A DNA stretch of 64,000 nucleotides from assembly GCA_001606155.1 (NCBI GenBank), contig LODT01000004.1, forward strand, positions 1,240,001 through 1,304,000, written 5' to 3'. This stretch comes from Tieghemostelium lacteum (taxonomy: Eukaryota > Evosea > Eumycetozoa > Dictyosteliales > Raperosteliaceae). Of this stretch, positions 1 through 64,000 are shown piece by piece. The notes under the pieces were generated by a model. It saw only the letters and a program-made list of their open reading frames with translations, searched no databases and was not told the DNA's origin. How positions within the stretch are numbered: position 1 is the first letter of the stretch; the number at the start of each line of letters is the position of its first letter. The translations under genes and the position numbers were made by a program.

Positions 1-311
1 CCTGAACTATCTATAGAACTAGTTTAAATTATAAATTAATAGACTATTTATAAGTTCTGGAATATCGATATCAAGTCATTAGATATATGTAAATTTTTGA
101 AAGTATACTTATAAATGTTTAAATATTTAGATATATAATCTTATATCATAAATAAAATATAAGAAAAAAAAAAATTGTAAAATAATGTTTGATAATTAAA
201 AATTAGTTTTCTGAAATTTATCTACTAATATATTGTTTGAATAAACGGTTGAATTGATGAATAAACTGATAAAGGAACTGAAGGTAAATACTGCAACTAT
301 TGGATCAACTA
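1..311. other. AT-rich flank, no gene seen
   Basis: This left edge is nearly pure A/T with scattered short A runs. I see no reading frame of coding character on either strand. It is probably the downstream flank of the minus-strand Crinkler-like gene that ends at 312. Confidence 0.6.
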
Positions 312-2399
312 TTAAACAGATAATTCCATAGGAGGAGAATCTATTTTCTTTTTTTTTTTTAATGATAATAGCAAACAAAATTGAGAAACATTTTTATGTT
401 GATAGTTGTTTTCATAAGAGAAACTGTTATATCTATCCTCTGGGACTACAAAATAAAGGAAGATATGTTGAAATGAACCTTCCTTGATTAATTGATGAAA
501 ATTATCCCTATGAGTTTCTGACACTGTAATTTGGAAAAAAAGGGAGACATTTTCATTATTGATAAGTGAATCTATTGCATTATAGTTTTTGGATTTTGGA
601 ATCCAATAAGTTCCTTTGTCAAGGTTTGCAATAGTATCAAAGTATTTTCTGTTCATCTTTTTACTGTAAAAAATTGAAGAAAATAATCTAATATTCCCTG
701 TTACCTGAAATTTTCTACTAGATGAAGATGTTGGTGTGGATTGAATTTTTGTAGTCATGTTATGGCTAGGAAGAATTACTGTATATTCTTGATTTAGAGA
801 TAGATTATTGAATTGAAAAGAACCATTTTGAGCTATTTTACTTGTTAATTTGCTATTATTATCGATTATTATTTCTACAACTAAATCTGATTGTTGGGTA
901 TGAAGAGGTCTAATTTGGAAAGAATTTGTTTCACAAAGCTCAATGTGTGCTAATTGTTCAAATACGTTACCACCAAGGCTTGAATGGCGAAATATGGCCA
1001 CATTCATATTATTTATAACCTCTTGTCTTTGTTCTTCATAGAATTTGGTTGTTATTTTCTGTGCAATATAATTTGATCCAAATTCTATAAATGTTTTTTC
1101 AAAATTTTCATCTAAAGGAATAACATGAAGAATCTTATGTGATAACGATTGGTTGGTAGGACTAGAAACTTCTCCAACAAATTTAAAGACGTGGTCAGGT
1201 TTGCATTCCTTTATAGCTTTATCAAGATCCGTTATAGTATTTTCTCGATATAATCTTCTGGGTATACCTCCCCAAAAAGAATATAGTTTCTCAGCAGTAT
1301 TCTTATCCAATTCTGTTACCTTAATTAAAATATCAATTTCTTCTTTAGACCAAGGCCCCATCCAGAGTTGTTGTGAATATTTAGGTTTTGTCTATTTAAT
1401 TTTAAGTCAAATTTTGTTCACTAAAATATTATCATCTATAAATATATCTTACTTTCATGAATTCTTTGTATTTCTCTGTGTTTGGTGAAGATACCATAAT
1501 CGTATGACATTTATATTCAAGAAAGTCTTTAAAATCTATACTATCAACGAGGTATATTGTTTTATCTCTGGTCATTTGGAGTTTTTCTAATTCCAAACTA
1601 TAATTTATACAATACCCATAATTGGGGAGAGAAGTCATAATATATTTATCTTTATCATGGTGGAACTTAAAGATAATAATAGAATCCTTGTACATTGAAT
1701 GAAAAATAATATCTTTTTTTTCTTCAATAAGAGAGAACAATAAATATATCAAATAATAGCTCTTTCCTATACCTGGATTTCCTGTTACTAACTGATTTGA
1801 TGTTGGATACAAATTCATAAAGTTTTTAACTATTGTTGTAATGGTTTTATAGCATTCTCTAATGATTATAATCTCATCTAGATTAGAACTTTTAGCGAAT
1901 AATAATTCAGACCAGCCCTTTGGAGGTAAAAGTGTTTGATTAATTTCATTTATTTTTGAAGAATTTATAGGGAAATTAATCAGTGTAGCTACTGTGTGGT
2001 TGAATTTTCAACAGGTGTTTAAATTGTATTGAAGGTTATGTCACAAAAGATGTTAGTATCAATGCACAAAAGGTGTTTGGATTAGTGATAGGTTTAATTA
2101 TACATACAAGTACTATTAGTTGTAGTAGTTGTTTGTTGAACAGGTGTGACTTTTGTATAAATCCTTAATAATCCATTCTCTTTTGGTAAGTCTTCAACGT
2201 CTGTATCCGGTGACAATAAATCACCTGTTTTATTAAAAAGATCTAATAAAACTAATTCATTGTTGGGTGTACATATGCCTCTAAAATCTTCTTCTTTTCT
2301 AAGTGCTTTTTTAATATCTGATATAAATTGTTGACCATTTATATTTATGGTTACTGAGGTTTCTTTAAAATATACTATTACTTTATTAATTGTGTTCAT
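312..2399 (-). CDS. Crinkler (CRN)-like protein: ubiquitin-like header, P-loop NTPase, C-terminal domain
   Basis: Three exons join in phase: 2399-2108, 1991-1453 and 1391-312, giving about 636 residues. The introns are 116 and 61 bases with GTATGT and GTAAGA donors. Residues 1-90 look like the ubiquitin-like CRN header. A Walker A motif, GNPGIGKSYY, lies at about 167-176, preceded by PPKGWSELL, and an acidic TIYLVDSID strand fits Walker B. The part after residue 277 begins with GPWSKEEIDIL and contains FWGGIPRR, as in CRN-type NTPases, and runs into a longer C-terminal region that may be the nuclease-like part. CRN proteins are known from oomycetes and chytrids as effectors and from many free-living eukaryotes, where they are thought to act in conflict or immunity. 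The role here is unknown. The frame is open through all three exons, so the gene looks whole. A run of 11 A near the C-terminus makes the last residues less certain. Confidence 0.7.
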
Positions 2400-2710
2400 A
2401 TTGAATTATTTTTGAAAATCGTACTGTCCTTTTTTGTCAAAATGTAGAATTCTAAAGTATAAAGAGAAAAAAGCTGAACAATGGAACAAATTTGCATAGA
2501 ATGGTTGTGGTATTATTGCAGAAGGGGCTATAATTAAAAACCTATAGAACATTAAATATTAAAATTAAATCCAATTAGGTTGAAATAATTGAATTCAAAT
2601 TCATTTCGTTGGAATTGTTTTGATCAATATCAGATATAATTGATTCTTTTGTTTGCCAAAAGGTAAGTGAATATTTCTTTGGATCGATATTTGATGTTAT
2701 ACATTTAAAT

Positions 2711-2761
2711 TTAACTTAGCTTATGTAAATTTTAACAGAAAAATTTACATAAACTTAGGTT
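2711..2761. repeat. Imperfect inverted repeat
   Basis: The left arm, around TTATGTAAATTTT, faces a right arm, AAAATTTACATAA, across a spacer of about five bases. Pairing continues imperfectly outward through TAAC...GTTA for about 20 bases per side. It could form a hairpin in RNA or mark a small decayed element. I see no coding content in it. Confidence 0.5.
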
Positions 2762-2776
2762 ATCTTTTTTTTTTTG

Positions 2777-2905
2777 AATCTAAAGAATGGTTAAAATGAC
2801 ACCATTTTGGTGTAGGAATAATTTATTTTCACTGTCTTCATTATGTTCTTCATCTAGTAAATCTATAACTCTATCAATTCCATTAATATCTTCAATCTTA
2901 TCAAA
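2777..2905 (-). pseudogene. Orphan coding-like exon fragment
   Basis: After an AG acceptor-like site at 2907-2906, 42 codons stay open on the minus strand. They read as an acidic, protein-like sequence starting FDKIEDINGIDRV and ending NGVILTIL before a stop. The composition is unlike random A/T-rich translation. A possible start, MSNHNDHF, lies just upstream but in another frame. I do not recognise the family. It may be the last exon of a decayed family gene or a small spliced gene whose first exon I cannot place. Confidence 0.35.
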
Positions 2906-3018
2906 CTATTATTAAAAATGATTTGGAAATGATCATTGTGATTAGACATGAGACGTTTTTTGAGAAGTTGACAGTCTATTTTGAATAAATTTTTATTTAA
3001 AAATTTAAAAATCCCAAG

Positions 3019-3120
3019 ATGGCATTAAAAGAAGAGGAGATGAGAGACAGAGCCAAGATATTAGAAGAAAGTGCTCGAAAGAAAACGACAATGTTTTCAT
3101 TGTACAATGATTTTTTTTGA
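3019..3120 (+). CDS. Very short reading frame, possible truncated gene
   Basis: A 33-residue frame starts MALKEEEMRDRAKILEES, a charged helical sequence that looks like the N-terminus of a real protein. It stops inside the left arm of the hairpin at 3116-3160. No continuation was found downstream in any frame. It may be a remnant cut short by the hairpin sequence, or chance. Confidence 0.25.
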   Translation: MALKEEEMRDRAKILEESARKKTTMFSLYNDFF

Positions 3121-3160
3121 ATAACAATGTATAATTGTACAATATACATTGTTATTCAAA
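3116..3160. repeat. Perfect 18-bp inverted repeat (hairpin)
   Basis: TTTGAATAACAATGTATA at 3116-3133 is followed by a 9-base spacer and its exact reverse complement at 3143-3160. The spacer ATTGTACAA is itself nearly palindromic. A perfect 18-bp stem exceeds the other inverted repeats seen in this window. It could be a cruciform, a small element's ends, or a structured RNA. Confidence 0.8.
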
Positions 3161-3479
3161 AATTTTAGACTAATGAATTTAGAATAATAATTATTAAAAT
3201 CATTCTTAATAAAATATCAAAAAAGGTTTCTCATCTTATTTTTTCATCTTAAAAATTCTACTTATAAGAAATTTTCTTTTAAATTTAAAAGACAAAATAT
3301 TTTTAAAACATGTCTCATCAAGAAAAATCAGTATAGAGTGGAAGGCATTCCATTCCACGGCATTCTCTTCCTCAAAGCATGAAAGATAGATGACCTAAAA
3401 GATATTTATTTTTCGTTGAGTCGTTTAAAAAGGTGGAAAAAAATCAAAAATTTTTCGTCATATTTCAAATTTACAAAAA

Positions 3480-4548
3480 ATGTTTAAAATAACTTTGATT
3501 ACACTTGCTTTAATAAATTTCTTTTTATGCTTAAATGCACAAATTGATAATATATATGCCATCAATTCTAATCCACCATATATTGCTGAAATCAATATAG
3601 CTAACCAAGTTCTCAAAACTATAAATTTTCCAAACCAATTTGCAAATGTACAAGCTGTAATTCAACAAACCTCCGATTTTGTAGGTATTTTCTTTAAATT
3701 TAAATTAATGATTCATAAGTCACTTTTAAAAAAATGGTATATTCTAATATTGATTTTAATTATAGATTGATATTATATATGCAGATACCCAAATTAACCA
3801 ATATGTAGTTGGTAGATTCTATTATGCCAATGAATCCATTTCTCCTCTATCTGAAACTTATGCAAATTTTGATTTTGTTCCAGAATTTTCAAATTATACA
3901 GTCTCACCACAGACTTCAACTTATGATAGTTACAGTCAGACTTTTTCATTTTCCATGATTGATCCTGAATATGGTTACATTAGCGTTTTCTCACATAATC
4001 TAAAGAATAATACATCCCAATTATTCCCATATGGATTCCAAGGTATTTCCAATACACCAGTTAGTTCCACTGTAAACTCAAATTTAATGTACACTTTCTA
4101 CTATGACACTAGTATCAATGCCTCTTTATTAGTTTCTGATTTGTCTGATGGTGTATCTGAACAATTTGAAATTTTGGATTTCTATCCACCAGTTCCAGAT
4201 CAACAAGTTGTCTATCCCATTGTAATTGGGGAAAGTTACTACTTGGTCTATGCTGATCTCAAAAATTTCACAGCTGTAATTTGTCAAATGTATCTTGATA
4301 ACCCTTCTCTAACTGCTAATTACACTACCTTATACACTGTCGAAAACTTCTATGCTGGTACTGGTGTACCTGTATTTGTGGATCCATCTGAAGAATATAT
4401 AGTTTTAGTAGGTGAAACTAATCAAAATAGTAAATTTAAGAATACATTGAGCGTTGTTCCATATAATATCAAGAGTGCAACTGCTCAAACTAATATAGTT
4501 CCAGAGACACTCCAAAACTTCTATTTCAACGCAATATATTCAAATTAA
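3480..4548 (+). CDS. Secreted protein of unknown function
   Basis: Two exons, 3480-3680 and 3766-4548, join in phase (GTAGGT donor, TATAG acceptor, 85-base intron) to give 327 residues. The N-terminus MFKITLITLALINFFLCLNA is a clear signal peptide. The mature part is rich in Asn, Tyr, Ser and Thr, has several N-x-S/T glycosylation sites, and shows repeated beta-strand-like blocks that could form a propeller. There is no membrane segment after the signal and no recognisable catalytic motif. Without the intron the first exon would end early at 3770. This is probably a lineage-specific secreted or lysosomal protein. Confidence 0.75.
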
Positions 4549-4645
4549 TAAACCCAATTCTTTTACCTTACAATATATTCAAGGATAAGGAAATTAATTA
4601 TTTAATTATAAATAACTTAAAATATTAGAGGCGACTTGTTTTTTT

Positions 4646-5572
4646 TCAATCTTTATTGAAATTATCAATTAGATGTGAAATTAATCCTACACCAGCAGCA
4701 TTTATAGATTTTCTTTTTACAACAACGTTTGTGTGGGAAAGAGGATTGGGATAATATGCATGATATCTTTTAAATTCTAAAGTTTGTAGATTATATAGAG
4801 CATCTCTTATGAAATGTCCTTTTTCATCTTTAAGTAACGATTGTGATTCCTTTTCAAATTTTGAGAATGCTATTGGCTCTTTGATTAGGTGTGGATATTG
4901 TGTCGAAAATTCCCACAAATTTTGGTCAATTTTAGTGTAAGGGTTACTATGTGAAATATCAGAGGTACAAAAAGTGACTTGAATGTCATTTAGAATATTT
5001 GAATAGAGAGTTCTGGTTTTGAATAACTGTAGACCTTGTAAATATTCATTCTGTGTCAATTGTAGTAAAAATGGTCTCTCGGGATCATCTTCAAAAGCCA
5101 ATTGTCTACCAGTAGTCGATATGAGATGAGTTACAAATGTATTTGCAATTTTGTTAAAAAAAGTAGTACCAGGTCTTCTGCTGCCCAAGTGTGGTGAAGA
5201 CAATGTTATAAATTGATCAGCCTCGCAGTGGGTAAAGAAATTCAGTTTATAAAGTTCACCAATGGTACTTCGAATTATCAAACCACCTAAACTATGTCCA
5301 ATTAATGAAATCTTTGAAAAGTGAAACTTATCATCTAAATCTACAATCTCTTTAGCTAATCTCTTTCCACATGCATCAATACCCTCGTGAGTAGCAAGGA
5401 AATAATGGTTACTATCACCCAATAACAATTCATATCTATCCATTACACCTAATTTTGTAAACTCTTTTATAAATTCTTCTTTTATATAATAAAAATCATT
5501 TGGTACGCCATGTAAACCATGTTGCATTACAATTAAATGTTTATTACTTTTATTATTACTATTATCTTCCAT
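4646..5572 (-). CDS. DUF676-type serine esterase/lipase
   Basis: An intronless gene of 308 residues with an alpha/beta-hydrolase fold. Near the start, LIVMQHGLHG gives the oxyanion-type HG motif. The nucleophile elbow is GHSLGG at about residue 97, followed by SSPHLGSRRPG, typical of the DUF676 family (yeast Rog1, FAM135-like esterases). A late His in LSHTNVVVK is the likely third member of the triad. The family hydrolyses monoacylglycerols or phospholipids; the substrate here is unknown. There is no signal peptide or membrane segment, so it is probably cytosolic or lipid-droplet associated. Confidence 0.8.
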   Translation of the reverse strand: MEDNSNNKSNKHLIVMQHGLHGVPNDFYYIKEEFIKEFTKLGVMDRYELLLGDSNHYFLATHEGIDACGKRLAKEIVDLDDKFHFSKISLIGHSLGGLIIRSTIGELYKLNFFTHCEADQFITLSSPHLGSRRPGTTFFNKIANTFVTHLISTTGRQLAFEDDPERPFLLQLTQNEYLQGLQLFKTRTLYSNILNDIQVTFCTSDISHSNPYTKIDQNLWEFSTQYPHLIKEPIAFSKFEKESQSLLKDEKGHFIRDALYNLQTLEFKRYHAYYPNPLSHTNVVVKRKSINAAGVGLISHLIDNFNKD

Positions 5573-5756
5573 CTCCTATGTATAAATCTAAAACTAAAAA
5601 TTAAAAAAAAAAAAATTAATTACCAATTTGAAATCGTAAATGGTGATGTCAATATAAAATATCTTAAAAAAACAAGAAAAGTTTTAATTCTTTTCTGCAT
5701 TTTTGATGTTGTATTTATATACGTAGATAATTGATGTTTTAATGAATATGACATTA

Positions 5757-8045
5757 TTAATTTTCAATTATATTTATTTTAAAGTAATTTAAATAACCTA
5801 TTTGTATAAGATAATCCTGGTTTACTTTTGATAGTTTATGGATATATGAGGTTTTTTTAGGAATTGTTAATGAATTACTTTTAAAGATTTCAAAGTCTGG
5901 TTGAAAATTTAAATCTCTAAATATAGATATATAAAATGATTTTTGTTTGATTAGTGATTTTCTGACTAGATAATAAAAGTGTAGTGTAGCCAGTTGATTG
6001 GAGAGACGTGTCAGAATATACTTGGTATAGTGGTATGGTGTATTTTGATTAAAATTTTGTTCAATTTTGTTTTCTAATAGTTTTTGGAACATGCTGTTAT
6101 GTAAGAATAGTGGATGAGGATTGTATTGGTAAAGTATCCATAATACTTTAAAATCACCTTTCTTCCATATCTGTAAAATAGTATTGTAGTTTAAGATTTC
6201 AGAGATGGAGTATTTTTTCCGTTTATATTGTGGATTTACTTTATAGATATAATCAATCATTGTGTAGTTACTAGAGAGTATACATTGTGGTAGATAGTGG
6301 TTTGGTATACTACGATCAGTAACCCCAGTTATAGTTACCATCGTTTCATACATTTCCGGTGTCAAGCTACTAAACATTGAATGAGCTGTAATATAATTCA
6401 TTAGATTAGCTGAAATGTATGAATACTTCATCTTTGAGCCCAATAGTAAAAGTACATCAATATAGTTCCCCTCAACTATGGAATTCAATAGAGTGTACAT
6501 TGTATTTTCAGAATGAGTTTGTGGAATTCCATACATACACTGAGAGATGGCATATACCAAACCCTCTCTAGATTTTATCAATACCAAATCCTCGATAGTA
6601 AATGGTAGGATAGGGTGCATACTTAATGGTAGACCTTGAATGAGAGTCTTATAGATATCCAAATATCCATGAGACAGTATCGATATAAAATGACTACGAT
6701 GTAATTTAACTCTACCCTGAAATCTATAGGTAGGATCACCAATTACTTTTACTAGTAAATCAGCAATTCTCATATCATTATGGAAGCCTTTAAAATATCC
6801 ACTGGGACCAAAGAAAAATGTGGTACATATACTCTGCTGTCTTAGCATATAATCTAAGAATTCAAAATCAAAAGTGGCAATATTTTGAATATACCTAAAA
6901 CCATCTTCAATTAGATATTTAATAACCCTATAATCTGATGAACATTGGAACATATTATAGACAGTACTCTTTTTTTGGTTCAGTCTTTTCTTATTATTCA
7001 TGATATATAATAGATTGTCGTAGGTTGCATCACACTCTTTGTAAATGAGAAGGCTACTAATTTTCTCAATTTCAAAGTTTGCTGCAATATCATCTGCTTC
7101 TTGTATATGGAATTTCTCTATTAGTCCATTTATATTAAATTTAATATTACCTCTAATAACCTGACCCAAAGAGGCTAGATACCTAATAGCGGGATAATTT
7201 TTTTTGCTGACTAGTGTCCAAGGCTGTGGAATTAGGGTTTTGATAACCTCTAAATCGCCATTGTAAACTGATGAATGAGTTTCAATAAGGAATTTAAGTC
7301 TTTCTGCATTACCACGATGGACTAGTTGTTGGAAATGAAATTTGTTGTAGAACAAGTTGAATAGAGGTGCATGTTCTTGTTGTGCTTTTTCAAATATCCA
7401 AAAGAAAAGTGCATCATTTTCTATCGTACTGAGACTGATTAGGTTTGGATCAATATTAAACATATTGTATTGGTTATGGCAGTATTCCAGTACTGCTATA
7501 TTATCAGTTTCCGAAAGTGGTGTTATGTATCTTGTAAAGTCACCAATTGGTGTAGAGATTTTAGGTATGAGTATAGAGAATATCTCTAAATCTAATTGAG
7601 CTAGTAGCTTTTTGTTTTCGATTTCATCTTTAGCAATGAATGCATTGAACTCTGGTGTAAATGTCTGATAGATTGGTATAAAGAATGCTAAACGATCTTT
7701 AACAGTTTCCAAACCTTCAAACTTTGACCGATAGTTTAATATAGATAAAAGTGATCTTATAAACTCTGTACTACAATTCAGGTAATAGGCACTGTCAGCT
7801 ACTATTATTATTTGTTCTTGTGTGCAATGTTCCACTTTAATAACCTTATCACTTCCTTGTTTGTAGTAGTTGTGAACTTTTAATTTTTCATTAAGAATTG
7901 CAGTTCGTTGGAAAATAGTCTTAACTGGTAACTTATAAAATGACAAATGATTCTGGTAATCTTCAGTGTCTTTACCATTCACAAAATAAAATATCTTTTT
8001 GTTTAGGTAACAATTTCTAAAAACACCAAAAAAGATATGATCCAT
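5757..8045 (-). CDS. Ankyrin-like family B protein (dictyostelid expansion)
   Basis: A single exon of 762 residues. It starts MDHIFFGVFRN and is followed by degenerate ankyrin-like helical repeats of the type VIKYLIEDGF and YIDVLLLLGS. The gene at 55821-58079 is a clear full-length relative: shared blocks include FGPSGYFKGFHNDMRIADLL here and GDSPTLGFHGDLRIAELL there. Families of this architecture are strongly expanded in dictyostelids and their function is not known. No membrane segment or enzyme motif is visible. The start is supported by the matching N-terminus of the paralogue. Confidence 0.75.
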   Translation of the reverse strand: MDHIFFGVFRNCYLNKKIFYFVNGKDTEDYQNHLSFYKLPVKTIFQRTAILNEKLKVHNYYKQGSDKVIKVEHCTQEQIIIVADSAYYLNCSTEFIRSLLSILNYRSKFEGLETVKDRLAFFIPIYQTFTPEFNAFIAKDEIENKKLLAQLDLEIFSILIPKISTPIGDFTRYITPLSETDNIAVLEYCHNQYNMFNIDPNLISLSTIENDALFFWIFEKAQQEHAPLFNLFYNKFHFQQLVHRGNAERLKFLIETHSSVYNGDLEVIKTLIPQPWTLVSKKNYPAIRYLASLGQVIRGNIKFNINGLIEKFHIQEADDIAANFEIEKISSLLIYKECDATYDNLLYIMNNKKRLNQKKSTVYNMFQCSSDYRVIKYLIEDGFRYIQNIATFDFEFLDYMLRQQSICTTFFFGPSGYFKGFHNDMRIADLLVKVIGDPTYRFQGRVKLHRSHFISILSHGYLDIYKTLIQGLPLSMHPILPFTIEDLVLIKSREGLVYAISQCMYGIPQTHSENTMYTLLNSIVEGNYIDVLLLLGSKMKYSYISANLMNYITAHSMFSSLTPEMYETMVTITGVTDRSIPNHYLPQCILSSNYTMIDYIYKVNPQYKRKKYSISEILNYNTILQIWKKGDFKVLWILYQYNPHPLFLHNSMFQKLLENKIEQNFNQNTPYHYTKYILTRLSNQLATLHFYYLVRKSLIKQKSFYISIFRDLNFQPDFEIFKSNSLTIPKKTSYIHKLSKVNQDYLIQIGYLNYFKINIIEN

Positions 8046-8585
8046 CCCAATTCTACTACTTTGAATGGTTATGTCACAATAAGTGGTGATATCCTTTTAG
8101 TTTTTTTTGTTTAAGAGGGGTAGGGGGAAAACACTGTGTCACTCAATCAAAACCCAAACATTAAAAAAAAAAAATTAAAAAAAATCTATAATAATCTCAA
8201 ATTTAATGAATTTGATTTGAAACTATTGTGTATTTTACATCTATGTTTAATTTTGATAAAAAAGGAAAGGAAGATCTAAATTCTCAATGTATAAATTGTT
8301 TTCTTATTTTTCATAGATCTACTCATATTTATTGATTTTTTTTTATTTTTTTTTTACTTGTGATAAAAATAATTAATTAAAAAGATATTTAACGGTGTGT
8401 GTTCTTGTGGGTAATTTTTTTTTTTATATATTCACCCATCCACAAAGCACAATATTCCAAACAAAAAAAGGGGTGGAAGAGTAAATTTTTATGCAATAAG
8501 CGAGACTATATCAATTATAGAATTTATCAAATAAAAAAATAACAAAACTCATTCTCTCCTATCCTATAATCAATTGATAGTAGTA
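8046..8585. other. Divergent intergenic region
   Basis: This region lies between two divergently transcribed genes, the family B ankyrin-like gene and the B-box gene. It is extremely A/T-rich with many T and A homopolymers and one GGGGTAGGGGG stretch near 8120. It presumably carries both promoters. No coding or RNA feature was recognised. Confidence 0.5.
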
Positions 8586-10197
8586 ATGCAAATGAGTAGT
8601 AGAAGCAGTAGTTTTTTAGATAATAATAAGATTAAAATTGAAAAGAAGCAATGTCAGATTGATCAACATCAAAAGAATGACAATTTCTATTGTCACAGTT
8701 GTAAAGTACTAGTATGTTCATCATGTAAAAAGAAACAGCATAGAGATCATTTTATTGATAAACTTGATAATGTCTATCAAGAGATACTAAAGACATTGTC
8801 AACCTTCACTACGGGAATGTTGGATTGGAAGCAATACCAACAACGAGAGAAACACATTAACGAACTGATCTTTCAACAAGACGTTCAACAACACTATGAT
8901 GGACAGATTAATCTAATATCTCAGTTATTTCGTCAATTACACGACACTTTACATGTCAAAGAAGTCGAATTGAAAAAAGAGTTAAAATCTTACTATGATG
9001 ACAGTTTGGAACATTATACCACACTGATATCGGAATTGGAAGATCAAAATTGCAAAATCCATGTCATTTAGCAACCAGTGTCAAGAGATGCTAAATAATA
9101 TTAACACTGCTGATGACCATTATCATCAAATGGCTGGCGAAATGGAAGAGGAAGAAGACAATGATCAATCCATGGCAGTTGATATTAACAATAAGAGTAA
9201 ATATTCATTTATAATAGGCCACTCGGCGATGAGTGATCTTATGCAAACTAAACGCAAACATAGACCACATTATTGGCAGTATCGGGTGAATCCTGAGTTA
9301 TACAATACCATCGAGCAGAGTAGTGAATTATTGTGTCTTACAAAGACAAATGCAATGAACAAGTACATTTACAAGACACCAAAAGATCGTGACTTTGAGA
9401 GAATAAATGTGGAAACTGGTGAATCACTAATTATACGAGACAAGAAAAATACACAAGAGCTGTTTATGGGTGCTAATGTAGGAACGGGTTTTGATCAAAC
9501 TATTTGTGATCAATGGGTTTATTATTTTGATCAAAACTACTATTTTAGAATATCCATTGATCCTTATGAATCTTCAGAATGGATTCAAGGTCAATGTCAA
9601 TTGAATCCACATGCTGGAAGTTATTCTACGATATATGATGGTGACAGTACTGTTTATATAAGTGGTGGATTCACCATTGAAGGTGACCTATCCGATATCT
9701 ACAGTTTTGATTTAAAATCATTAAAATCCAAGAAAATTGGTCAACTATTGCAACCATTGACACTGCATTCTATGGCACTGGGTGCAAACCCAAGTATCAT
9801 CTATATGATTGGTGGTTTTAATAACCTTCAAAATGTCAATAAAATTGATCAATTCAATTTGCAAACTGGTCAATCAGAGACTGTTGTTACTCTTGATAAA
9901 CCATTAGTCAATGGTATTTTCAATAGGCACAATAGTTGTTTTTATATGGTTACAGATACACAACCAATAGGTTTCCTACGATACTCATTAAAGACACAAA
10001 GTAGTACTACACTTCAGTCTCCTCCACCTATTGAGAACCCCAATAACGCCCTAATATCCATCTTCAAACTATTCTTTGACCAAATCAATACCATCTCATT
10101 TATTTATCCAACACCTCCATACCAAAACTCACTATTTAGATATAATATCGAAACGGATCAGTGGACTACAACCAATGTTAAAATAATAAATCCTTAA
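8586..10197 (+). CDS. B-box zinc finger / coiled-coil / kelch-like protein, with a frame break
   Basis: The N-terminus from ATG 8586 contains a B-box: CQIDQHQKNDNFYCHSCKVL continuing to CSSCKKKQHRDH, with the expected Cys/His spacing. A coiled coil follows. The C-terminal half (about 9190-10197) has kelch-like strands such as YISGGF and IYMIGGF, giving a protein of roughly 535 residues. This layout is common in dictyostelids. The first frame runs to a TAG at 9069-9071; the rest is open in the +1 frame, entered around 9045-9060 near an AAAA tract. Skipping one base there keeps the coiled coil continuous. No GT-AG intron fits. The break may be a sequencing error, a recent inactivating mutation, or +1 frameshifting. 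Confidence 0.6.
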
Positions 10198-10508
10198 GTG
10201 TGTTGTTGATAAGTCCTATCCCTAAAACATGTGTTTCATGTTGGTATTTTAAAAATGATTGTGACATCATTTGAAATTTCTTCTCAACGAAAACAGAGTG
10301 TTCGAAGGATATTTTCAGAATCCAAAGAGAAATTTACAATATTGGAAAAATCAATTGAAATTTTCACCACTTAAAAATTTTTATAACGAATCAAAAACTG
10401 TCGATCATGAGATTTTTAAAATTTGTGTTTGGTTAAAATAAAATTAATTTTTTTTTTTATTCATCCATTTTATATATTTATTTAATTGTATAGATTTATT
10501 ATAATAGA
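10198..10508. other. Intergenic, promoter side of cathepsin B
   Basis: About 310 bases between two plus-strand genes. The last 70 bases show the usual dictyostelid promoter look: a T run at 10449-10459 and TATATATTTATTTAA shortly before the ATG at 10509. Nothing else was recognised. Confidence 0.45.
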
Positions 10509-11441
10509 ATGTTGAAATCAATTTTAGTATTTGCTCTGTTTTTAACAGTTGCTTTATCTGTAAAGATTAACATTGACAGAACTGTTCACAAAGTTATTGA
10601 ACATGAAACTTGGATCGAAGAAAAGAACGATCTCTTCAGAGATGTTAAAGTAGGTTCACTTTTGGGTTGGAACAAAGCCAAACGTCCAGAAGATTTTGAA
10701 ATTTACAATATGCCAGGTGACTCCAATGCCTTACCAACCAATTTTGATGCTAGACAAAACTGGCCAAACTGTTCCACCATTGCTACCATCCAAAATCAAG
10801 CTCGTTGTGGTTCATGTTGGGCTTTTGGTGCTGTTGAATCTATCAGTGATCGTTTCTGTACCATGAAGAATGAAACTGTCCAATTGTCATTCCAAGATTT
10901 AGTTACTTGTGATGGTAATGATGATGGTTGTCAAGGTGGTGATGCTTACTCTGCCTACTCATACGTCCAAAAGAAAGGTTTGGTTACTGCTGCTTGTTCA
11001 CCATACACCATCCCAACTTGTCCACCAGCTCAACAACCATGTTTGAACTTTGTCAACACTCCAAAATGTGTTGAAAAATGTCAAAGCAATTACACTGGTT
11101 CCTTCCAAGATGATTTACATTTTGTTGACAAGACTTACTCTGTCTCCTCTTTGACCTCTATGCAAACTGAATTAGTTAACAATGGTCCATTCGAAGCTTG
11201 TTTCAATGTCTATGAAGATTTCCTTGGTTACAAATCTGGTGTCTACCAACACACTACCGGTAAATTCTTAGGTGGTCACTGCATTAAAATTATGGGTTAT
11301 GGTGAACTCAACGGTACTCCATACTGGTTGGCTGCTAACTCTTGGACTACTTATTGGGGTGACCAAGGTACCTTCATGATCTTGAGAGGTAAAAATGAAT
11401 GTGGTATTGAAAGTGATGTTGTTGCTGGTGTACCAAAATAA
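10509..11441 (+). CDS. ctsB: Cathepsin B-like cysteine protease
   Basis: An intronless gene of 310 residues with a signal peptide (about 1-17), a short propeptide and a papain-fold domain from about residue 75. The catalytic Cys is C103 in QARCGSCWAFG, the His is H257 in GGHCIKIMGYG and the Asn is N277 in ANSW. Cathepsin B-type disulfide spacing is present (CDGNDDGCQGG, then CSPY...C...C). It is a lysosomal or secreted endopeptidase. The occluding-loop segment reads PTCPPAQQPC and lacks the two adjacent His residues that give mammalian cathepsin B its dipeptidyl carboxypeptidase activity. Codons are more C-rich at third positions than in neighbouring genes, as expected for high expression. 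Confidence 0.9.
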   Translation: MLKSILVFALFLTVALSVKINIDRTVHKVIEHETWIEEKNDLFRDVKVGSLLGWNKAKRPEDFEIYNMPGDSNALPTNFDARQNWPNCSTIATIQNQARCGSCWAFGAVESISDRFCTMKNETVQLSFQDLVTCDGNDDGCQGGDAYSAYSYVQKKGLVTAACSPYTIPTCPPAQQPCLNFVNTPKCVEKCQSNYTGSFQDDLHFVDKTYSVSSLTSMQTELVNNGPFEACFNVYEDFLGYKSGVYQHTTGKFLGGHCIKIMGYGELNGTPYWLAANSWTTYWGDQGTFMILRGKNECGIESDVVAGVPK

Positions 11442-11630
11442 ACAATTAGTTTAGTTTATTATGTTATATTATTAAATCTATATATATATATCAATCTCTT
11501 ACCTTCTTTTTTAATGTTTAAACTAAAACAATTTATGAAATCATTCTTATTTTTTTCTTTTAAATTAATGAGATATAAAAAGAATATTTCAGTAATTTTG
11601 AACAATATCTTTTAGAAACCATAACTGACA

Positions 11631-14057
11631 ATGGATATCGATTTTAGATATTTCTTAAAAAATCAAGTGTTATGGAATAATATAAAGAAGTATATAGCTA
11701 CTGATATATCTACACCTGAGAGATATATAAATAGTATAACATGGATAGTTAATAATAAACATTGGAGTCTTTTAGTTTATAAACTAAAGAAAGGAGAGAG
11801 ATTGCATGATTTTAGCGCAGTGTGGAGTATAGATACAATTTACAAGATACTCTATGAAACTGGTGATTTAGAAATGGTTAAACTGTTAGTAGAGAGATAT
11901 GATTTATTCTATAGAAAATCAATTTCAAATGATCCATTTAAGGATTGGGATAAAGATAAATTACAACAACTAAAGTATAAGGTACTGGATTTAATGGAAT
12001 TTCTGCAAAATAATATGGGAATGGACGGTATATCAGCTACAGCATATTGCTTGTTATCTCATCTCTCCCTCTCAGATTCAGATTTTATTGATCGTATGCT
12101 AAACAATGGTGTTATTTTAAATGGCCGTGGAGATGTTGTAGAACCAACTATAGAAATAGGAAATTTTGATTTGTTAATGTATTTGGACAGTAAATTCCAT
12201 GGAAAATTCTACAATTTAACTACTACTGGTGAAAGGAGAAAACTATTTAAAAATATGGACAATCTCTACAGAAAATGGTTATTGAAAGCATTGAAATGTC
12301 GCCAATTCCCTATTGTAAAGTACTTGGTTGTCAACCATATGGATAGTGTATCCTCGGCTATTGACTTACCGTTTATAATGATCAATTCCTCTACTGAAGA
12401 GATTTTTGAATTTTTGATCTCTGTATACAAAGACATTCATAAAATTCCCCAATCATATGACACCATGAGTTATATTGTTAACAAACTAGTAGAATCACCA
12501 CAAATAATCACAGATTTTTTGCTTACCTACCATTACCACCCTAGATCTATACTCCATCAAGTTGAAGCTTTAAAAAAAGCAATACCCCTCATCACAAATT
12601 ATAAAGAAACATCTAAATGGTTACATCATCTACATAATTTGAAAAAACATCGCCATGAGGTTTCTCCATTACTGGGTCATCATCCGCATAAATATACTTT
12701 TGAATCATTTGAACATTTTACAGTTGATGAATATAAAGCCATACAAAAACAGAAGCATTTTACAAAGATAACTTTGCAAACGGCTATCAAGCTTCTGCAC
12801 TTTGAATTTATAGAATATTTTCTTTCTGTAAGACTAAAAGGTGCCACCTATTTATCTGGTACTACCAAACAGATTAAAGGTTTAATCATTATGGTTTGCA
12901 GAAGAAAGGAAGATAAAGTGACAAAACTGATTTTAGATGCTCTTCCACCAAAAACTAATTTTGGGTTTCTCCTCGAAGGAATGGCATTTGGCAGTGTTAA
13001 ATATCTTGTAAATGGTGGTTTCAAAACACTGGATAGCTTTTTGGATAAATCAGTTAAATATCCTGACAATATATTATTGGAAGCTGCTTATTTTGGTGAT
13101 TTTACAATTTTTAAAATGGTTTATAATCAAATTTCAAAAACTGATAGAGTGGCTAAATATCATAAGTATCAACAACATGCACTCTGCAAAACTTCGAATA
13201 ACAAAATTATGGAGTTCCTTCTTAATGAGGGCTGCGGGTACTCACAATTCTTCATCTCCAAATGTGTATCAGGTGGAGATCCACATGCAATTGATATTTT
13301 ACTCAAATACATACCCACCCAGGTTACTCAGTATTTTAATACCCTCAAAGTAGAGGATATTATTAAAAATAGATATGGTGGTTATCAATCAAAAAATAAC
13401 ATTTTCTTTGACTCAAGTTTGACAGTTTTTCAAACTATTGAAAGAACACTCGAGCACCCAATAAGCTCTAATTTAAACATAATTACATTGGCTGCTCAAG
13501 CATTCGATTTTCATTTGGTTGAATATATGATCAATGAAAAATCTTATCTACCAACTCTACATGACATCACAGCTTTTTTAGAAAACACAAAAAACAAGGG
13601 TACCTCTCCTTCTTTCTTCAGAATTATAAAATTGCTGATCAGCCCATGGATTGGTAAGAGTCAAGTCCAAAAACTAAGCCCAACTCATTTTATTGTCACA
13701 TTGATGCCCAAAATTTTGACAGATCCTCAATTAGCTCACTTCCTTTTCAAACATTTTCCAAATCTATTGAAAAAATACATTGAAACCAACAATAGATTCA
13801 CATGTGATCCCCATACACTCATTAATGCACTCAATGTCTTGTATCCTAATCGTGAATGGAAATCTGACAAAAAAGCATTGGATAAGGTATTAAAATTTAT
13901 CTTTGATAATATCCACTTTTCACTTCATAGTGATTACTTGGTAGTTTTATCTACTTTGATTTCAGAATATCCAGTGGAGATTATAACATGGCCAAGAAAA
14001 ATAACTTCTGCAATACCACTGGACACGGAAAATACCTTATTTAGTTACTATAACTAA
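11631..14057 (+). CDS. Ankyrin-like family A protein (dictyostelid expansion)
   Basis: A single exon of 808 residues opening with the family signature DFRYFLKNQVLWNNIKKYIA followed by PERYINSITWI. The signature is shared with the genes at 38322, 58155, 60703 and the one leaving the window at 64000. The remainder is a chain of degenerate ankyrin-like helices (DLEMVKLLVERYDL, MAFGSVKYLVNGG). Near the C-terminus a conserved block, YPNREWKSDKKAL, matches YPNGRWISDSEL and GNDWMSDETI in the relatives. The function is unknown; no catalytic motif is seen. Confidence 0.75.
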   Translation: MDIDFRYFLKNQVLWNNIKKYIATDISTPERYINSITWIVNNKHWSLLVYKLKKGERLHDFSAVWSIDTIYKILYETGDLEMVKLLVERYDLFYRKSISNDPFKDWDKDKLQQLKYKVLDLMEFLQNNMGMDGISATAYCLLSHLSLSDSDFIDRMLNNGVILNGRGDVVEPTIEIGNFDLLMYLDSKFHGKFYNLTTTGERRKLFKNMDNLYRKWLLKALKCRQFPIVKYLVVNHMDSVSSAIDLPFIMINSSTEEIFEFLISVYKDIHKIPQSYDTMSYIVNKLVESPQIITDFLLTYHYHPRSILHQVEALKKAIPLITNYKETSKWLHHLHNLKKHRHEVSPLLGHHPHKYTFESFEHFTVDEYKAIQKQKHFTKITLQTAIKLLHFEFIEYFLSVRLKGATYLSGTTKQIKGLIIMVCRRKEDKVTKLILDALPPKTNFGFLLEGMAFGSVKYLVNGGFKTLDSFLDKSVKYPDNILLEAAYFGDFTIFKMVYNQISKTDRVAKYHKYQQHALCKTSNNKIMEFLLNEGCGYSQFFISKCVSGGDPHAIDILLKYIPTQVTQYFNTLKVEDIIKNRYGGYQSKNNIFFDSSLTVFQTIERTLEHPISSNLNIITLAAQAFDFHLVEYMINEKSYLPTLHDITAFLENTKNKGTSPSFFRIIKLLISPWIGKSQVQKLSPTHFIVTLMPKILTDPQLAHFLFKHFPNLLKKYIETNNRFTCDPHTLINALNVLYPNREWKSDKKALDKVLKFIFDNIHFSLHSDYLVVLSTLISEYPVEIITWPRKITSAIPLDTENTLFSYYN

Positions 14058-14096
14058 ATGCGCCAAATAAAAATGATTAAACAATTATTATATTTA

Positions 14097-17000
14097 TTAA
14101 ATATTATCAATTTTAGTAATTGGAAGTGTGTTTTGGAACTTGGATTTCCACAGATTAGATAAGATTTGAATGATATTCTGAGCTTCAAAACTGTTGGATG
14201 TTAACAATGTCCATTTGGATTTCGATTGGTCGCTTCCTTCCAATTCAAATAGAATAGTAAGGTTATTAGGTTTATCAGGTGAATAATTAATGGATTGGAT
14301 ATCAGTGATCTTTTGGTATCTCTCCAGAATGAATTGTGCAGATGAGGTCTTTATGTTTTTACTGAGTAATGGGTATTGAATAAAGTTTTCCTGACAGAGG
14401 AAGACCTTGTTTTTTGAGATTATCAATGATCTAGGTTGAATATTTCTTCCTGTGATTCTGTGGTGTAACATGGAATAGTTTTGGAATTCATCGGTTTGAT
14501 CCAAAACCACAGAGAGATTTTGAAGAGTATCTTGTGATCTATTGTAGGGTTCAAGAGCAAGACCAAGTTTTTTGGTAGTTTCAAAAAACAATCGAAGGAA
14601 TTGTTCATTGGATTCTCTGGATCTCTTTAGAATGACATAACACACATCATCCAATTCTAATCTAAAAAATTGGTAGCATAGTGATATGGAGAGTCTACGA
14701 ATTTCAGAGAGTCTGTAGGATTGGTATAGTGTGAAACCACTGCTGTCATCAGATTGTGCTGATCCTCCAATACCACCTAAATTCAATGATTTAAATGATC
14801 TTGAACCTAATGGTCCTGATTCTTTCTTGTGTAGGAGATAGATTGCAGTAGAGGACAATAGTAAATATACTGTTTTTTCATCTTCTTGAGTGTTATATCT
14901 CAGATAATTAGATTTCATAAAATATACATAGGTTTCTTTACTACCATCTTTAAAGAGATTCATTCTGAAATACAATTGTAGTTTTTGATCATTGAGAATA
15001 CTTTGATTGTATTCTTCATCATTGTAGGCTATTTCTTTTGAGGTATCATCAGTTAGACCTAATGTACCTTTTATAAATGCACTACCACTACTTTGTACAA
15101 TAGGTGACACTGACACACTAGTTGATCGTTTTTTCATTTGAGTTGGTTGATCTGTTGTGGTAGTATTAGGCGGTGTTGATGGGTTACTTCCCATATATGG
15201 TGATGAATTAGTACTTCCAATAGGAGTTGTATTCTTACTGGTGTTTGCACTGGTATTTGTACTGGTAGTTGTAGACAATGGAACTGACATTACATCAGCA
15301 CTAGAACACTTTACACAACTAGTGAACTCAGTTTCAGATTTTACTTGGTATCTCTCAGAACAAGACATACAAGTCATATGGTGGACAGTGAGCATTGGTC
15401 TGATGATTGAAATCAATTGAGATGCTTGTTCTTTTGATTGCAAATTATAAATTACTGTAAAGAAATCAACAGGTTTTGAATCTACAATGTGTTTTGCAAA
15501 TACAACCTCCACAAGATTATCCAGTGATGATATATTCAAATTGATAAATAGTATTGATTTGATGGTATACAACTTTTGATCAACACCATTACTATTATTA
15601 AGAGTAACCTCAGTAAGATTTTCAGGTGAAATCTCTAAATAGATCTCTTGAATCTGTTTATACTTTTTAACAATAAATGATGGATACCTATAGGACATTT
15701 AATAATTAAATAAGAATGGAGAGAATAAAAAAAAAAAAAAATATTTGTTTTAATATCAGTTTATCTAAACATTATAATAAGCGATGATGATGATGATGTG
15801 ATGAAATTTATTATTACTAGTATTACTATTATTTAAAATTTTTTTTGTTTCTTTCTATTACTGATAGTTGTGTGACATTTGAGTATACTTACATATTATT
15901 TTTGTTACTTGTTGAATTAACATACATGGAGTGTCTATTATTGGTAGTATTAGGTGTAGTTGTACTATTACTACTTGGTTGAACGTACATTGAGTGTCTA
16001 TTATTTGTAATATTACTTGTATTGTTACCATTGGTTATATCATGTTGAGGTTGTTGAGGTTGAGGTGTAGGTTGAGCAATCTTCTTTTTGATCTTTAATT
16101 TTCTAGTAGTTTTTATAATCTTCTTTTCTCCAGTTGTTCCATTACCATTATTGTTATTGTTATTATTATTATTATTATTGTTATTGTTGTTATTATTAAT
16201 ATTATTTACAAGTGATTTATCTTCAAAAGAGGATGCAGTAGGAGTTGAAACTTTATCAGATTCATTAAGAATCAAAAGCCAAGAACTACCACCCTCAGAT
16301 CTGATATCATCCAATTGTTTTCTAAGATTCTTTTCTTCAATGAATTTATCTTCTTTTTGGTGTTGTTGATTAGCTTCCTCCTCTTCAAATATAGTTTGAG
16401 TAGTTGGAGTGTGTTCTAAATCAACAATTCTATGGCTATTCATTGATGGTGCATTAGCCTTATATGAAGATGGTTTAGAGCCACCAGAGTTCTCAATCTT
16501 TGCACTTGGAGCAATCAACAAACTGGTAGTAGAATCATCTTTCATTGGTTTAATCTTCTTAACCACACTAGAGCTACCAGAATATGATGATGAATTATTA
16601 TTCTTTAGAACTTCAATATTCTTTTTCAAATCCACACTACTTATTAATTTATCATTCAAATAGAATGTTTTGATATTTAAAATTTCAAAATCCTAAATTT
16701 TCCAATATAAATAAAAGTGTATGTTAGAAATCTTAGATATCTATATAATGCGCCATCTTAAACATATCTTACATTTTCAAAAAATGAATTTAAAATTAAT
16801 TGCTTGTAGTATTTTAATTCACAAAATGGGTTATCTTGAACTGATAGGTTAGATAGATGTGGTAGATTCTTTAACTTAAAAATCTCCTCAATATCCTTGA
16901 TTTTGTTTTGAGAGACATCCAAAATCTCCAAAGCATAAAGTTTCTGTAAACCTTCAATTGATTCAATTTCATTACCCTTTAGATACAATCTTGTGATCAT

Positions 17001-17976
17001 ACCCAACAGTTCATTGGCTCTCTCTAGATTCTTTACTCTGTTATTTGACAAATTAAGTGACTGTAAATACAAACATTCATGTAGATTCTCAATATTTGTA
17101 ATTAAATTATTCTCTAAATTTAATTCCTCTAAATTTAATAATGAATACTAATAGTATGTATTAGTAGTTATTGTTATATATTTGTAAATTATAAAATCTG
17201 TTACATACAGTTGAGGTATCAATCTTTGGTATAAAATTAAAAGAACAATCTAATTTCTTTAATTTTGACCAAATTTGATTCTTTTTGTAGAGTAGTTGTA
17301 GTCTTTTGAATTGTGTTTCTAGAGGATCAGTTACATCTTGAATAGTTTCTCTTGAAGATTCGCTGTAAAATGGTAGAGATATTTCATCTTCGACAATTAA
17401 TAACTCATCTAATGAATAGAGAGCATTGTGGACTGAAATAGATACCAAATTTCTAGATATTTGAAATAGATTGGTAATCAATGCTGGTTTGATAAATGTC
17501 ATCTCTAACCTATTAACCTTTTCAAATGCTGTCAAATCAATAGGTTTAACCTTTTCCAAAAGTTCAGGTAAATTTGGATTAAACTATTATAATGATAATA
17601 TTATTAAATTAGATTACAATTCATTCTGTTCTCAATCTACTAAATGTCTTACTTTTAAATGCTGTATTAAAGATACTATAAACTTAAGATCCAAAATCTC
17701 ATTCTTTTTCAACTGAAATGAAACTCTCTTTCCTGTCAAATACAAGTTCAGGTACTCTAAACATATTGGGTTTAATATCAAATATTTGCTACCATTTGAA
17801 AGGTCTTTTTCTGTTTAAATATAAATTGTAAATGTAAATAATCAATGTTCTAAATTTCATCCTGGTTTATCAAGTACTGTTGACATTTTACCATTATCTT
17901 TAACAAATTTGTTAATGTTCAACAACAAGTCATCAGAATCATTAAATTCATTGATATTATACTTTTGTTTAGACAT
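14097..17976 (-). CDS. STK11IP-like leucine-rich-repeat / zinc-ribbon protein
   Basis: Six exons join in phase: 17976-17892, 17810-17653, 17583-17209, 17147-16773, 16692-15893 and 15687-14097, about 1127 residues. The introns are 81, 69, 61, 80 and 205 bases. Exons 3-4 hold leucine-rich repeats (LQSLNLSNNRVKNLE, LYLKGNEIESIEGLQKL), capped by a block ending TFYLNDKLISS. That resembles the STK11IP (LIP1) pattern of LRR cap followed by FLLDGK. A Lys-rich KKIIKTTRKLKIKKK patch, Asn runs and a late CMSC...C..C zinc-ribbon-like site follow. Length matches human STK11IP (about 1,090-1,100). Human STK11IP binds LKB1 and sits on lysosomes. Nischarin-like or other LRR proteins remain possible. The weakest join is the first (GTAAAA donor). 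Confidence 0.55.
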
Positions 17977-18237
17977 CTCTAAACTTTTGTTTTATATGAT
18001 GACGAAATGTTACAAACTTTAAATATAATAAAAAAAAAAAAATTAGATTTTATTCAAAACTTCACCCCCTCAAAATAGTTTTATGATTTCTTTATAATTT
18101 TTATTTTGATATTTAGATTATCTTTAAAAACTTTTATTATTAAATCAACTTTCATTATTCATATTTTTTCATATGATTCAATTTGGTTGTAAATAATCAT
18201 ATTGTCGTTCTCTTTTGATTATATTAGGAAATATTAT

Positions 18238-18242
<5 letters not shown>

Positions 18243-18270
<28 letters not shown>
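18243..18270. repeat. (TA)n microsatellite
   Basis: About 14 uninterrupted AT dinucleotides, flanked by A/T-rich DNA. Such tracts are common in dictyostelid intergenic regions and are length-variable. Confidence 0.9.
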
Positions 18271-18659
18271 CAACTACTAATTTATTGGGAAATTTAGAAA
18301 ACCAGTACATATATAGTTTATATATATTAAGTATAATTAATGGATTGAGCTAGTAGCGTGGGCGGGTAAATTCATGTTGTTAACATGAGTTTTTATTCAA
18401 TTATTGGAACTAATTAAAATAACTTTAACCGTATTGATAACTTTATATTTTAACCAAACTTGATATTTATATCAATGGTTTGGGGTATGATATTAAACAA
18501 CACCTATAAAAATTACCACATTAATACAATGAATAAAAATATTAAAAAAAAATAGAGTGTGTAGTGTGATTGGAAATGGAATTAGAACCCACTATTGAAA
18601 TAACACGTGAAAATAATACTTTTATATAAATTTGTTTTTATATAAAATTGGAAAAATTT

Positions 18660-18694
18660 GGATGTTGGATGTTGGATGATGGATGTTGGATTTG
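18660..18694. repeat. Tandem 7-base repeat (GGATGTT)n
   Basis: Five units of GGATGTT or a close variant (GGATGAT, GGATTTG) run head to tail, about 185 bases before the first codon of the HssA-like mini-gene. This could be a minisatellite or a cluster of factor-binding sites. Confidence 0.7.
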
Positions 18695-18876
18695 ACTTTG
18701 AAATTTAAAATCTAGATTTTACAATTCAAACTACAACATTTACATTGTCTACAATAATTTAAAAAACATTTCTCATACAATGAAAATCCTATAAATACCT
18801 TGAAATTTCAATTCAATTTTCAATATCAACTTCTTTTGTTTTAATAAATTAGAAAACTAATACTAAATATCTAAAA

Positions 18877-19156
18877 ATGACTTTAATTAGTAAGTAATAT
18901 ATATGTATATTTGAATATATTTTGAAAATGATATCTAACTCTAAATATGTTTTATGCAGAGGCTTTACAATCAATGGGTTCCTCTTTCTCTTTGAAAGAT
19001 ACCAATAAATCAACTGTTAGTTCAAATAGTTTGATGAACGGTCAACAAGGTTCCAATGTAGTTGCTGGTGATGTTTGGGTTGATTATTACTACCCAGGAT
19101 ACTACCATGGTTGCTATCCATACACATACCCATGTTACCCATACTACCATTGCTAA
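18877..19156 (+). CDS. Small HssA/2C/7E-like protein
   Basis: Two exons, a 13-base first exon (18877-18889) and 18960-19156, are split by a 70-base intron with a GTAAGT donor and a TGCAG acceptor. The protein has 69 residues and starts MTLIKALQSMGSSFSL, resembling the MTLxxSISS start of the dictyostelid HssA-like mini-protein families. The C-terminal 25 residues are almost all Tyr, Pro, His, Gly and Cys (YYYPGYYHGCYPYTYPCYPY). An early-codon intron is typical for these genes. HssA-like genes are multicopy and developmentally regulated in Dictyostelium; their biochemical function is unknown. Confidence 0.65.
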
Positions 19157-19285
19157 ACATTCAAAAATCAATCTTTTTATTAATTATTTGATTAATAAAT
19201 ATATATTTCATTTTTAATTTTATATTTTAGCCAGTGTTATTCTATTTCATTGAATAGGGGTTTTATTTATATTTATATTTTAAAT

Positions 19286-20185
19286 TTAATTAAAAAAGAA
19301 AATAAAGAATATTAAACCACTTTGAAGAATAAGATAGACAATTTCCTTGGATGTTTTGGTGATGGTTGTCGAATTACTAGATTCAGCAGTTGAATTTGAA
19401 CTATGATAGAAATCAGATTCGGGAGCAGCTTCACTGTCACCCATTGGAATTTGTTCTGGTTTTATAGTGCCATTTGGTTTTTTAGTTGGGGTAATATCCT
19501 CAGATTCCTCTGAGACTTCTACACGTGATCCTGAATCCTCTGTAACTGAATCATCACTAACTTCTATAACTTCAGTTTCCTCAACTTCCCCTTCTTCTAA
19601 AGAAGTCGATGAAGCTTCACTTGAAGATACAGTAGTGGAATTTGAAGTGCCTTTAGAAGGTTTCTCTTCAACTTCTTTAGAATCCTCAACTGGAACTGGA
19701 GGAGGTCTGGTTGAGCCAGGATTGAAACAACTGTCTATATACTTACTAGCATAGACACCAGCGTTAACCTTTGACTGACAAACCTTATGCTCATTACACT
19801 GGTAGCAATATGCATAACAAATAGGTAAACAGTCTTCATCACTGTCGCAAGGTTGGTAGAACCCACAATATTCCTTTTGAGTCTTGAATTTTAACCTATG
19901 GTTTCTAGGACATTGTTTAGTAGCATTCCATGCTTTTCTAGCATCCAAATAGTTGTCTTTAGTAAAAAAAGTTGTTGCATTTATCATATCGGTAGTCTTT
20001 ACATTTACACCTCCGTTTAGTTCATTTTGAGGATAGACACAGACTCTAGTAGGTAGACTTGGACATACTGATGATTTACCCTTTACCAAAATACATTTTG
20101 CACTGCTACTGGAAGATTCGGTATGTTGGTAACTTAAGTGTACCAACAATGACAGTAATACTATAGATACTAAAATAAGCTTCAT
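19286..20185 (-). CDS. Secreted Cys-rich protein, probable GPI anchor
   Basis: The start at 20185 (MKLILVSIVLLSLLVHLSYQ) gives a textbook signal peptide; an upstream in-frame ATG at 20221 would add 12 polar residues and is less likely. The length is about 299 residues. The N-terminal half is Cys-rich (QPCDSDEDCLPICYAYCYQC), the middle is a Pro/Ser/Thr/Glu-rich stalk with N-x-S/T sites, and the end is hydrophobic (YLILQSGLIFFIFFFN) after small residues, as in a GPI signal. It is probably a cell-surface protein. No known enzyme motif is seen. Confidence 0.7.
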   Translation of the reverse strand: MKLILVSIVLLSLLVHLSYQHTESSSSSAKCILVKGKSSVCPSLPTRVCVYPQNELNGGVNVKTTDMINATTFFTKDNYLDARKAWNATKQCPRNHRLKFKTQKEYCGFYQPCDSDEDCLPICYAYCYQCNEHKVCQSKVNAGVYASKYIDSCFNPGSTRPPPVPVEDSKEVEEKPSKGTSNSTTVSSSEASSTSLEEGEVEETEVIEVSDDSVTEDSGSRVEVSEESEDITPTKKPNGTIKPEQIPMGDSEAAPESDFYHSSNSTAESSNSTTITKTSKEIVYLILQSGLIFFIFFFN

Positions 20186-20849
20186 AGTTTTTGATATTTT
20201 TGGTTGTACAAATGCAATCACTCAACTAATTATCATTTTGAATTTATATCCACTGACAAAATGTCTGACCATTATGATTAATAATCACAGATGACTGAAG
20301 ATATCTTAAATTAATTTAGTTTGACATGTCATTAATTTTTCACCACCCCACACCATCATTAAAAAAATTAAAAACTAAAAATAAAAATGTGTGGATTATT
20401 TGATTATTTCAGACCAACATAAGAAAAAGGTTGACAATGTTTACTCTATCAGTGTATTTAAAAATTATAAATATATTATTTTGATTGTTTTTATTTTTAA
20501 TTAAAAAATGTAGTTCTATATAAGTTAAATTAAATTATAATTTTATAAAAAAAAAAAGAATATTATTGTGGGTGTGAAGGGACCAATTTTGAGGATGATC
20601 TTTAGAATGTGGCTGACAACTATACAATTGCACAAGTAAAATATATATGGATATATTTTTTTTTTTTTAAAAACATTTGATTGAGTTATTGTTTATAGTC
20701 CTTTTAGGACTTTTTTAAATTCAATCTAATTGAGACTAATAATAAAATAAGGTGGTAGTGGTAGTGGTAGTGGTGGAGATGATATGTATATGGTTAGAGG
20801 AAGTAAGTAAGAAGAAGAAGAAGGTGGAGGGGGAGTTGTGATATTGGTA
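20186..20849. other. Intergenic downstream of gpaB
   Basis: This stretch holds the promoter side of the minus-strand secreted-protein gene and the 3' flank of gpaB (also minus). It contains a 6-bp hairpin followed by T's at 20697-20716 (AGTCCT-TTT-AGGACT) and a G-rich GGT/AGT simple repeat at 20751-20779. No gene was found. Confidence 0.5.
20751..20779. repeat. (GGTAGT)n simple repeat
   Basis: GGTGGTAGTGGTAGTGGTAGTG-type repeats form a short strand-asymmetric G-rich tract in the presumed 3' flank of gpaB. On the gpaB transcript strand it would read as CCACTA repeats. Confidence 0.7.
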
Positions 20850-21926
20850 TTAAGAATATAAACCAGCTTTCATAATACATTGTGTGAAAATAATATCTTT
20901 AACAGCTTCAAATACTACACGTATATTATTTGTATCAGTTGCGCAAGTAATATGAGAATAAATAGATTTGTTTTCGTTTTTGTTAATCTGCCAGAATCTT
21001 TCTTTGATATAACTAGAAGCCTTATCAAAGTCCTTTCCACCACGATACTCTGGGAAAGTTTCAGAGAGATCAACAGTCTTGATCTTCTCTCTAAAGAGAT
21101 CGGATTTATTCAAAAACAGAATGATTGGAGTATTTACAAACCAACTATTACAAACATCACTAAAGACTTTGAGAGACTCTAACATACGATTGGTAGAGTT
21201 ATCCTCAAAGAGCAATAGATCGTATTCACTAAGAGCCACACAAAATACTACGGCGGTTACATCTTCAAAACATGACAACCACTTCTTTCTCTCAGAACGT
21301 TGACCACCTACATCTACTAGACGGAACTTGATTTTACCAACCTCAAAAATAGTCTCATGGACACCTCTGGTCATGACACGAGTATGTAAGATATCTTGAT
21401 CAGTTGGAACGTATCCAGGTGCAGTCATACGATCAATATTATCAAAAAAGTATGGAGCACTGTCTGGCAATGTACTGAACTCTGATGCTCTCTTCATTGC
21501 CAATTTAACAGAAGGATCTTGCCAGAGATCTTTAATCTTCTTACCTTGTTCCTCTGTTAAATCATTCCAGTGATCAGAGGTAACAGAGGCGTGTAATGAG
21601 GTTAATTCCTTAATCATTGATGCTGCTTCTGCATTGGATGGGTCAATTGTCATTCCCAATCTACCCATACTCTCCAAAAGGATTTTCATATTATCCAATA
21701 TATTAGAGGTAATAGTTGGTTTGACTTCCTTTCTTTCATCTGCACTATATCCAGCTTGATGAATAATCTTCATCTGTTTACTTATAGTTGATTTACCAGA
21801 TTCACCAGCACCCAAAAGCAACAATTTAACTTCATTGTGCTTTTTCTTTCTCTCTTTTTCAATTTGAACTTCTATATTATGATTGGTTTTAGAACCTTCA
21901 CCTTGAGCTGAACAAATATTACCCAT
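20850..21926 (-). CDS. gpaB: Heterotrimeric G protein alpha-2 subunit
   Basis: An intronless gene of 358 residues. All GTPase boxes are present: GAGESGKST (P-loop), RVMTRGVHET (switch I with catalytic Arg and Thr), DVGGQRSE (switch II), NKSD and TCATDT. The start MGNICSAQ has Gly2 for myristoylation. The sequence matches, from memory, Dictyostelium G-alpha-2 nearly throughout, including KKHNEVKLLLLGAGESG, the segment RLGMTIDPSN, and the C-terminus MKAGLYS. It is distinct from the G-alpha-1 type. In Dictyostelium this subunit couples the cAMP receptor cAR1 to chemotaxis and developmental gene expression at the plasma membrane. Confidence 0.93.
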   Translation of the reverse strand: MGNICSAQGEGSKTNHNIEVQIEKERKKKHNEVKLLLLGAGESGKSTISKQMKIIHQAGYSADERKEVKPTITSNILDNMKILLESMGRLGMTIDPSNAEAASMIKELTSLHASVTSDHWNDLTEEQGKKIKDLWQDPSVKLAMKRASEFSTLPDSAPYFFDNIDRMTAPGYVPTDQDILHTRVMTRGVHETIFEVGKIKFRLVDVGGQRSERKKWLSCFEDVTAVVFCVALSEYDLLLFEDNSTNRMLESLKVFSDVCNSWFVNTPIILFLNKSDLFREKIKTVDLSETFPEYRGGKDFDKASSYIKERFWQINKNENKSIYSHITCATDTNNIRVVFEAVKDIIFTQCIMKAGLYS

Positions 21927-24253
21927 CTCTTATATTATTAATTTATTATTATTACTATTACTATTATTTACAAATATATGATTATATTACTATTATTACT
22001 ATTATTTATATGTGTTTATATGACGTAAAAAGACTAAAAATATAATTATTAACTAAAAAACTAAATATAGTGTTTAAAGAAATGTTAGAATAAAAAAATT
22101 ATTAATATAAAGGTTTTTGGTTTAATGTGTTGAAAAATATTTAAATGTGTTTAGAAAAAAGAATTAAAAGAAAGACAAATACTAATACTACTACTATCAA
22201 GTGGAGAATTTTAAATACAAATATATATTAAAATTAGAGTGTGGTGGCAGTGTGGGTTATGTGTTTTTTTTTTTTTTTTTTGTTTTATACATAGATTACT
22301 TGATTTGATTTCCAAACATACTATTGTGTATTTATATTTTATTGTTTCTTTGTGATTTTTATTAGATTTTCAAAACTTTTAGAATTTGATTTGTCAAGTA
22401 CAAATTTAATTTTACAATAATTAATGATAAAAGATATTACAAAATCAATTGAATTAACAAGAACACAAACATTATAATTAATTTAAAATTTGATTTGAAA
22501 AAGAGATAGAGATTTTTTGGTTGTTTTTTTTTTTTTTATTAAATTTTGATTATAAATGGTGATTAATTACTTTACTTGAATTTTAATTTACTACTAATAT
22601 TACAAATATATAATTGTACACAAGTGGAGATGATGATGAACTAAATAGAAGAAGGAGGAGAAAAAAAAAATTATTATGTTTATTATTATTCAAAAAGTAG
22701 AATGAAAAGACATAATAAAAACCTAATTAGCTTCCATTTTTCCTCTCTCTAAATCGTGTGTATGTGTAACACAAACCCCCACTAAATCAATGCCATTGAT
22801 GATGAATGATTTCATTGATTAATTGAATGATCTGTGGGAGGTTTCTTTCATTGGAGGCAAATAGAGATTCTTAACTGTTATCTCTTATATCCATGTCAAT
22901 CTTGCTATTTTAATGATAAACAAAAGGTCTAATCACATGTGTCTAATTAATCTATAATTATAATTTTTTTTTTTTTTTTTTTTGATTGATCTATTTTAAA
23001 AAAAAACACAAAAATAGTGTGTGGTGTGTGTGTGATTGTTCTAGAAAATTTCGGAAAGGTATTATCAAATCAGTGAACTTACATAAAGATATTAATAGCG
23101 TTGTTTTTATATTCAAATATAGAAATAAAAGAGAGTGAGGAGAGAAAAAAAGCGTATAATTATTATTACAATTAAAAAAAGTTTTACAGTTAGGGAAAAA
23201 AAGAAAAAAATAAAAAAAATAAAAAATGAAATTTGATCGCTTTGCAACCGTTAGGAGAAAACAGATTCATTTGGCCAATCAAAAATTTTAAGGCTTTTGT
23301 TTATTTTTATAGACTCAGGGACATTTACTTTGAAATAATTTTATAAACTTTCTTAAAAATAAATCAGATTTCATTTACACCATGTTTAATTAATTAAAAA
23401 ACCCTTTACACAACCCACATCCCTCTCACCTTTACATTTTTTGAATTCTTAGATTGTAACAAATAATTTCCTAAACTTTACTCAGGCTCTCCAATATCAT
23501 TTTTGGTTGTGTTAATAGTGAGATAGTTTCTTAAATATTTAAAAGGATTAAAATATGCAAAGTTTTCGTGTTCTAAAATCTAGAAGTTCCATTGAAAAAA
23601 CTAATGATCAGTTTGTTTATTTGAATTTAAAAAAAAAAAATAAAATAAATCAAGTACAAAAATTATAGGATAAAATTATATAATTTAATATTATTGGAAT
23701 TTATAAAATATTGATAGTATTTTGATATTAAATTTAATATTAAAAAAAAAAAATATCAAAAATAAGATATTAATTTTTGATATGATACAAGCGTATTTGA
23801 TCTAATCTATTTTATGTTCAGTGGTATTTTTTGATACATATAACCTGTAATGTAAAACAAAAAAAAAGATATAAATAATTTTCGCATATGCACGTTATAT
23901 TGGGGTTTATAAATATACCAAAAATGTAGTAAAAATATTATTCACACACTTAAAAAAATAAATAAAATAATCTCAAAAAATTGAAACCTTTTTAATTTTT
24001 TTTTTTTTCATTTATTCAAATTTCCACGTCTTTATTATTAAAAACTATAGTTATATTCTCCAACTATTATATATATATTTATATTTAATATAATTTTTTT
24101 TTATTTTAATTAAATAGCATTTTGTGTGTTTGGTTTCTCGCGAAAATTTAAGAAAGAGAATTTTAACAGCATTAATTTATCAGAAAGAGAAAATAGGAGA
24201 AAGAAGAAAAAAAAAAAAATAATATAATAACAATAACAACAACAACAGAGAGA
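21927..24253. other. Long gene-free region between divergent genes
   Basis: A 2.3 kb stretch, the longest without a recognised gene here, lies between gpaB (minus) and the histone-fold gene (plus). It is extremely A/T-rich with many A or T runs of 10-18 bases. GT-rich or G-rich boxes appear near 22235 (GAGTGTGGTGGCAGTGTGGG), 22760 (CGTGTGTATGTGTAAC) and 23015 (GTGTGGTGTGTGTGTG). I found no coding frame, tRNA or other RNA gene. It presumably carries the regulated promoters of both genes and perhaps long untranslated exons. Confidence 0.5.
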
Positions 24254-25181
24254 ATGGAAAGTTATTCACCATCCATTCAAAAGATTAGTGTATTTCAAAA
24301 ATCTCAATCAGAGATTAGTAACAGTGGTATAAGTTATCTTAATAACTTTTTGGTTGACTTACATAATGCCATTCTAGTTGAATCTATTAATAATGCCAAC
24401 CAACAGTATCATAAGAGTATTCAAAGTGATGATATTGAGAATTGTGTTCGAAAGATATTCCCTAATGAGATTGCTGACCATATTATCAATCAGTCTAAAG
24501 GAAGAATACAGTTGTCATTAAAGAGCTCTTCTAACAGTGCATTGTCAGCTACTAGTAGTACAAATAGTAGAAATAGCAGTGATGATGAAATGGATCAGGA
24601 TGAAGATGGTTTTGAAATTATACCAAGAGACGATAAAAAAGGTGGAAATAGTAATAACAATAACAACAACAATAACTTGTCGGAGATGAGCGGTAGTGTC
24701 TATAGTAACAGTTCTTCTATTGTTTCTTTAAACTTTCCTATTGATTTGGTTTATAAAGTTACTATGGATTTAATCAATCGAAAGAAGGTGATTCATAAGG
24801 ACACTGGTTTCTATCAAATTGCTGAACAGTTACCATCGACATCGAATATCTACACATTTATCTCTTATACTATGGAGACTATTACCACTAGAATTCTACA
24901 GAGAATCAACTCACTGTTGATTCAAGAAGAGGATATTCGAAAGACTATCCAAGATGACCACATTCTCAATAAGATTCGTCATTCATTTTTGCAAATTAAC
25001 AATATTGCAAATAAAATTCTAAATGGTGAATCCTATCAAGATCTCAGTAATAGTTTTTCAACTTACAGCAACAATAGTAACAACAATAACAATACTAACA
25101 GTTTATCAAATAAATCTCTATTAGATTTATTGGATAATTTTGATAGAGATTCTTCAAATTTAAATAATAATAATAATAATG

Positions 25182-25226
<45 letters not shown>

Positions 25227-25847
25227 GTGGTAGTGACTCTGTAGTATCTAAAATAATCCAAGCCGAAAATAGTAAACCTCAAGAGGATAATAATCAAGAG
25301 GAAGAAGAGATTCTTTTAGATGAAACAACTACTCCACCAACAATCTCAAATGTATATGATGATAATAATAATTTGAACAAAAATGAAAATGAAAATTTAG
25401 AAGTACCAGTTACAACAGCTGCAGTTGCAATAGAGACTTCACCCAAAGTCTCAAATGCTGTTATTGAAAATCCAACACCAACATATATTGAAACACCTAA
25501 ACCTGTTTTACCAACTGTAAATGATAATATTAATAATAACAAGAATAATAGTAAAGTTATAAAAAGAGTAAAAAGAAGTCAGGTAAGAGATGACTCTTCC
25601 TCTAAAATTGTAGCCAACACACCAACACAGCTATTCATTAATAGTTTAAATAAGAACCGTGGAACACCATCCATATTTAATATCACTGAACCAATTGATA
25701 TAACTGAACTTTTAGTTAAAGGTTTTCACTCTGAATTAAAGTATGTATTTGATCTGAGATATTTTATAGAAATGATGATGGAAATACTAATATAATTGTG
25801 CATTAATTAATTTTAGAAATGGGATGTTTTTGTTATGTCTCATTTTA
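24254..25847 (+). CDS. Histone-fold doublet: H2B-like then H2A-like domain
   Basis: The main exon is 24254-25740, with a likely 76-base intron (GTATGT donor, TTTTAG acceptor) and a short last exon to 25847, giving about 505 residues. If unspliced the frame ends at 25795. Residues about 20-80 follow histone H2B helices: ISYLNNFLVDLHNAILVE, then IENCVRKIFPNEIADH, parallel to H2B MNSFVNDIFERIAGE and VRLLLPGELAKH. After an acidic and Asn-rich linker, residues about 155-255 follow H2A: LNFPIDLVYKV, TFISYTMETITTRILQRIN and DDHILNKI, parallel to H2A LQFPVGRV, LEYLTAEILELAGN and NDEELNKL. The remainder is low-complexity with a conserved-looking end. It lacks a basic histone tail. It is probably a divergent nuclear histone variant or a histone-fold subunit of a chromatin complex. 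Confidence 0.65.
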
Positions 25848-26311
25848 ATTGGTTTAATTATTCAACTGAGAAATACTACTACCGAAGTTTGTTCAAAATG
25901 AAATTAATATAAACTTCGCCATCTACAACAACGACACTCGCACCAAAATAATAATTTTAAGGTATAATGGGAGTAAAGTTTATTTACCATATATAGGAAA
26001 AAAAAAAGAAAAAAATAATCATTAATCATCAGAGTAGTATTTGTTTTTATAATTATGAAAATGTGTATATAGAGTTTTACTAAATCAACAACAATAAATG
26101 ATCATTTAAATTTTAAAAAAAAAAGTTGTTTCAAACCAAAAGTTATTTTTATTAAAAAGGTAATTGGTATGTTTAAAAATTGCTTATTTAAATACTTTTA
26201 AATGAAATTATATGAAAAGAAAAGATACTTCATTCTATGATATTATTAACAACATAGATAGTTTCTCTTTCTTTTTTTTTGTTTTGTTTTCAAATCAAAA
26301 GTTGAATCATA
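25848..26311. other. Convergent intergenic region
   Basis: The 3' flanks of the histone-fold gene (plus) and the bZIP-like gene (minus). The region is A/T-rich. A plus-strand run of about 30 codons beginning at 25817 in another phase (starting KWDVFVMSHFNWF) stays open to about 25909. It could be an alternative last exon of the histone-fold gene, but the splice phase does not fit the strong donor at 25741. Confidence 0.4.
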
Positions 26312-27448
26312 TTAATGGTGAATCTGGATGAATTGCTGTTGTTGTTGTTGTTGTTGCTGTTGTTGTTCTTTAATTTGTTGTAATTTTTGTAAATTTAATA
26401 CAAAATTGATACTGGTCTTTGAGTCCATGTTACTAGTAGGTAAAGCAGAGACTACTGAATCAGTGGTATTATAATATAGTTCATTTTGCAAAACATCACA
26501 AAGCAGATCCAAATTACTACTACTAGTTGTTGTAGAGGTAGATGATTTTAAAATTGGTGTTATATTAGCCGATGATGAAGATGGTTTTGGTGTTTGTTGT
26601 TGTTGTTGTTGTTGTGGCTGTTGTGAAACTTCCGGAACTAATGAGAATTGTTGTAAAGATGAAAAAGATGTTGAGGTTGAAGAGCATGTTGATGTTGGTA
26701 ATGAAAAGTTTAAAATTTGCTCTGATGATGATGAATTGGATCTCAATAGTTGTGGTGGTGGAGGTAAATTTGGTGATGGTGAACTTTGTAAAATCGATTG
26801 TGTTGGTGTTGGTGATAAACTAAATGGACTACTTGGTAATGTTGGTGTATTTGGTGAGTTTGGTATATAATGTAAAGATGGACTAGATGGTGGTGATGAT
26901 TGAAGTTGGTGTCCTCTAGGTGAGGATTTGGTGCTATTAATAGCACTAGTTGTACTAGTGCTAGTTGATTGATTATTATTGTTATTGTTATTGTTATGTA
27001 ATTGAATTGATTGTTGAATTTGTTGTTGTTGTTGAGATTGTTGAAATTGTAAAATTAATTGATTTTGTTTATCTAATTGGATTTGTAATTGTTGAATGAC
27101 ATTTAGATGATTTTGTGGAATTTGAATTTCTTTTTCAAGCACATCAATTTTGAATTTTGCTTGACGGAGTTCATTCTCTAGAAGAGTGATTCGACATCTT
27201 TGGTAATCAATTTCTTGTTCCAGTGTACCAATCTCTGAGACTTGTCTGATAGATTCCTGTTTCTTTCTCTTTCTGTACTCTGCGTTCTGTTGTCTTATTT
27301 TCTCTCTATTCTCTGGTTTACTTCTATACTTTTTCATGTAGAGTCTACTTTGTTCCCTGTGTTCGTCCTGGGTCAGTAACTCTTCATTTTGTTGTTGATA
27401 TACATTAGGCATCACTTGACTTGAACTATGGTTGATAGTATCAAACAT
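26312..27448 (-). CDS. bZIP-like transcription factor with Gln/Ser-rich tail
   Basis: A single exon of 378 residues. Residues 47-66 form a basic segment (NREKIRQQNAEYRKRKKQES) matching the bZIP N-x(7)-R/K pattern of dictyostelid factors (EYRKRKK). A heptad helix follows to about residue 135 (IGTLEQEID, ITLLENELRQAKFKIDVLE). The remainder is low-complexity Gln, Asn, Ser and Pro with several homopolymer runs and no other domain. It is probably a nuclear DNA-binding dimer. The basic region departs from the canonical NxxAAxxCR, so DNA specificity cannot be inferred. Confidence 0.7.
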   Translation of the reverse strand: MFDTINHSSSQVMPNVYQQQNEELLTQDEHREQSRLYMKKYRSKPENREKIRQQNAEYRKRKKQESIRQVSEIGTLEQEIDYQRCRITLLENELRQAKFKIDVLEKEIQIPQNHLNVIQQLQIQLDKQNQLILQFQQSQQQQQIQQSIQLHNNNNNNNNQSTSTSTTSAINSTKSSPRGHQLQSSPPSSPSLHYIPNSPNTPTLPSSPFSLSPTPTQSILQSSPSPNLPPPPQLLRSNSSSSEQILNFSLPTSTCSSTSTSFSSLQQFSLVPEVSQQPQQQQQQQTPKPSSSSANITPILKSSTSTTTSSSNLDLLCDVLQNELYYNTTDSVVSALPTSNMDSKTSINFVLNLQKLQQIKEQQQQQQQQQQQFIQIHH

Positions 27449-27758
27449 ATAAACTTCTAGTTATGAAAAGATAAGAGTATATATATATAAACTTCTTATA
27501 CTTTGTTGTAAGGTAAAAAAAAAAAAACTAAATCTAATTTCTATCTATGGTTAATTGAAAAAAAAGGGTGTGTGGGTGAGTGTGAAAATGTGGTAATCCT
27601 TTTTTGAAATGAGGAGTTAGAGTCTTTTTTTTTTATATGTAAATATATAGATAGAAATATAATTGTAGATGTAGTAAAGAGATAAGAGAAAGTAAAGACA
27701 ATTTTGACAAATGAATCACCCAGTTTAAAAATTTCTCTCAATTAAGTCATAAAGATTT
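27449..27758. other. Intergenic, promoter side of the bZIP-like gene
   Basis: About 310 A/T-rich bases with A/T homopolymers; the first 100 bases probably hold the minus-strand promoter. A weak hydrophobic minus-strand frame of about 66 codons (27541-27741) has no coding look. Confidence 0.4.
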
Positions 27759-28019
27759 TTAATCTAGATTGTCATCAAATTCAATCGTGATCATTAGATT
27801 TGCTGAATACTCTTTTTTTTTTAAAAAAATTTTTTCGCAATGAAAATTGGGGTGACCACATAATACTTTACATCTATTTAAAAAAATTAAAATTAATTCA
27901 AATTTAAAATATCTACAAAAACAATAAATATCTAACCTACTGGAGAAATTTCTTGCTAATATTTGCGATCCTGATGATCTACCTCCCAACAAGAAAATCA
28001 GATAAGGATATCCTAATGT
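27759..28019 (-). pseudogene. Orphan two-exon coding fragment
   Basis: Two minus-strand segments, 28019-27937 and 27873-27759, stay open and join in phase across a 63-base GT-AG gap to give 65 codons without a start. The first contains YLIFLLGGRSSGSQILARNF, which resembles a P-loop strand with the Lys lost. The second contains CKVLCGHPNFHCEK and ends ITIEFDDNLD. An acceptor-like ACAG precedes the first segment, but no upstream exon was found. It may be the tail of a decayed gene. Confidence 0.3.
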
Positions 28020-28219
28020 CTGTTTTTTTAATTTTGACTCTTCTATTGTATATTAAATTTAAAGAGACACTCGGAAAAAAAAAGATAGAAAGAACTATCT
28101 GCTATCACACTTGTGCGTCTGGTTATGGACGTTTGATTTTGGGTTTACAAAGAGTCTTTATGAAGGGATTTTTTTTATTTTTTCATGTTGTTTTGGGAAA
28201 AGGGGATAGGGATGGGGGT

Positions 28220-29545
28220 TTAGTTGAGTTTTAATTTCTTTGATTTCTCTTTTAGAAACTCTGCTTCTTGGTCACCAACCCATTTGTCAATGGCTAACCA
28301 TTGGTTGTTAAGCCAATCTACACGTTCTGCTTTGGTTTTGGGGATATCTTTGTATTTGACTTGAGTGAATTTGATCTTTACAATTCTGTTACAGAGTTCA
28401 CCTTTCATCATTTGTGCAAAGTTACTTGAGGCCTCTAAACCATAGTGAGAGCAAAATATGACATCACCACATGGATTGGCATCTAACATTGCCAAGAAAC
28501 CTCCTACTCTTGGTAAAAGAGTGTGTTTTAGTTTGGATGCCATATCAAAGGATTTGGTATCATTCTTTTTCTTGAAACTCTCCAAAACCTTTTCTCTCTT
28601 GCCTTTAGAGAAACGGGTACCTTCTGGCCAAATACAAGTAACATCGTTACCTTTTGGTTTAAAGTCTGTTACCAATGCCTTTACAGCTTCCATTTCAACA
28701 TCCATACCTTCTGTTCCTGCATCTCTAAACAAGAAGAAGTTTGGTGTTCTAGATCCTGAGATATCAAGACCTGGATCCCATAACAATTCCTTTTTAACAA
28801 TATATCTCATATGGAAAAAGTATGAAAATATTCCTCTACACATATAGACAATTATAACATTAGTACTAAACATTTTCTCGAGAGTTTTATACACTACTTA
28901 TACATACTGAGGTACTAAGGTATCTGCAAAACTAGCATGTCTTAAGAATACCAATTTTGGATTGATACCTAATGCCAATGCAAGTTTCTTTTTGATATCA
29001 TGGTTAAACATTGCTTTGAAACCGTTTTCACCTTCCAATTCGACTTCTACTTGAAGTCCCATTGCTTTGGTTGACCATCCAAATAACATTGTACCACCCC
29101 ACCAATCTTGGTACCAGTAAGCCCAACGTTGGAATCTTGAACCATCACGATCAAAGTCAATTACCAATGAGACCATATAGACAACCCAAATGATAAATGA
29201 ACACACCATTGCAATGATTTCAATTAGTAGATAAACTTCAAAGAAAGACAGTACTCTTACATAATTAAGACCTCCTCTTTTACTGTACATCATCATATCG
29301 AATCCCAATGCAACAATTGCCAATGCTGGGAATAAAAGTGATAGTAATACAAATACTATTGTTATCATTGTCATACTAATAGCTCTTCTGTACCATTTCT
29401 CAGCCCACAATGCAAGTGGATTGGTATAAGTACTAGAATATCTACCGAAATTGTGTAGATATCTTTTTTGTTTTGGTCTCACACTATTAGCACCATTGGC
29501 AGTCCCGCTGCCACTGGCCACATTAGTTGTGGAATTTTCAACCAT
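28220..29545 (-). CDS. PlsC-type acyltransferase, membrane-bound
   Basis: Two exons, 29545-28908 and 28865-28220, give about 427 residues. The N-terminal third has two to three membrane helices (MITIVFVLLSLLFPALAIVA; YLLIEIIAMVCSFIIWVVYM). The catalytic HX4D motif is RHASFAD and the glycerol-phosphate-binding motif is WPEGTRFSKGKR. RYIVKKELLWDPGLDISG matches related acyltransferases (RYVLKRELLWDP). The family transfers acyl chains to lysophospholipids, probably at the endoplasmic reticulum. Read straight through, the frame meets a TAA at 28898-28900. A 42-base GTATGT...TTTAG intron (28907-28866) keeps phase and restores the family's spacing between the two motifs, so I treat it as an intron. 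A 5'-UTR intron just upstream is possible (CAG/GTAGGT near 29630). Confidence 0.75.
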
Positions 29546-29819
29546 AACTCTACTTCTGTTTGCTGTTTTGTAGAATAAAAATTTTAAAAAAAAAAAAAAA
29601 AAAAATAAAAAATACAGATATTTTTTTAACCTACCTGAATTTCTAATATCAAATAATCTATAATAATTAAAAATAAATATTCATTTAATTTGATCTAATT
29701 ATATGAATTGAATTTCTATATAATTAATTTAAAATTTTTTAAATTTTTTTTTTGATTTTCATTGTTTTTGTGATTTCGTGAAGGTAAATAAGGGTGAAAG
29801 ATCAATAGACATATAAACA

Positions 29820-32800
29820 ATGAATATAGATGAACCTTTACAACAACAGAATGAACAACAAAATGTAGACACAACACTTAATAATTTAAATATAAAGTTA
29901 TGTGAAATACCATTGAAATCTTTTAGTGGAAATAGTCCAATTTATAAGGAGTTTACTATTCCTTCTTCCTCTTATTATTCAAATTCTAGAGAAACACAAG
30001 AGGAACCATATTTCAAATCAGGTGGATACAGTTACAAACAAAATAAGAATAGATATATACTATGGAGAATCAATGGAAGTTCTCTAGAGTTATCAGAGTA
30101 TCAATTAACTCAAACTCTAACTGAGAATTCAATTAGATTAAATTTCCAAAATACACTTATAAAGTCCTCTGAAATTGGGTTCTTTGAAACTTCACAATAT
30201 CTAGTAGTTTCATTGATCACATCCAATAAAACATTTTATAGATTCCTATTTCCACATCCAAATGAAAATGTACTTGTATGTAGACTTGATAGATAGGGAT
30301 ACATTCATAACTTTAATTTCTAATTTTATAAATTTTAATACAGAAAGTTGGAATTAAAAGAAAGAATGATAGCGATTCATTAAAATCAATATTTAGTAGT
30401 ATTTCACTGTCAGATTTGGATAATAGTTATTCAAAGATTAGAAATATAGTACCAGATCAATTTACAATCACTTCTATTAGATTCTGGCAGGGTAATTATA
30501 TGGCAATTGGATCAACAGATTCAGGTACCTATTGGATAGAGTTAAGTGATTTTAGATGTAGTGGTGAACTATCTTGTAGACAGAGATCAGAGGTATCAAA
30601 ATCCAGTTTCTTTTCAAGTTTTTTTAAATCTAAACATGAACAGGTTATAGATTTACAAATTAGTAACAGTCAGGCACTGGATGCTAATAACTATCTTTTA
30701 TTTATTCTCACTGGTGATTGCCATTTGAAGATTCTGTCAAGTCGTGACAGAACTCAATATAGGGATTTGACTTTGGATTTTGAGTCTTGGAAAGGACATT
30801 CAGTGACACTCGAACAGGTTAGAGATTGTAAGATGAAAGTCAAGACATTGGGTGACAATCACTACCTATTTGTATTCTATATAGAACTGGTCGATGAATC
30901 TATATTCTCATTTTATACTCTAAATGACCCAACAGGTGCCTCTAATGATTTTAGTTGGCAATTAGAGAAACTGTCATTTAGTAAGCAGGTACATCTAACT
31001 GATTTTCAGTTACATAATAATCAGTTACATACATTATGGAATAATAGTGAGAGCGAGGATTTCAAAGAGACTGGAAATCAATTGTCTTACAAGTACCTTA
31101 ATTGGACATTATCAGATCAGGATAATATGGAAATGAATCAGTTTTATGAGGCTTTTATGAGTCCACCTCTTATTAGATCTCTGGTAGCTACGCCATTGGA
31201 GGAAGAAGAGATTAAAGATTACTTTCTAGAGAGACTTTTCCAGAGATCACAGTTTACTGGAAATTCAATTGTAGAGGCTCTGAGGATCTACAAGACTAAT
31301 TTCAACTATGACCCTGATTTGAGTTTGGAAGTTCAGACTTTGGACAGTCTAAATGATAAGATATCAAATATCATTCAATCTAACCCAGGTTCAAATGCAT
31401 CGGCTATTCGTCAGGGTGAATGGGAGGAGTTCTACTCATTATGTGTTAGAAATCAACTTGAAGAACTACAAGGTACTGGTATATTCATTCACACTGATCA
31501 AGAAGTAAACTCAAATACAACCAATAACAACTCTTTAATCTTTTTGATCAAAAAGAATGAATTATCACTTATGAAACCAACTTCTCTAGAGACTTTATAT
31601 CAAGTTGACGAATTTCATTCCAAAACTGATTTGCATAAGACAATTACCTCACCGGATATCTTGAATATGTTAGATTGTATTGAGCTGATTGCACAGGGGT
31701 ACAATCACAGTGATTTTTCTCCTTTGGAATTAGAGCTATCCACCGAGAAGGTCAGTGAAACTATTCTCAATCAATGTAACTTACTATTACAAAGTCCAGA
31801 TTTTATAAACCGTTTCCAGAGTTCATTTGGAAAGATACACGAACCACTTCATATCGTTGAGAATATTCTCATTAGACTGGAGGCTGAGTTCATTCCAAAG
31901 AATGGTAGTAGTATACAGATTCGTAAACAAATGGGAAATAGTTCTCCACCTGGTCAAGGTGGACCAGAGTATTGGTCAGGTGACACATTTATTGATATAC
32001 TTTCAAGTTCATTTGAAGCTAATATCAAATCAAAATTCCAAAATCTCATTGCCATCACATTGATTCTACAATGTTGTACATCATTACAATCTACATTGAT
32101 CAATGTACAAATTGATCAGACATTCTTCCATTTGTACAATCAATCATTGACTTTACTAAGTCAGTATTTCTTATTGAATTGGTCAACTACTCAAATATAC
32201 CATCGTGTTATTGATGAGTCTACTCTAACACTAGACGAAATCAATCTAAATAGCCAATCACAGTCTCAGAGTGAAACTATCATCTACCATCTATTAAAGA
32301 TTCACATTAGTCAGTTTTCATCCAATTCCTTAGAGACACCAATTCACGAACTAATCAACTTGAATATCAGTAAGTTACTTCTAGTCTTATGCTCCCATAA
32401 GAACCTCTTCCCACTCGCTACATTCCTAGTAGAACAACACCAATTCACACAGTTACAGCATCTTCTAGCAATGGTCTTACACACTCAAAATGGAGTACCT
32501 TCCATGGAACTAGCAAAATACCATTACCTCCATGGAATATGTCAAGTTAACTTTGGTGACTATGACCAAGCTTACAAGTCACTTTTAAGAGGTGTAGAAG
32601 GTCTCAATCAACCAGATCTCATTAGAATATGTTCTCTATCCAGTGAATCATTAGTTGAAAGACTCTTTACAGAGCATCCAATAGACCAAGAAAACAGTAG
32701 TGAATCATATCTCACTCTACAATACATCCTAAAGTCTATTAAACTATTTGAACAAAAACAACAGAATGACTATATAATCCAGCTATCTATTCATGCAATA

Positions 32801-34438
32801 GACTTTATCTATGAGAAGATTGAGGATATTAAACCTAAAGAACTAGTTCAGACACGTTTGGAACAATTAAGTTCCTTACTCTTTAAATGCGCTTTGGAAT
32901 CTGGAAAATACCAATACGCATTCGAGGCTGCTAATATGAATCCTACAACTACCGGTTCTGAAGAGTATCTAAAGAAACTAGTTATTCATCTCAGTCAGAA
33001 TAACAAAATTCAAGAACTTTATACTCTACCTTTTAAACCTTACTTTGTAGAAAGACACTTAATCACTCTCTCTAAATCACAAGATATCTATGTGAAACCT
33101 GACTACTACATGATCCTCTATGGATTCTATATACAAAGAGCCAATTACCAAGGTGCTGCCTCAGTCCTCTACGAAAAAGCCACTAGAATTCTAACTGAAT
33201 CACACAGTGTAATTAATAATCACATTGACTCTGATATGGTTGTAAGCGGTCGTTTAGAACTACTTTCTCTTACTATAGCATCTTTGAAACTCTTGGACCC
33301 ATCCAATAGATATCTTCAATTGGACAATAGCACTTCATCATCAACATCTAAAGAAAAGAGAAAGTTAAATTCAGAGTTTGATCAGATGTCTTTGAATTCA
33401 GATTCAAAGAAATCAAATTACAAAGCCATTAGAATCATTTGGATAACTGAGATTCAGAGAGAATACATTTATCTTCTTTCTTATAGATACCTTTTACAAG
33501 TGGATCCTAAGACTAGCGACACTATAACTGAAGGTCAACTCCTAGAAGGTCTCATTCAAAACTCACTTTATGACCGTGCTTTAACTCTTGGAATTGCATT
33601 TGACTTTGATTTATCAGCAATCTTTGAATCTATGGCACTGAAATGTCTACAACTTAGACAACCATCAACATTGGTTAACATTAACAATATAGGTTTTGAA
33701 TGTTCTGATTATCTTCATCTTTCAGATCCTTCCACCATTGCATGGGAGGTTCTAAAGAACTATCTAGAGAGATACGATCAACCTGAAACCGATTTAGATT
33801 GTCTGAGTATCTCTAAACTCCTATCACTCACCAAAAGCAACAACACACCAGATCACAGATACAAAGTCTATGGTATAGTTAGTAAAGGTACACTTGAGGA
33901 CCTAAACACTGGTATCAAATTCCAAATCCATGATGAGTCTAATTGTCTCCTAACTGTCATCTCTATGAAAAAAGTTCCATTGTTCTTTGAAGAGGGTTCA
34001 AAACTTGTAGTTGAAGGTACACTGGATAAGAACCAGTTCATTGCAAGTAAGGTTCTATGTAAGAGAGGTCAAAGTAGATACCATGAGGCTGTTGCTGATA
34101 GAATATTGTCTAGTGGTAGTGCAAATTCATTACCAAATTGGTTAGCTCAATGGTTCCTAAATGGACGTGCTGATGTTTTGTTTAAACTATATTTCAAGCA
34201 TTCACGTATTTTAGAGGCTTTTGGTGTACTTCAAGATCTATTTGCTACCGCAAAGACATATACTAGCACAAATAGACCTGTTCCTTTTAACATTCCTTAC
34301 AATATCATTGATCAATTTTTACAAGAAACACAAGAGATCCTTCAAAACTCTATGAGCCAAGATGAAAAACTAAAACGTTCTTATAACACAACAATGGATC
34401 TTATCAACTCACATTTAAAATCTATTATTAATAAATAA
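29820..34438 (+). CDS. nup160: Nucleoporin Nup160 (Nup107-160 complex) with an extra inserted domain
   Basis: Exon 1 is 29820-30275 and exon 2 is 30344-34438 (68-base intron, GTATGT and TACAG), about 1516 residues; human NUP160 is about 1436. NRYILWRINGSSLELSEY and IRLNFQN match human NRFIHWRTSGDTLELMEE and IRLKFQN. The beta-propeller half is followed by the helical half, where YEAFMSPPL/FLERLFQRSQFTGN, YYMILYGFYIQRANYQGAASV and LPNWLAQWFLNGRADVLFKL align with the human protein. It is a scaffold of the nuclear pore Y complex. Between SKLLS and LPNWLA lies an insertion of about 95 residues, absent from the human protein, described as a separate feature. The gene is head-to-head with the acyltransferase, 274 bases apart. 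Confidence 0.88.
33858..34107 (+). other. CcmE-like OB-fold domain inserted in Nup160
   Basis: Residues about 1323-1406 of the Nup160 protein read YKVYGIVSKGTLEDL, then FQIHD, then LFFEEGSKLVVEGTLDKNQF, IASKVLCK and YHEAVADRI. This follows the order and spacing of the bacterial/organellar haem chaperone CcmE: GGxVxxGS, FTIxD, LFREGQGVVVEGxL, A.EVLAKHDExY, PPEVA. The haem-attaching His of the AKHDENY motif is missing (CKRGQSRY here), while the following Tyr is kept. So the fold may be conserved without covalent haem binding. This is my own motif comparison, not a database hit. Confidence 0.6.
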
Positions 34439-34588
34439 AGAATCTATCTATTATAATAAAATAGTTAATTTCAAATAATTAAATTCAAATAATTATTTAT
34501 TAGAATTTTAATATAAATATTCATTTTTATTTATAATTCATGGTATTATTGTTTAAAGAGATAGCTAATTTTTAGATTCTAAAAAACT

Positions 34589-35647
34589 ATGATACACTGT
34601 AATATATGTTGGAAAGAGTTATTACACAATGATACTTGTTATATAACAATTTGTTATCATGTATTTTGTGAGCAATGTGCAATTTCAACTTTTAATAATG
34701 ATAGGATATGTACAGTTTGTGAATCATCTTTAATCAATAAAGGATCAATATTTTGCATTACTATTGATAATTCTGATGATAAATGTGTAATATTTGTAGT
34801 CTATATAGTAATTTAAGATATCTAGATATTAATTAAAATCAAGTATCATTTATTTGGGTTGGACCCAAAAGATATTTTAGATATTACAGTTAAAGTTATT
34901 ACATTTTGGAATTATCAAAATAAGTTATTTAATGAAAATATAGTGCAACAATCCAAAGATTATCAAAATCAATGTAATGATATGAAATCCCAATTTTCAG
35001 ATATTTGTAACCAATATGAATCCAAGATTGATAGTTTGAGAAAACAAATTGAAACACTAAAAAAAGAATCTGAGTCTGATAAAAGAGAAATTGTTGATCT
35101 CTCTGATAAATATGCTGAGAAAACTAGACAAAAGAGAGTATTAGAGGAATTATATGAAAATGTTAAAAGCAAGCTTGATAATGGTAGTGAAATAAGTTTA
35201 AAGAATAATCAATTTAACAACCAAAGTACAATATCTAATAGTAATACATTAAAATTACCAACAAAACAACAAAGTAGTACACCATCATCTATAACCAACA
35301 ATAACAAACAAAATATGTTAAAATTAAATAATACATCAGATAAACCCGTATCTAAATCTCCAATTCCTCCACAAACATTATTGAGTAAATTTAGTCAATC
35401 CACAAATAGGCTGTCTAATAGTGGTACTAATAATTTCAATACTATACCCTATTTGAATCCAGTGACACCAATCAACAATAATTCAAAATTAAATCATTCA
35501 TATTCATCTTCAAAATCATTCCCATCACCACAGGCCTTTCCAGGAAAAAATGTTGATAGATTCTCTTATATTCAAAAGAATTCCACTCCACCAATGAATC
35601 ACAAAATTCTCTCTACTCCATTACTTTTGAATAAAATTAATAAATAG
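34589..35647 (+). CDS. HEI10/CCNB1IP1-type RING E3 (meiotic crossover factor)
   Basis: Exon 1, 34589-34786, and exon 2, 34844-35647, join in phase across a 57-base intron (GTAATA and TCAAG) to give 333 residues. The human protein has 277 and plant HEI10 about 300-330. The N-terminus is a RING: CNICWKEL, CYHVFCEQC and CTVCESSL, matching CCNB1IP1 CNYRKCRI, CSHIFCDQH and CPACNSTL. GLDPKDILDITVKVITFW matches human GLRPEIVLDISSRALAFW, and a coiled coil follows (LSDKYAEKTRQKRVLEELYE against ISEKLMERNRQYQKLQGLYD). The tail is Ser/Asn-rich. HEI10/Zip3-family proteins stabilise recombination intermediates and mark crossovers in meiosis. Without the intron the RING would stop at 34816 and the coiled coil would lack a start codon. 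Confidence 0.78.
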
Positions 35648-35686
35648 AGGATCAATATATGCATTTAATATTTACCAAAATTTCTT

Positions 35687-36184
35687 TTATTGTGGTGCAG
35701 AATTTATAACACAATGTATTCTAGAACCAATCTGTAGACTAGAATTTGATACAGTTCTATACAAGTCCATAATTTTACCAGCAAAAACAAATCTACATTT
35801 GTCTAAAGGTATCTTTGATCTCTCTGAGAATTGTTTTTTAATATACATTACGGTATGACCATAAGAGCAATCAATCTTCATTGGTGAACCTTGGTTATCA
35901 CCAACTGTTGATATAAATACATGAGTGTTTATAGGTAGTGCAGCCCAAGTATTTTCTAGCACATTCAAATGATCATTATTAACTATAGAGCATTGATAAA
36001 GTGTCTTTTGCAAATCTGTAATATTTATATCATCTTTAAATATTGAGTTTTCATTTCTGTTCACTTTTATATAATCCGATAATAGTTTCGCAACTGTTAT
36101 ATTATTTTTAACAGTTACATCAAAAAACTCTTTTCTTGATAATTGTATATGTAATGTAATATCTCTAATTTCATTTAGATCCAT
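35687..36184 (-). CDS. Double ubiquitin-like-domain protein 1
   Basis: The start at 36184 (MDLNEIRDITLHIQ) matches the start of the neighbouring paralogue (MDPNEIKDIKLYIQ). An upstream ATG at 36232 would add 16 residues. The length is 165 residues. The C-terminal half is ubiquitin-like: MKIDCSYGHTVMYIKKQFSE, then CRFVFAGKIMDLYRTVSNSS. The N-terminal half (ITLHIQLSRKEFFDVTVK) looks like a second, more divergent copy of the fold. There is no terminal GlyGly, so it is unlikely to be conjugated; it is more likely an adaptor. It lies 165 bases or more from the same-strand copy at 36398-36931. Confidence 0.6.
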   Translation of the reverse strand: MDLNEIRDITLHIQLSRKEFFDVTVKNNITVAKLLSDYIKVNRNENSIFKDDINITDLQKTLYQCSIVNNDHLNVLENTWAALPINTHVFISTVGDNQGSPMKIDCSYGHTVMYIKKQFSERSKIPLDKCRFVFAGKIMDLYRTVSNSSLQIGSRIHCVINSAPQ

Positions 36185-36397
36185 ATCGGGATAGAAATAA
36201 CTATTATATATATTACTAATAAATGAAAACATTCAATGAAACATTTTTTATAAAAAGGTGTTACATTAAAATGAAAAAAATAGAAATAATTTAGATAACT
36301 TGAATAAATAGGTAATGAAAAAAATATGCCACATTCCACATTACTATTAAAATATTTTATTTTCAAAAAATAATAATAGTACAAAAGAGACACCTCC

Positions 36398-36931
36398 TTA
36401 TTGAGAGTTAGTTGTTACAGCATTTGGATTAAAGCAGGTAATTGTAGTACCTTTTTGAATAGCTGAATTGGATAATGTACGATAAGGGTCAAGAATTTTA
36501 CCAGCAAATACCAACCTGATGTTATTTGTGGGTATTTGGGTGATCTCTGAGAATTTTTTAATGATATAGTTTACAGTATGACCAACTGCACAATCAATCT
36601 TAATAGGTTCTTGATTATCATTATGTAATTTAATGAATACATGTGATGTTGGTTCTAATCCAGACAAGTTATATCTATTGGGTAAGAAATTTAAATGATC
36701 GTTATCAATTATTGATAGTTCTTGTAATGTCTTGTGTGTATCTAGTATTCTTGTATCATCTTTAAATGGAACATAATCCAATTCTTTAAATCCTCTTGAT
36801 ACTAATAAAGGTTTTATGTGATTTTCCATAAAACTATCAAAAGTGATATTGTTTTTAACTGTTAAATCAGAATAATATTTGCAATCTGTTTGTATATAAA
36901 GTTTTATATCTTTAATTTCATTTGGGTCCAT
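36398..36931 (-). CDS. Double ubiquitin-like-domain protein 2
   Basis: A paralogue of the gene at 35687, 177 residues. Its C-terminal domain reads IKIDCAVGHTVNYIIKKFSE and then IRLVFAGKILDPYRTLSNSA. RLVFAGKxLDPxRTLxxxxI is the ubiquitin LIFAGKQLEDGRTLSDYNI block. The N-terminal half repeats the pattern weakly. There is no terminal diglycine. The two genes are in tandem on the minus strand and clearly arose by duplication. Function is unknown. Confidence 0.65.
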   Translation of the reverse strand: MDPNEIKDIKLYIQTDCKYYSDLTVKNNITFDSFMENHIKPLLVSRGFKELDYVPFKDDTRILDTHKTLQELSIIDNDHLNFLPNRYNLSGLEPTSHVFIKLHNDNQEPIKIDCAVGHTVNYIIKKFSEITQIPTNNIRLVFAGKILDPYRTLSNSAIQKGTTITCFNPNAVTTNSQ

Positions 36932-37197
36932 ATTGATTCAATAAAATGAATAAAATTTATTTAAAGTTTGATTTATTTAAAAATATAACCCAAAATATCT
37001 TGCATTTTTCTAGTGCTTTTTAAAAGATTTTGACACATCACCCAATCTTAAATTTATAAAAATTTGAATTTTATCTTATCATTAATTCAATGAAGTTCTG
37101 AATTAAGTTTGTGAAAACAAAAATAATTAATATATAATAATTATATTAATTATTTTTGTTTTTTGTTTTTTGTTTTTTGCAATAAGTGGTCTCACAC

Positions 37198-38112
37198 ATG
37201 TCAGAGGTAGATTCGTCTGCTACCCAAAACAATGAGCAACAACAACAACAACAGGAGAGTAAAGAAGAAAAAGTAGAGATTAAATTTAAAAAGAATCCAA
37301 ATAAAAAACCTATTAGGAAGAGAACCAATGAGGTATTAAATGAATTAGTTACAGATGGTCAATCAACTGAGCAACCAAACGAAGAGGATTTAAAGTTGAT
37401 TTTGGAACTCACAAAAGAGAAACAAAAGATGAGAGAAAAAGGAAAGGGTGTGAACATTGGTATACTATCTGAAGGTCCTCATCATAAAGTCTCATTAAGA
37501 GAGATTGATAGTAAACTAGATGACTCTTTTACTCTTCAAGAAGAGAAAAAAGAAGTAAATTTACATCTAGAGAAATACATTGAAGAACAATTAAAACAAT
37601 CTAAACAGCAACAACAACAGATTAGTAATATTACAAGTACTAGTACTAATACTACCACTAGTAGTAGTTCAACTACATCAATGGAAAAGGATTATAGTTC
37701 ACTTACTGTAGATCATGATAATTTAAAGAATTCACTTTATGAAACTCCAGAGCATTTAAAAACTACCAGTTCTATAAAAGTATCAGATACAGATAAAACT
37801 AATTGGGTAGCTGGTATTGCTGAAGTACCTCTATCTGATAGCTATAAAGTTAAAAATATTATAGAGACTGAAAAGGCAAGAACAAAAATAATGGAAGATA
37901 AATATACAAACAAAGCCAATAATTATAATAATACTACTCACAAAGAACATCACAGATGTAAGTTCATCAAAAACAATTTAAATTTATTGTAATTATATAT
38001 ATTAATAGAGATATATAAATATTTAATAGATATGAACACAAAGAAATCAAAAGGTGATAAAGCTACTGATGAAGAGGTATTTGAACACTTTAAAAAAAGA
38101 TTTAGATATTAA
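37198..38112 (+). CDS. C9orf78/TLS1 homologue (Hep59 domain), spliceosome-associated
   Basis: Exon 1, 37198-37957, and exon 2, 38030-38112, join in phase (GTAAGT and TTAATAG, 72-base intron) to give 280 residues; the human protein has 289. FKKNPNKKPIRKR, VNLHLEKYIEEQLKQ, LYETPEHLK, VAGIAEVPL and KVKNIIETEKARTKIM match human MMKYIETELKKR, LYELPENIR, LSGIPEVDL and KIKNIISTEDAKARLL. The second exon ends KATDEEVFEHFKKRFRY, matching human KATDDYHYEKFKKMNRRY. Fission yeast Tls1 and human C9orf78 bind Brr2 and regulate splicing; it is presumably nuclear here. The Gln-rich start and the Ser/Thr-rich insert are local additions. Confidence 0.85.
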
Positions 38113-38128
38113 AGCCTGCTCCAACTAG

Positions 38129-38272
38129 TTACATGAGATAATCTATTTCAATCAATTGGATATAGGTTATGACGAAATAAAAAGAATAATCAATCAGCCC
38201 ATTTCAAAGGATGATAAAATTTTTTCAGGCAGATACCACTGTATGCATTTAAAAGTTTCAGTATTTAAATAA
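38129..38272 (+). pseudogene. Orphan coding-like segment after C9orf78
   Basis: Forty-seven codons stay open after an ACTAG acceptor-like site and read as protein-like: IIYFNQLDIGYDEIKRII, then KDDKIFSGRYHCMHLKV, ending with TAA. The Cys, Met, His and Gly content is unlike noise in this A/T-rich DNA. There is no start codon or donor partner nearby. It may be a decayed exon left by a rearrangement or an unannotated small spliced gene. GYDEIKRII is faintly like a MerR-type helix, which I would not rely on. Confidence 0.3.
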
Positions 38273-38321
38273 TTAAATAAATGTTCTATTTTAATATTCC
38301 CATTTTTTTTTTTTTTATAAT

Positions 38322-40776
38322 ATGAACATTTATACAAATAGAGATTTTAGATATTTTCTTCATAATAAAGTATTGTGGGGAAATATAAAGAAATTTATTG
38401 GAACTGATGAATCAATACCAGAGAGATACATAAATAGTTTAACATGGATATCAAAAAACAAACATTGGAATCTATTGGAATACAAGTTGAAGAGAAATGA
38501 AAGATTGGAAGATATTATTGGTTTCACTATGGATTATCTTTGGGATCTATTTGATTACACTAATGGCGATTTGGATATTATAAAAACACTTATTCAGAGA
38601 TACCATATATCATTTGATAGATCACAATTAGAGCATATCAACACTGCACCTTTTACACAATGGACCACTGAAAAATTCAATCAATTCAAGTTCAAGATTG
38701 CTGATTTTTTAGAATATCTAGTTAAAGAAACTCATATTAATATATATGGACGTGCATTTAGATTTCTATCCATGTTATCAGTTGAGACTGATTGCGAATT
38801 GATTGATTCTGTGTTTCAGATACATTCCAAAAAGGGTGTATTTTCAAATATCGACACACTATTTGCTCTAAAGAATAGTAAATTGATGGTTTATATTCTT
38901 TCAAAATATAAAGATTGTTTTTATACTTTAGTTAAAAGAGATGTAAATTTAATTGACAGAGATTTCACTGCACCTCATATTCAGTGGTTTAAGTGGTCTG
39001 TTAGATATAACATGATACCTGTCACTAAATACTACTTGGAGACATATGAATGGGCTAGAAACTCTATAGATATTGTATTGATATGCACTGCAACCAGTGA
39101 AGAAATGTTTGATTTGTTAATGGGTATATACAAGTCACTTCATCTACTCTCAAATCTCTCAGATACCGAAATTCTCATTGAAAGGTTGACATCAAATATT
39201 CTAGAGCTTTGCCTTGAACACGGTGATGCTATATACCATCCTAAGAAAATGGAGGCTTTCCTAGTCGTCATTCAAAAATCAATTGAAAATAATGATCAAT
39301 TAGTTATAGATATGCTAAAGTATAGAAATGTACCTATACCATTACTTCTGAAACTGGATTCGCAGATTAACCATACCGTCAGATTGGACAAATACAATCT
39401 CAATGATAGGATAAACTTTGATACCCTTTCTGAAATCTATCCAAAACATTTTCCAAAACGAGTTTCAATGGTAAACTCAATTAGGTTTAGAGAAGCTGGT
39501 TTAGTTAGATTTTTAATTTCAGTTAGAAAATCAAAGTTTAGTGGGTATATAACATTATGTGATAGACAGTCTAGAGGGTATATTACAGCTGCTTGTAGAG
39601 GAAAGAATAATGAAATTACATCAATGGTATTAGAGGCACTTATACCTTGTGATTTTACTTTTCTTTTGAAAGAGTGGAAGTTTGGACATGTTCAATATCT
39701 TTTAGAAAATGGATTCAAAAAAGAAGCTGACTTTTTGGATTTAAATAATAAGAAAGACTACAAGAAACACATTCTTAGAGAATCTATAAAACATGGTAAT
39801 TTTAGAATATTTAAGATGATCTATTACAATTTAAGTAATTTGGTAGAGAATTCATTAGATTTAGCAATGAATCCAAAGATTATTGATTTCTTATTGTCTA
39901 ATGGACATAAAGATAGCAAGAATTTGGTACAATATTGTATAGGTAGTAAAAACCCTTATCTATTTGATATTGTAAAACATCATCTACCAGATCAAGTTAA
40001 ACAATTCTTGAATGATACTAGTATATTTATTATTCATGAGTTTTATAAAGAGGATCCTAAAAGATCATACCAATGCCCATCACTATTGGACACTTACAAA
40101 CTATATAAAGAATATGGTGCATCTTCAAATGATGATGAAAAGATACTCTTATTGACATCAAAACTAAAAGACTATCAATTATTAGAGTACTTAACAAGCT
40201 GTGTAGAAGGTCCTAAATTGAATCATATCAAAATCATAGATAATCTGTTAGCACAAGTTTCTTTGTCTCCCAATTCTAATGATCTTTATAAAAACAAACC
40301 ATTAGACACATTTAGATATGTAAATGTACTGTTACGACCAATCATTGGTAGATCTGATCATACTGATACTCTAATTAAAATATCAATATATGATATTCTA
40401 AAGAACTATCAGTTTACTAAATTCTATTGTAAGTATTTCCCCGAACTTGTTTGTAAGTTTTGGAATGACTGTAAATCAATATCAAATTATATACATTCTA
40501 ATGACATAAGACCACTGGTATTGATTTTGTCAACTGTCTATCCAAATGGTAGATGGATATCCGACAGTGAGCTATCAAAGAGAATTGAAGAGGTAATATT
40601 AAACAGTGAACTGATATCTCATTTTCATGGATATCTAACACAAGTTTTATTAAATTTGAAAACTATTCAAAATACCCAATGGCCAACTCAGGTACGTTCA
40701 GAAAATCAACAATTAGATTTCTTTCTTAGAATTCAAATAATTTATTTTACAGGTTCCCAATAAACACTGTTTTTAA
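38322..40776 (+). CDS. Ankyrin-like family A protein
   Basis: The main exon is 38322-40691, followed by a 61-base intron (GTACGT and TTACAG) and a seven-codon last exon to 40776; unspliced the frame ends at 40763. The protein has about 797 residues. The signature RDFRYFLHNKVLWGNIKKFI and then PERYINSLTWI is the best match to the three minus-strand copies at the right end of the window. Degenerate ankyrin-like helices follow (FGHVQYLLENGF, YPNGRWISDSEL near the end). The function is unknown. Confidence 0.75.
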
Positions 40777-40895
40777 TACTAAAAGAATCTTTTGTTGTTA
40801 TTTGAATTTCTTTTCATTCATGTTTTATAACCCAATTTGATATTGTATTTAATTCTTTGAAAAAATAGAGTAATGTGTTTGGTGTGATTTAAGCT

Positions 40896-41190
40896 ATGTT
40901 TGAGGTTATTAATTTTAATTTTTTTTTAAAATCAGTCTGATTTTGAAAATATAAATCCTAAAGAATGGACTATAGACCACACTAAAGCTTGGTTAGAGTA
41001 TTTTAAAAATGCCTATGAGGATGGCATGGTATTTGACTTTAGAACATCACTGAATGATAGAGATAAATTCAAAGGGAGATCTCCTGCATTTGGATTAGAA
41101 CTGTATTGTTATCTTCAGTCATTAATTTCAAAGCATTCACATCATATTCAACAAAAAACTACAACTGGAACCACAAGAATATCTCTTTGA
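40896..41190 (+). CDS. Small SAM-like protein or orphan exon
   Basis: From 40936, 84 codons stay open and read KEWTIDHTKAWLEYFKNAYE, then FDFRTSLNDRDKFKG and FGLELYCYLQSLI. Trp-x(8)-Trp-Leu and a long final helix suggest a SAM-like five-helix domain. A start, ATGTTTGAG at 40896, joins in phase if a 31-base GTTATT...ATCAG intron is accepted, giving about 87 residues. The donor is weak, so the start is uncertain. It could instead be an exon of a longer gene whose start I cannot see. Confidence 0.45.
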
Positions 41191-41466
41191 ATTCTTAAAC
41201 AACAATTTTAAACACACAAATTTTCCTCTTTTGAATTACATTTGCAAATGTACTTTTGTTGCAATCTCCTATTAAATCATCAACCTCTTCAATTTATTTC
41301 TCTACCTCTTTTTCATTTTCTTCTCCTCTTCTTCCATTTCCAAATAAATATCAAAATTTACCATTGCATATGTATATATCAAAATCTCCATGTTTGTTTT
41401 TTAATTTTCCTTGATCATTTAATTATTATTTTTTTTTTTTTTTATTTTTTTTTTATACTCGAGGAA

Positions 41467-43055
41467 ATGTCTGCAAGCACTACATCCAATGGAAATACTG
41501 GAGATCCTCCGCAAGAGAAAAATGGTAATTATGAATAAATATTTTAAACTTGACTAAAGATGTTAATTCAAATATAGAAATTGAAATTATTAGAGGAATG
41601 TGGGAATTACCATCAAGTTTTCATTATATAAACTTTTTTAAAGAACCTTTAGTTATAAAGTCAATTTCATTGGATGATTTAGAGAGTGCTATGGTACAAC
41701 CAGATGATCATACAAGCATTTTGGCGGATATATTTGTACACTTAATGAAGAATATAGTAAAGTCAAAGATTGGAGCTTTAAGTGCCCAAAATTGGGAACA
41801 AATACTAAAGTTAGAGATTGAAAAGCAGAAAAATAATATATTTTTGGAATTGTATCCTCAGGGTGAGTGCCCATTCATTGACGAACACTTTGCACATGTA
41901 CCTGTTCAATCCAGAGTACAGTTACTGAAGGCATGTTGCGATTGGAATCTATTAAAAAGCAAGACTATTGTAGAGTGGATAAACACTCAATATGTTTCTA
42001 CGAATCAAGCTGAATTACTTCGATTTCAACCGATGGCAAGCATAGATTCAGTAAATTTTTGGTATTTTGGAGAGTGTAGACTCTATAAAGAGACATTAGT
42101 AGCACAAACTCCACATACACCAACTTCTACACCTAATAAAAGGAGATCTACAAAACAATTAGTTGAACCACCTCCTAATACATTGAAACTCTCAAAATGG
42201 GAGTTACTATGCAACAGTAAAGAAGAGTGGGAAACTCTGCATGAAAATATGACAAAATCAAAGAGTAAGGAGGAAAAACAGTTTGCTGCAGATATAGGTG
42301 AAATTCTACCAAATGTCTTACAGAAACTAATTGCCAGAAAGAGAAAACAAACAATGAGTCAAAGATCACAGAGAGTGACTCGTTCTAACGTCGAATCTAA
42401 TTATAATGGTATGGTTGATGGTCAATTACAGTTTGGTAGTATGAGACTTAGACCTAGACCTGCATTTAGAGGTCTTTCATTCCCAAACTATAAGAACTCA
42501 ATGGATTCTGATTCTGATCATTCAGATAAATCTGATCAATCAGAACCAGATGAAGACATAAGACCTATTAAAACAAGAAGATCAGCAGCACAAAATCAAG
42601 CACCTAATATACCAACATTTACAAGTTCTGGTAGACGAGTTGTAACAAGAACAATTAATGAATATGGTTTACCTAGCTTTGAGAATCAAAAAGATGAAGA
42701 AGAAGAAGAAGAAGAAGAACAAGAAGTAGATGAAATAGATGAAGAAGAAGAAAATATTGAGGTTGAAGATAATCATAATGAAGATGGAATTGTAAATAAT
42801 AATAATGGTTCAACTAATGATGATGATGATGAGAATGATGATATTGAAATGGAAGATAAAAACGGCAATGAAAATCACAATATTAACAATCATAATAATA
42901 TTAATAATAACAATAATCAAAAGAAAAGTCCAAATTTAAATGGTAACTCCAATGGGCATAATCTAGAGGATATTAGAGTAAATTTAAATCCAACAAATAA
43001 TTTTAATGGAAATGGTTCATCTGATGAAATACAAAATAATGTGTCATCAGAATAA
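41467..43055 (+). CDS. CECR2-like DDT/WHIM chromatin remodelling factor
   Basis: Exon 1, 41467-41524, and exon 2, 41560-43055, give about 517 residues if a 35-base GTAATT...AAAG intron is removed; phase fits. The N-terminal region matches CECR2: IEIIRGMWELPSSFHYINFF (EIRSWWEVPAIAHFCSLF), SRVQLLKACCDW, then FWYFGECRLYKE (YWYFYGTRMYKE), and KWELLCNSKEEWETL (TWWLLCQTEEEWRQV). These form the DDT/WHIM module that binds ISWI-type ATPases. The C-terminal third is acidic and Asn-rich, and no bromodomain is visible, unlike human CECR2. Presumably nuclear. Confidence 0.7.
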
Positions 43056-43080
43056 AATGAATAAATATTCTAAATTATAT

Positions 43081-44769
43081 TTATTTTAAATATTTCCAAA
43101 CATTTTTTAGTTGCTTGTAGATATATTTTGGTTTTATGTTTGTATTTTCTAAGTGTAAATCATTTTCAATGTATTTTAATACTAATAGTGATGGATGAAT
43201 AGAGTACTGAGATTGAGAGTAGTATTGTCTAACTTGTGATTTCAGTTGTTTAATTTGCTGTTTAGTCAATGAAAAATTAATATTATTAATCTCTATAGCT
43301 CTAATATGAGTTTTTGAGAATATTTTTCTGAGTAATTCTGTTAATTCTTCAAATGATAAATGTGTGAGTAAACAAATATCTCTCACTTTGGAGGTATCTA
43401 AGAATAGGTTAAGATGATCATTTTCAATATCTTCAGAGTCGTGGTATTTTACAGTATCCCTTACATAAAAGTTACCACTCTCTGGTGTGAATTTAGATTT
43501 AATTTGACCAATCAGTGTAACTAATTTCAATTGAGAGCTCTCAATTGCGTTACAAAGGTTATGGATATAGTTATATGATTCTGGTGTCCTATAAATTTTG
43601 ATAATTGATCCCATTTTAATAAATTGAATTTGACTATTCGATAGTAGTTTAATGATTCCATTGATACCATAGCTATCCAATCTAGCTATATTTAATTTAG
43701 TGACATTTCTGTGATAGGATAGAACAGATTTTGCAATACCTTCAGAGAGCTCTGAACAGTTAATAACTCTGAGATTGGACTGCACACTCCATTTCTTTGC
43801 CAGATTAAAATCAGAGGTGATTTTGAAATTTTGTAGAGCTGATGGGGTATTGATACTGTGTATTGTACCATCTGATGTATTGATTCTAACATCCAATGAC
43901 AGATATTCTATAGGTGTAGTGGTTATCAATTGATATAGGTTATCTGTATTTTCTCTATAGAATATACATTTCACTTTCAAACTTTTTAGAGTTTTATGAC
44001 CGACAAATGCTTTCAAAATAGTGTCACCTGTGTAGTTATAGAGAATCTTTATAGCAAATTGTTCGATTAGTGGTAGATTCTTTGATAGTTGGTAAAAGAA
44101 ATCATCTTGATTGTCTTTTCTGTCTATAACAGAAACTTGTAATAGTAGTACTTTTAGATGACTACCAATGAGATCACCTCCAAAGCAATCACCTGTAAAA
44201 TACATATTCTCAACTTGGTATCTTTCAATTATATCATTTACAGGTTGACCAGCAATCGTAATTTCATTGGCATTTAAAATGCATAGTTTTTTTATACCCT
44301 CACGAAAGTGTGGTATATGCAGGGTTATGTAATCAATGATTTGTTGATAATTTTTAGAGTTATTATCATAACTAGCAACAGTTAATGTATCTGTCATAAA
44401 ATTTCTATCTAATTTATCTAGATCTATATCAACGAGGGGTAATGTTGGGTTAAATGCTGTATTCTGATCTATAGCCTTAAAGAATCTTTGAATAATCAAC
44501 GGATCCATTTGAGATGTAAAATAAAGACCTTTTATGGACTTAAATTTACAACCTCTTTCTAGACATTTTAATAAAAATAAACAGTGATGTTTCTTTTGAG
44601 TTGTGGTTAAATTACCATATTGAACTAATGGTACTACAAATGTTGACCATTCTTTTGAAACAAGACTAAGTTTTTTAATTAAATAGTAATAGAAATGAAT
44701 TGAATCATTGCCATCTTTATCAATGTAATCTTCTATAATCCTTTTAATTAATAACCTTGAAAGAGTCAT
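43081..44769 (-). CDS. F-box-like/LRR-type dictyostelid family protein
   Basis: A single exon of 562 residues. The start MTLSRLLIKRIIEDYID, followed by LIKKLSLVSKEWSTFVVPLV, is the F-box-like entry common in expanded dictyostelid families. Irregular leucine-rich segments follow (FAIKILYNYTG, LKSLKVKC, IEYLSLDVRINTS), consistent with an LRR solenoid. It may be an SCF substrate adaptor, but partner binding cannot be read from the sequence. Its stop lies 26 bases from that of the CECR2-like gene; the two are convergent. Confidence 0.65.
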   Translation of the reverse strand: MTLSRLLIKRIIEDYIDKDGNDSIHFYYYLIKKLSLVSKEWSTFVVPLVQYGNLTTTQKKHHCLFLLKCLERGCKFKSIKGLYFTSQMDPLIIQRFFKAIDQNTAFNPTLPLVDIDLDKLDRNFMTDTLTVASYDNNSKNYQQIIDYITLHIPHFREGIKKLCILNANEITIAGQPVNDIIERYQVENMYFTGDCFGGDLIGSHLKVLLLQVSVIDRKDNQDDFFYQLSKNLPLIEQFAIKILYNYTGDTILKAFVGHKTLKSLKVKCIFYRENTDNLYQLITTTPIEYLSLDVRINTSDGTIHSINTPSALQNFKITSDFNLAKKWSVQSNLRVINCSELSEGIAKSVLSYHRNVTKLNIARLDSYGINGIIKLLSNSQIQFIKMGSIIKIYRTPESYNYIHNLCNAIESSQLKLVTLIGQIKSKFTPESGNFYVRDTVKYHDSEDIENDHLNLFLDTSKVRDICLLTHLSFEELTELLRKIFSKTHIRAIEINNINFSLTKQQIKQLKSQVRQYYSQSQYSIHPSLLVLKYIENDLHLENTNIKPKYIYKQLKNVWKYLK

Positions 44770-45675
44770 TATTTACACTAGAACATAAAAAAAAAAAAAA
44801 TTTACTTTTGATGCTCATCTTCAAAATCAGAAATAATATTGAATAATCTTTATAAAACTTCATTTAAATCTGTTAATTAAGATTCCTCATCGGATTTATA
44901 TAAATCAAATAAATATTAATACAATGATAAAAATTAAAAAAATTTTTTTTTTTTCCAGATCACTATTATTATAATGACTCAAATGTAAAAATAGGTCCTC
45001 TCATAAAATTGGGAAACACTAGTATATCGTTAAATTAAAATTTATTTTTTTTTTTTTATTTTTTTAAATTTGTAAAAGTAAAGTAACCCTCTTATTTATC
45101 TGTTTTACAACAAAAAAATACACACCATTCCCAAATATCACCACTAAAAAAACTTTTATCTCATGTTATTGGTTATCCCTCTTTGTTATAATCATTCAAT
45201 TTGAATATATTTATTTTCAATCTAATATTACTCAATCATACATTCACTTTATTTTTTTCATATTAATTTTATTCTTATTTAACTAATTCATTATTATTTT
45301 TAGTTTTCACCATTCATATTTATTAATGTAAATTTATATTTATCAAATATTTAAGATTTATATTAACATTGATTTACAGTATTCAAAATCTTAGTTCAAG
45401 CATTATTGATCTTTATTCACAACCAAAACAAAAGGAAATTTCGAATTTCAACCCTACAATTGTATATAACAGCGTTTAGACATTTTACCCATTTTAGGAA
45501 ATTTTAGTTTTTTTTTAAATTTATTTAGTTTATTTTTTAAAGTTTAAGTTTTTATAAAAATTTAGAAAACATTTGTAATATCAACACACCTCAACAATTC
45601 ATAGTACATATCATTATCCCAATTATTCAATTCACATATAAATAACTTGTAAAATACATTTAATAACCACAAACG
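44770..45675. other. Divergent intergenic region
   Basis: About 900 A/T-rich bases between the F-box-like gene (minus) and the patatin-like gene (plus), presumably with both promoters and a long 5' leader for the latter. No coding or RNA feature was recognised. Confidence 0.5.
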
Positions 45676-45771
45676 ATGTCAAGCGGTATGTTCCCTACCT
45701 TTAATATCCCCCAAAGTAATACCCAATTCATTAGTATTAATACATTTTATAATACAGGAAACAACAACAAC

Positions 45772-45815
<44 letters not shown>

Positions 45816-47226
45816 TGATAGTAGACCTTATTGCATACTTTCATTAGATGGTGGAGGTGTAAGAGCTATGATAGAAACTATTATACTAAAGAGAATAATT
45901 CAAGTCTATCCAAATTTTTTAGATAGTGTGGATTTGATTGCAGGTGCAAGTGCAGGTGGTATATTAGCATTAGATTTAGCGACTGGTTCAAGTAATGATA
46001 AAGTTTGTGAATTTTTTAATACTATAGCTGGAGAGATATTTCACAAGTCATGGTTTCACGAATTTACAAGTCTTGACAGTGCCATAGCTGCATCTTATAC
46101 CAATGAAAAACTAAAAGAGGTTTTGGTCAAACAGTTTGGGGATATGAAACTAAAAGATTTACCAAAAAAAGTTTTAATACCCAGTTTTCAATTGGATAAC
46201 CACAGTTCGGATAATGGGCCTGTTATTAAACCTACTGTTGTTAAACAAGAATCACAACCTCAACCTATACCACCACAAGTACTAGGTCAAGAGAAATCGA
46301 ATGTAGATGAAGGAACTACAGATTCGGAGAGAGATTGTAATGTTGAAGATTGCGATTTGGATGATTATGATTTTGAAATCTTACCTAGTAGTAGTGACGA
46401 TACTAATGGAAACAGTGGAATTACACCTCCACCTCCATTTCCTCTTCCTCATCATAGAAGATGGGCACCTAGATTCTTTCATAATCTACAAAACTCCAAA
46501 ACTAATGACCATTTAATTGTAGATGTTGCATTGCGTACTAGTGCTGCACCTACTTATTTCCCTATCTATCAAGGGTTTGTAGACGGTGGTGTCTATGCTA
46601 ATAACCCTTCACTATGCGCAGTTACAACTGCCATTTCGACAGGTATTGAAATGAAGAATATTGTGGTACTATCGATATCCACAGGTCGTGATGGTAAATA
46701 TGTCAGTCCTGACCAATATGGTAGTGGTAATTGGGGACTTGCACAATGGGCACCTACACTAATTGACATGTTACTCGATTCCAATGTGGAGATTAGTGAT
46801 TTTCAATGTGCACAGTTATTAGGTGGCAGCTACCACCGTATTGATCCTTTGCTGACAAAGAATATTGATTTGGACCAACCAAAGTTTTTACCTCTACTCG
46901 AAGAGATTGCCAATAGTGTCGATTTGACTTCGACATTTTTGTGGATTGAAAACTTTTGGTTGAAACCTGGTACTTCTTCTGGTGCTTCTAAACCTGTGCC
47001 TGTACATACTCCACCTACAACTCCAACTTATACTAGTCCAACTCTTTCACAACTTTCTTCCAAAAACATTGATCAATCTAATATCTCTGCTGAAATGACA
47101 AAATCTCTAGAAGAATTAATTGCTGTACAGAATAATCAAATTTCAAAACAAGTTTTACAATATGAAAATGATGAACAAGATGAGAAATTGAATAATAATA
47201 GTAAATACAATTGTTTAATTCAATAA
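45676..47226 (+). CDS. Patatin-like phospholipase
   Basis: A single exon of 516 residues. After an N-run of about 19 residues comes CILSLDGGGVRAMIE (oxyanion loop). GASAGGILAL follows, with the catalytic Ser in GxSxG, and then FVDGGVYANNPSLCA with the catalytic Asp in DGG. The middle carries a low-complexity insert (acidic plus a Pro-rich PPPPFPLPHHRR), and the C-terminus has a Pro/Thr-rich spacer. The family hydrolyses phospholipids or neutral lipids. There is no signal peptide, so it is probably cytosolic or membrane-peripheral. Confidence 0.85.
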
Positions 47227-47577
47227 TGGGAAATTAAGACTTTAAAATTAAAATCCCACAACACACTTGTTGAAACCTTCATCACATGGAAATTTCAAAA
47301 ATAAAAATTTTTTTTAGACCTTCATTTACCACAAGATATCTCAAATCGGGGTTTTATCAATACATCCCCAGTGTTACTTGAATTTTACATGGTATACCAA
47401 CCATTACTTTTACATGATTTATAATCACCAAGAAATGAGATTTTTTTTTATAATTTATTATAAATAGAAGACAGATGTTCAATGTAAACTCCATATTTTT
47501 ATAAAAATTTTTTTAATTTCTTTTTACACTATTTGGTTTAAGAGTATTATTGTAATAATACCCTACAAAGAAAAATT
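47227..47577. other. Intergenic, promoter side of acad8
   Basis: Three hundred and fifty bases between same-strand genes, A/T-rich with T runs at about 47310, 47440 and 47510. Nothing else was recognised. Confidence 0.45.
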
Positions 47578-48834
47578 ATGTTAAATAGAATAATTAAATC
47601 AACAGTAAACCTAAGTTACAAAAATAAGAGTTTATTTCAAAATTCATTAGTTCTTCAGAAAAGAACATTTTTTAATATAGTACCAGACCCAAGTATTGGA
47701 TTAACAGAGGACCAGAAAGCACTTCAGAGTGCAGCTGTTGAATTTGCAAGTGAACAGTTGGCTCCTAATGCTGCAAAATGGGATAAAGAAGAGATATTCC
47801 CAAGAGATGCAATGAAGAAAGCTGCAGAGTTGGGATTCGGTGGATTATATGTTCATTCTGATTATGGAGGTACACAATTATCACGTATGGATACTTCATT
47901 GATTATTGAAGCCTTGGCAAGTGCTGATGTATCTACAGCTGCTTATATTAGTATACATAACATGTGTGCTGGTTTAATTGATAAATACGGTAATGCAGAT
48001 CAAAAGAAAAAGTATCTACCAAAATTGGTTACAATGGAACATTGTGCTAGTTATTGTTTGACTGAACCTGGTGCTGGTTCAGATGCAGCTTCACTGAGTA
48101 CCAAAGCAGTTAGAGATGGTGATCATTATATTTTAAATGGAAGTAAAGCATTCATTAGTGGAGGTGGTGATGCTGAGATTTACCTAATCATGTGTAGAAC
48201 TGGTAAAGAAGGTCCAAAAGGAATAAGTTGTATTCTAGTTGAGAAAGACACTCCAGGTTTGAGTTTTGGTAAAAAGGAAGAAAAACTAGGGTGGAATACT
48301 CAACCTACTAGAGCTGTAATTCTAGAGGATTGCAGAGTTCCCGTTGCCAATCTCATTGGTGTAGAAGGTCAAGGATTTAGTATAGCAATGAACGCACTCA
48401 ACGGAGGAAGAATCAATATTGCAGCAGCAAGTTTAGGAGGTGCTCAATCTGCACTCATCTTTGCAAGAGATCATGTTAAAGATCGTAAACAATTCCAACA
48501 GACTCTTAGTAATTTTCAAGCTATTCAATTCAAATTAGCTGATATGGCAACTCAATTGTATGCAGCACGTTCAATGTTACGTCAAGCTGCTGCCTTACTT
48601 GATGATCCTACAGTTAACAATCCACATACCTATGTAGCCATGGCTAAACTCTTTACTTGCGATACTTGTTTTAAAATCTGTGATGAATCACTCCAATTAC
48701 ATGGTGGATATGGTTATCTAAAAGATTATCCTGTCGAAAGATTCCTTCGTGATACACGTGTACATCGTATCCTAGAAGGTTCTGATGCAGTTATGAGAAT
48801 TCTAACTTCAAAAGATCTCTTAAAAGATCAATAA
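47578..48834 (+). CDS. acad8: Isobutyryl-CoA dehydrogenase, mitochondrial
   Basis: A single exon of 418 residues with a Lys/Ser-rich mitochondrial presequence (about 1-30). The acyl-CoA dehydrogenase signatures [15 protein letters not shown] and [19 protein letters not shown] are present, and the catalytic Glu is E400 in [38 protein letters not shown] and [12 protein letters not shown] match human ACAD8 better than other acyl-CoA dehydrogenases I can recall. It oxidises isobutyryl-CoA to methacrylyl-CoA in valine breakdown, passing electrons to ETF. Confidence 0.88.
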
Positions 48835-49059
48835 AATTATTATAATTTTTTGAGAATAATAATAAAATACTCTTGTGTTTGCTCAATATCCCATATCTTT
48901 GCAAAATCTAAAATTTTCGTTTTTTTATTTTTTTCCAGAATGGATATTCAAATGAGGTTCCTTTACAGCAATCTATACACAAAATCAATGATCCAATTCT
49001 ATGAAAAACTACCGGGAATCTGTCTTCACTTATTTTTGTTTTTTTTTTATACATGCTCC

Positions 49060-50992
49060 TTAATCAGTGTGGTAAATCATCTTTTTATTTTCGCTGATGG
49101 ATGCTATAGGGGAATAAGGTTGTAGTGGTACTTGTCTCTTCCACCAACGACCATACTCAAACTTCATTTTTAGATTATTGCTACTATTGTCATCATTGTA
49201 GTCGTATCTATCTACATTGGTATTCAATTGCTGTTCTTGAATAGCTTGTTGTGGTGAGAGATTGAATTGATATTCCGCAATCATGCATCTAATGTATTTT
49301 GGTGGTTTTCCTTGGAATGGATCTGAATGGAGAAGTGAAACAACATGTTTTTCACCTTTTAATAGTTTGTAGATAAACAAATGGAACCAATTCTCACAGT
49401 AGAATGAAAATGGTCTAAATTGACAGAACCATAATCTCCAGTCCAGTCTTGGTAAATGTCCTACAACAAATGTAGGAATTCTATCAATACTACCAATCTT
49501 ATATTTGAATTCATAGTCAAACCATTCAGTCTTGTCATTTGATCCTTGAAATAGAATTTCTTTTCTACTCTTTGTCATATTTGCAAACAAACCATAGTAA
49601 TTAAATAATCCAAAGTTCTCTAATGCACTGGATAACTTGGTACATAGTGATGGTATTCTTAAATGATTAAATGATCTGAAAGAATATGCAAAAGGTGCTA
49701 TGGATGCCAACACTGATATAATGATAAACATCTCACCAATTCCCATTTGGAATATACCAAACACCATTGAAAACCAACTTGATTGTAAATTTGTAAAGTT
49801 ATTCACTGTACTAAAAGGTTCATAAACAAATCTAATCATATGAGGTACATTATCATCTTTTAAAAATGCCATACAAATCAATATTGAATTCAAATTGAAT
49901 ATTCCATAATTTCCACTTGCCAATATACAAATTTGTAAACTAATCAACAGTAAAACATCTAGAAATATCCAAAATGGTTAGCCAACAGGTACAAATATAG
50001 AATAATGAATATACATACTAATTTCAGTGTATATGCAACAAAATATTAAAATAGGACAAAGGATCTCTACAATGAATTGGAAGCAACATGAGGCAAGTTT
50101 TACAATTAGTGGTAGTTTTTGAAAATAGAAACTGGTTGATAATGGCATTGGTTGTGTAAACCAATGATATTTCATAGCAGTACCATTCCACCAACTGTCA
50201 TCTCCACTTGTCAATTTACAAAAACCACTGGCTACAAATAATCTGATATTAAAGAATTGTACTAACCACCACACACAATCATTATAATATTCTGTTGTAT
50301 TCAAACTGAGAAATGGTGCAATTTTATATGGTGGTAATAAAATGCATATAAATCCAGTATCTAATAGTAAATTATCAAATTGTAATTGAAAGAATTCACC
50401 TCCTACTGTCTATATTAAAAAATAATTAATAATATGAAAAAATGGTTATAAGATATTATTAATAGATTACTTTAAATGATAAATATATTAAATATAGGGC
50501 AACTAAACATGGTGTTGTACTGATATTTAAGATTACCAATAGGGATAAAATTAAACCGATATTACAACTTGAGGTTAGATAGACATCTTTAAATTGAAAT
50601 GGTAGATATTTAAAGAGTGTTGGTTGTTCAAAAAATGAATGATTTTCATTTCTAATGAATTTCAAGTAGTTCTTGATAGGTAATATACCATCTTTTCCAT
50701 ATAATCCCAACACTTGAATTTTAAGTGAATAGAATGCACATAGATAGATTACACCAATTCCTCTTACAAATAGACTCTGTATCAGTTGATAGGATCTTTC
50801 ATATCTATCCAATACAAGATATCTGTACAAACAAGTGTACAATATAAATTGTGTGACACAGATTACAATTATACTATAAGATATAAATTTAATACTTCCA
50901 TCTGATAATATCCAATTTTTAAATGAATTGATATTATTTAAATTCACTCGTCTCTTACTACTATTACTGCTACTTGTCTTACTATGTTTCAT
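49060..50992 (-). CDS. Lipase maturation factor (LMF1/LMF2 family), ER membrane
   Basis: Three exons, 50992-50471, 50409-50019 and 49958-49060, join in phase across 61- and 60-base introns, giving about 603 residues (human LMF1 567). Multiple hydrophobic helices are present. Family blocks are FVRGIGVIYLCAFYSLKIQVLGLYGKDGI (written here only as its order: LYGKDGILP), SGFCKLTSGDDSWWN, YHWFTQPMP, LQICILASGNYGIFNL and PRLDWRLWF. LMF proteins help lipases fold in the ER. The in-frame TAA at 49978-49980 lies inside the second intron (donor GTATGT at 50018), so the gene looks whole. Confidence 0.8.
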
Positions 50993-51250
50993 TGTGTAGT
51001 TACTTTTAAATATAAATTATTTGCCAAGTAAATATTTAATTTACACTTCTAACACACTATCTGCAAATTTTAAATTTTGAATTACTATAATAACAGATTC
51101 TAATAAAAGTTCATATTGTAGAGATAAAGATTACATTTTCCTTAAAAAGAAAATTCTTAAAATATTAATCTATTTTATTTTTTTTTTAAAATTTTATTTT
51201 AAAAGATCTTATAACATCTTTTGATCTTCTGAAATTCTTTTTACCAAAGT

Positions 51251-51298
51251 ACAGGTGGTGCCATGGTGCCGAATGATGCCGCCACGCAATTCCCTCGC
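51251..51298. other. GC-rich patch in AT-rich intergenic DNA
   Basis: About 48 bases with CAGGTGGTGCCATGGTGCC, then GATGCCGCCACGC, and ending CCCTCGC stand out against near-pure A/T flanks. GGTGCC and GATGCC recur at short spacing. It could be a binding-site cluster in the divergent promoter or part of an untranslated exon. It is too short and too poorly folded for a tRNA. Confidence 0.5.
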
Positions 51299-51593
51299 TA
51301 AAATCAAAATTTAAATTTTGTAAAATTTTTTTTTTTTATTTTTTCGAATCCCCACCAAAACACCAGTTACAAACACAAATATTTATTTACAACGTCGTTA
51401 TATATATACATTTATTTAATTCAATAAATTATTATTTTTTTAAAAACCAATTATAACCTTTTTTTAATTTCCAATCTTGAAATAGTATTAAAATCCAAAC
51501 ACTGTTAAACAAGAAAAATAATCAATTAATCACATCTCTTATACACTAAAACCTTAATTATTACACCTATTATTTTGATATATCACATATAAT

Positions 51594-51631
51594 AAAACAA
51601 AAACAAAAACAACAAAAACAAAAACAAAACA
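51594..51631. repeat. (AAAAAC)n simple repeat
   Basis: A 38-base purine-rich tract of AAAAAC units and close variants, about 70 bases upstream of the first codon of the histidine phosphatase gene, probably in its 5' leader. Confidence 0.75.
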
Positions 51632-51699
51632 TCACTAAACAACAAACCAAACCAAATCAATTTAAATATTTAGATTATATAGTTTAAACTATTTTATAT

Positions 51700-53665
51700 A
51701 TGGTGATATTGACCTTTATAAGGTAAGTTTAAAACATTAAAATTATATATACTTGGATTAATGATAATACTATACTATAACCGTTAAACTCTTCTTTTTA
51801 TTTCATTCTTCTATTTTTTTCTTTTAAAACTACCAAACTTTTAAAAAATATATACCACCCTATAATTAATTGTTTATAAAATAAATAAATACAAAAAAAA
51901 AACAAACACAAAAACAAAGAAAAAAAAGAGATCTAAATAACAACGAGGAAATTTGATATAGACTATAGAAACAAACTATAATCCCAATATAGCTTGTATA
52001 GTCTTATCCAAATATTATTTTATTCAATTATATTATTTCTTGTTATTTTATTTTCCTAAAGCTAAATAGTATTTAGAGATTATAGAAGAGAAGACACAAA
52101 AAGAGAGCGAGGGGTTAAAAGATAGTGTTTCACAAAAATCGACCAAAATGGATTATTAATAAATCAATATCAACTATAACTACAACAACAATAATAATAG
52201 ACACGGAGAAACAGATTTTAACAAAAACGGTATACTTCAAGGTCATTTAAACATTCCCCTCAACCAAAATGGCAGAGAAGAATCAGCAATCATTGGAACT
52301 CGACTTTCTAGTCAGATTCAGGAGTATCCAGTAGATCTTGTCATTAGTAGTGATCTTGATAGAGCCACTGAAACTGCTTCTATAATCTTGGAGCATCTTC
52401 ACATGGTATCAGATCACCTTATACCATCCATACAGACACCTTTACTAAGAGAACGTTATCTGGGTAAACTTGAAGGTGTTGATCTTAAACACCTGGTCAA
52501 TTGGAGAGAACAAACAGAACAAACCAAACAAATGATTGATATTCAAAAGATACTCTCTCAAAAATCATTTTCTCTTGGTTCTCTATTATCCAATCTTTCT
52601 AGTAGTAGCAATAATCATAGTCAACATTTAAATAATACAATTTCAACAACACCTTCAACAACCATTTCAAAAGATACACTGATAAATAATGACAATAGTA
52701 ATAGTAGTACTACTATAGGTGGTAATTCACCTATATTGTCACATTCTCTATCCTCTTCATCTTCATCAGTATTTTCAGAATTTAACAGTGAAGAATTTAC
52801 ATCTTCAAATCCATCATCACTATCATCATCTACATCATCATTATCATCTATGGATGAAATTGAGAATAAACTAACATCAAGTTCAATATCATCAAATAGT
52901 ACTACTTTTATACAGCAGCAACAACAACAACAATCTATAACGCCATCAGTTAATCTTACATTAACATCTAATATATTAAAACACCTTCCACAAAAAGAAT
53001 TAAAAATTGAATCCAAATCTAAATTAATCAAGAGAGCAAAAGATGCATTTCAATTCATTTTAAAACAAGTGCCTAACAGATATATAACTCGACACAACCC
53101 CAACGAACCAACCGATAATCTCACCAACACTAATAACACCAACTATAATAACATTAACGCAGCAGTAACTAGTCATCATCAACAGAACAGTGATAATTTT
53201 CATATAGTCATTGTATCACATAATGTAATGTTGAGAGCACTAGTCAGTTTATTATTTTGTAAAAAGTCAACCACACCACTCTTTTGTAATAAATTTTCAT
53301 CATCAACCAACAAGGAACACCACACTCTGACACAATCCGAATCAACTTCATCTTCCTCTCGAAATTTCAAATGGATTCAATTGGAATTCAAAAACAACTA
53401 TCTTAGAACTCATTTTAATGTACTGGAGAAAAAAGAAAAATCCAAAGACACTCTTAAGCGTGTGCCTAGAAACATTGAAATGATTCAGTATTCTGAGAAT
53501 ACAAACATTAACAATATCATTGACCTCTGTAACAATGAAAATAGTTTTGTTAAATCTTCTGCAACAAAAATCATTTTCAAAAAGGGAATAATCAATCATA
53601 ATTCCTCTACAAATCATTTGATTAGTTCTTCACCTTCTACACCTAACACAGAGGTATCTCAATAA
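51700..53665 (+). CDS. Histidine phosphatase superfamily (phosphoglycerate mutase-like) protein
   Basis: A 23-base first exon (51700-51722, MVILTFI then AG) is followed by a 478-base intron (GTAAGT donor, AATAG acceptor). The large exon 52201-53665 begins A-CAC-GGA-GAA. The join creates VILTFIRHGETDFNKNG, the catalytic RHG motif, in phase; 495 residues in all. ILQGHLNIPLNQNGREES, SSDLDRATETA and RERYLGKLEG are the following family blocks. The second catalytic His is in VIVSHNVMLRA near residue 350. Long Ser/Asn-rich inserts separate the two halves. The substrate is unknown. Without the first exon the RHG lacks a start codon. Confidence 0.78.
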
Positions 53666-53831
53666 ACTATATATCTATATTTTTTTTAAAATATTTAATC
53701 TATTCTACACTTTATTTTAACATGTGTTTTATTAGACTAAAGTTATTTAAGTTGCAACTTTTTTTTTGTCTGATTTTTATTGAATTTTTTTTTTTTAATT
53801 TTTACAATAAACACACCCCCACAAACAGATA

Positions 53832-55177
53832 GTGATAATGTCAAATAAATATCAATCATTATCTCTAGAGGAATTTAATAAGAGTGAGAATCATGATATA
53901 AATCCATTTTCAATTGAGGACAATGATAATGGAGATACATTACACTCTATCAATGATATTGATGGTGGCAGTATAGTGAATTCTCAACTAAATAACAACA
54001 AGGATAATGTAAATGGTGTTGATGAGACAACTAATCTAATACAATCAGAAGAGGTAGAGTACATTGAAGAAGATGGTGAAGTTGAATTACAAGATTTTGC
54101 AGATATGATTATGATGATTTTAAAACCAGTCACCATAACCATCATCATTGTAGTTTGGGCTGTTAGAATTCTATTTTCAACATTTTCAAATTATACCAAT
54201 GTGTACGTTATTTCATATGAACTATATATTTACATATTCAGATTCTAACTGTGTACCCTATAGTACTACTATTTACACATTAGCTTACGATGAAACAGCT
54301 TCAGATTCAACAGGATCTAAATTCTTAGGTGCAATGTTAAACAGTTTAATATTTCTAGGTGTAATTGTATTGACAACTGTACTATTTGTAGTATTATATA
54401 AATATAGATGTTTAAAAATCATTTTTGGATGGTTATTCTGTTCAGTTGGTTTACTTTTAGGTTCAGTTGGTGGATATATATTTTAGTATGTATACTTGGA
54501 TATCCATTTATATACATCTATAACAATTAGAAGAATTTTGAAATTCTAATATTATTCAAATATTCAAATAACCATACATTAGTAATATGTTACAGATTGA
54601 AAATTTAGCACTAGATTATATCAGTTTTTTTTTTATACTTTATAATATAGTGGTTGGTGGAATTGTATCTATATTTTGGTATAGTCCAGAGATTCTAAAT
54701 CAAGCCTATTTAGTATTGATTAGTGCACTGATGGCAATATCATTTACTAGATTACCAGAGTGGACTGTATTTGCAATATTGGCAGTTGTAGCTGTATATG
54801 ATCTCTTTGCAGTACTATGTCCAAGAGGACCACTAAAAGTTTTAGTAGAGACAGCACAGGAAAGAAAAGAAAAGATTCCAGCTCTAGTCTACGATTCTGA
54901 CAGAGATAAAGGTGGTGTTAAACTTGGTCTTGGTGACTTTGTATTCTATTCAGTACTCATTGCTAGAGCAGCTCTATTTGATATCTCTACTGTATTCACA
55001 TGTTATGTTGCAATTATAACAGGTCTCTTTGCAACACTACTCTTATTGGCAATTGCTAAAAAGGCTTTACCAGCTCTACCAATATCCATTGCACTTGGTA
55101 TACTATTTTATTATTGTTCCAGTGTTTTCTTGTATCCATTTATTCAAACTTTAGGATCAGCTCAAATATTTATTTAA
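53832..55177 (+). CDS. Presenilin, catalytic subunit of gamma-secretase
   Basis: Three exons, 53832-54202, 54264-54485 and 54583-55177, join in phase across 61- and 97-base introns, giving 395 residues (or 393 from the ATG at 53838). The intramembrane aspartates are D271 in VYDLFAVLC and D316 in GLGDFVFYS; the PALP motif is in KALPALPIS. Blocks LFVVLYKYRCLKII, DYISFFFILYN and LISALMAISF match human presenilin. It is a multi-pass membrane aspartyl protease; Dictyostelium has two presenilins and I cannot say which this is. The stretch between the two catalytic aspartates is only about 45 residues, so the large cytosolic loop of animal presenilins is nearly absent. The first acceptor (CCCTATAG) was chosen over a nearer CAG because only it keeps phase. 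Confidence 0.87.
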
Positions 55178-55385
55178 ACTATAAAACTAAAACCCTCCCC
55201 ACACACATGTAGATATTTTTCATTTCAAAAACCCACTGTAAAAACTCTTAGTTTTATTGATTTATACCTCGAGGATATAGATAATTTTTTTACAAATTTA
55301 AAAACACCACTCACAAAAATATAATTGTATAATAAAATATTAAATATATATTTAAAACATTATTGTATTAAAAAAATATTATTTA

Positions 55386-55709
55386 ATGGAAGATAAACCA
55401 CTACAACCTTGTAATTTACATAGAATATATAGAGACCGTATCACTCTTTTTGAGGACTTATTAAGTCCAGAAGTTTACCCAATTACAGAAAATTGTAATA
55501 AAGAATGTAGAAGATTAATGAGAAAACAATATAACAAGATGATTAGATATGCAGAGCTATGTAAATGCTACTTCAAACATCATGAATTCAAAGGGACATT
55601 GGCAGAAAATGTGTATATAAACGAATTTATAAATTACATGGATGGTATTACTACCGATGAAGAAGATAAAATGGTAGAAAAATATATACCTCATTACAAA
55701 GATAAATAA
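55386..55709 (+). CDS. Small conserved-looking protein of unknown function
   Basis: A single exon of 107 residues, charged and helical, with clustered Cys (ENCNKECRR, LCKCYFKHH) and no signal peptide. I do not recognise the family. It lies 209 bases after presenilin and 111 bases before a family B gene on the same strand. The ATG is the first in frame, and the composition is protein-like rather than low-complexity, so I take it as real. Confidence 0.6.
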   Translation: MEDKPLQPCNLHRIYRDRITLFEDLLSPEVYPITENCNKECRRLMRKQYNKMIRYAELCKCYFKHHEFKGTLAENVYINEFINYMDGITTDEEDKMVEKYIPHYKDK

Positions 55710-55820
55710 GACACAAGAGAGGTGAAAAAAAGAGAAATAAAATAAAATATGTACAGAGTTTTTTATTTCCCAACATCCTCTAGATTTGTATTTTTTATTT
55801 CAAAACCACAAATCGATTAG

Positions 55821-58079
55821 ATGGATGACTTATTTTTTCGAGTTTTTAGAAGTAAAGTCTTACTCATAACTATATTTAATAATTTTAAAGTAGATGGGTA
55901 TTCTATATGTAATTTCTATCAAATTCCATTAGATGTACTATGTAGAAACAATAGGAGTGATATATTATTGGACAGAATAAAAATGCACAAACTAAATAGA
56001 GAAAGCTTTGATCATAGATTACAGTTTGATAATCAAGCAATGGCAGCATTTATTAAATTTCTAGTAACTTGTCCTACAAGTATAATGAATGAAGAATGTA
56101 GAGATAACCTGTTTATAGAATATCTAGAAGAGTTTAGAGATGAACTAATGAATTACATCTCCATCATCTATAATCAGAAAAAATCTGATCGTCATTTAAT
56201 TTTAAATTTGAATTTTGATTTGATTAAATCTCTAATCAAACCTGTTAAAGGATTAAACTCATTTAGAGAATGTTTATTCCTTTGTTCCAATCAAAAACTT
56301 ATCAGATATATAATAGATACTGATATAAAATGGTTGGAAAATTATAAATATATTCCTTATCACAATGGTGTTGCCTATAAGGAATTTGCAGAATATTGTA
56401 TCAAAACTAATACATTTAGTTTCCTTGTTAATAACATATTTGATACTCATACTCTGTTTCAATTGGCTAGAAAGGGTAATTTAGAATTATTAAAGTTTCT
56501 GATGCTTGATAGGAGTAATTTAAGATTTCTAGTTGTAGGGAATAATAATTATTATAAAGTTGGATATGATATAAATATCTCCAATTACAAGGCCACTAAA
56601 TTCCTTCTTTCCACTGATTATCTTCTTGGGAAAAATGAATATTGTTATACATATCAACTCTACTGTAGTGGTCACAATAAGAAAGCTGAGAAATTAGAGA
56701 AACTGTATCCAAGTCAATTGAAATTTGCTAGTAATGACCTATGGTTAGTCACCTCACAAAACTATTTGAATACTATGGACCAATTTCAATACTTTATTAA
56801 AAGACACCAACAATTTGGGTATTCCATCACTGAATACTATAAATTTATTCATAATCTGAACAATTTGGAATGTCTTCAGTATCTAGTTGAAAAAGAATTA
56901 GCAGTAAATTGTAAGAATATTGTAGACTCTCCATATCATGTTATGTATTACTATTTCGGTCTACCTGTTACCAAATCATTTTTATTCACATTTGGTGATT
57001 CACCTACTTTAGGGTTCCATGGTGACTTGAGAATTGCTGAACTTTTGGTAAACCTGATTAAAAACCATGACCATCCACATTTTGCTAAAATTCAACTTAA
57101 AAAGAGTCATATTCTAAATGCATTGTCTCTAGGTTACACTGAATTTGTACAGTATCTAATCGTATTCTTACCCTCTGTGATGGATAGAATCATTTATGGT
57201 ATTAAAAACACTGATCTATTAAATTTAAAGTCTAGTAAATCCAAACTGTATCTAATACCACTATTACCTCCAACATTCAATATATTTCTACCAAATTACA
57301 GTTTATCAGAATTTCAGTTGGAAACTCATCTATTAGAGGCAATTAAAGACAATGACATATCTCTCATGAATGCGTATCGAATACTAATCTATCAAGGTAC
57401 CCCAATGATGAGTATTATAACTCACAATAGGTTTCATACTATAGGTCGAAATGCATCTCCTGAGATGTTAAACCTTGTTACTCATTGGAATTTATCCAAT
57501 AGAAAGAGTACAGTGTCTAGGTTAATGAAATATGCAATTTCAGGATCCAATTTAAGACTTTTACTATACCTATTTGATGAGTATCCATCTATTATATTTA
57601 AAAAATCTGTACAAAGTAATCTTTTAAATATCACTGACATTTATACAATGTATGAGTCAGGCCATCATAAACTAATGTGGTATTTGGAAACAATGATACA
57701 TCCACTGGTATTACATAACCCAATTTTTAAATTCCTTAGAGATAAACAAGTTAGAGGTCCTGAAATGTTCTCAATCATAAATGTACATTTACCAAACATT
57801 ATTAATTATCTATTTAGTAAACTGGATAATACTCAAAAAACAATTTCGTTTTACTATCTAGTTAACAAATCTCTAAAAAAAATGGTTTTATTATACATTA
57901 AATATTTTGAAAAAATTAAATTTCAACCAAATCTCAACATACTCTATTTGTATAATAATACAAAGAAATTTGCAAGGAAATCATCATGCTATCTACGGTC
58001 TTTAGATAAAAAGTATCAAGACTATTTTGAGAAAATTGGTTTTTTAAATTTAAATCAAATAGACTTACAAACTAGTTAA
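55821..58079 (+). CDS. Ankyrin-like family B protein
   Basis: A single exon of 752 residues, starting MDDLFFRVFRSKVLLITIF and parallel to MDHIFFGVFRN in the gene at 5757-8045. Shared later blocks are GFHGDLRIAELLVNLI, KKSHILNALSLGY and the C-terminal DYFEKIGFLN (DYLIQIGYLN there). The middle is made of degenerate ankyrin-like helices. The function is unknown. Confidence 0.75.
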   Translation: MDDLFFRVFRSKVLLITIFNNFKVDGYSICNFYQIPLDVLCRNNRSDILLDRIKMHKLNRESFDHRLQFDNQAMAAFIKFLVTCPTSIMNEECRDNLFIEYLEEFRDELMNYISIIYNQKKSDRHLILNLNFDLIKSLIKPVKGLNSFRECLFLCSNQKLIRYIIDTDIKWLENYKYIPYHNGVAYKEFAEYCIKTNTFSFLVNNIFDTHTLFQLARKGNLELLKFLMLDRSNLRFLVVGNNNYYKVGYDINISNYKATKFLLSTDYLLGKNEYCYTYQLYCSGHNKKAEKLEKLYPSQLKFASNDLWLVTSQNYLNTMDQFQYFIKRHQQFGYSITEYYKFIHNLNNLECLQYLVEKELAVNCKNIVDSPYHVMYYYFGLPVTKSFLFTFGDSPTLGFHGDLRIAELLVNLIKNHDHPHFAKIQLKKSHILNALSLGYTEFVQYLIVFLPSVMDRIIYGIKNTDLLNLKSSKSKLYLIPLLPPTFNIFLPNYSLSEFQLETHLLEAIKDNDISLMNAYRILIYQGTPMMSIITHNRFHTIGRNASPEMLNLVTHWNLSNRKSTVSRLMKYAISGSNLRLLLYLFDEYPSIIFKKSVQSNLLNITDIYTMYESGHHKLMWYLETMIHPLVLHNPIFKFLRDKQVRGPEMFSIINVHLPNIINYLFSKLDNTQKTISFYYLVNKSLKKMVLLYIKYFEKIKFQPNLNILYLYNNTKKFARKSSCYLRSLDKKYQDYFEKIGFLNLNQIDLQTS

Positions 58080-58154
58080 ATTTATGATAGGTGAAAATCA
58101 TCTTAAGATAACAATAATTAAAATTACAATTGCTAATACATTAGACAAACATAT

Positions 58155-60587
58155 TTATTCAGTATAATAATATGTATATGATTGAGAATACATATTTCTA
58201 TTTGCTAAATTGAATTTCATTGATGGAGGAATCTGAGAATAGATTCTTAAGACTATCTCAAGATCACCGTTATCAGATGATGTGGTATTAAATATCATAG
58301 AGAGTGCCTTTTGATTGGTTTTCCACTGGTCACCAAATATAGCTGTGATTAGTATCTCAACTATTCTGTAGTCATGTCCAGTTTGCATTTTGGAATATAA
58401 CAACTGTGAGATTTTTTTGTCATTGAAGAAATGGATAATGACTGGTTTGAATTTTGCAATGAGGTAAGAAGTTAAAGGATAAGAGTTGGTCAATTCAAGC
58501 AAAACCCCATCTAAAAACGAATCGTTTGGTATATTGTTCTCATATGGTTTTAATAAGAGTTTTGCCATATAATTTGAATCGTATTCAACCTGAGAGTACG
58601 AATAAGACCATCTATTACTAAAAAATAGTCCAATGAGAGTAGATACTGGTTGCTTACATTTGAGTTTGGGTCCTGATGGATCATTAGTTAGGTAGAGGTA
58701 TCCTTGATAATCCTTGTTGATGATGGTATATCGTATGTCATCTTCATTAGGAAGTCTCCCAAATTCCACATATAACTTCCAGAGTGGTAGAAAACTCTTG
58801 GAATGGTATGAATGTAGCTTTAACCCAAAACCTCTAAATACTGATCCATTGCCTAAAATATAAGCTTTTGTTTCTTGTTTATAATATCTCTTTAGTAGAT
58901 CATATTTCCAAGGATCACAACTAACCAAACAATTGAAAATAAAAGTATTGGTAGAGGTAGGTTTAACATCATTCTCCAACAGAAACTCTATAATCTTAGT
59001 TTTTGGAGAGATATCCAGGGCAATCTCTTTACCTTTCAGTCCCAGCCCACTATTAAAAATTAATTTAAAAACTGATAAATTTGCATATTTTGCAGCTTCA
59101 ATTAGAATGTGTTTAGGATATTGGTCTAGGTTATCACCATCTATGAAATCCTTCTCTGTCTTGTACCCATAGTCCAATAGATACTGAACTTTTGAGAATT
59201 TCATTTGTTTTAGTAAAAATGAAAAATCAAGATTAGGTGGAAGTGCATCAAATACACAGGAAGTAGCTTCACTATCCCGATGTTTACATGCCAATACTAT
59301 ATAGGATCGAATTTTCAATGGATCAGTTTCAATATACTTATTAGTTTTCAATTTTTCAGAGATTATAAATTGTAACATATCAACAATCCCTATATTAATA
59401 TATCTCTTGATACCACATCTTTTTGGGTACATTGGAGTCCCATAGAATTCTTTTAACTCCTCCAATGTCAATCTTGGAAACATTGATCTCTTTAACTTAA
59501 ACTTCTCACCAACTGCATGATATACCTCTTTCAATGCTGATATTCTACAATAGATATTGGCAACACTACACCAAGACAGAACCAATTTCTTTTCTCTATC
59601 TGATAAAGCTGATAATACTCTCCTCAAAATCTCTTTCTTTTTTTCAAAACCCCATATATCATAAAATGTTTTCAAACCCTCTTTAATATCATTTACATTA
59701 CAATTCTTAGAAACCAAATCAATGTCATCCACATCACTACTAATTTCATTTGCTTTTCTATAGATTGAAATACACTTTTCAAATAGATCACTAGTTGTAG
59801 TCATTAAAATGGTTTTCACAGTAACCATACCTTTTACAATATCCCAATGTCTATCAATATAATACTGCACCAATCCTAAATCAGCACTGGCTATTGATTG
59901 ATTAAAGCCCTCCTTAATGTACCCACTAAAGTCTCTATAAATTGTTTTATCAGCAGTCGAAGCATACACATAAAAGTTCTTTTCATATCTTTCATTAATA
60001 TACTTGTGAATCTCTGATTTACCTTTAGTTGTCAGTTTGAAAGGTAACATTGTTCTACCAATTTTTAAGTAGTCTCCTATAATTCTATCCACCATCTCTT
60101 TATCTTCGGTCACTGATAAGCCACTTAGAAAATTGAATATAGTCTCTGGAAGTATATAATTATGAATAAACTGAAACAATTGGTATAACTTTGGTTTCAG
60201 TTCTTGAAATTTTTCTTTTTTCCAATAGGTATAGGGTTGATTATACATTAAATCACTTCTAGTGAACTCTATTTCATATCTCTTGAATAGCAGTTTAATA
60301 GTATCTAAATCACCATTGTTTGCATAAAACCATGCAAAGAGATCTTTGAATGAAAAACCACTGATATCACCCAACTCTTCATCTCTCTTTAACTTGTATT
60401 CCAATAGACTCCAATGACAATTCTTTGCAATCCATAATAAACTATTTATATATCTCTCAGGTACTGATCTATCAACACCAATAAACTTTTTTACATATCC
60501 CCACAATACTTTACTATGAAGTATAAATCTAAAATCTATATTTGTCATATATAAACCAGTTACTGATTTATTCTCTTTATTTTCCAT
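58155..60587 (-). CDS. Ankyrin-like family A protein
   Basis: A single exon of 810 residues. The family signature IDFRFILHSKVLWGYVKKFI begins at residue 16, so an alternative start at 60548 (MTNIDFRF) would fit the relatives better. Further family blocks are PERYINSLLWIAKNCHW, MKFSKVQYLLDYGY, and FGDQWKTNQKAL near the end. It is transcribed toward the family B gene; the two stops are about 75 bases apart. The function is unknown. Confidence 0.75.
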   Translation of the reverse strand: MENKENKSVTGLYMTNIDFRFILHSKVLWGYVKKFIGVDRSVPERYINSLLWIAKNCHWSLLEYKLKRDEELGDISGFSFKDLFAWFYANNGDLDTIKLLFKRYEIEFTRSDLMYNQPYTYWKKEKFQELKPKLYQLFQFIHNYILPETIFNFLSGLSVTEDKEMVDRIIGDYLKIGRTMLPFKLTTKGKSEIHKYINERYEKNFYVYASTADKTIYRDFSGYIKEGFNQSIASADLGLVQYYIDRHWDIVKGMVTVKTILMTTTSDLFEKCISIYRKANEISSDVDDIDLVSKNCNVNDIKEGLKTFYDIWGFEKKKEILRRVLSALSDREKKLVLSWCSVANIYCRISALKEVYHAVGEKFKLKRSMFPRLTLEELKEFYGTPMYPKRCGIKRYINIGIVDMLQFIISEKLKTNKYIETDPLKIRSYIVLACKHRDSEATSCVFDALPPNLDFSFLLKQMKFSKVQYLLDYGYKTEKDFIDGDNLDQYPKHILIEAAKYANLSVFKLIFNSGLGLKGKEIALDISPKTKIIEFLLENDVKPTSTNTFIFNCLVSCDPWKYDLLKRYYKQETKAYILGNGSVFRGFGLKLHSYHSKSFLPLWKLYVEFGRLPNEDDIRYTIINKDYQGYLYLTNDPSGPKLKCKQPVSTLIGLFFSNRWSYSYSQVEYDSNYMAKLLLKPYENNIPNDSFLDGVLLELTNSYPLTSYLIAKFKPVIIHFFNDKKISQLLYSKMQTGHDYRIVEILITAIFGDQWKTNQKALSMIFNTTSSDNGDLEIVLRIYSQIPPSMKFNLANRNMYSQSYTYYYTE

Positions 60588-60702
60588 TATCTAAAAATAT
60601 AAAATCACAAAAAAAAAAAATCAAAATCTATTTAATCTATCTATTGTTTTGTAAAGAGAATTAAATGCATTAGTCATAAACTTTATTAACATTCTGAGAT
60701 TT

Positions 60703-63102
60703 TTATTTTAACCTTTGGAAATAAACAACATTTGTATTTATAGATACGATGTGTTCTTTGATTGGTGGAGTAATTGGAATTTTGTATTGAAATTCATTTG
60801 TAAGAAGAGGGATAATTTGTGTACTCCAATCATAATATTGAGTTAGTGGTTGAATTTGACTGACAATAGTTTCATCAGACATCCAATCATTACCATACAA
60901 TATCTTAAAGATTCGATTTACAACTCTAAAATCATTGGAACTGGATATCAATTTGGAAATATCTGGAAAATAAATTTCTAAATAAGATTTCAATGAACTT
61001 TTAAAGTTATTGGAAATGTAAATGGCGTACTGATTGGATTTCAATACATTGCTTTCTAAAAATATCATGGTTTGGATAGGTATATGAGCCTCTTTTTTAA
61101 GAATGAGTTTTGTCAAGTTGAATGCATTACACAAGTTGTGTCCATTTAATGGTTGTAGTAGATTTGCTAGAGGTCTAGTACGTTTTAATTTAGGACCACG
61201 TGGATCCTCTACAAGGTATCTATACCCTTCATAATCAAAATCCTCTATACAATCCATTAAGAGGTTATCTGGAAGTGGTATTCCATATTCCATACAAATT
61301 TCAAATACAGGTTGTCTAGTTGTATAATACATCTTTTTATCATTAGCTTGATAATGGTGATAGTACTTTCTAGATGACATATTTCCTAGTTCATTCACCA
61401 GATATTCCTTGAGTTTAGATGATGAGTGTTTCTGTATAACTTCTAAGAGATAAGGATCTACAGTTTTAGATCTTAATATTGAATCTACATTGAAATTTAA
61501 ACCATTATTTCCAATATAATCTAAAATCTTTGGATTTTGAGTTAACAAACTGTAGTCAATTTGTTTATCTTTCTCCATACCTCCAAAATAGTTAAAGATC
61601 ATCTGAAATAATGTAACATGACCAAATTTTGCAGAATTCTCTAGCAAATCACGAACTCTATATCCTTTATAGTTTGGATCTATTAAATCATTAAATGATT
61701 TAAATCCATTAGAAATTAGATAGGATGTGTGTCTTAGGTTACCTTGTTTGAGAAGGAATGTGAAATCTATATCAGATCTCAACATTGACAATACCAATGT
61801 TGTAATGCTATTATTCTTTCTTCTACAAGCAGCAACAATATAACCTTGAGATTTCTTTATATTCTCAGTTAAGTATTTACTGTTATTCTTTCTCAGTTTG
61901 TCTCTTATCATTTTTTCAACTACAATCTCAACTTCATACATTATAAAATTCAACAGAGATACTCTTCTAGGCCAGTGTTTACCACCATAGAACATTTCAA
62001 CTTCTTCTTTAGTCAATGTATAGATTTGATGTTTGGCAATTACAAAGTCTTTTCCAAAAGACTCATAAATTTGCTTATTGGCTCCTACTGAAAACTTATG
62101 ACGGTTCCTAATATATGTATAAGTAAATACTGATTGTTTCTCTTGTGGATTTTGTAATTGACCAATGAGTTTAGAGAATACATGAAATCTTTTACCCTTT
62201 ACTGGACTCGAAAAGACTTTAATACATTCTTTAATTGATATATCTTTAGATATCAAATCAATATCATTAGAATAGTGTTGAGATGATATTGGATCTTTCT
62301 CTCGGAGTTTTTGTGAGAGTAAATCAAATACTTGGTCATTTGCAGAACTCATGATTAACTTTACATCAATTAGTGGTTCAACCAGATTAGAATGTTCATT
62401 GAGATAATATAGAATAAATTCATCATTTCCCATGATAACACTTTGTTTAAATATATAATGATGATATTTATCTAAATCAGAAAATAAACAGTCATCTTTA
62501 GTAGTACTATACATAAAGAATGAATTGGGGTGTTGATTATGAAGATACTTGAACAATTTTAGGTTTTTCTCTTTAATACATATATATGGTAAATTTGATT
62601 TACCTATACTATAGTAACCATCTTTTAACAAATTATCAATAATAGACCATTCATCAATGATTGCCATTTCACAAATGAAATAGTTTAAAGGTACACTGAT
62701 ATCGACTTCCAATGACTTTTGAAGATATTTAAAAAGAGATATAATCTTGAATTTCATTTGTTGTAATCTCTCTCTTGGGTATTTCTTGAATGTGTCAGGT
62801 AGAAATATATCATATATATTAATAGAATATTCTTCTAAAAGTCTCTGAAGTAACTCTATATCACCATCAAGATAATCAAAGAAATTGAAAACTGATGTCA
62901 TTGTAAGATATTCCAAAGACAATAATCTTTCATTTCTTCTTAACTTGTATGCCAATAGATTCCAATGTTTATGTTGTACAATCCACGTTAAACTATTTAT
63001 AAATCTCTCTGGAATTGATTCACCTTTTGCTATAAACTTCTTTATATGAGTCCACAATACTTTATTGTGAAGTAAATATCTAAAATCTATTTCTGCCACC
63101 AT
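60703..63102 (-). CDS. Ankyrin-like family A protein, tandem copy 1
   Basis: A single exon of 799 residues starting MVAEIDFRYLLHNKVLWTHI. It is closely related to the partial gene at 63164-64000 along its last 275 residues: CxEDxDYEGYRYLVEDPRGP, ILYGNDWMSD and WSxxIIPLLTNxF are shared or nearly so. The two genes are in the same orientation, 61 bases apart, and are a recent tandem duplication by appearance. The function is unknown. Confidence 0.78.
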   Translation of the reverse strand: MVAEIDFRYLLHNKVLWTHIKKFIAKGESIPERFINSLTWIVQHKHWNLLAYKLRRNERLLSLEYLTMTSVFNFFDYLDGDIELLQRLLEEYSINIYDIFLPDTFKKYPRERLQQMKFKIISLFKYLQKSLEVDISVPLNYFICEMAIIDEWSIIDNLLKDGYYSIGKSNLPYICIKEKNLKLFKYLHNQHPNSFFMYSTTKDDCLFSDLDKYHHYIFKQSVIMGNDEFILYYLNEHSNLVEPLIDVKLIMSSANDQVFDLLSQKLREKDPISSQHYSNDIDLISKDISIKECIKVFSSPVKGKRFHVFSKLIGQLQNPQEKQSVFTYTYIRNRHKFSVGANKQIYESFGKDFVIAKHQIYTLTKEEVEMFYGGKHWPRRVSLLNFIMYEVEIVVEKMIRDKLRKNNSKYLTENIKKSQGYIVAACRRKNNSITTLVLSMLRSDIDFTFLLKQGNLRHTSYLISNGFKSFNDLIDPNYKGYRVRDLLENSAKFGHVTLFQMIFNYFGGMEKDKQIDYSLLTQNPKILDYIGNNGLNFNVDSILRSKTVDPYLLEVIQKHSSSKLKEYLVNELGNMSSRKYYHHYQANDKKMYYTTRQPVFEICMEYGIPLPDNLLMDCIEDFDYEGYRYLVEDPRGPKLKRTRPLANLLQPLNGHNLCNAFNLTKLILKKEAHIPIQTMIFLESNVLKSNQYAIYISNNFKSSLKSYLEIYFPDISKLISSSNDFRVVNRIFKILYGNDWMSDETIVSQIQPLTQYYDWSTQIIPLLTNEFQYKIPITPPIKEHIVSINTNVVYFQRLK

Positions 63103-63163
63103 TCTGAGGATTGTAAAAGTTGAAAACTAAAAAAAAGATAAAAATACAATTTATTTAAAGATG

Positions 63164-64000
63164 TTAATATTTTAAACAACCTCGGAAATATACAAAATCA
63201 GATGTATACAATGATAAAAGGTTTTCATTAATTGGTTGATCAATTGGTATTTTCTGTGGAAATTGATTGGTAAGAAGAGGGATAATATGGTCACTCCAAC
63301 TAATGTAACGAATAAATGGTTTAATTTGACTGATAATATTGTTATCAGACATCCAATTATCACCATAAAATAGACTATAGAGTCCATTAACAACTGTAAA
63401 GTTAGATCTACCATAGACATTCAATTTGGAAATCGATGGATATTGTTTTTCTAAATAAGGTCTCAATGAACTTTTAAAGTTTTTGGAAATGAATTTAGTG
63501 TACTGATAGAAATTCAATACATTGTATTCTAATAATTTCATAGTTTGTACCTTTAAATGAACCTCGTTTTTAAGAATGAGTTTTGTCAAGTTAATTGCAT
63601 TACATAACCCTTTATCTTTCAATGGTTTAAGTAATATTTCAAGAGGTGTATTTTGTGATAATTTAGGACCACGTGGATCCTCGACAAGGTATCGGTATCC
63701 TTCATAATCCAGATCCTCTACACAATCCATTAATATGGTATCATAAAGTGGAACTCCATATTCCTTGCAAATTTCAAAGATAGGTTGTCTAGAGCTATAA
63801 TTTGGACTAATATAGTTATAAAACTTTTTAGATAGACATCTTTGTTCAACTACATTCATCAGATATTCCTTGAATTTTGATGATGTTGAATGTTTCTTTA
63901 TAACTTCTAAGAGATAAGGGTCCATAGTATTAGGTAATATTAAATGTATATTTAAATTTAAACCATTATTTCCAATAAAATCTAAAATCTTTGGATTTTG
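63164..64000 (-). CDS. Ankyrin-like family A protein, tandem copy 2 (partial, leaves the window)
   Basis: The 3' part of a gene whose start lies beyond 64000. The frame is open to the last base: the 25 codons before the internal Met at 63925 read QNPKILDFIGNNGLNLN, matching QNPKILDYIGNNGLNFN of the neighbouring copy. So the internal Met is not the start. About 278 residues are visible, including DYEGYRYLVEDPRGPKL and the end FVYFRGCLKY. No break was seen in the visible part. Confidence 0.75.
   Translation of the reverse strand, partial: QNPKILDFIGNNGLNLNIHLILPNTMDPYLLEVIKKHSTSSKFKEYLMNVVEQRCLSKKFYNYISPNYSSRQPIFEICKEYGVPLYDTILMDCVEDLDYEGYRYLVEDPRGPKLSQNTPLEILLKPLKDKGLCNAINLTKLILKNEVHLKVQTMKLLEYNVLNFYQYTKFISKNFKSSLRPYLEKQYPSISKLNVYGRSNFTVVNGLYSLFYGDNWMSDNNIISQIKPFIRYISWSDHIIPLLTNQFPQKIPIDQPINENLLSLYTSDFVYFRGCLKY

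Follow-up and report, generated by a model that had tools for sequence, protein, structure and literature searches.

The window, a stretch of 64,000 nucleotides from contig LODT01000004.1 of Tieghemostelium lacteum, holds a gene for the nucleoporin Nup160, within the C-terminal helices of which a block resembling the haem chaperone CcmE was seen in an earlier note. Such a locus raises three questions: whether the block is related to CcmE, where it begins and ends within Nup160, and what it may do at the nuclear pore. The inferred gene model is a two-exon Nup160 gene at 29820-34438 (+), whose exons 1 and 2, when joined, form one frame of 1516 aa without an internal stop. Residue numbers in this study refer to the large open frame starting at 30416; the full-protein number is obtained by adding 176. 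The gene and the parts of its C-terminal region are as follows.

29820..30275, + strand: Nup160 exon 1, 152 codons, an open frame from ATG with a GTATGT donor at 30276, inferred from sequence
30276..30343, + strand: inferred phase-0 intron of 68 bases, GTATGT...ACAG, GC 0.221
30344..34438, + strand: Nup160 exon 2, with the middle and C-terminal TPR of NUP160/120
33683..33778, + strand: last Nup160 stretch ahead of the insert, residues 1090-1121, aligned to 5a9q as far as its residue 1300
33779..33853, + strand: linker from the Nup160 helices to the barrel, residues 1122-1146, without a counterpart in 5a9q
33854..34063, + strand: CcmE-type domain, inferred OB barrel with the haem arm lost, residues 1147-1216, PF03100 E 1.1e-10
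34064..34108, + strand: junction RGQSRYHEAVADRIL, residues 1217-1231, occupying the place of the CcmE haem arm; Nup160 from RYHE on
34109..34435, + strand: final C-terminal Nup160 helices beyond the insert, PF23347, residues 1216-1316

Membership in NUP160/120 is given by Pfam matches to both the middle TPR domain (PF23354, E 1e-35, residues 664-932) and the C-terminal TPR domain (PF23347, E 1.2e-13, best stretch 1028-1138). The large open frame also matches the Nup160 chains 9hcj_R0 (E 2.6e-147) and 5a9q (E 1e-28) from the PDB. Nup160 is single in the assembly (23.3 Mb, 43 contigs), where the sole match at E ≤ 1 is the gene itself. The insert block is in frame within one unbroken exon of 4.1 kb.

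The surroundings of the gene were scanned as well. Six of nine neighbouring open frames (262-813 aa) gave no Pfam match at E ≤ 0.001, namely those at 34859-35647 and 38322-40763 on the + strand and at 26312-27448, 43081-44769, 58155-60587 and 60703-63102 on the − strand. At 35687-36931 (−), two adjoining open frames, 181 and 177 aa long, both encode a single ubiquitin/SUMO-like domain (PF00240, PF11976) towards the C-terminus, and the pair looks like a tandem duplication. Two other adjoining open frames, at 28220-29545 (−), may be a single gene with an intron; the downstream one matches the acyltransferase family PF01553 with 20.4 bits, below the cut-off of 23.

The relationship to CcmE was assessed with published and newly built profiles. 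PF03100 (CcmE) covers residues 1140-1222, with E 1.1e-9 and 38.9 bits when the whole frame is scanned, and E 1.1e-10 and 42.2 bits for the block alone, in both cases over the curated cut-off of 24.6. No other Pfam family matched the block at E ≤ 10. Seven CcmE models from NCBIfam match it too (best 5.8e-10), all far below their equivalog cut-offs, and the block is therefore a CcmE relative rather than an orthologue by the NCBI standard.

CcmE sequences for comparison were sampled from Pseudomonadota only, eukaryotic CcmE being absent from the sample. Eighty loci were kept from a scan with the peptides AKHDENY and PDLFREGQ, a choice that favours the His motif; to these were added the 30 loci of one class that scored highest with PF03100, together with 30 loci from the reverse search described below. 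Our own CcmE HMM was built on 29 of the 80 loci, those with the literal motifs and enough sequence ahead of them, whereas 25 of the 80 entered the hhalign alignment and 36 of the 80 the alignment used for the identity range. For the tree and the column counts, 87 of 141 extracted CcmE sequences were taken, comprising all those with locus numbers of at least 88 and every third of the remainder.

With our own HMM, the block of the window scores 29.5 bits and that of 9hcj 26.1 bits, compared with a best score of 11.9 bits among 10,000 shuffles (5,000 per block; 8,512 scored). A profile made from these two blocks was searched against 177,635 distinct PDB sequences. At E ≤ 10 there were five hits, one being 9hcj and the others four distinct CcmE sequences at 3e-6 to 4.9e-4; among the Nup160 chains, only 9hcj matched. 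Aligned by hhalign to 25 bacterial CcmE, the same profile gave a probability of 97.6% with E 4.7e-12. On this evidence from sequence, a CcmE-derived domain within the C-terminal helices of Nup160 is confirmed, as the earlier note had proposed.

In bacteria, at E ≤ 0.01, the two-block profile matched 54 of the 398 Pseudomonadota genomes searched. From the 58 match rows, 30 loci were retrieved, each of which contains CcmE by our own HMM, with E of 1.6e-28 or better. When four CcmE-holding genomes were searched, CcmE was returned in one of them (3.6e-6); in the other three it was not, and a single weak match fell elsewhere (0.753). The genome that gave 3.6e-6 had no match in the 398-genome search. 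Since known CcmE genomes were missed, the genome counts for this profile are lower bounds. PF03100 itself matched 146 of 190 genomes of one class (Alphaproteobacteria by the title of a locus), and because the two-block profile returned CcmE in so few genomes by comparison, the Nup160 form must be considered remote from CcmE. The identity of the Nup160 block to the 36 aligned CcmE sequences is 22-33%.

The second Nup160 carrying the insert, 9hcj_R0 (1791 aa), aligns across the entire region, insert included. Its block alone matches PF03100 with E 1.7e-10 and 41.6 bits, the sole other Pfam family at E ≤ 10 being Ig-like (0.13). The source of 9hcj is probably Dictyostelium discoideum, a reading with which its runs of poly-N agree. 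The two proteins were compared via the alignment output. Ahead of the insert 19 of 34 positions are identical (residues 1090-1124), in the linker 7 of 22 (residues 1125-1146, with seven gap columns), in the barrel 24 of 70, at the junction 9 of 12 over RGQSRYHEAVAD, and after the insert 27 of 49 (residues 1229-1278). The insert of 9hcj is at the equivalent place and is likewise without the haem arm; it differs in a longer linker and in the turn after FF, which is three residues longer (NDTQSG for EEG).

The boundaries were set by comparison with Nup160 chains that we take to be vertebrate (5a9q, 6lk8, 7vci and 7vop), the first of them presumably human. Matching C-terminal helices flank the insert on both sides, most clearly in 5a9q (..LERY / LYHHCVINKLLSHG..LPNWL), but these chains give no match to the barrel profile at E ≤ 10. 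Residue 1300 of 5a9q aligns with 1121 of the window protein and residue 1304 with 1220, so that three residues (1301-1303) stand against about 98; human Nup160 does run continuously across the insertion point, as had been claimed. The second 5a9q stretch is weak alone (i-Evalue 2.4 and E 0.048) and is supported by PF23347, which matches residues 1216-1316 with E 4.2e-8 when the C-terminal piece is scanned separately. The junction was taken from 5a9q because the two stretches overlap in 6lk8.

At the junction 5a9q has LYHHCVINKLL, and from RYHE onward the window protein is Nup160, given that NLYHHCVINKLLSHG..LPNWL of 5a9q aligns with SRYHEAVADRILSSGSANSLPNWL. The CcmE-like part lies at about 33854-34063; the span given earlier, 33858..34107, reaches at its end into Nup160 sequence. 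Three of the four CcmE motifs named with that span hold, and the fourth, YHEAVAD, had to be rejected as a CcmE motif, since it aligns with Nup160 of 5a9q. An ungapped alignment does put VAD of the window under VAD/VAE of CcmE; given the longer Nup160 match, we regard this overlap as fortuitous.

Which properties of CcmE have been kept can be read from the conserved columns. From homology to solved CcmE structures and from the core pattern, the domain is predicted to fold as a five-stranded OB barrel like that of CcmE (PF03100; PDB 1sr3, 1j6q/1lm0, 2kct, 8ce8), which it resembles in sequence between strand 1 and the terminal VLxK. Among 27 barrel columns with at least 85% conservation in the 87 CcmE sequences, 15 are kept in the window protein, 16 in 9hcj and 12 in both. 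Twenty-three barrel columns carry a hydrophobic residue in at least 90% of the CcmE sequences; each Nup160 has such a residue at 21 of them, a level reached in none of 20,000 shuffles for either protein; by comparison, 4 of 27 columns that are polar in CcmE are hydrophobic in each Nup160.

In CcmE the covalent haem residue is the His (or Cys) of an HxxxY/CxxxY motif (available text of PMC9084895 and PMC10457321), and a membrane helix at the N-terminus precedes the barrel (available text of PMC10457321). In contrast to CcmE, the Nup160 block has neither the haem His and Tyr nor a membrane helix directly ahead, where the sequence is that of the Nup160 C-terminal TPR; it is not a separate gene either, but sits in a nucleoporin. 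None of the seven conserved columns of the haem arm is kept in either protein. The haem His column, occupied by His in 87/87 CcmE sequences of a sample partly found by that motif, has Arg in the window protein, in agreement with the loss of the haem-linking His reported before, and Gln in 9hcj; the surrounding D, E, Y, M, P and E columns are lost too. The column of the axial Tyr (His +4) has Arg in both Nup160s, and the Tyr one place later is Nup160's own. With 21 of 23 core columns against 0 of 7 haem-arm columns, the two proteins have retained the core pattern and lost the known haem site. Because the residues of the haem arm are missing, this site cannot, as judged from the sequences, carry haem as it does in CcmE.

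The reading that we prefer, at a probability of roughly 0.6, is that a CcmE-family OB barrel was inserted in a common ancestor and kept as a haem-free docking or stiffening module in Nup160. In known Y-complexes, the tail of Nup160 is located at the hub, together with Nup85 and Nup96. The insertion would have occurred in an ancestor shared by T. lacteum and the source of 9hcj, to judge from these two sequences, and its site would be a loop between two C-terminal Nup160 helices. The barrel would have been retained as a folded module without haem, and its role may be to dock proteins or to stiffen the Nup160 tail, touching neighbouring nucleoporins rather than carrying haem.

The barrel may instead be a passenger, a fold that does no harm in the tolerant loop where it inserted and that has no function itself. 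We consider this rather unlikely: the barrel is less conserved than its flanks (24/70 identical positions against 19/34 and 27/49) and its functional haem arm is lost, but both of these diverged proteins retain the core pattern and 12 of the 27 barrel columns conserved in CcmE, and the junction to Nup160 is identical at 9 of 12 positions. The lower conservation of the barrel would fit weak constraint as well as it would fit a surface module. OB folds often bind nucleic acid, and the earlier note had suggested binding of RNA or DNA at the pore. The block of the window is indeed basic (pI 9.0, K+R 11, D+E 8), but that of 9hcj is neutral (K+R 8, D+E 8, pI 6.9), and the searches return CcmE, with no nucleic-acid OB family at E ≤ 10 in Pfam. 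As the charge is not conserved, this suggestion finds no support, and such a function appears improbable.

A domain that still senses haem or redox state via new ligands would be more doubtful again. Both Nup160s have a Cys at block position 72, two residues before the haem His, where 87/87 CcmE sequences have Ala, and a Tyr is present at block position 79; archaeal CcmE holds haem via a Cys at the His position (available text of PMC9084895). All seven conserved haem-arm columns have changed, however, and the Tyr is also found in Nup160 of 5a9q, which has no barrel; we judge a new site of this kind quite improbable from the sequences compared. An accidental or convergent likeness to OB folds at large, instead of a relationship to CcmE, has very little probability. 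The domain is short and its identity to the 36 bacterial CcmE sequences low (22-33%), but two proteins match PF03100 independently, the reciprocal search retrieves CcmE, and no other OB family was found to match better. Chance resemblance was rejected on the shuffle controls, the PDB profile search and the core-column test.

Finally, the block could be an unspliced intron, a mis-assembly or contamination, an explanation to which we give practically no weight. Two acceptor-like strings are present in the block. No splice donor of the types searched exists in 33680-34110, though, the frame is open, and the GC content of the block (0.365) is exon-like, with 0.343 in exon 2 ahead of it and 0.221 in the inferred intron; the block was therefore rejected as an intron. 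An assembly artefact was rejected since the independent 9hcj sequence carries an equivalent block.

In cytochrome c maturation System I, CcmE acts together with CcmABCD and CcmFH, and the assembly was searched for several of the families concerned. Apart from the Nup160 block, PF03100 has no match there at E ≤ 10. HCCS, the alternative haem lyase, is present; its gene consists of two exon-like pieces at C40:642535-643148, covering profile positions 80-178 and 198-298. The CcmH family has no match in the assembly. Neither do the CcmB and CcmC/F families, an absence that is weak evidence because COX1 is unmatched too and the mitochondrial genome seems to be missing. In plants CcmB and CcmC/F are usually mitochondrial and CCME is usually nucleus-encoded, while amoebozoans use System III and dictyostelids have a single HCCS (available text of PMC10879542, 2024). 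With System III in use, a single HCCS and a nuclear CCME in plants, a freed nuclear CcmE is a plausible donor.

In the tree (89 rows, 79 of 112 columns) the Nup160 pair forms a clade with SH-aLRT 99 on a long branch. The donor could not be read from it: 44 of 85 inner branches are open, and the pair is unplaced among Pseudomonadota CcmE. A freed nuclear CcmE and transfer from a bacterium are not told apart by this tree. A possible donor is the nuclear CcmE gene that would have served an ancestral mitochondrial System I and become redundant once HCCS took over. Put more boldly, and only tentatively, the Nup160 barrel could be the last piece of mitochondrial System I surviving in this lineage: HCCS would have replaced System I, the nucleus-encoded CcmE would have been left without a job, and the barrel would have been captured by the pore scaffold, where it might now provide a lineage-specific Y-complex contact.

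In the full-text literature covered, which leaves out most subscription papers, no report of a CcmE domain in Nup160 was found, although automatic domain annotation may exist, and no paper found names 9HCJ. Papers retrieved for Nup160 with an OB fold concern, by their titles, only telomeres and lymphoma cell lines. As for papers on the Dictyostelium pore, Nup160 is not mentioned in the available text of PMC11816917 and is mentioned once, in an unrelated context, in that of PMC8834467; CcmE features were looked for in the available text of PMC6204919 and not found. Viral contigs were covered by pattern searches for this Nup160, one of which gave no match and another 124 matches, none of them a relative.

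If the preferred reading is true, this Nup160 would be a clear case of a part of cytochrome assembly rebuilt as nuclear pore architecture, and it bears on the diversification of the Y-complex between eukaryotes. Maps of the D. discoideum pore exist, according to the available text of a review (PMC13242641), and if 9hcj does come from that species, a laboratory strain would allow a direct test of what removal of the barrel does. How System III came to replace System I is debated (available text of PMC10879542), and the barrel in Nup160 may be a fossil of that change.
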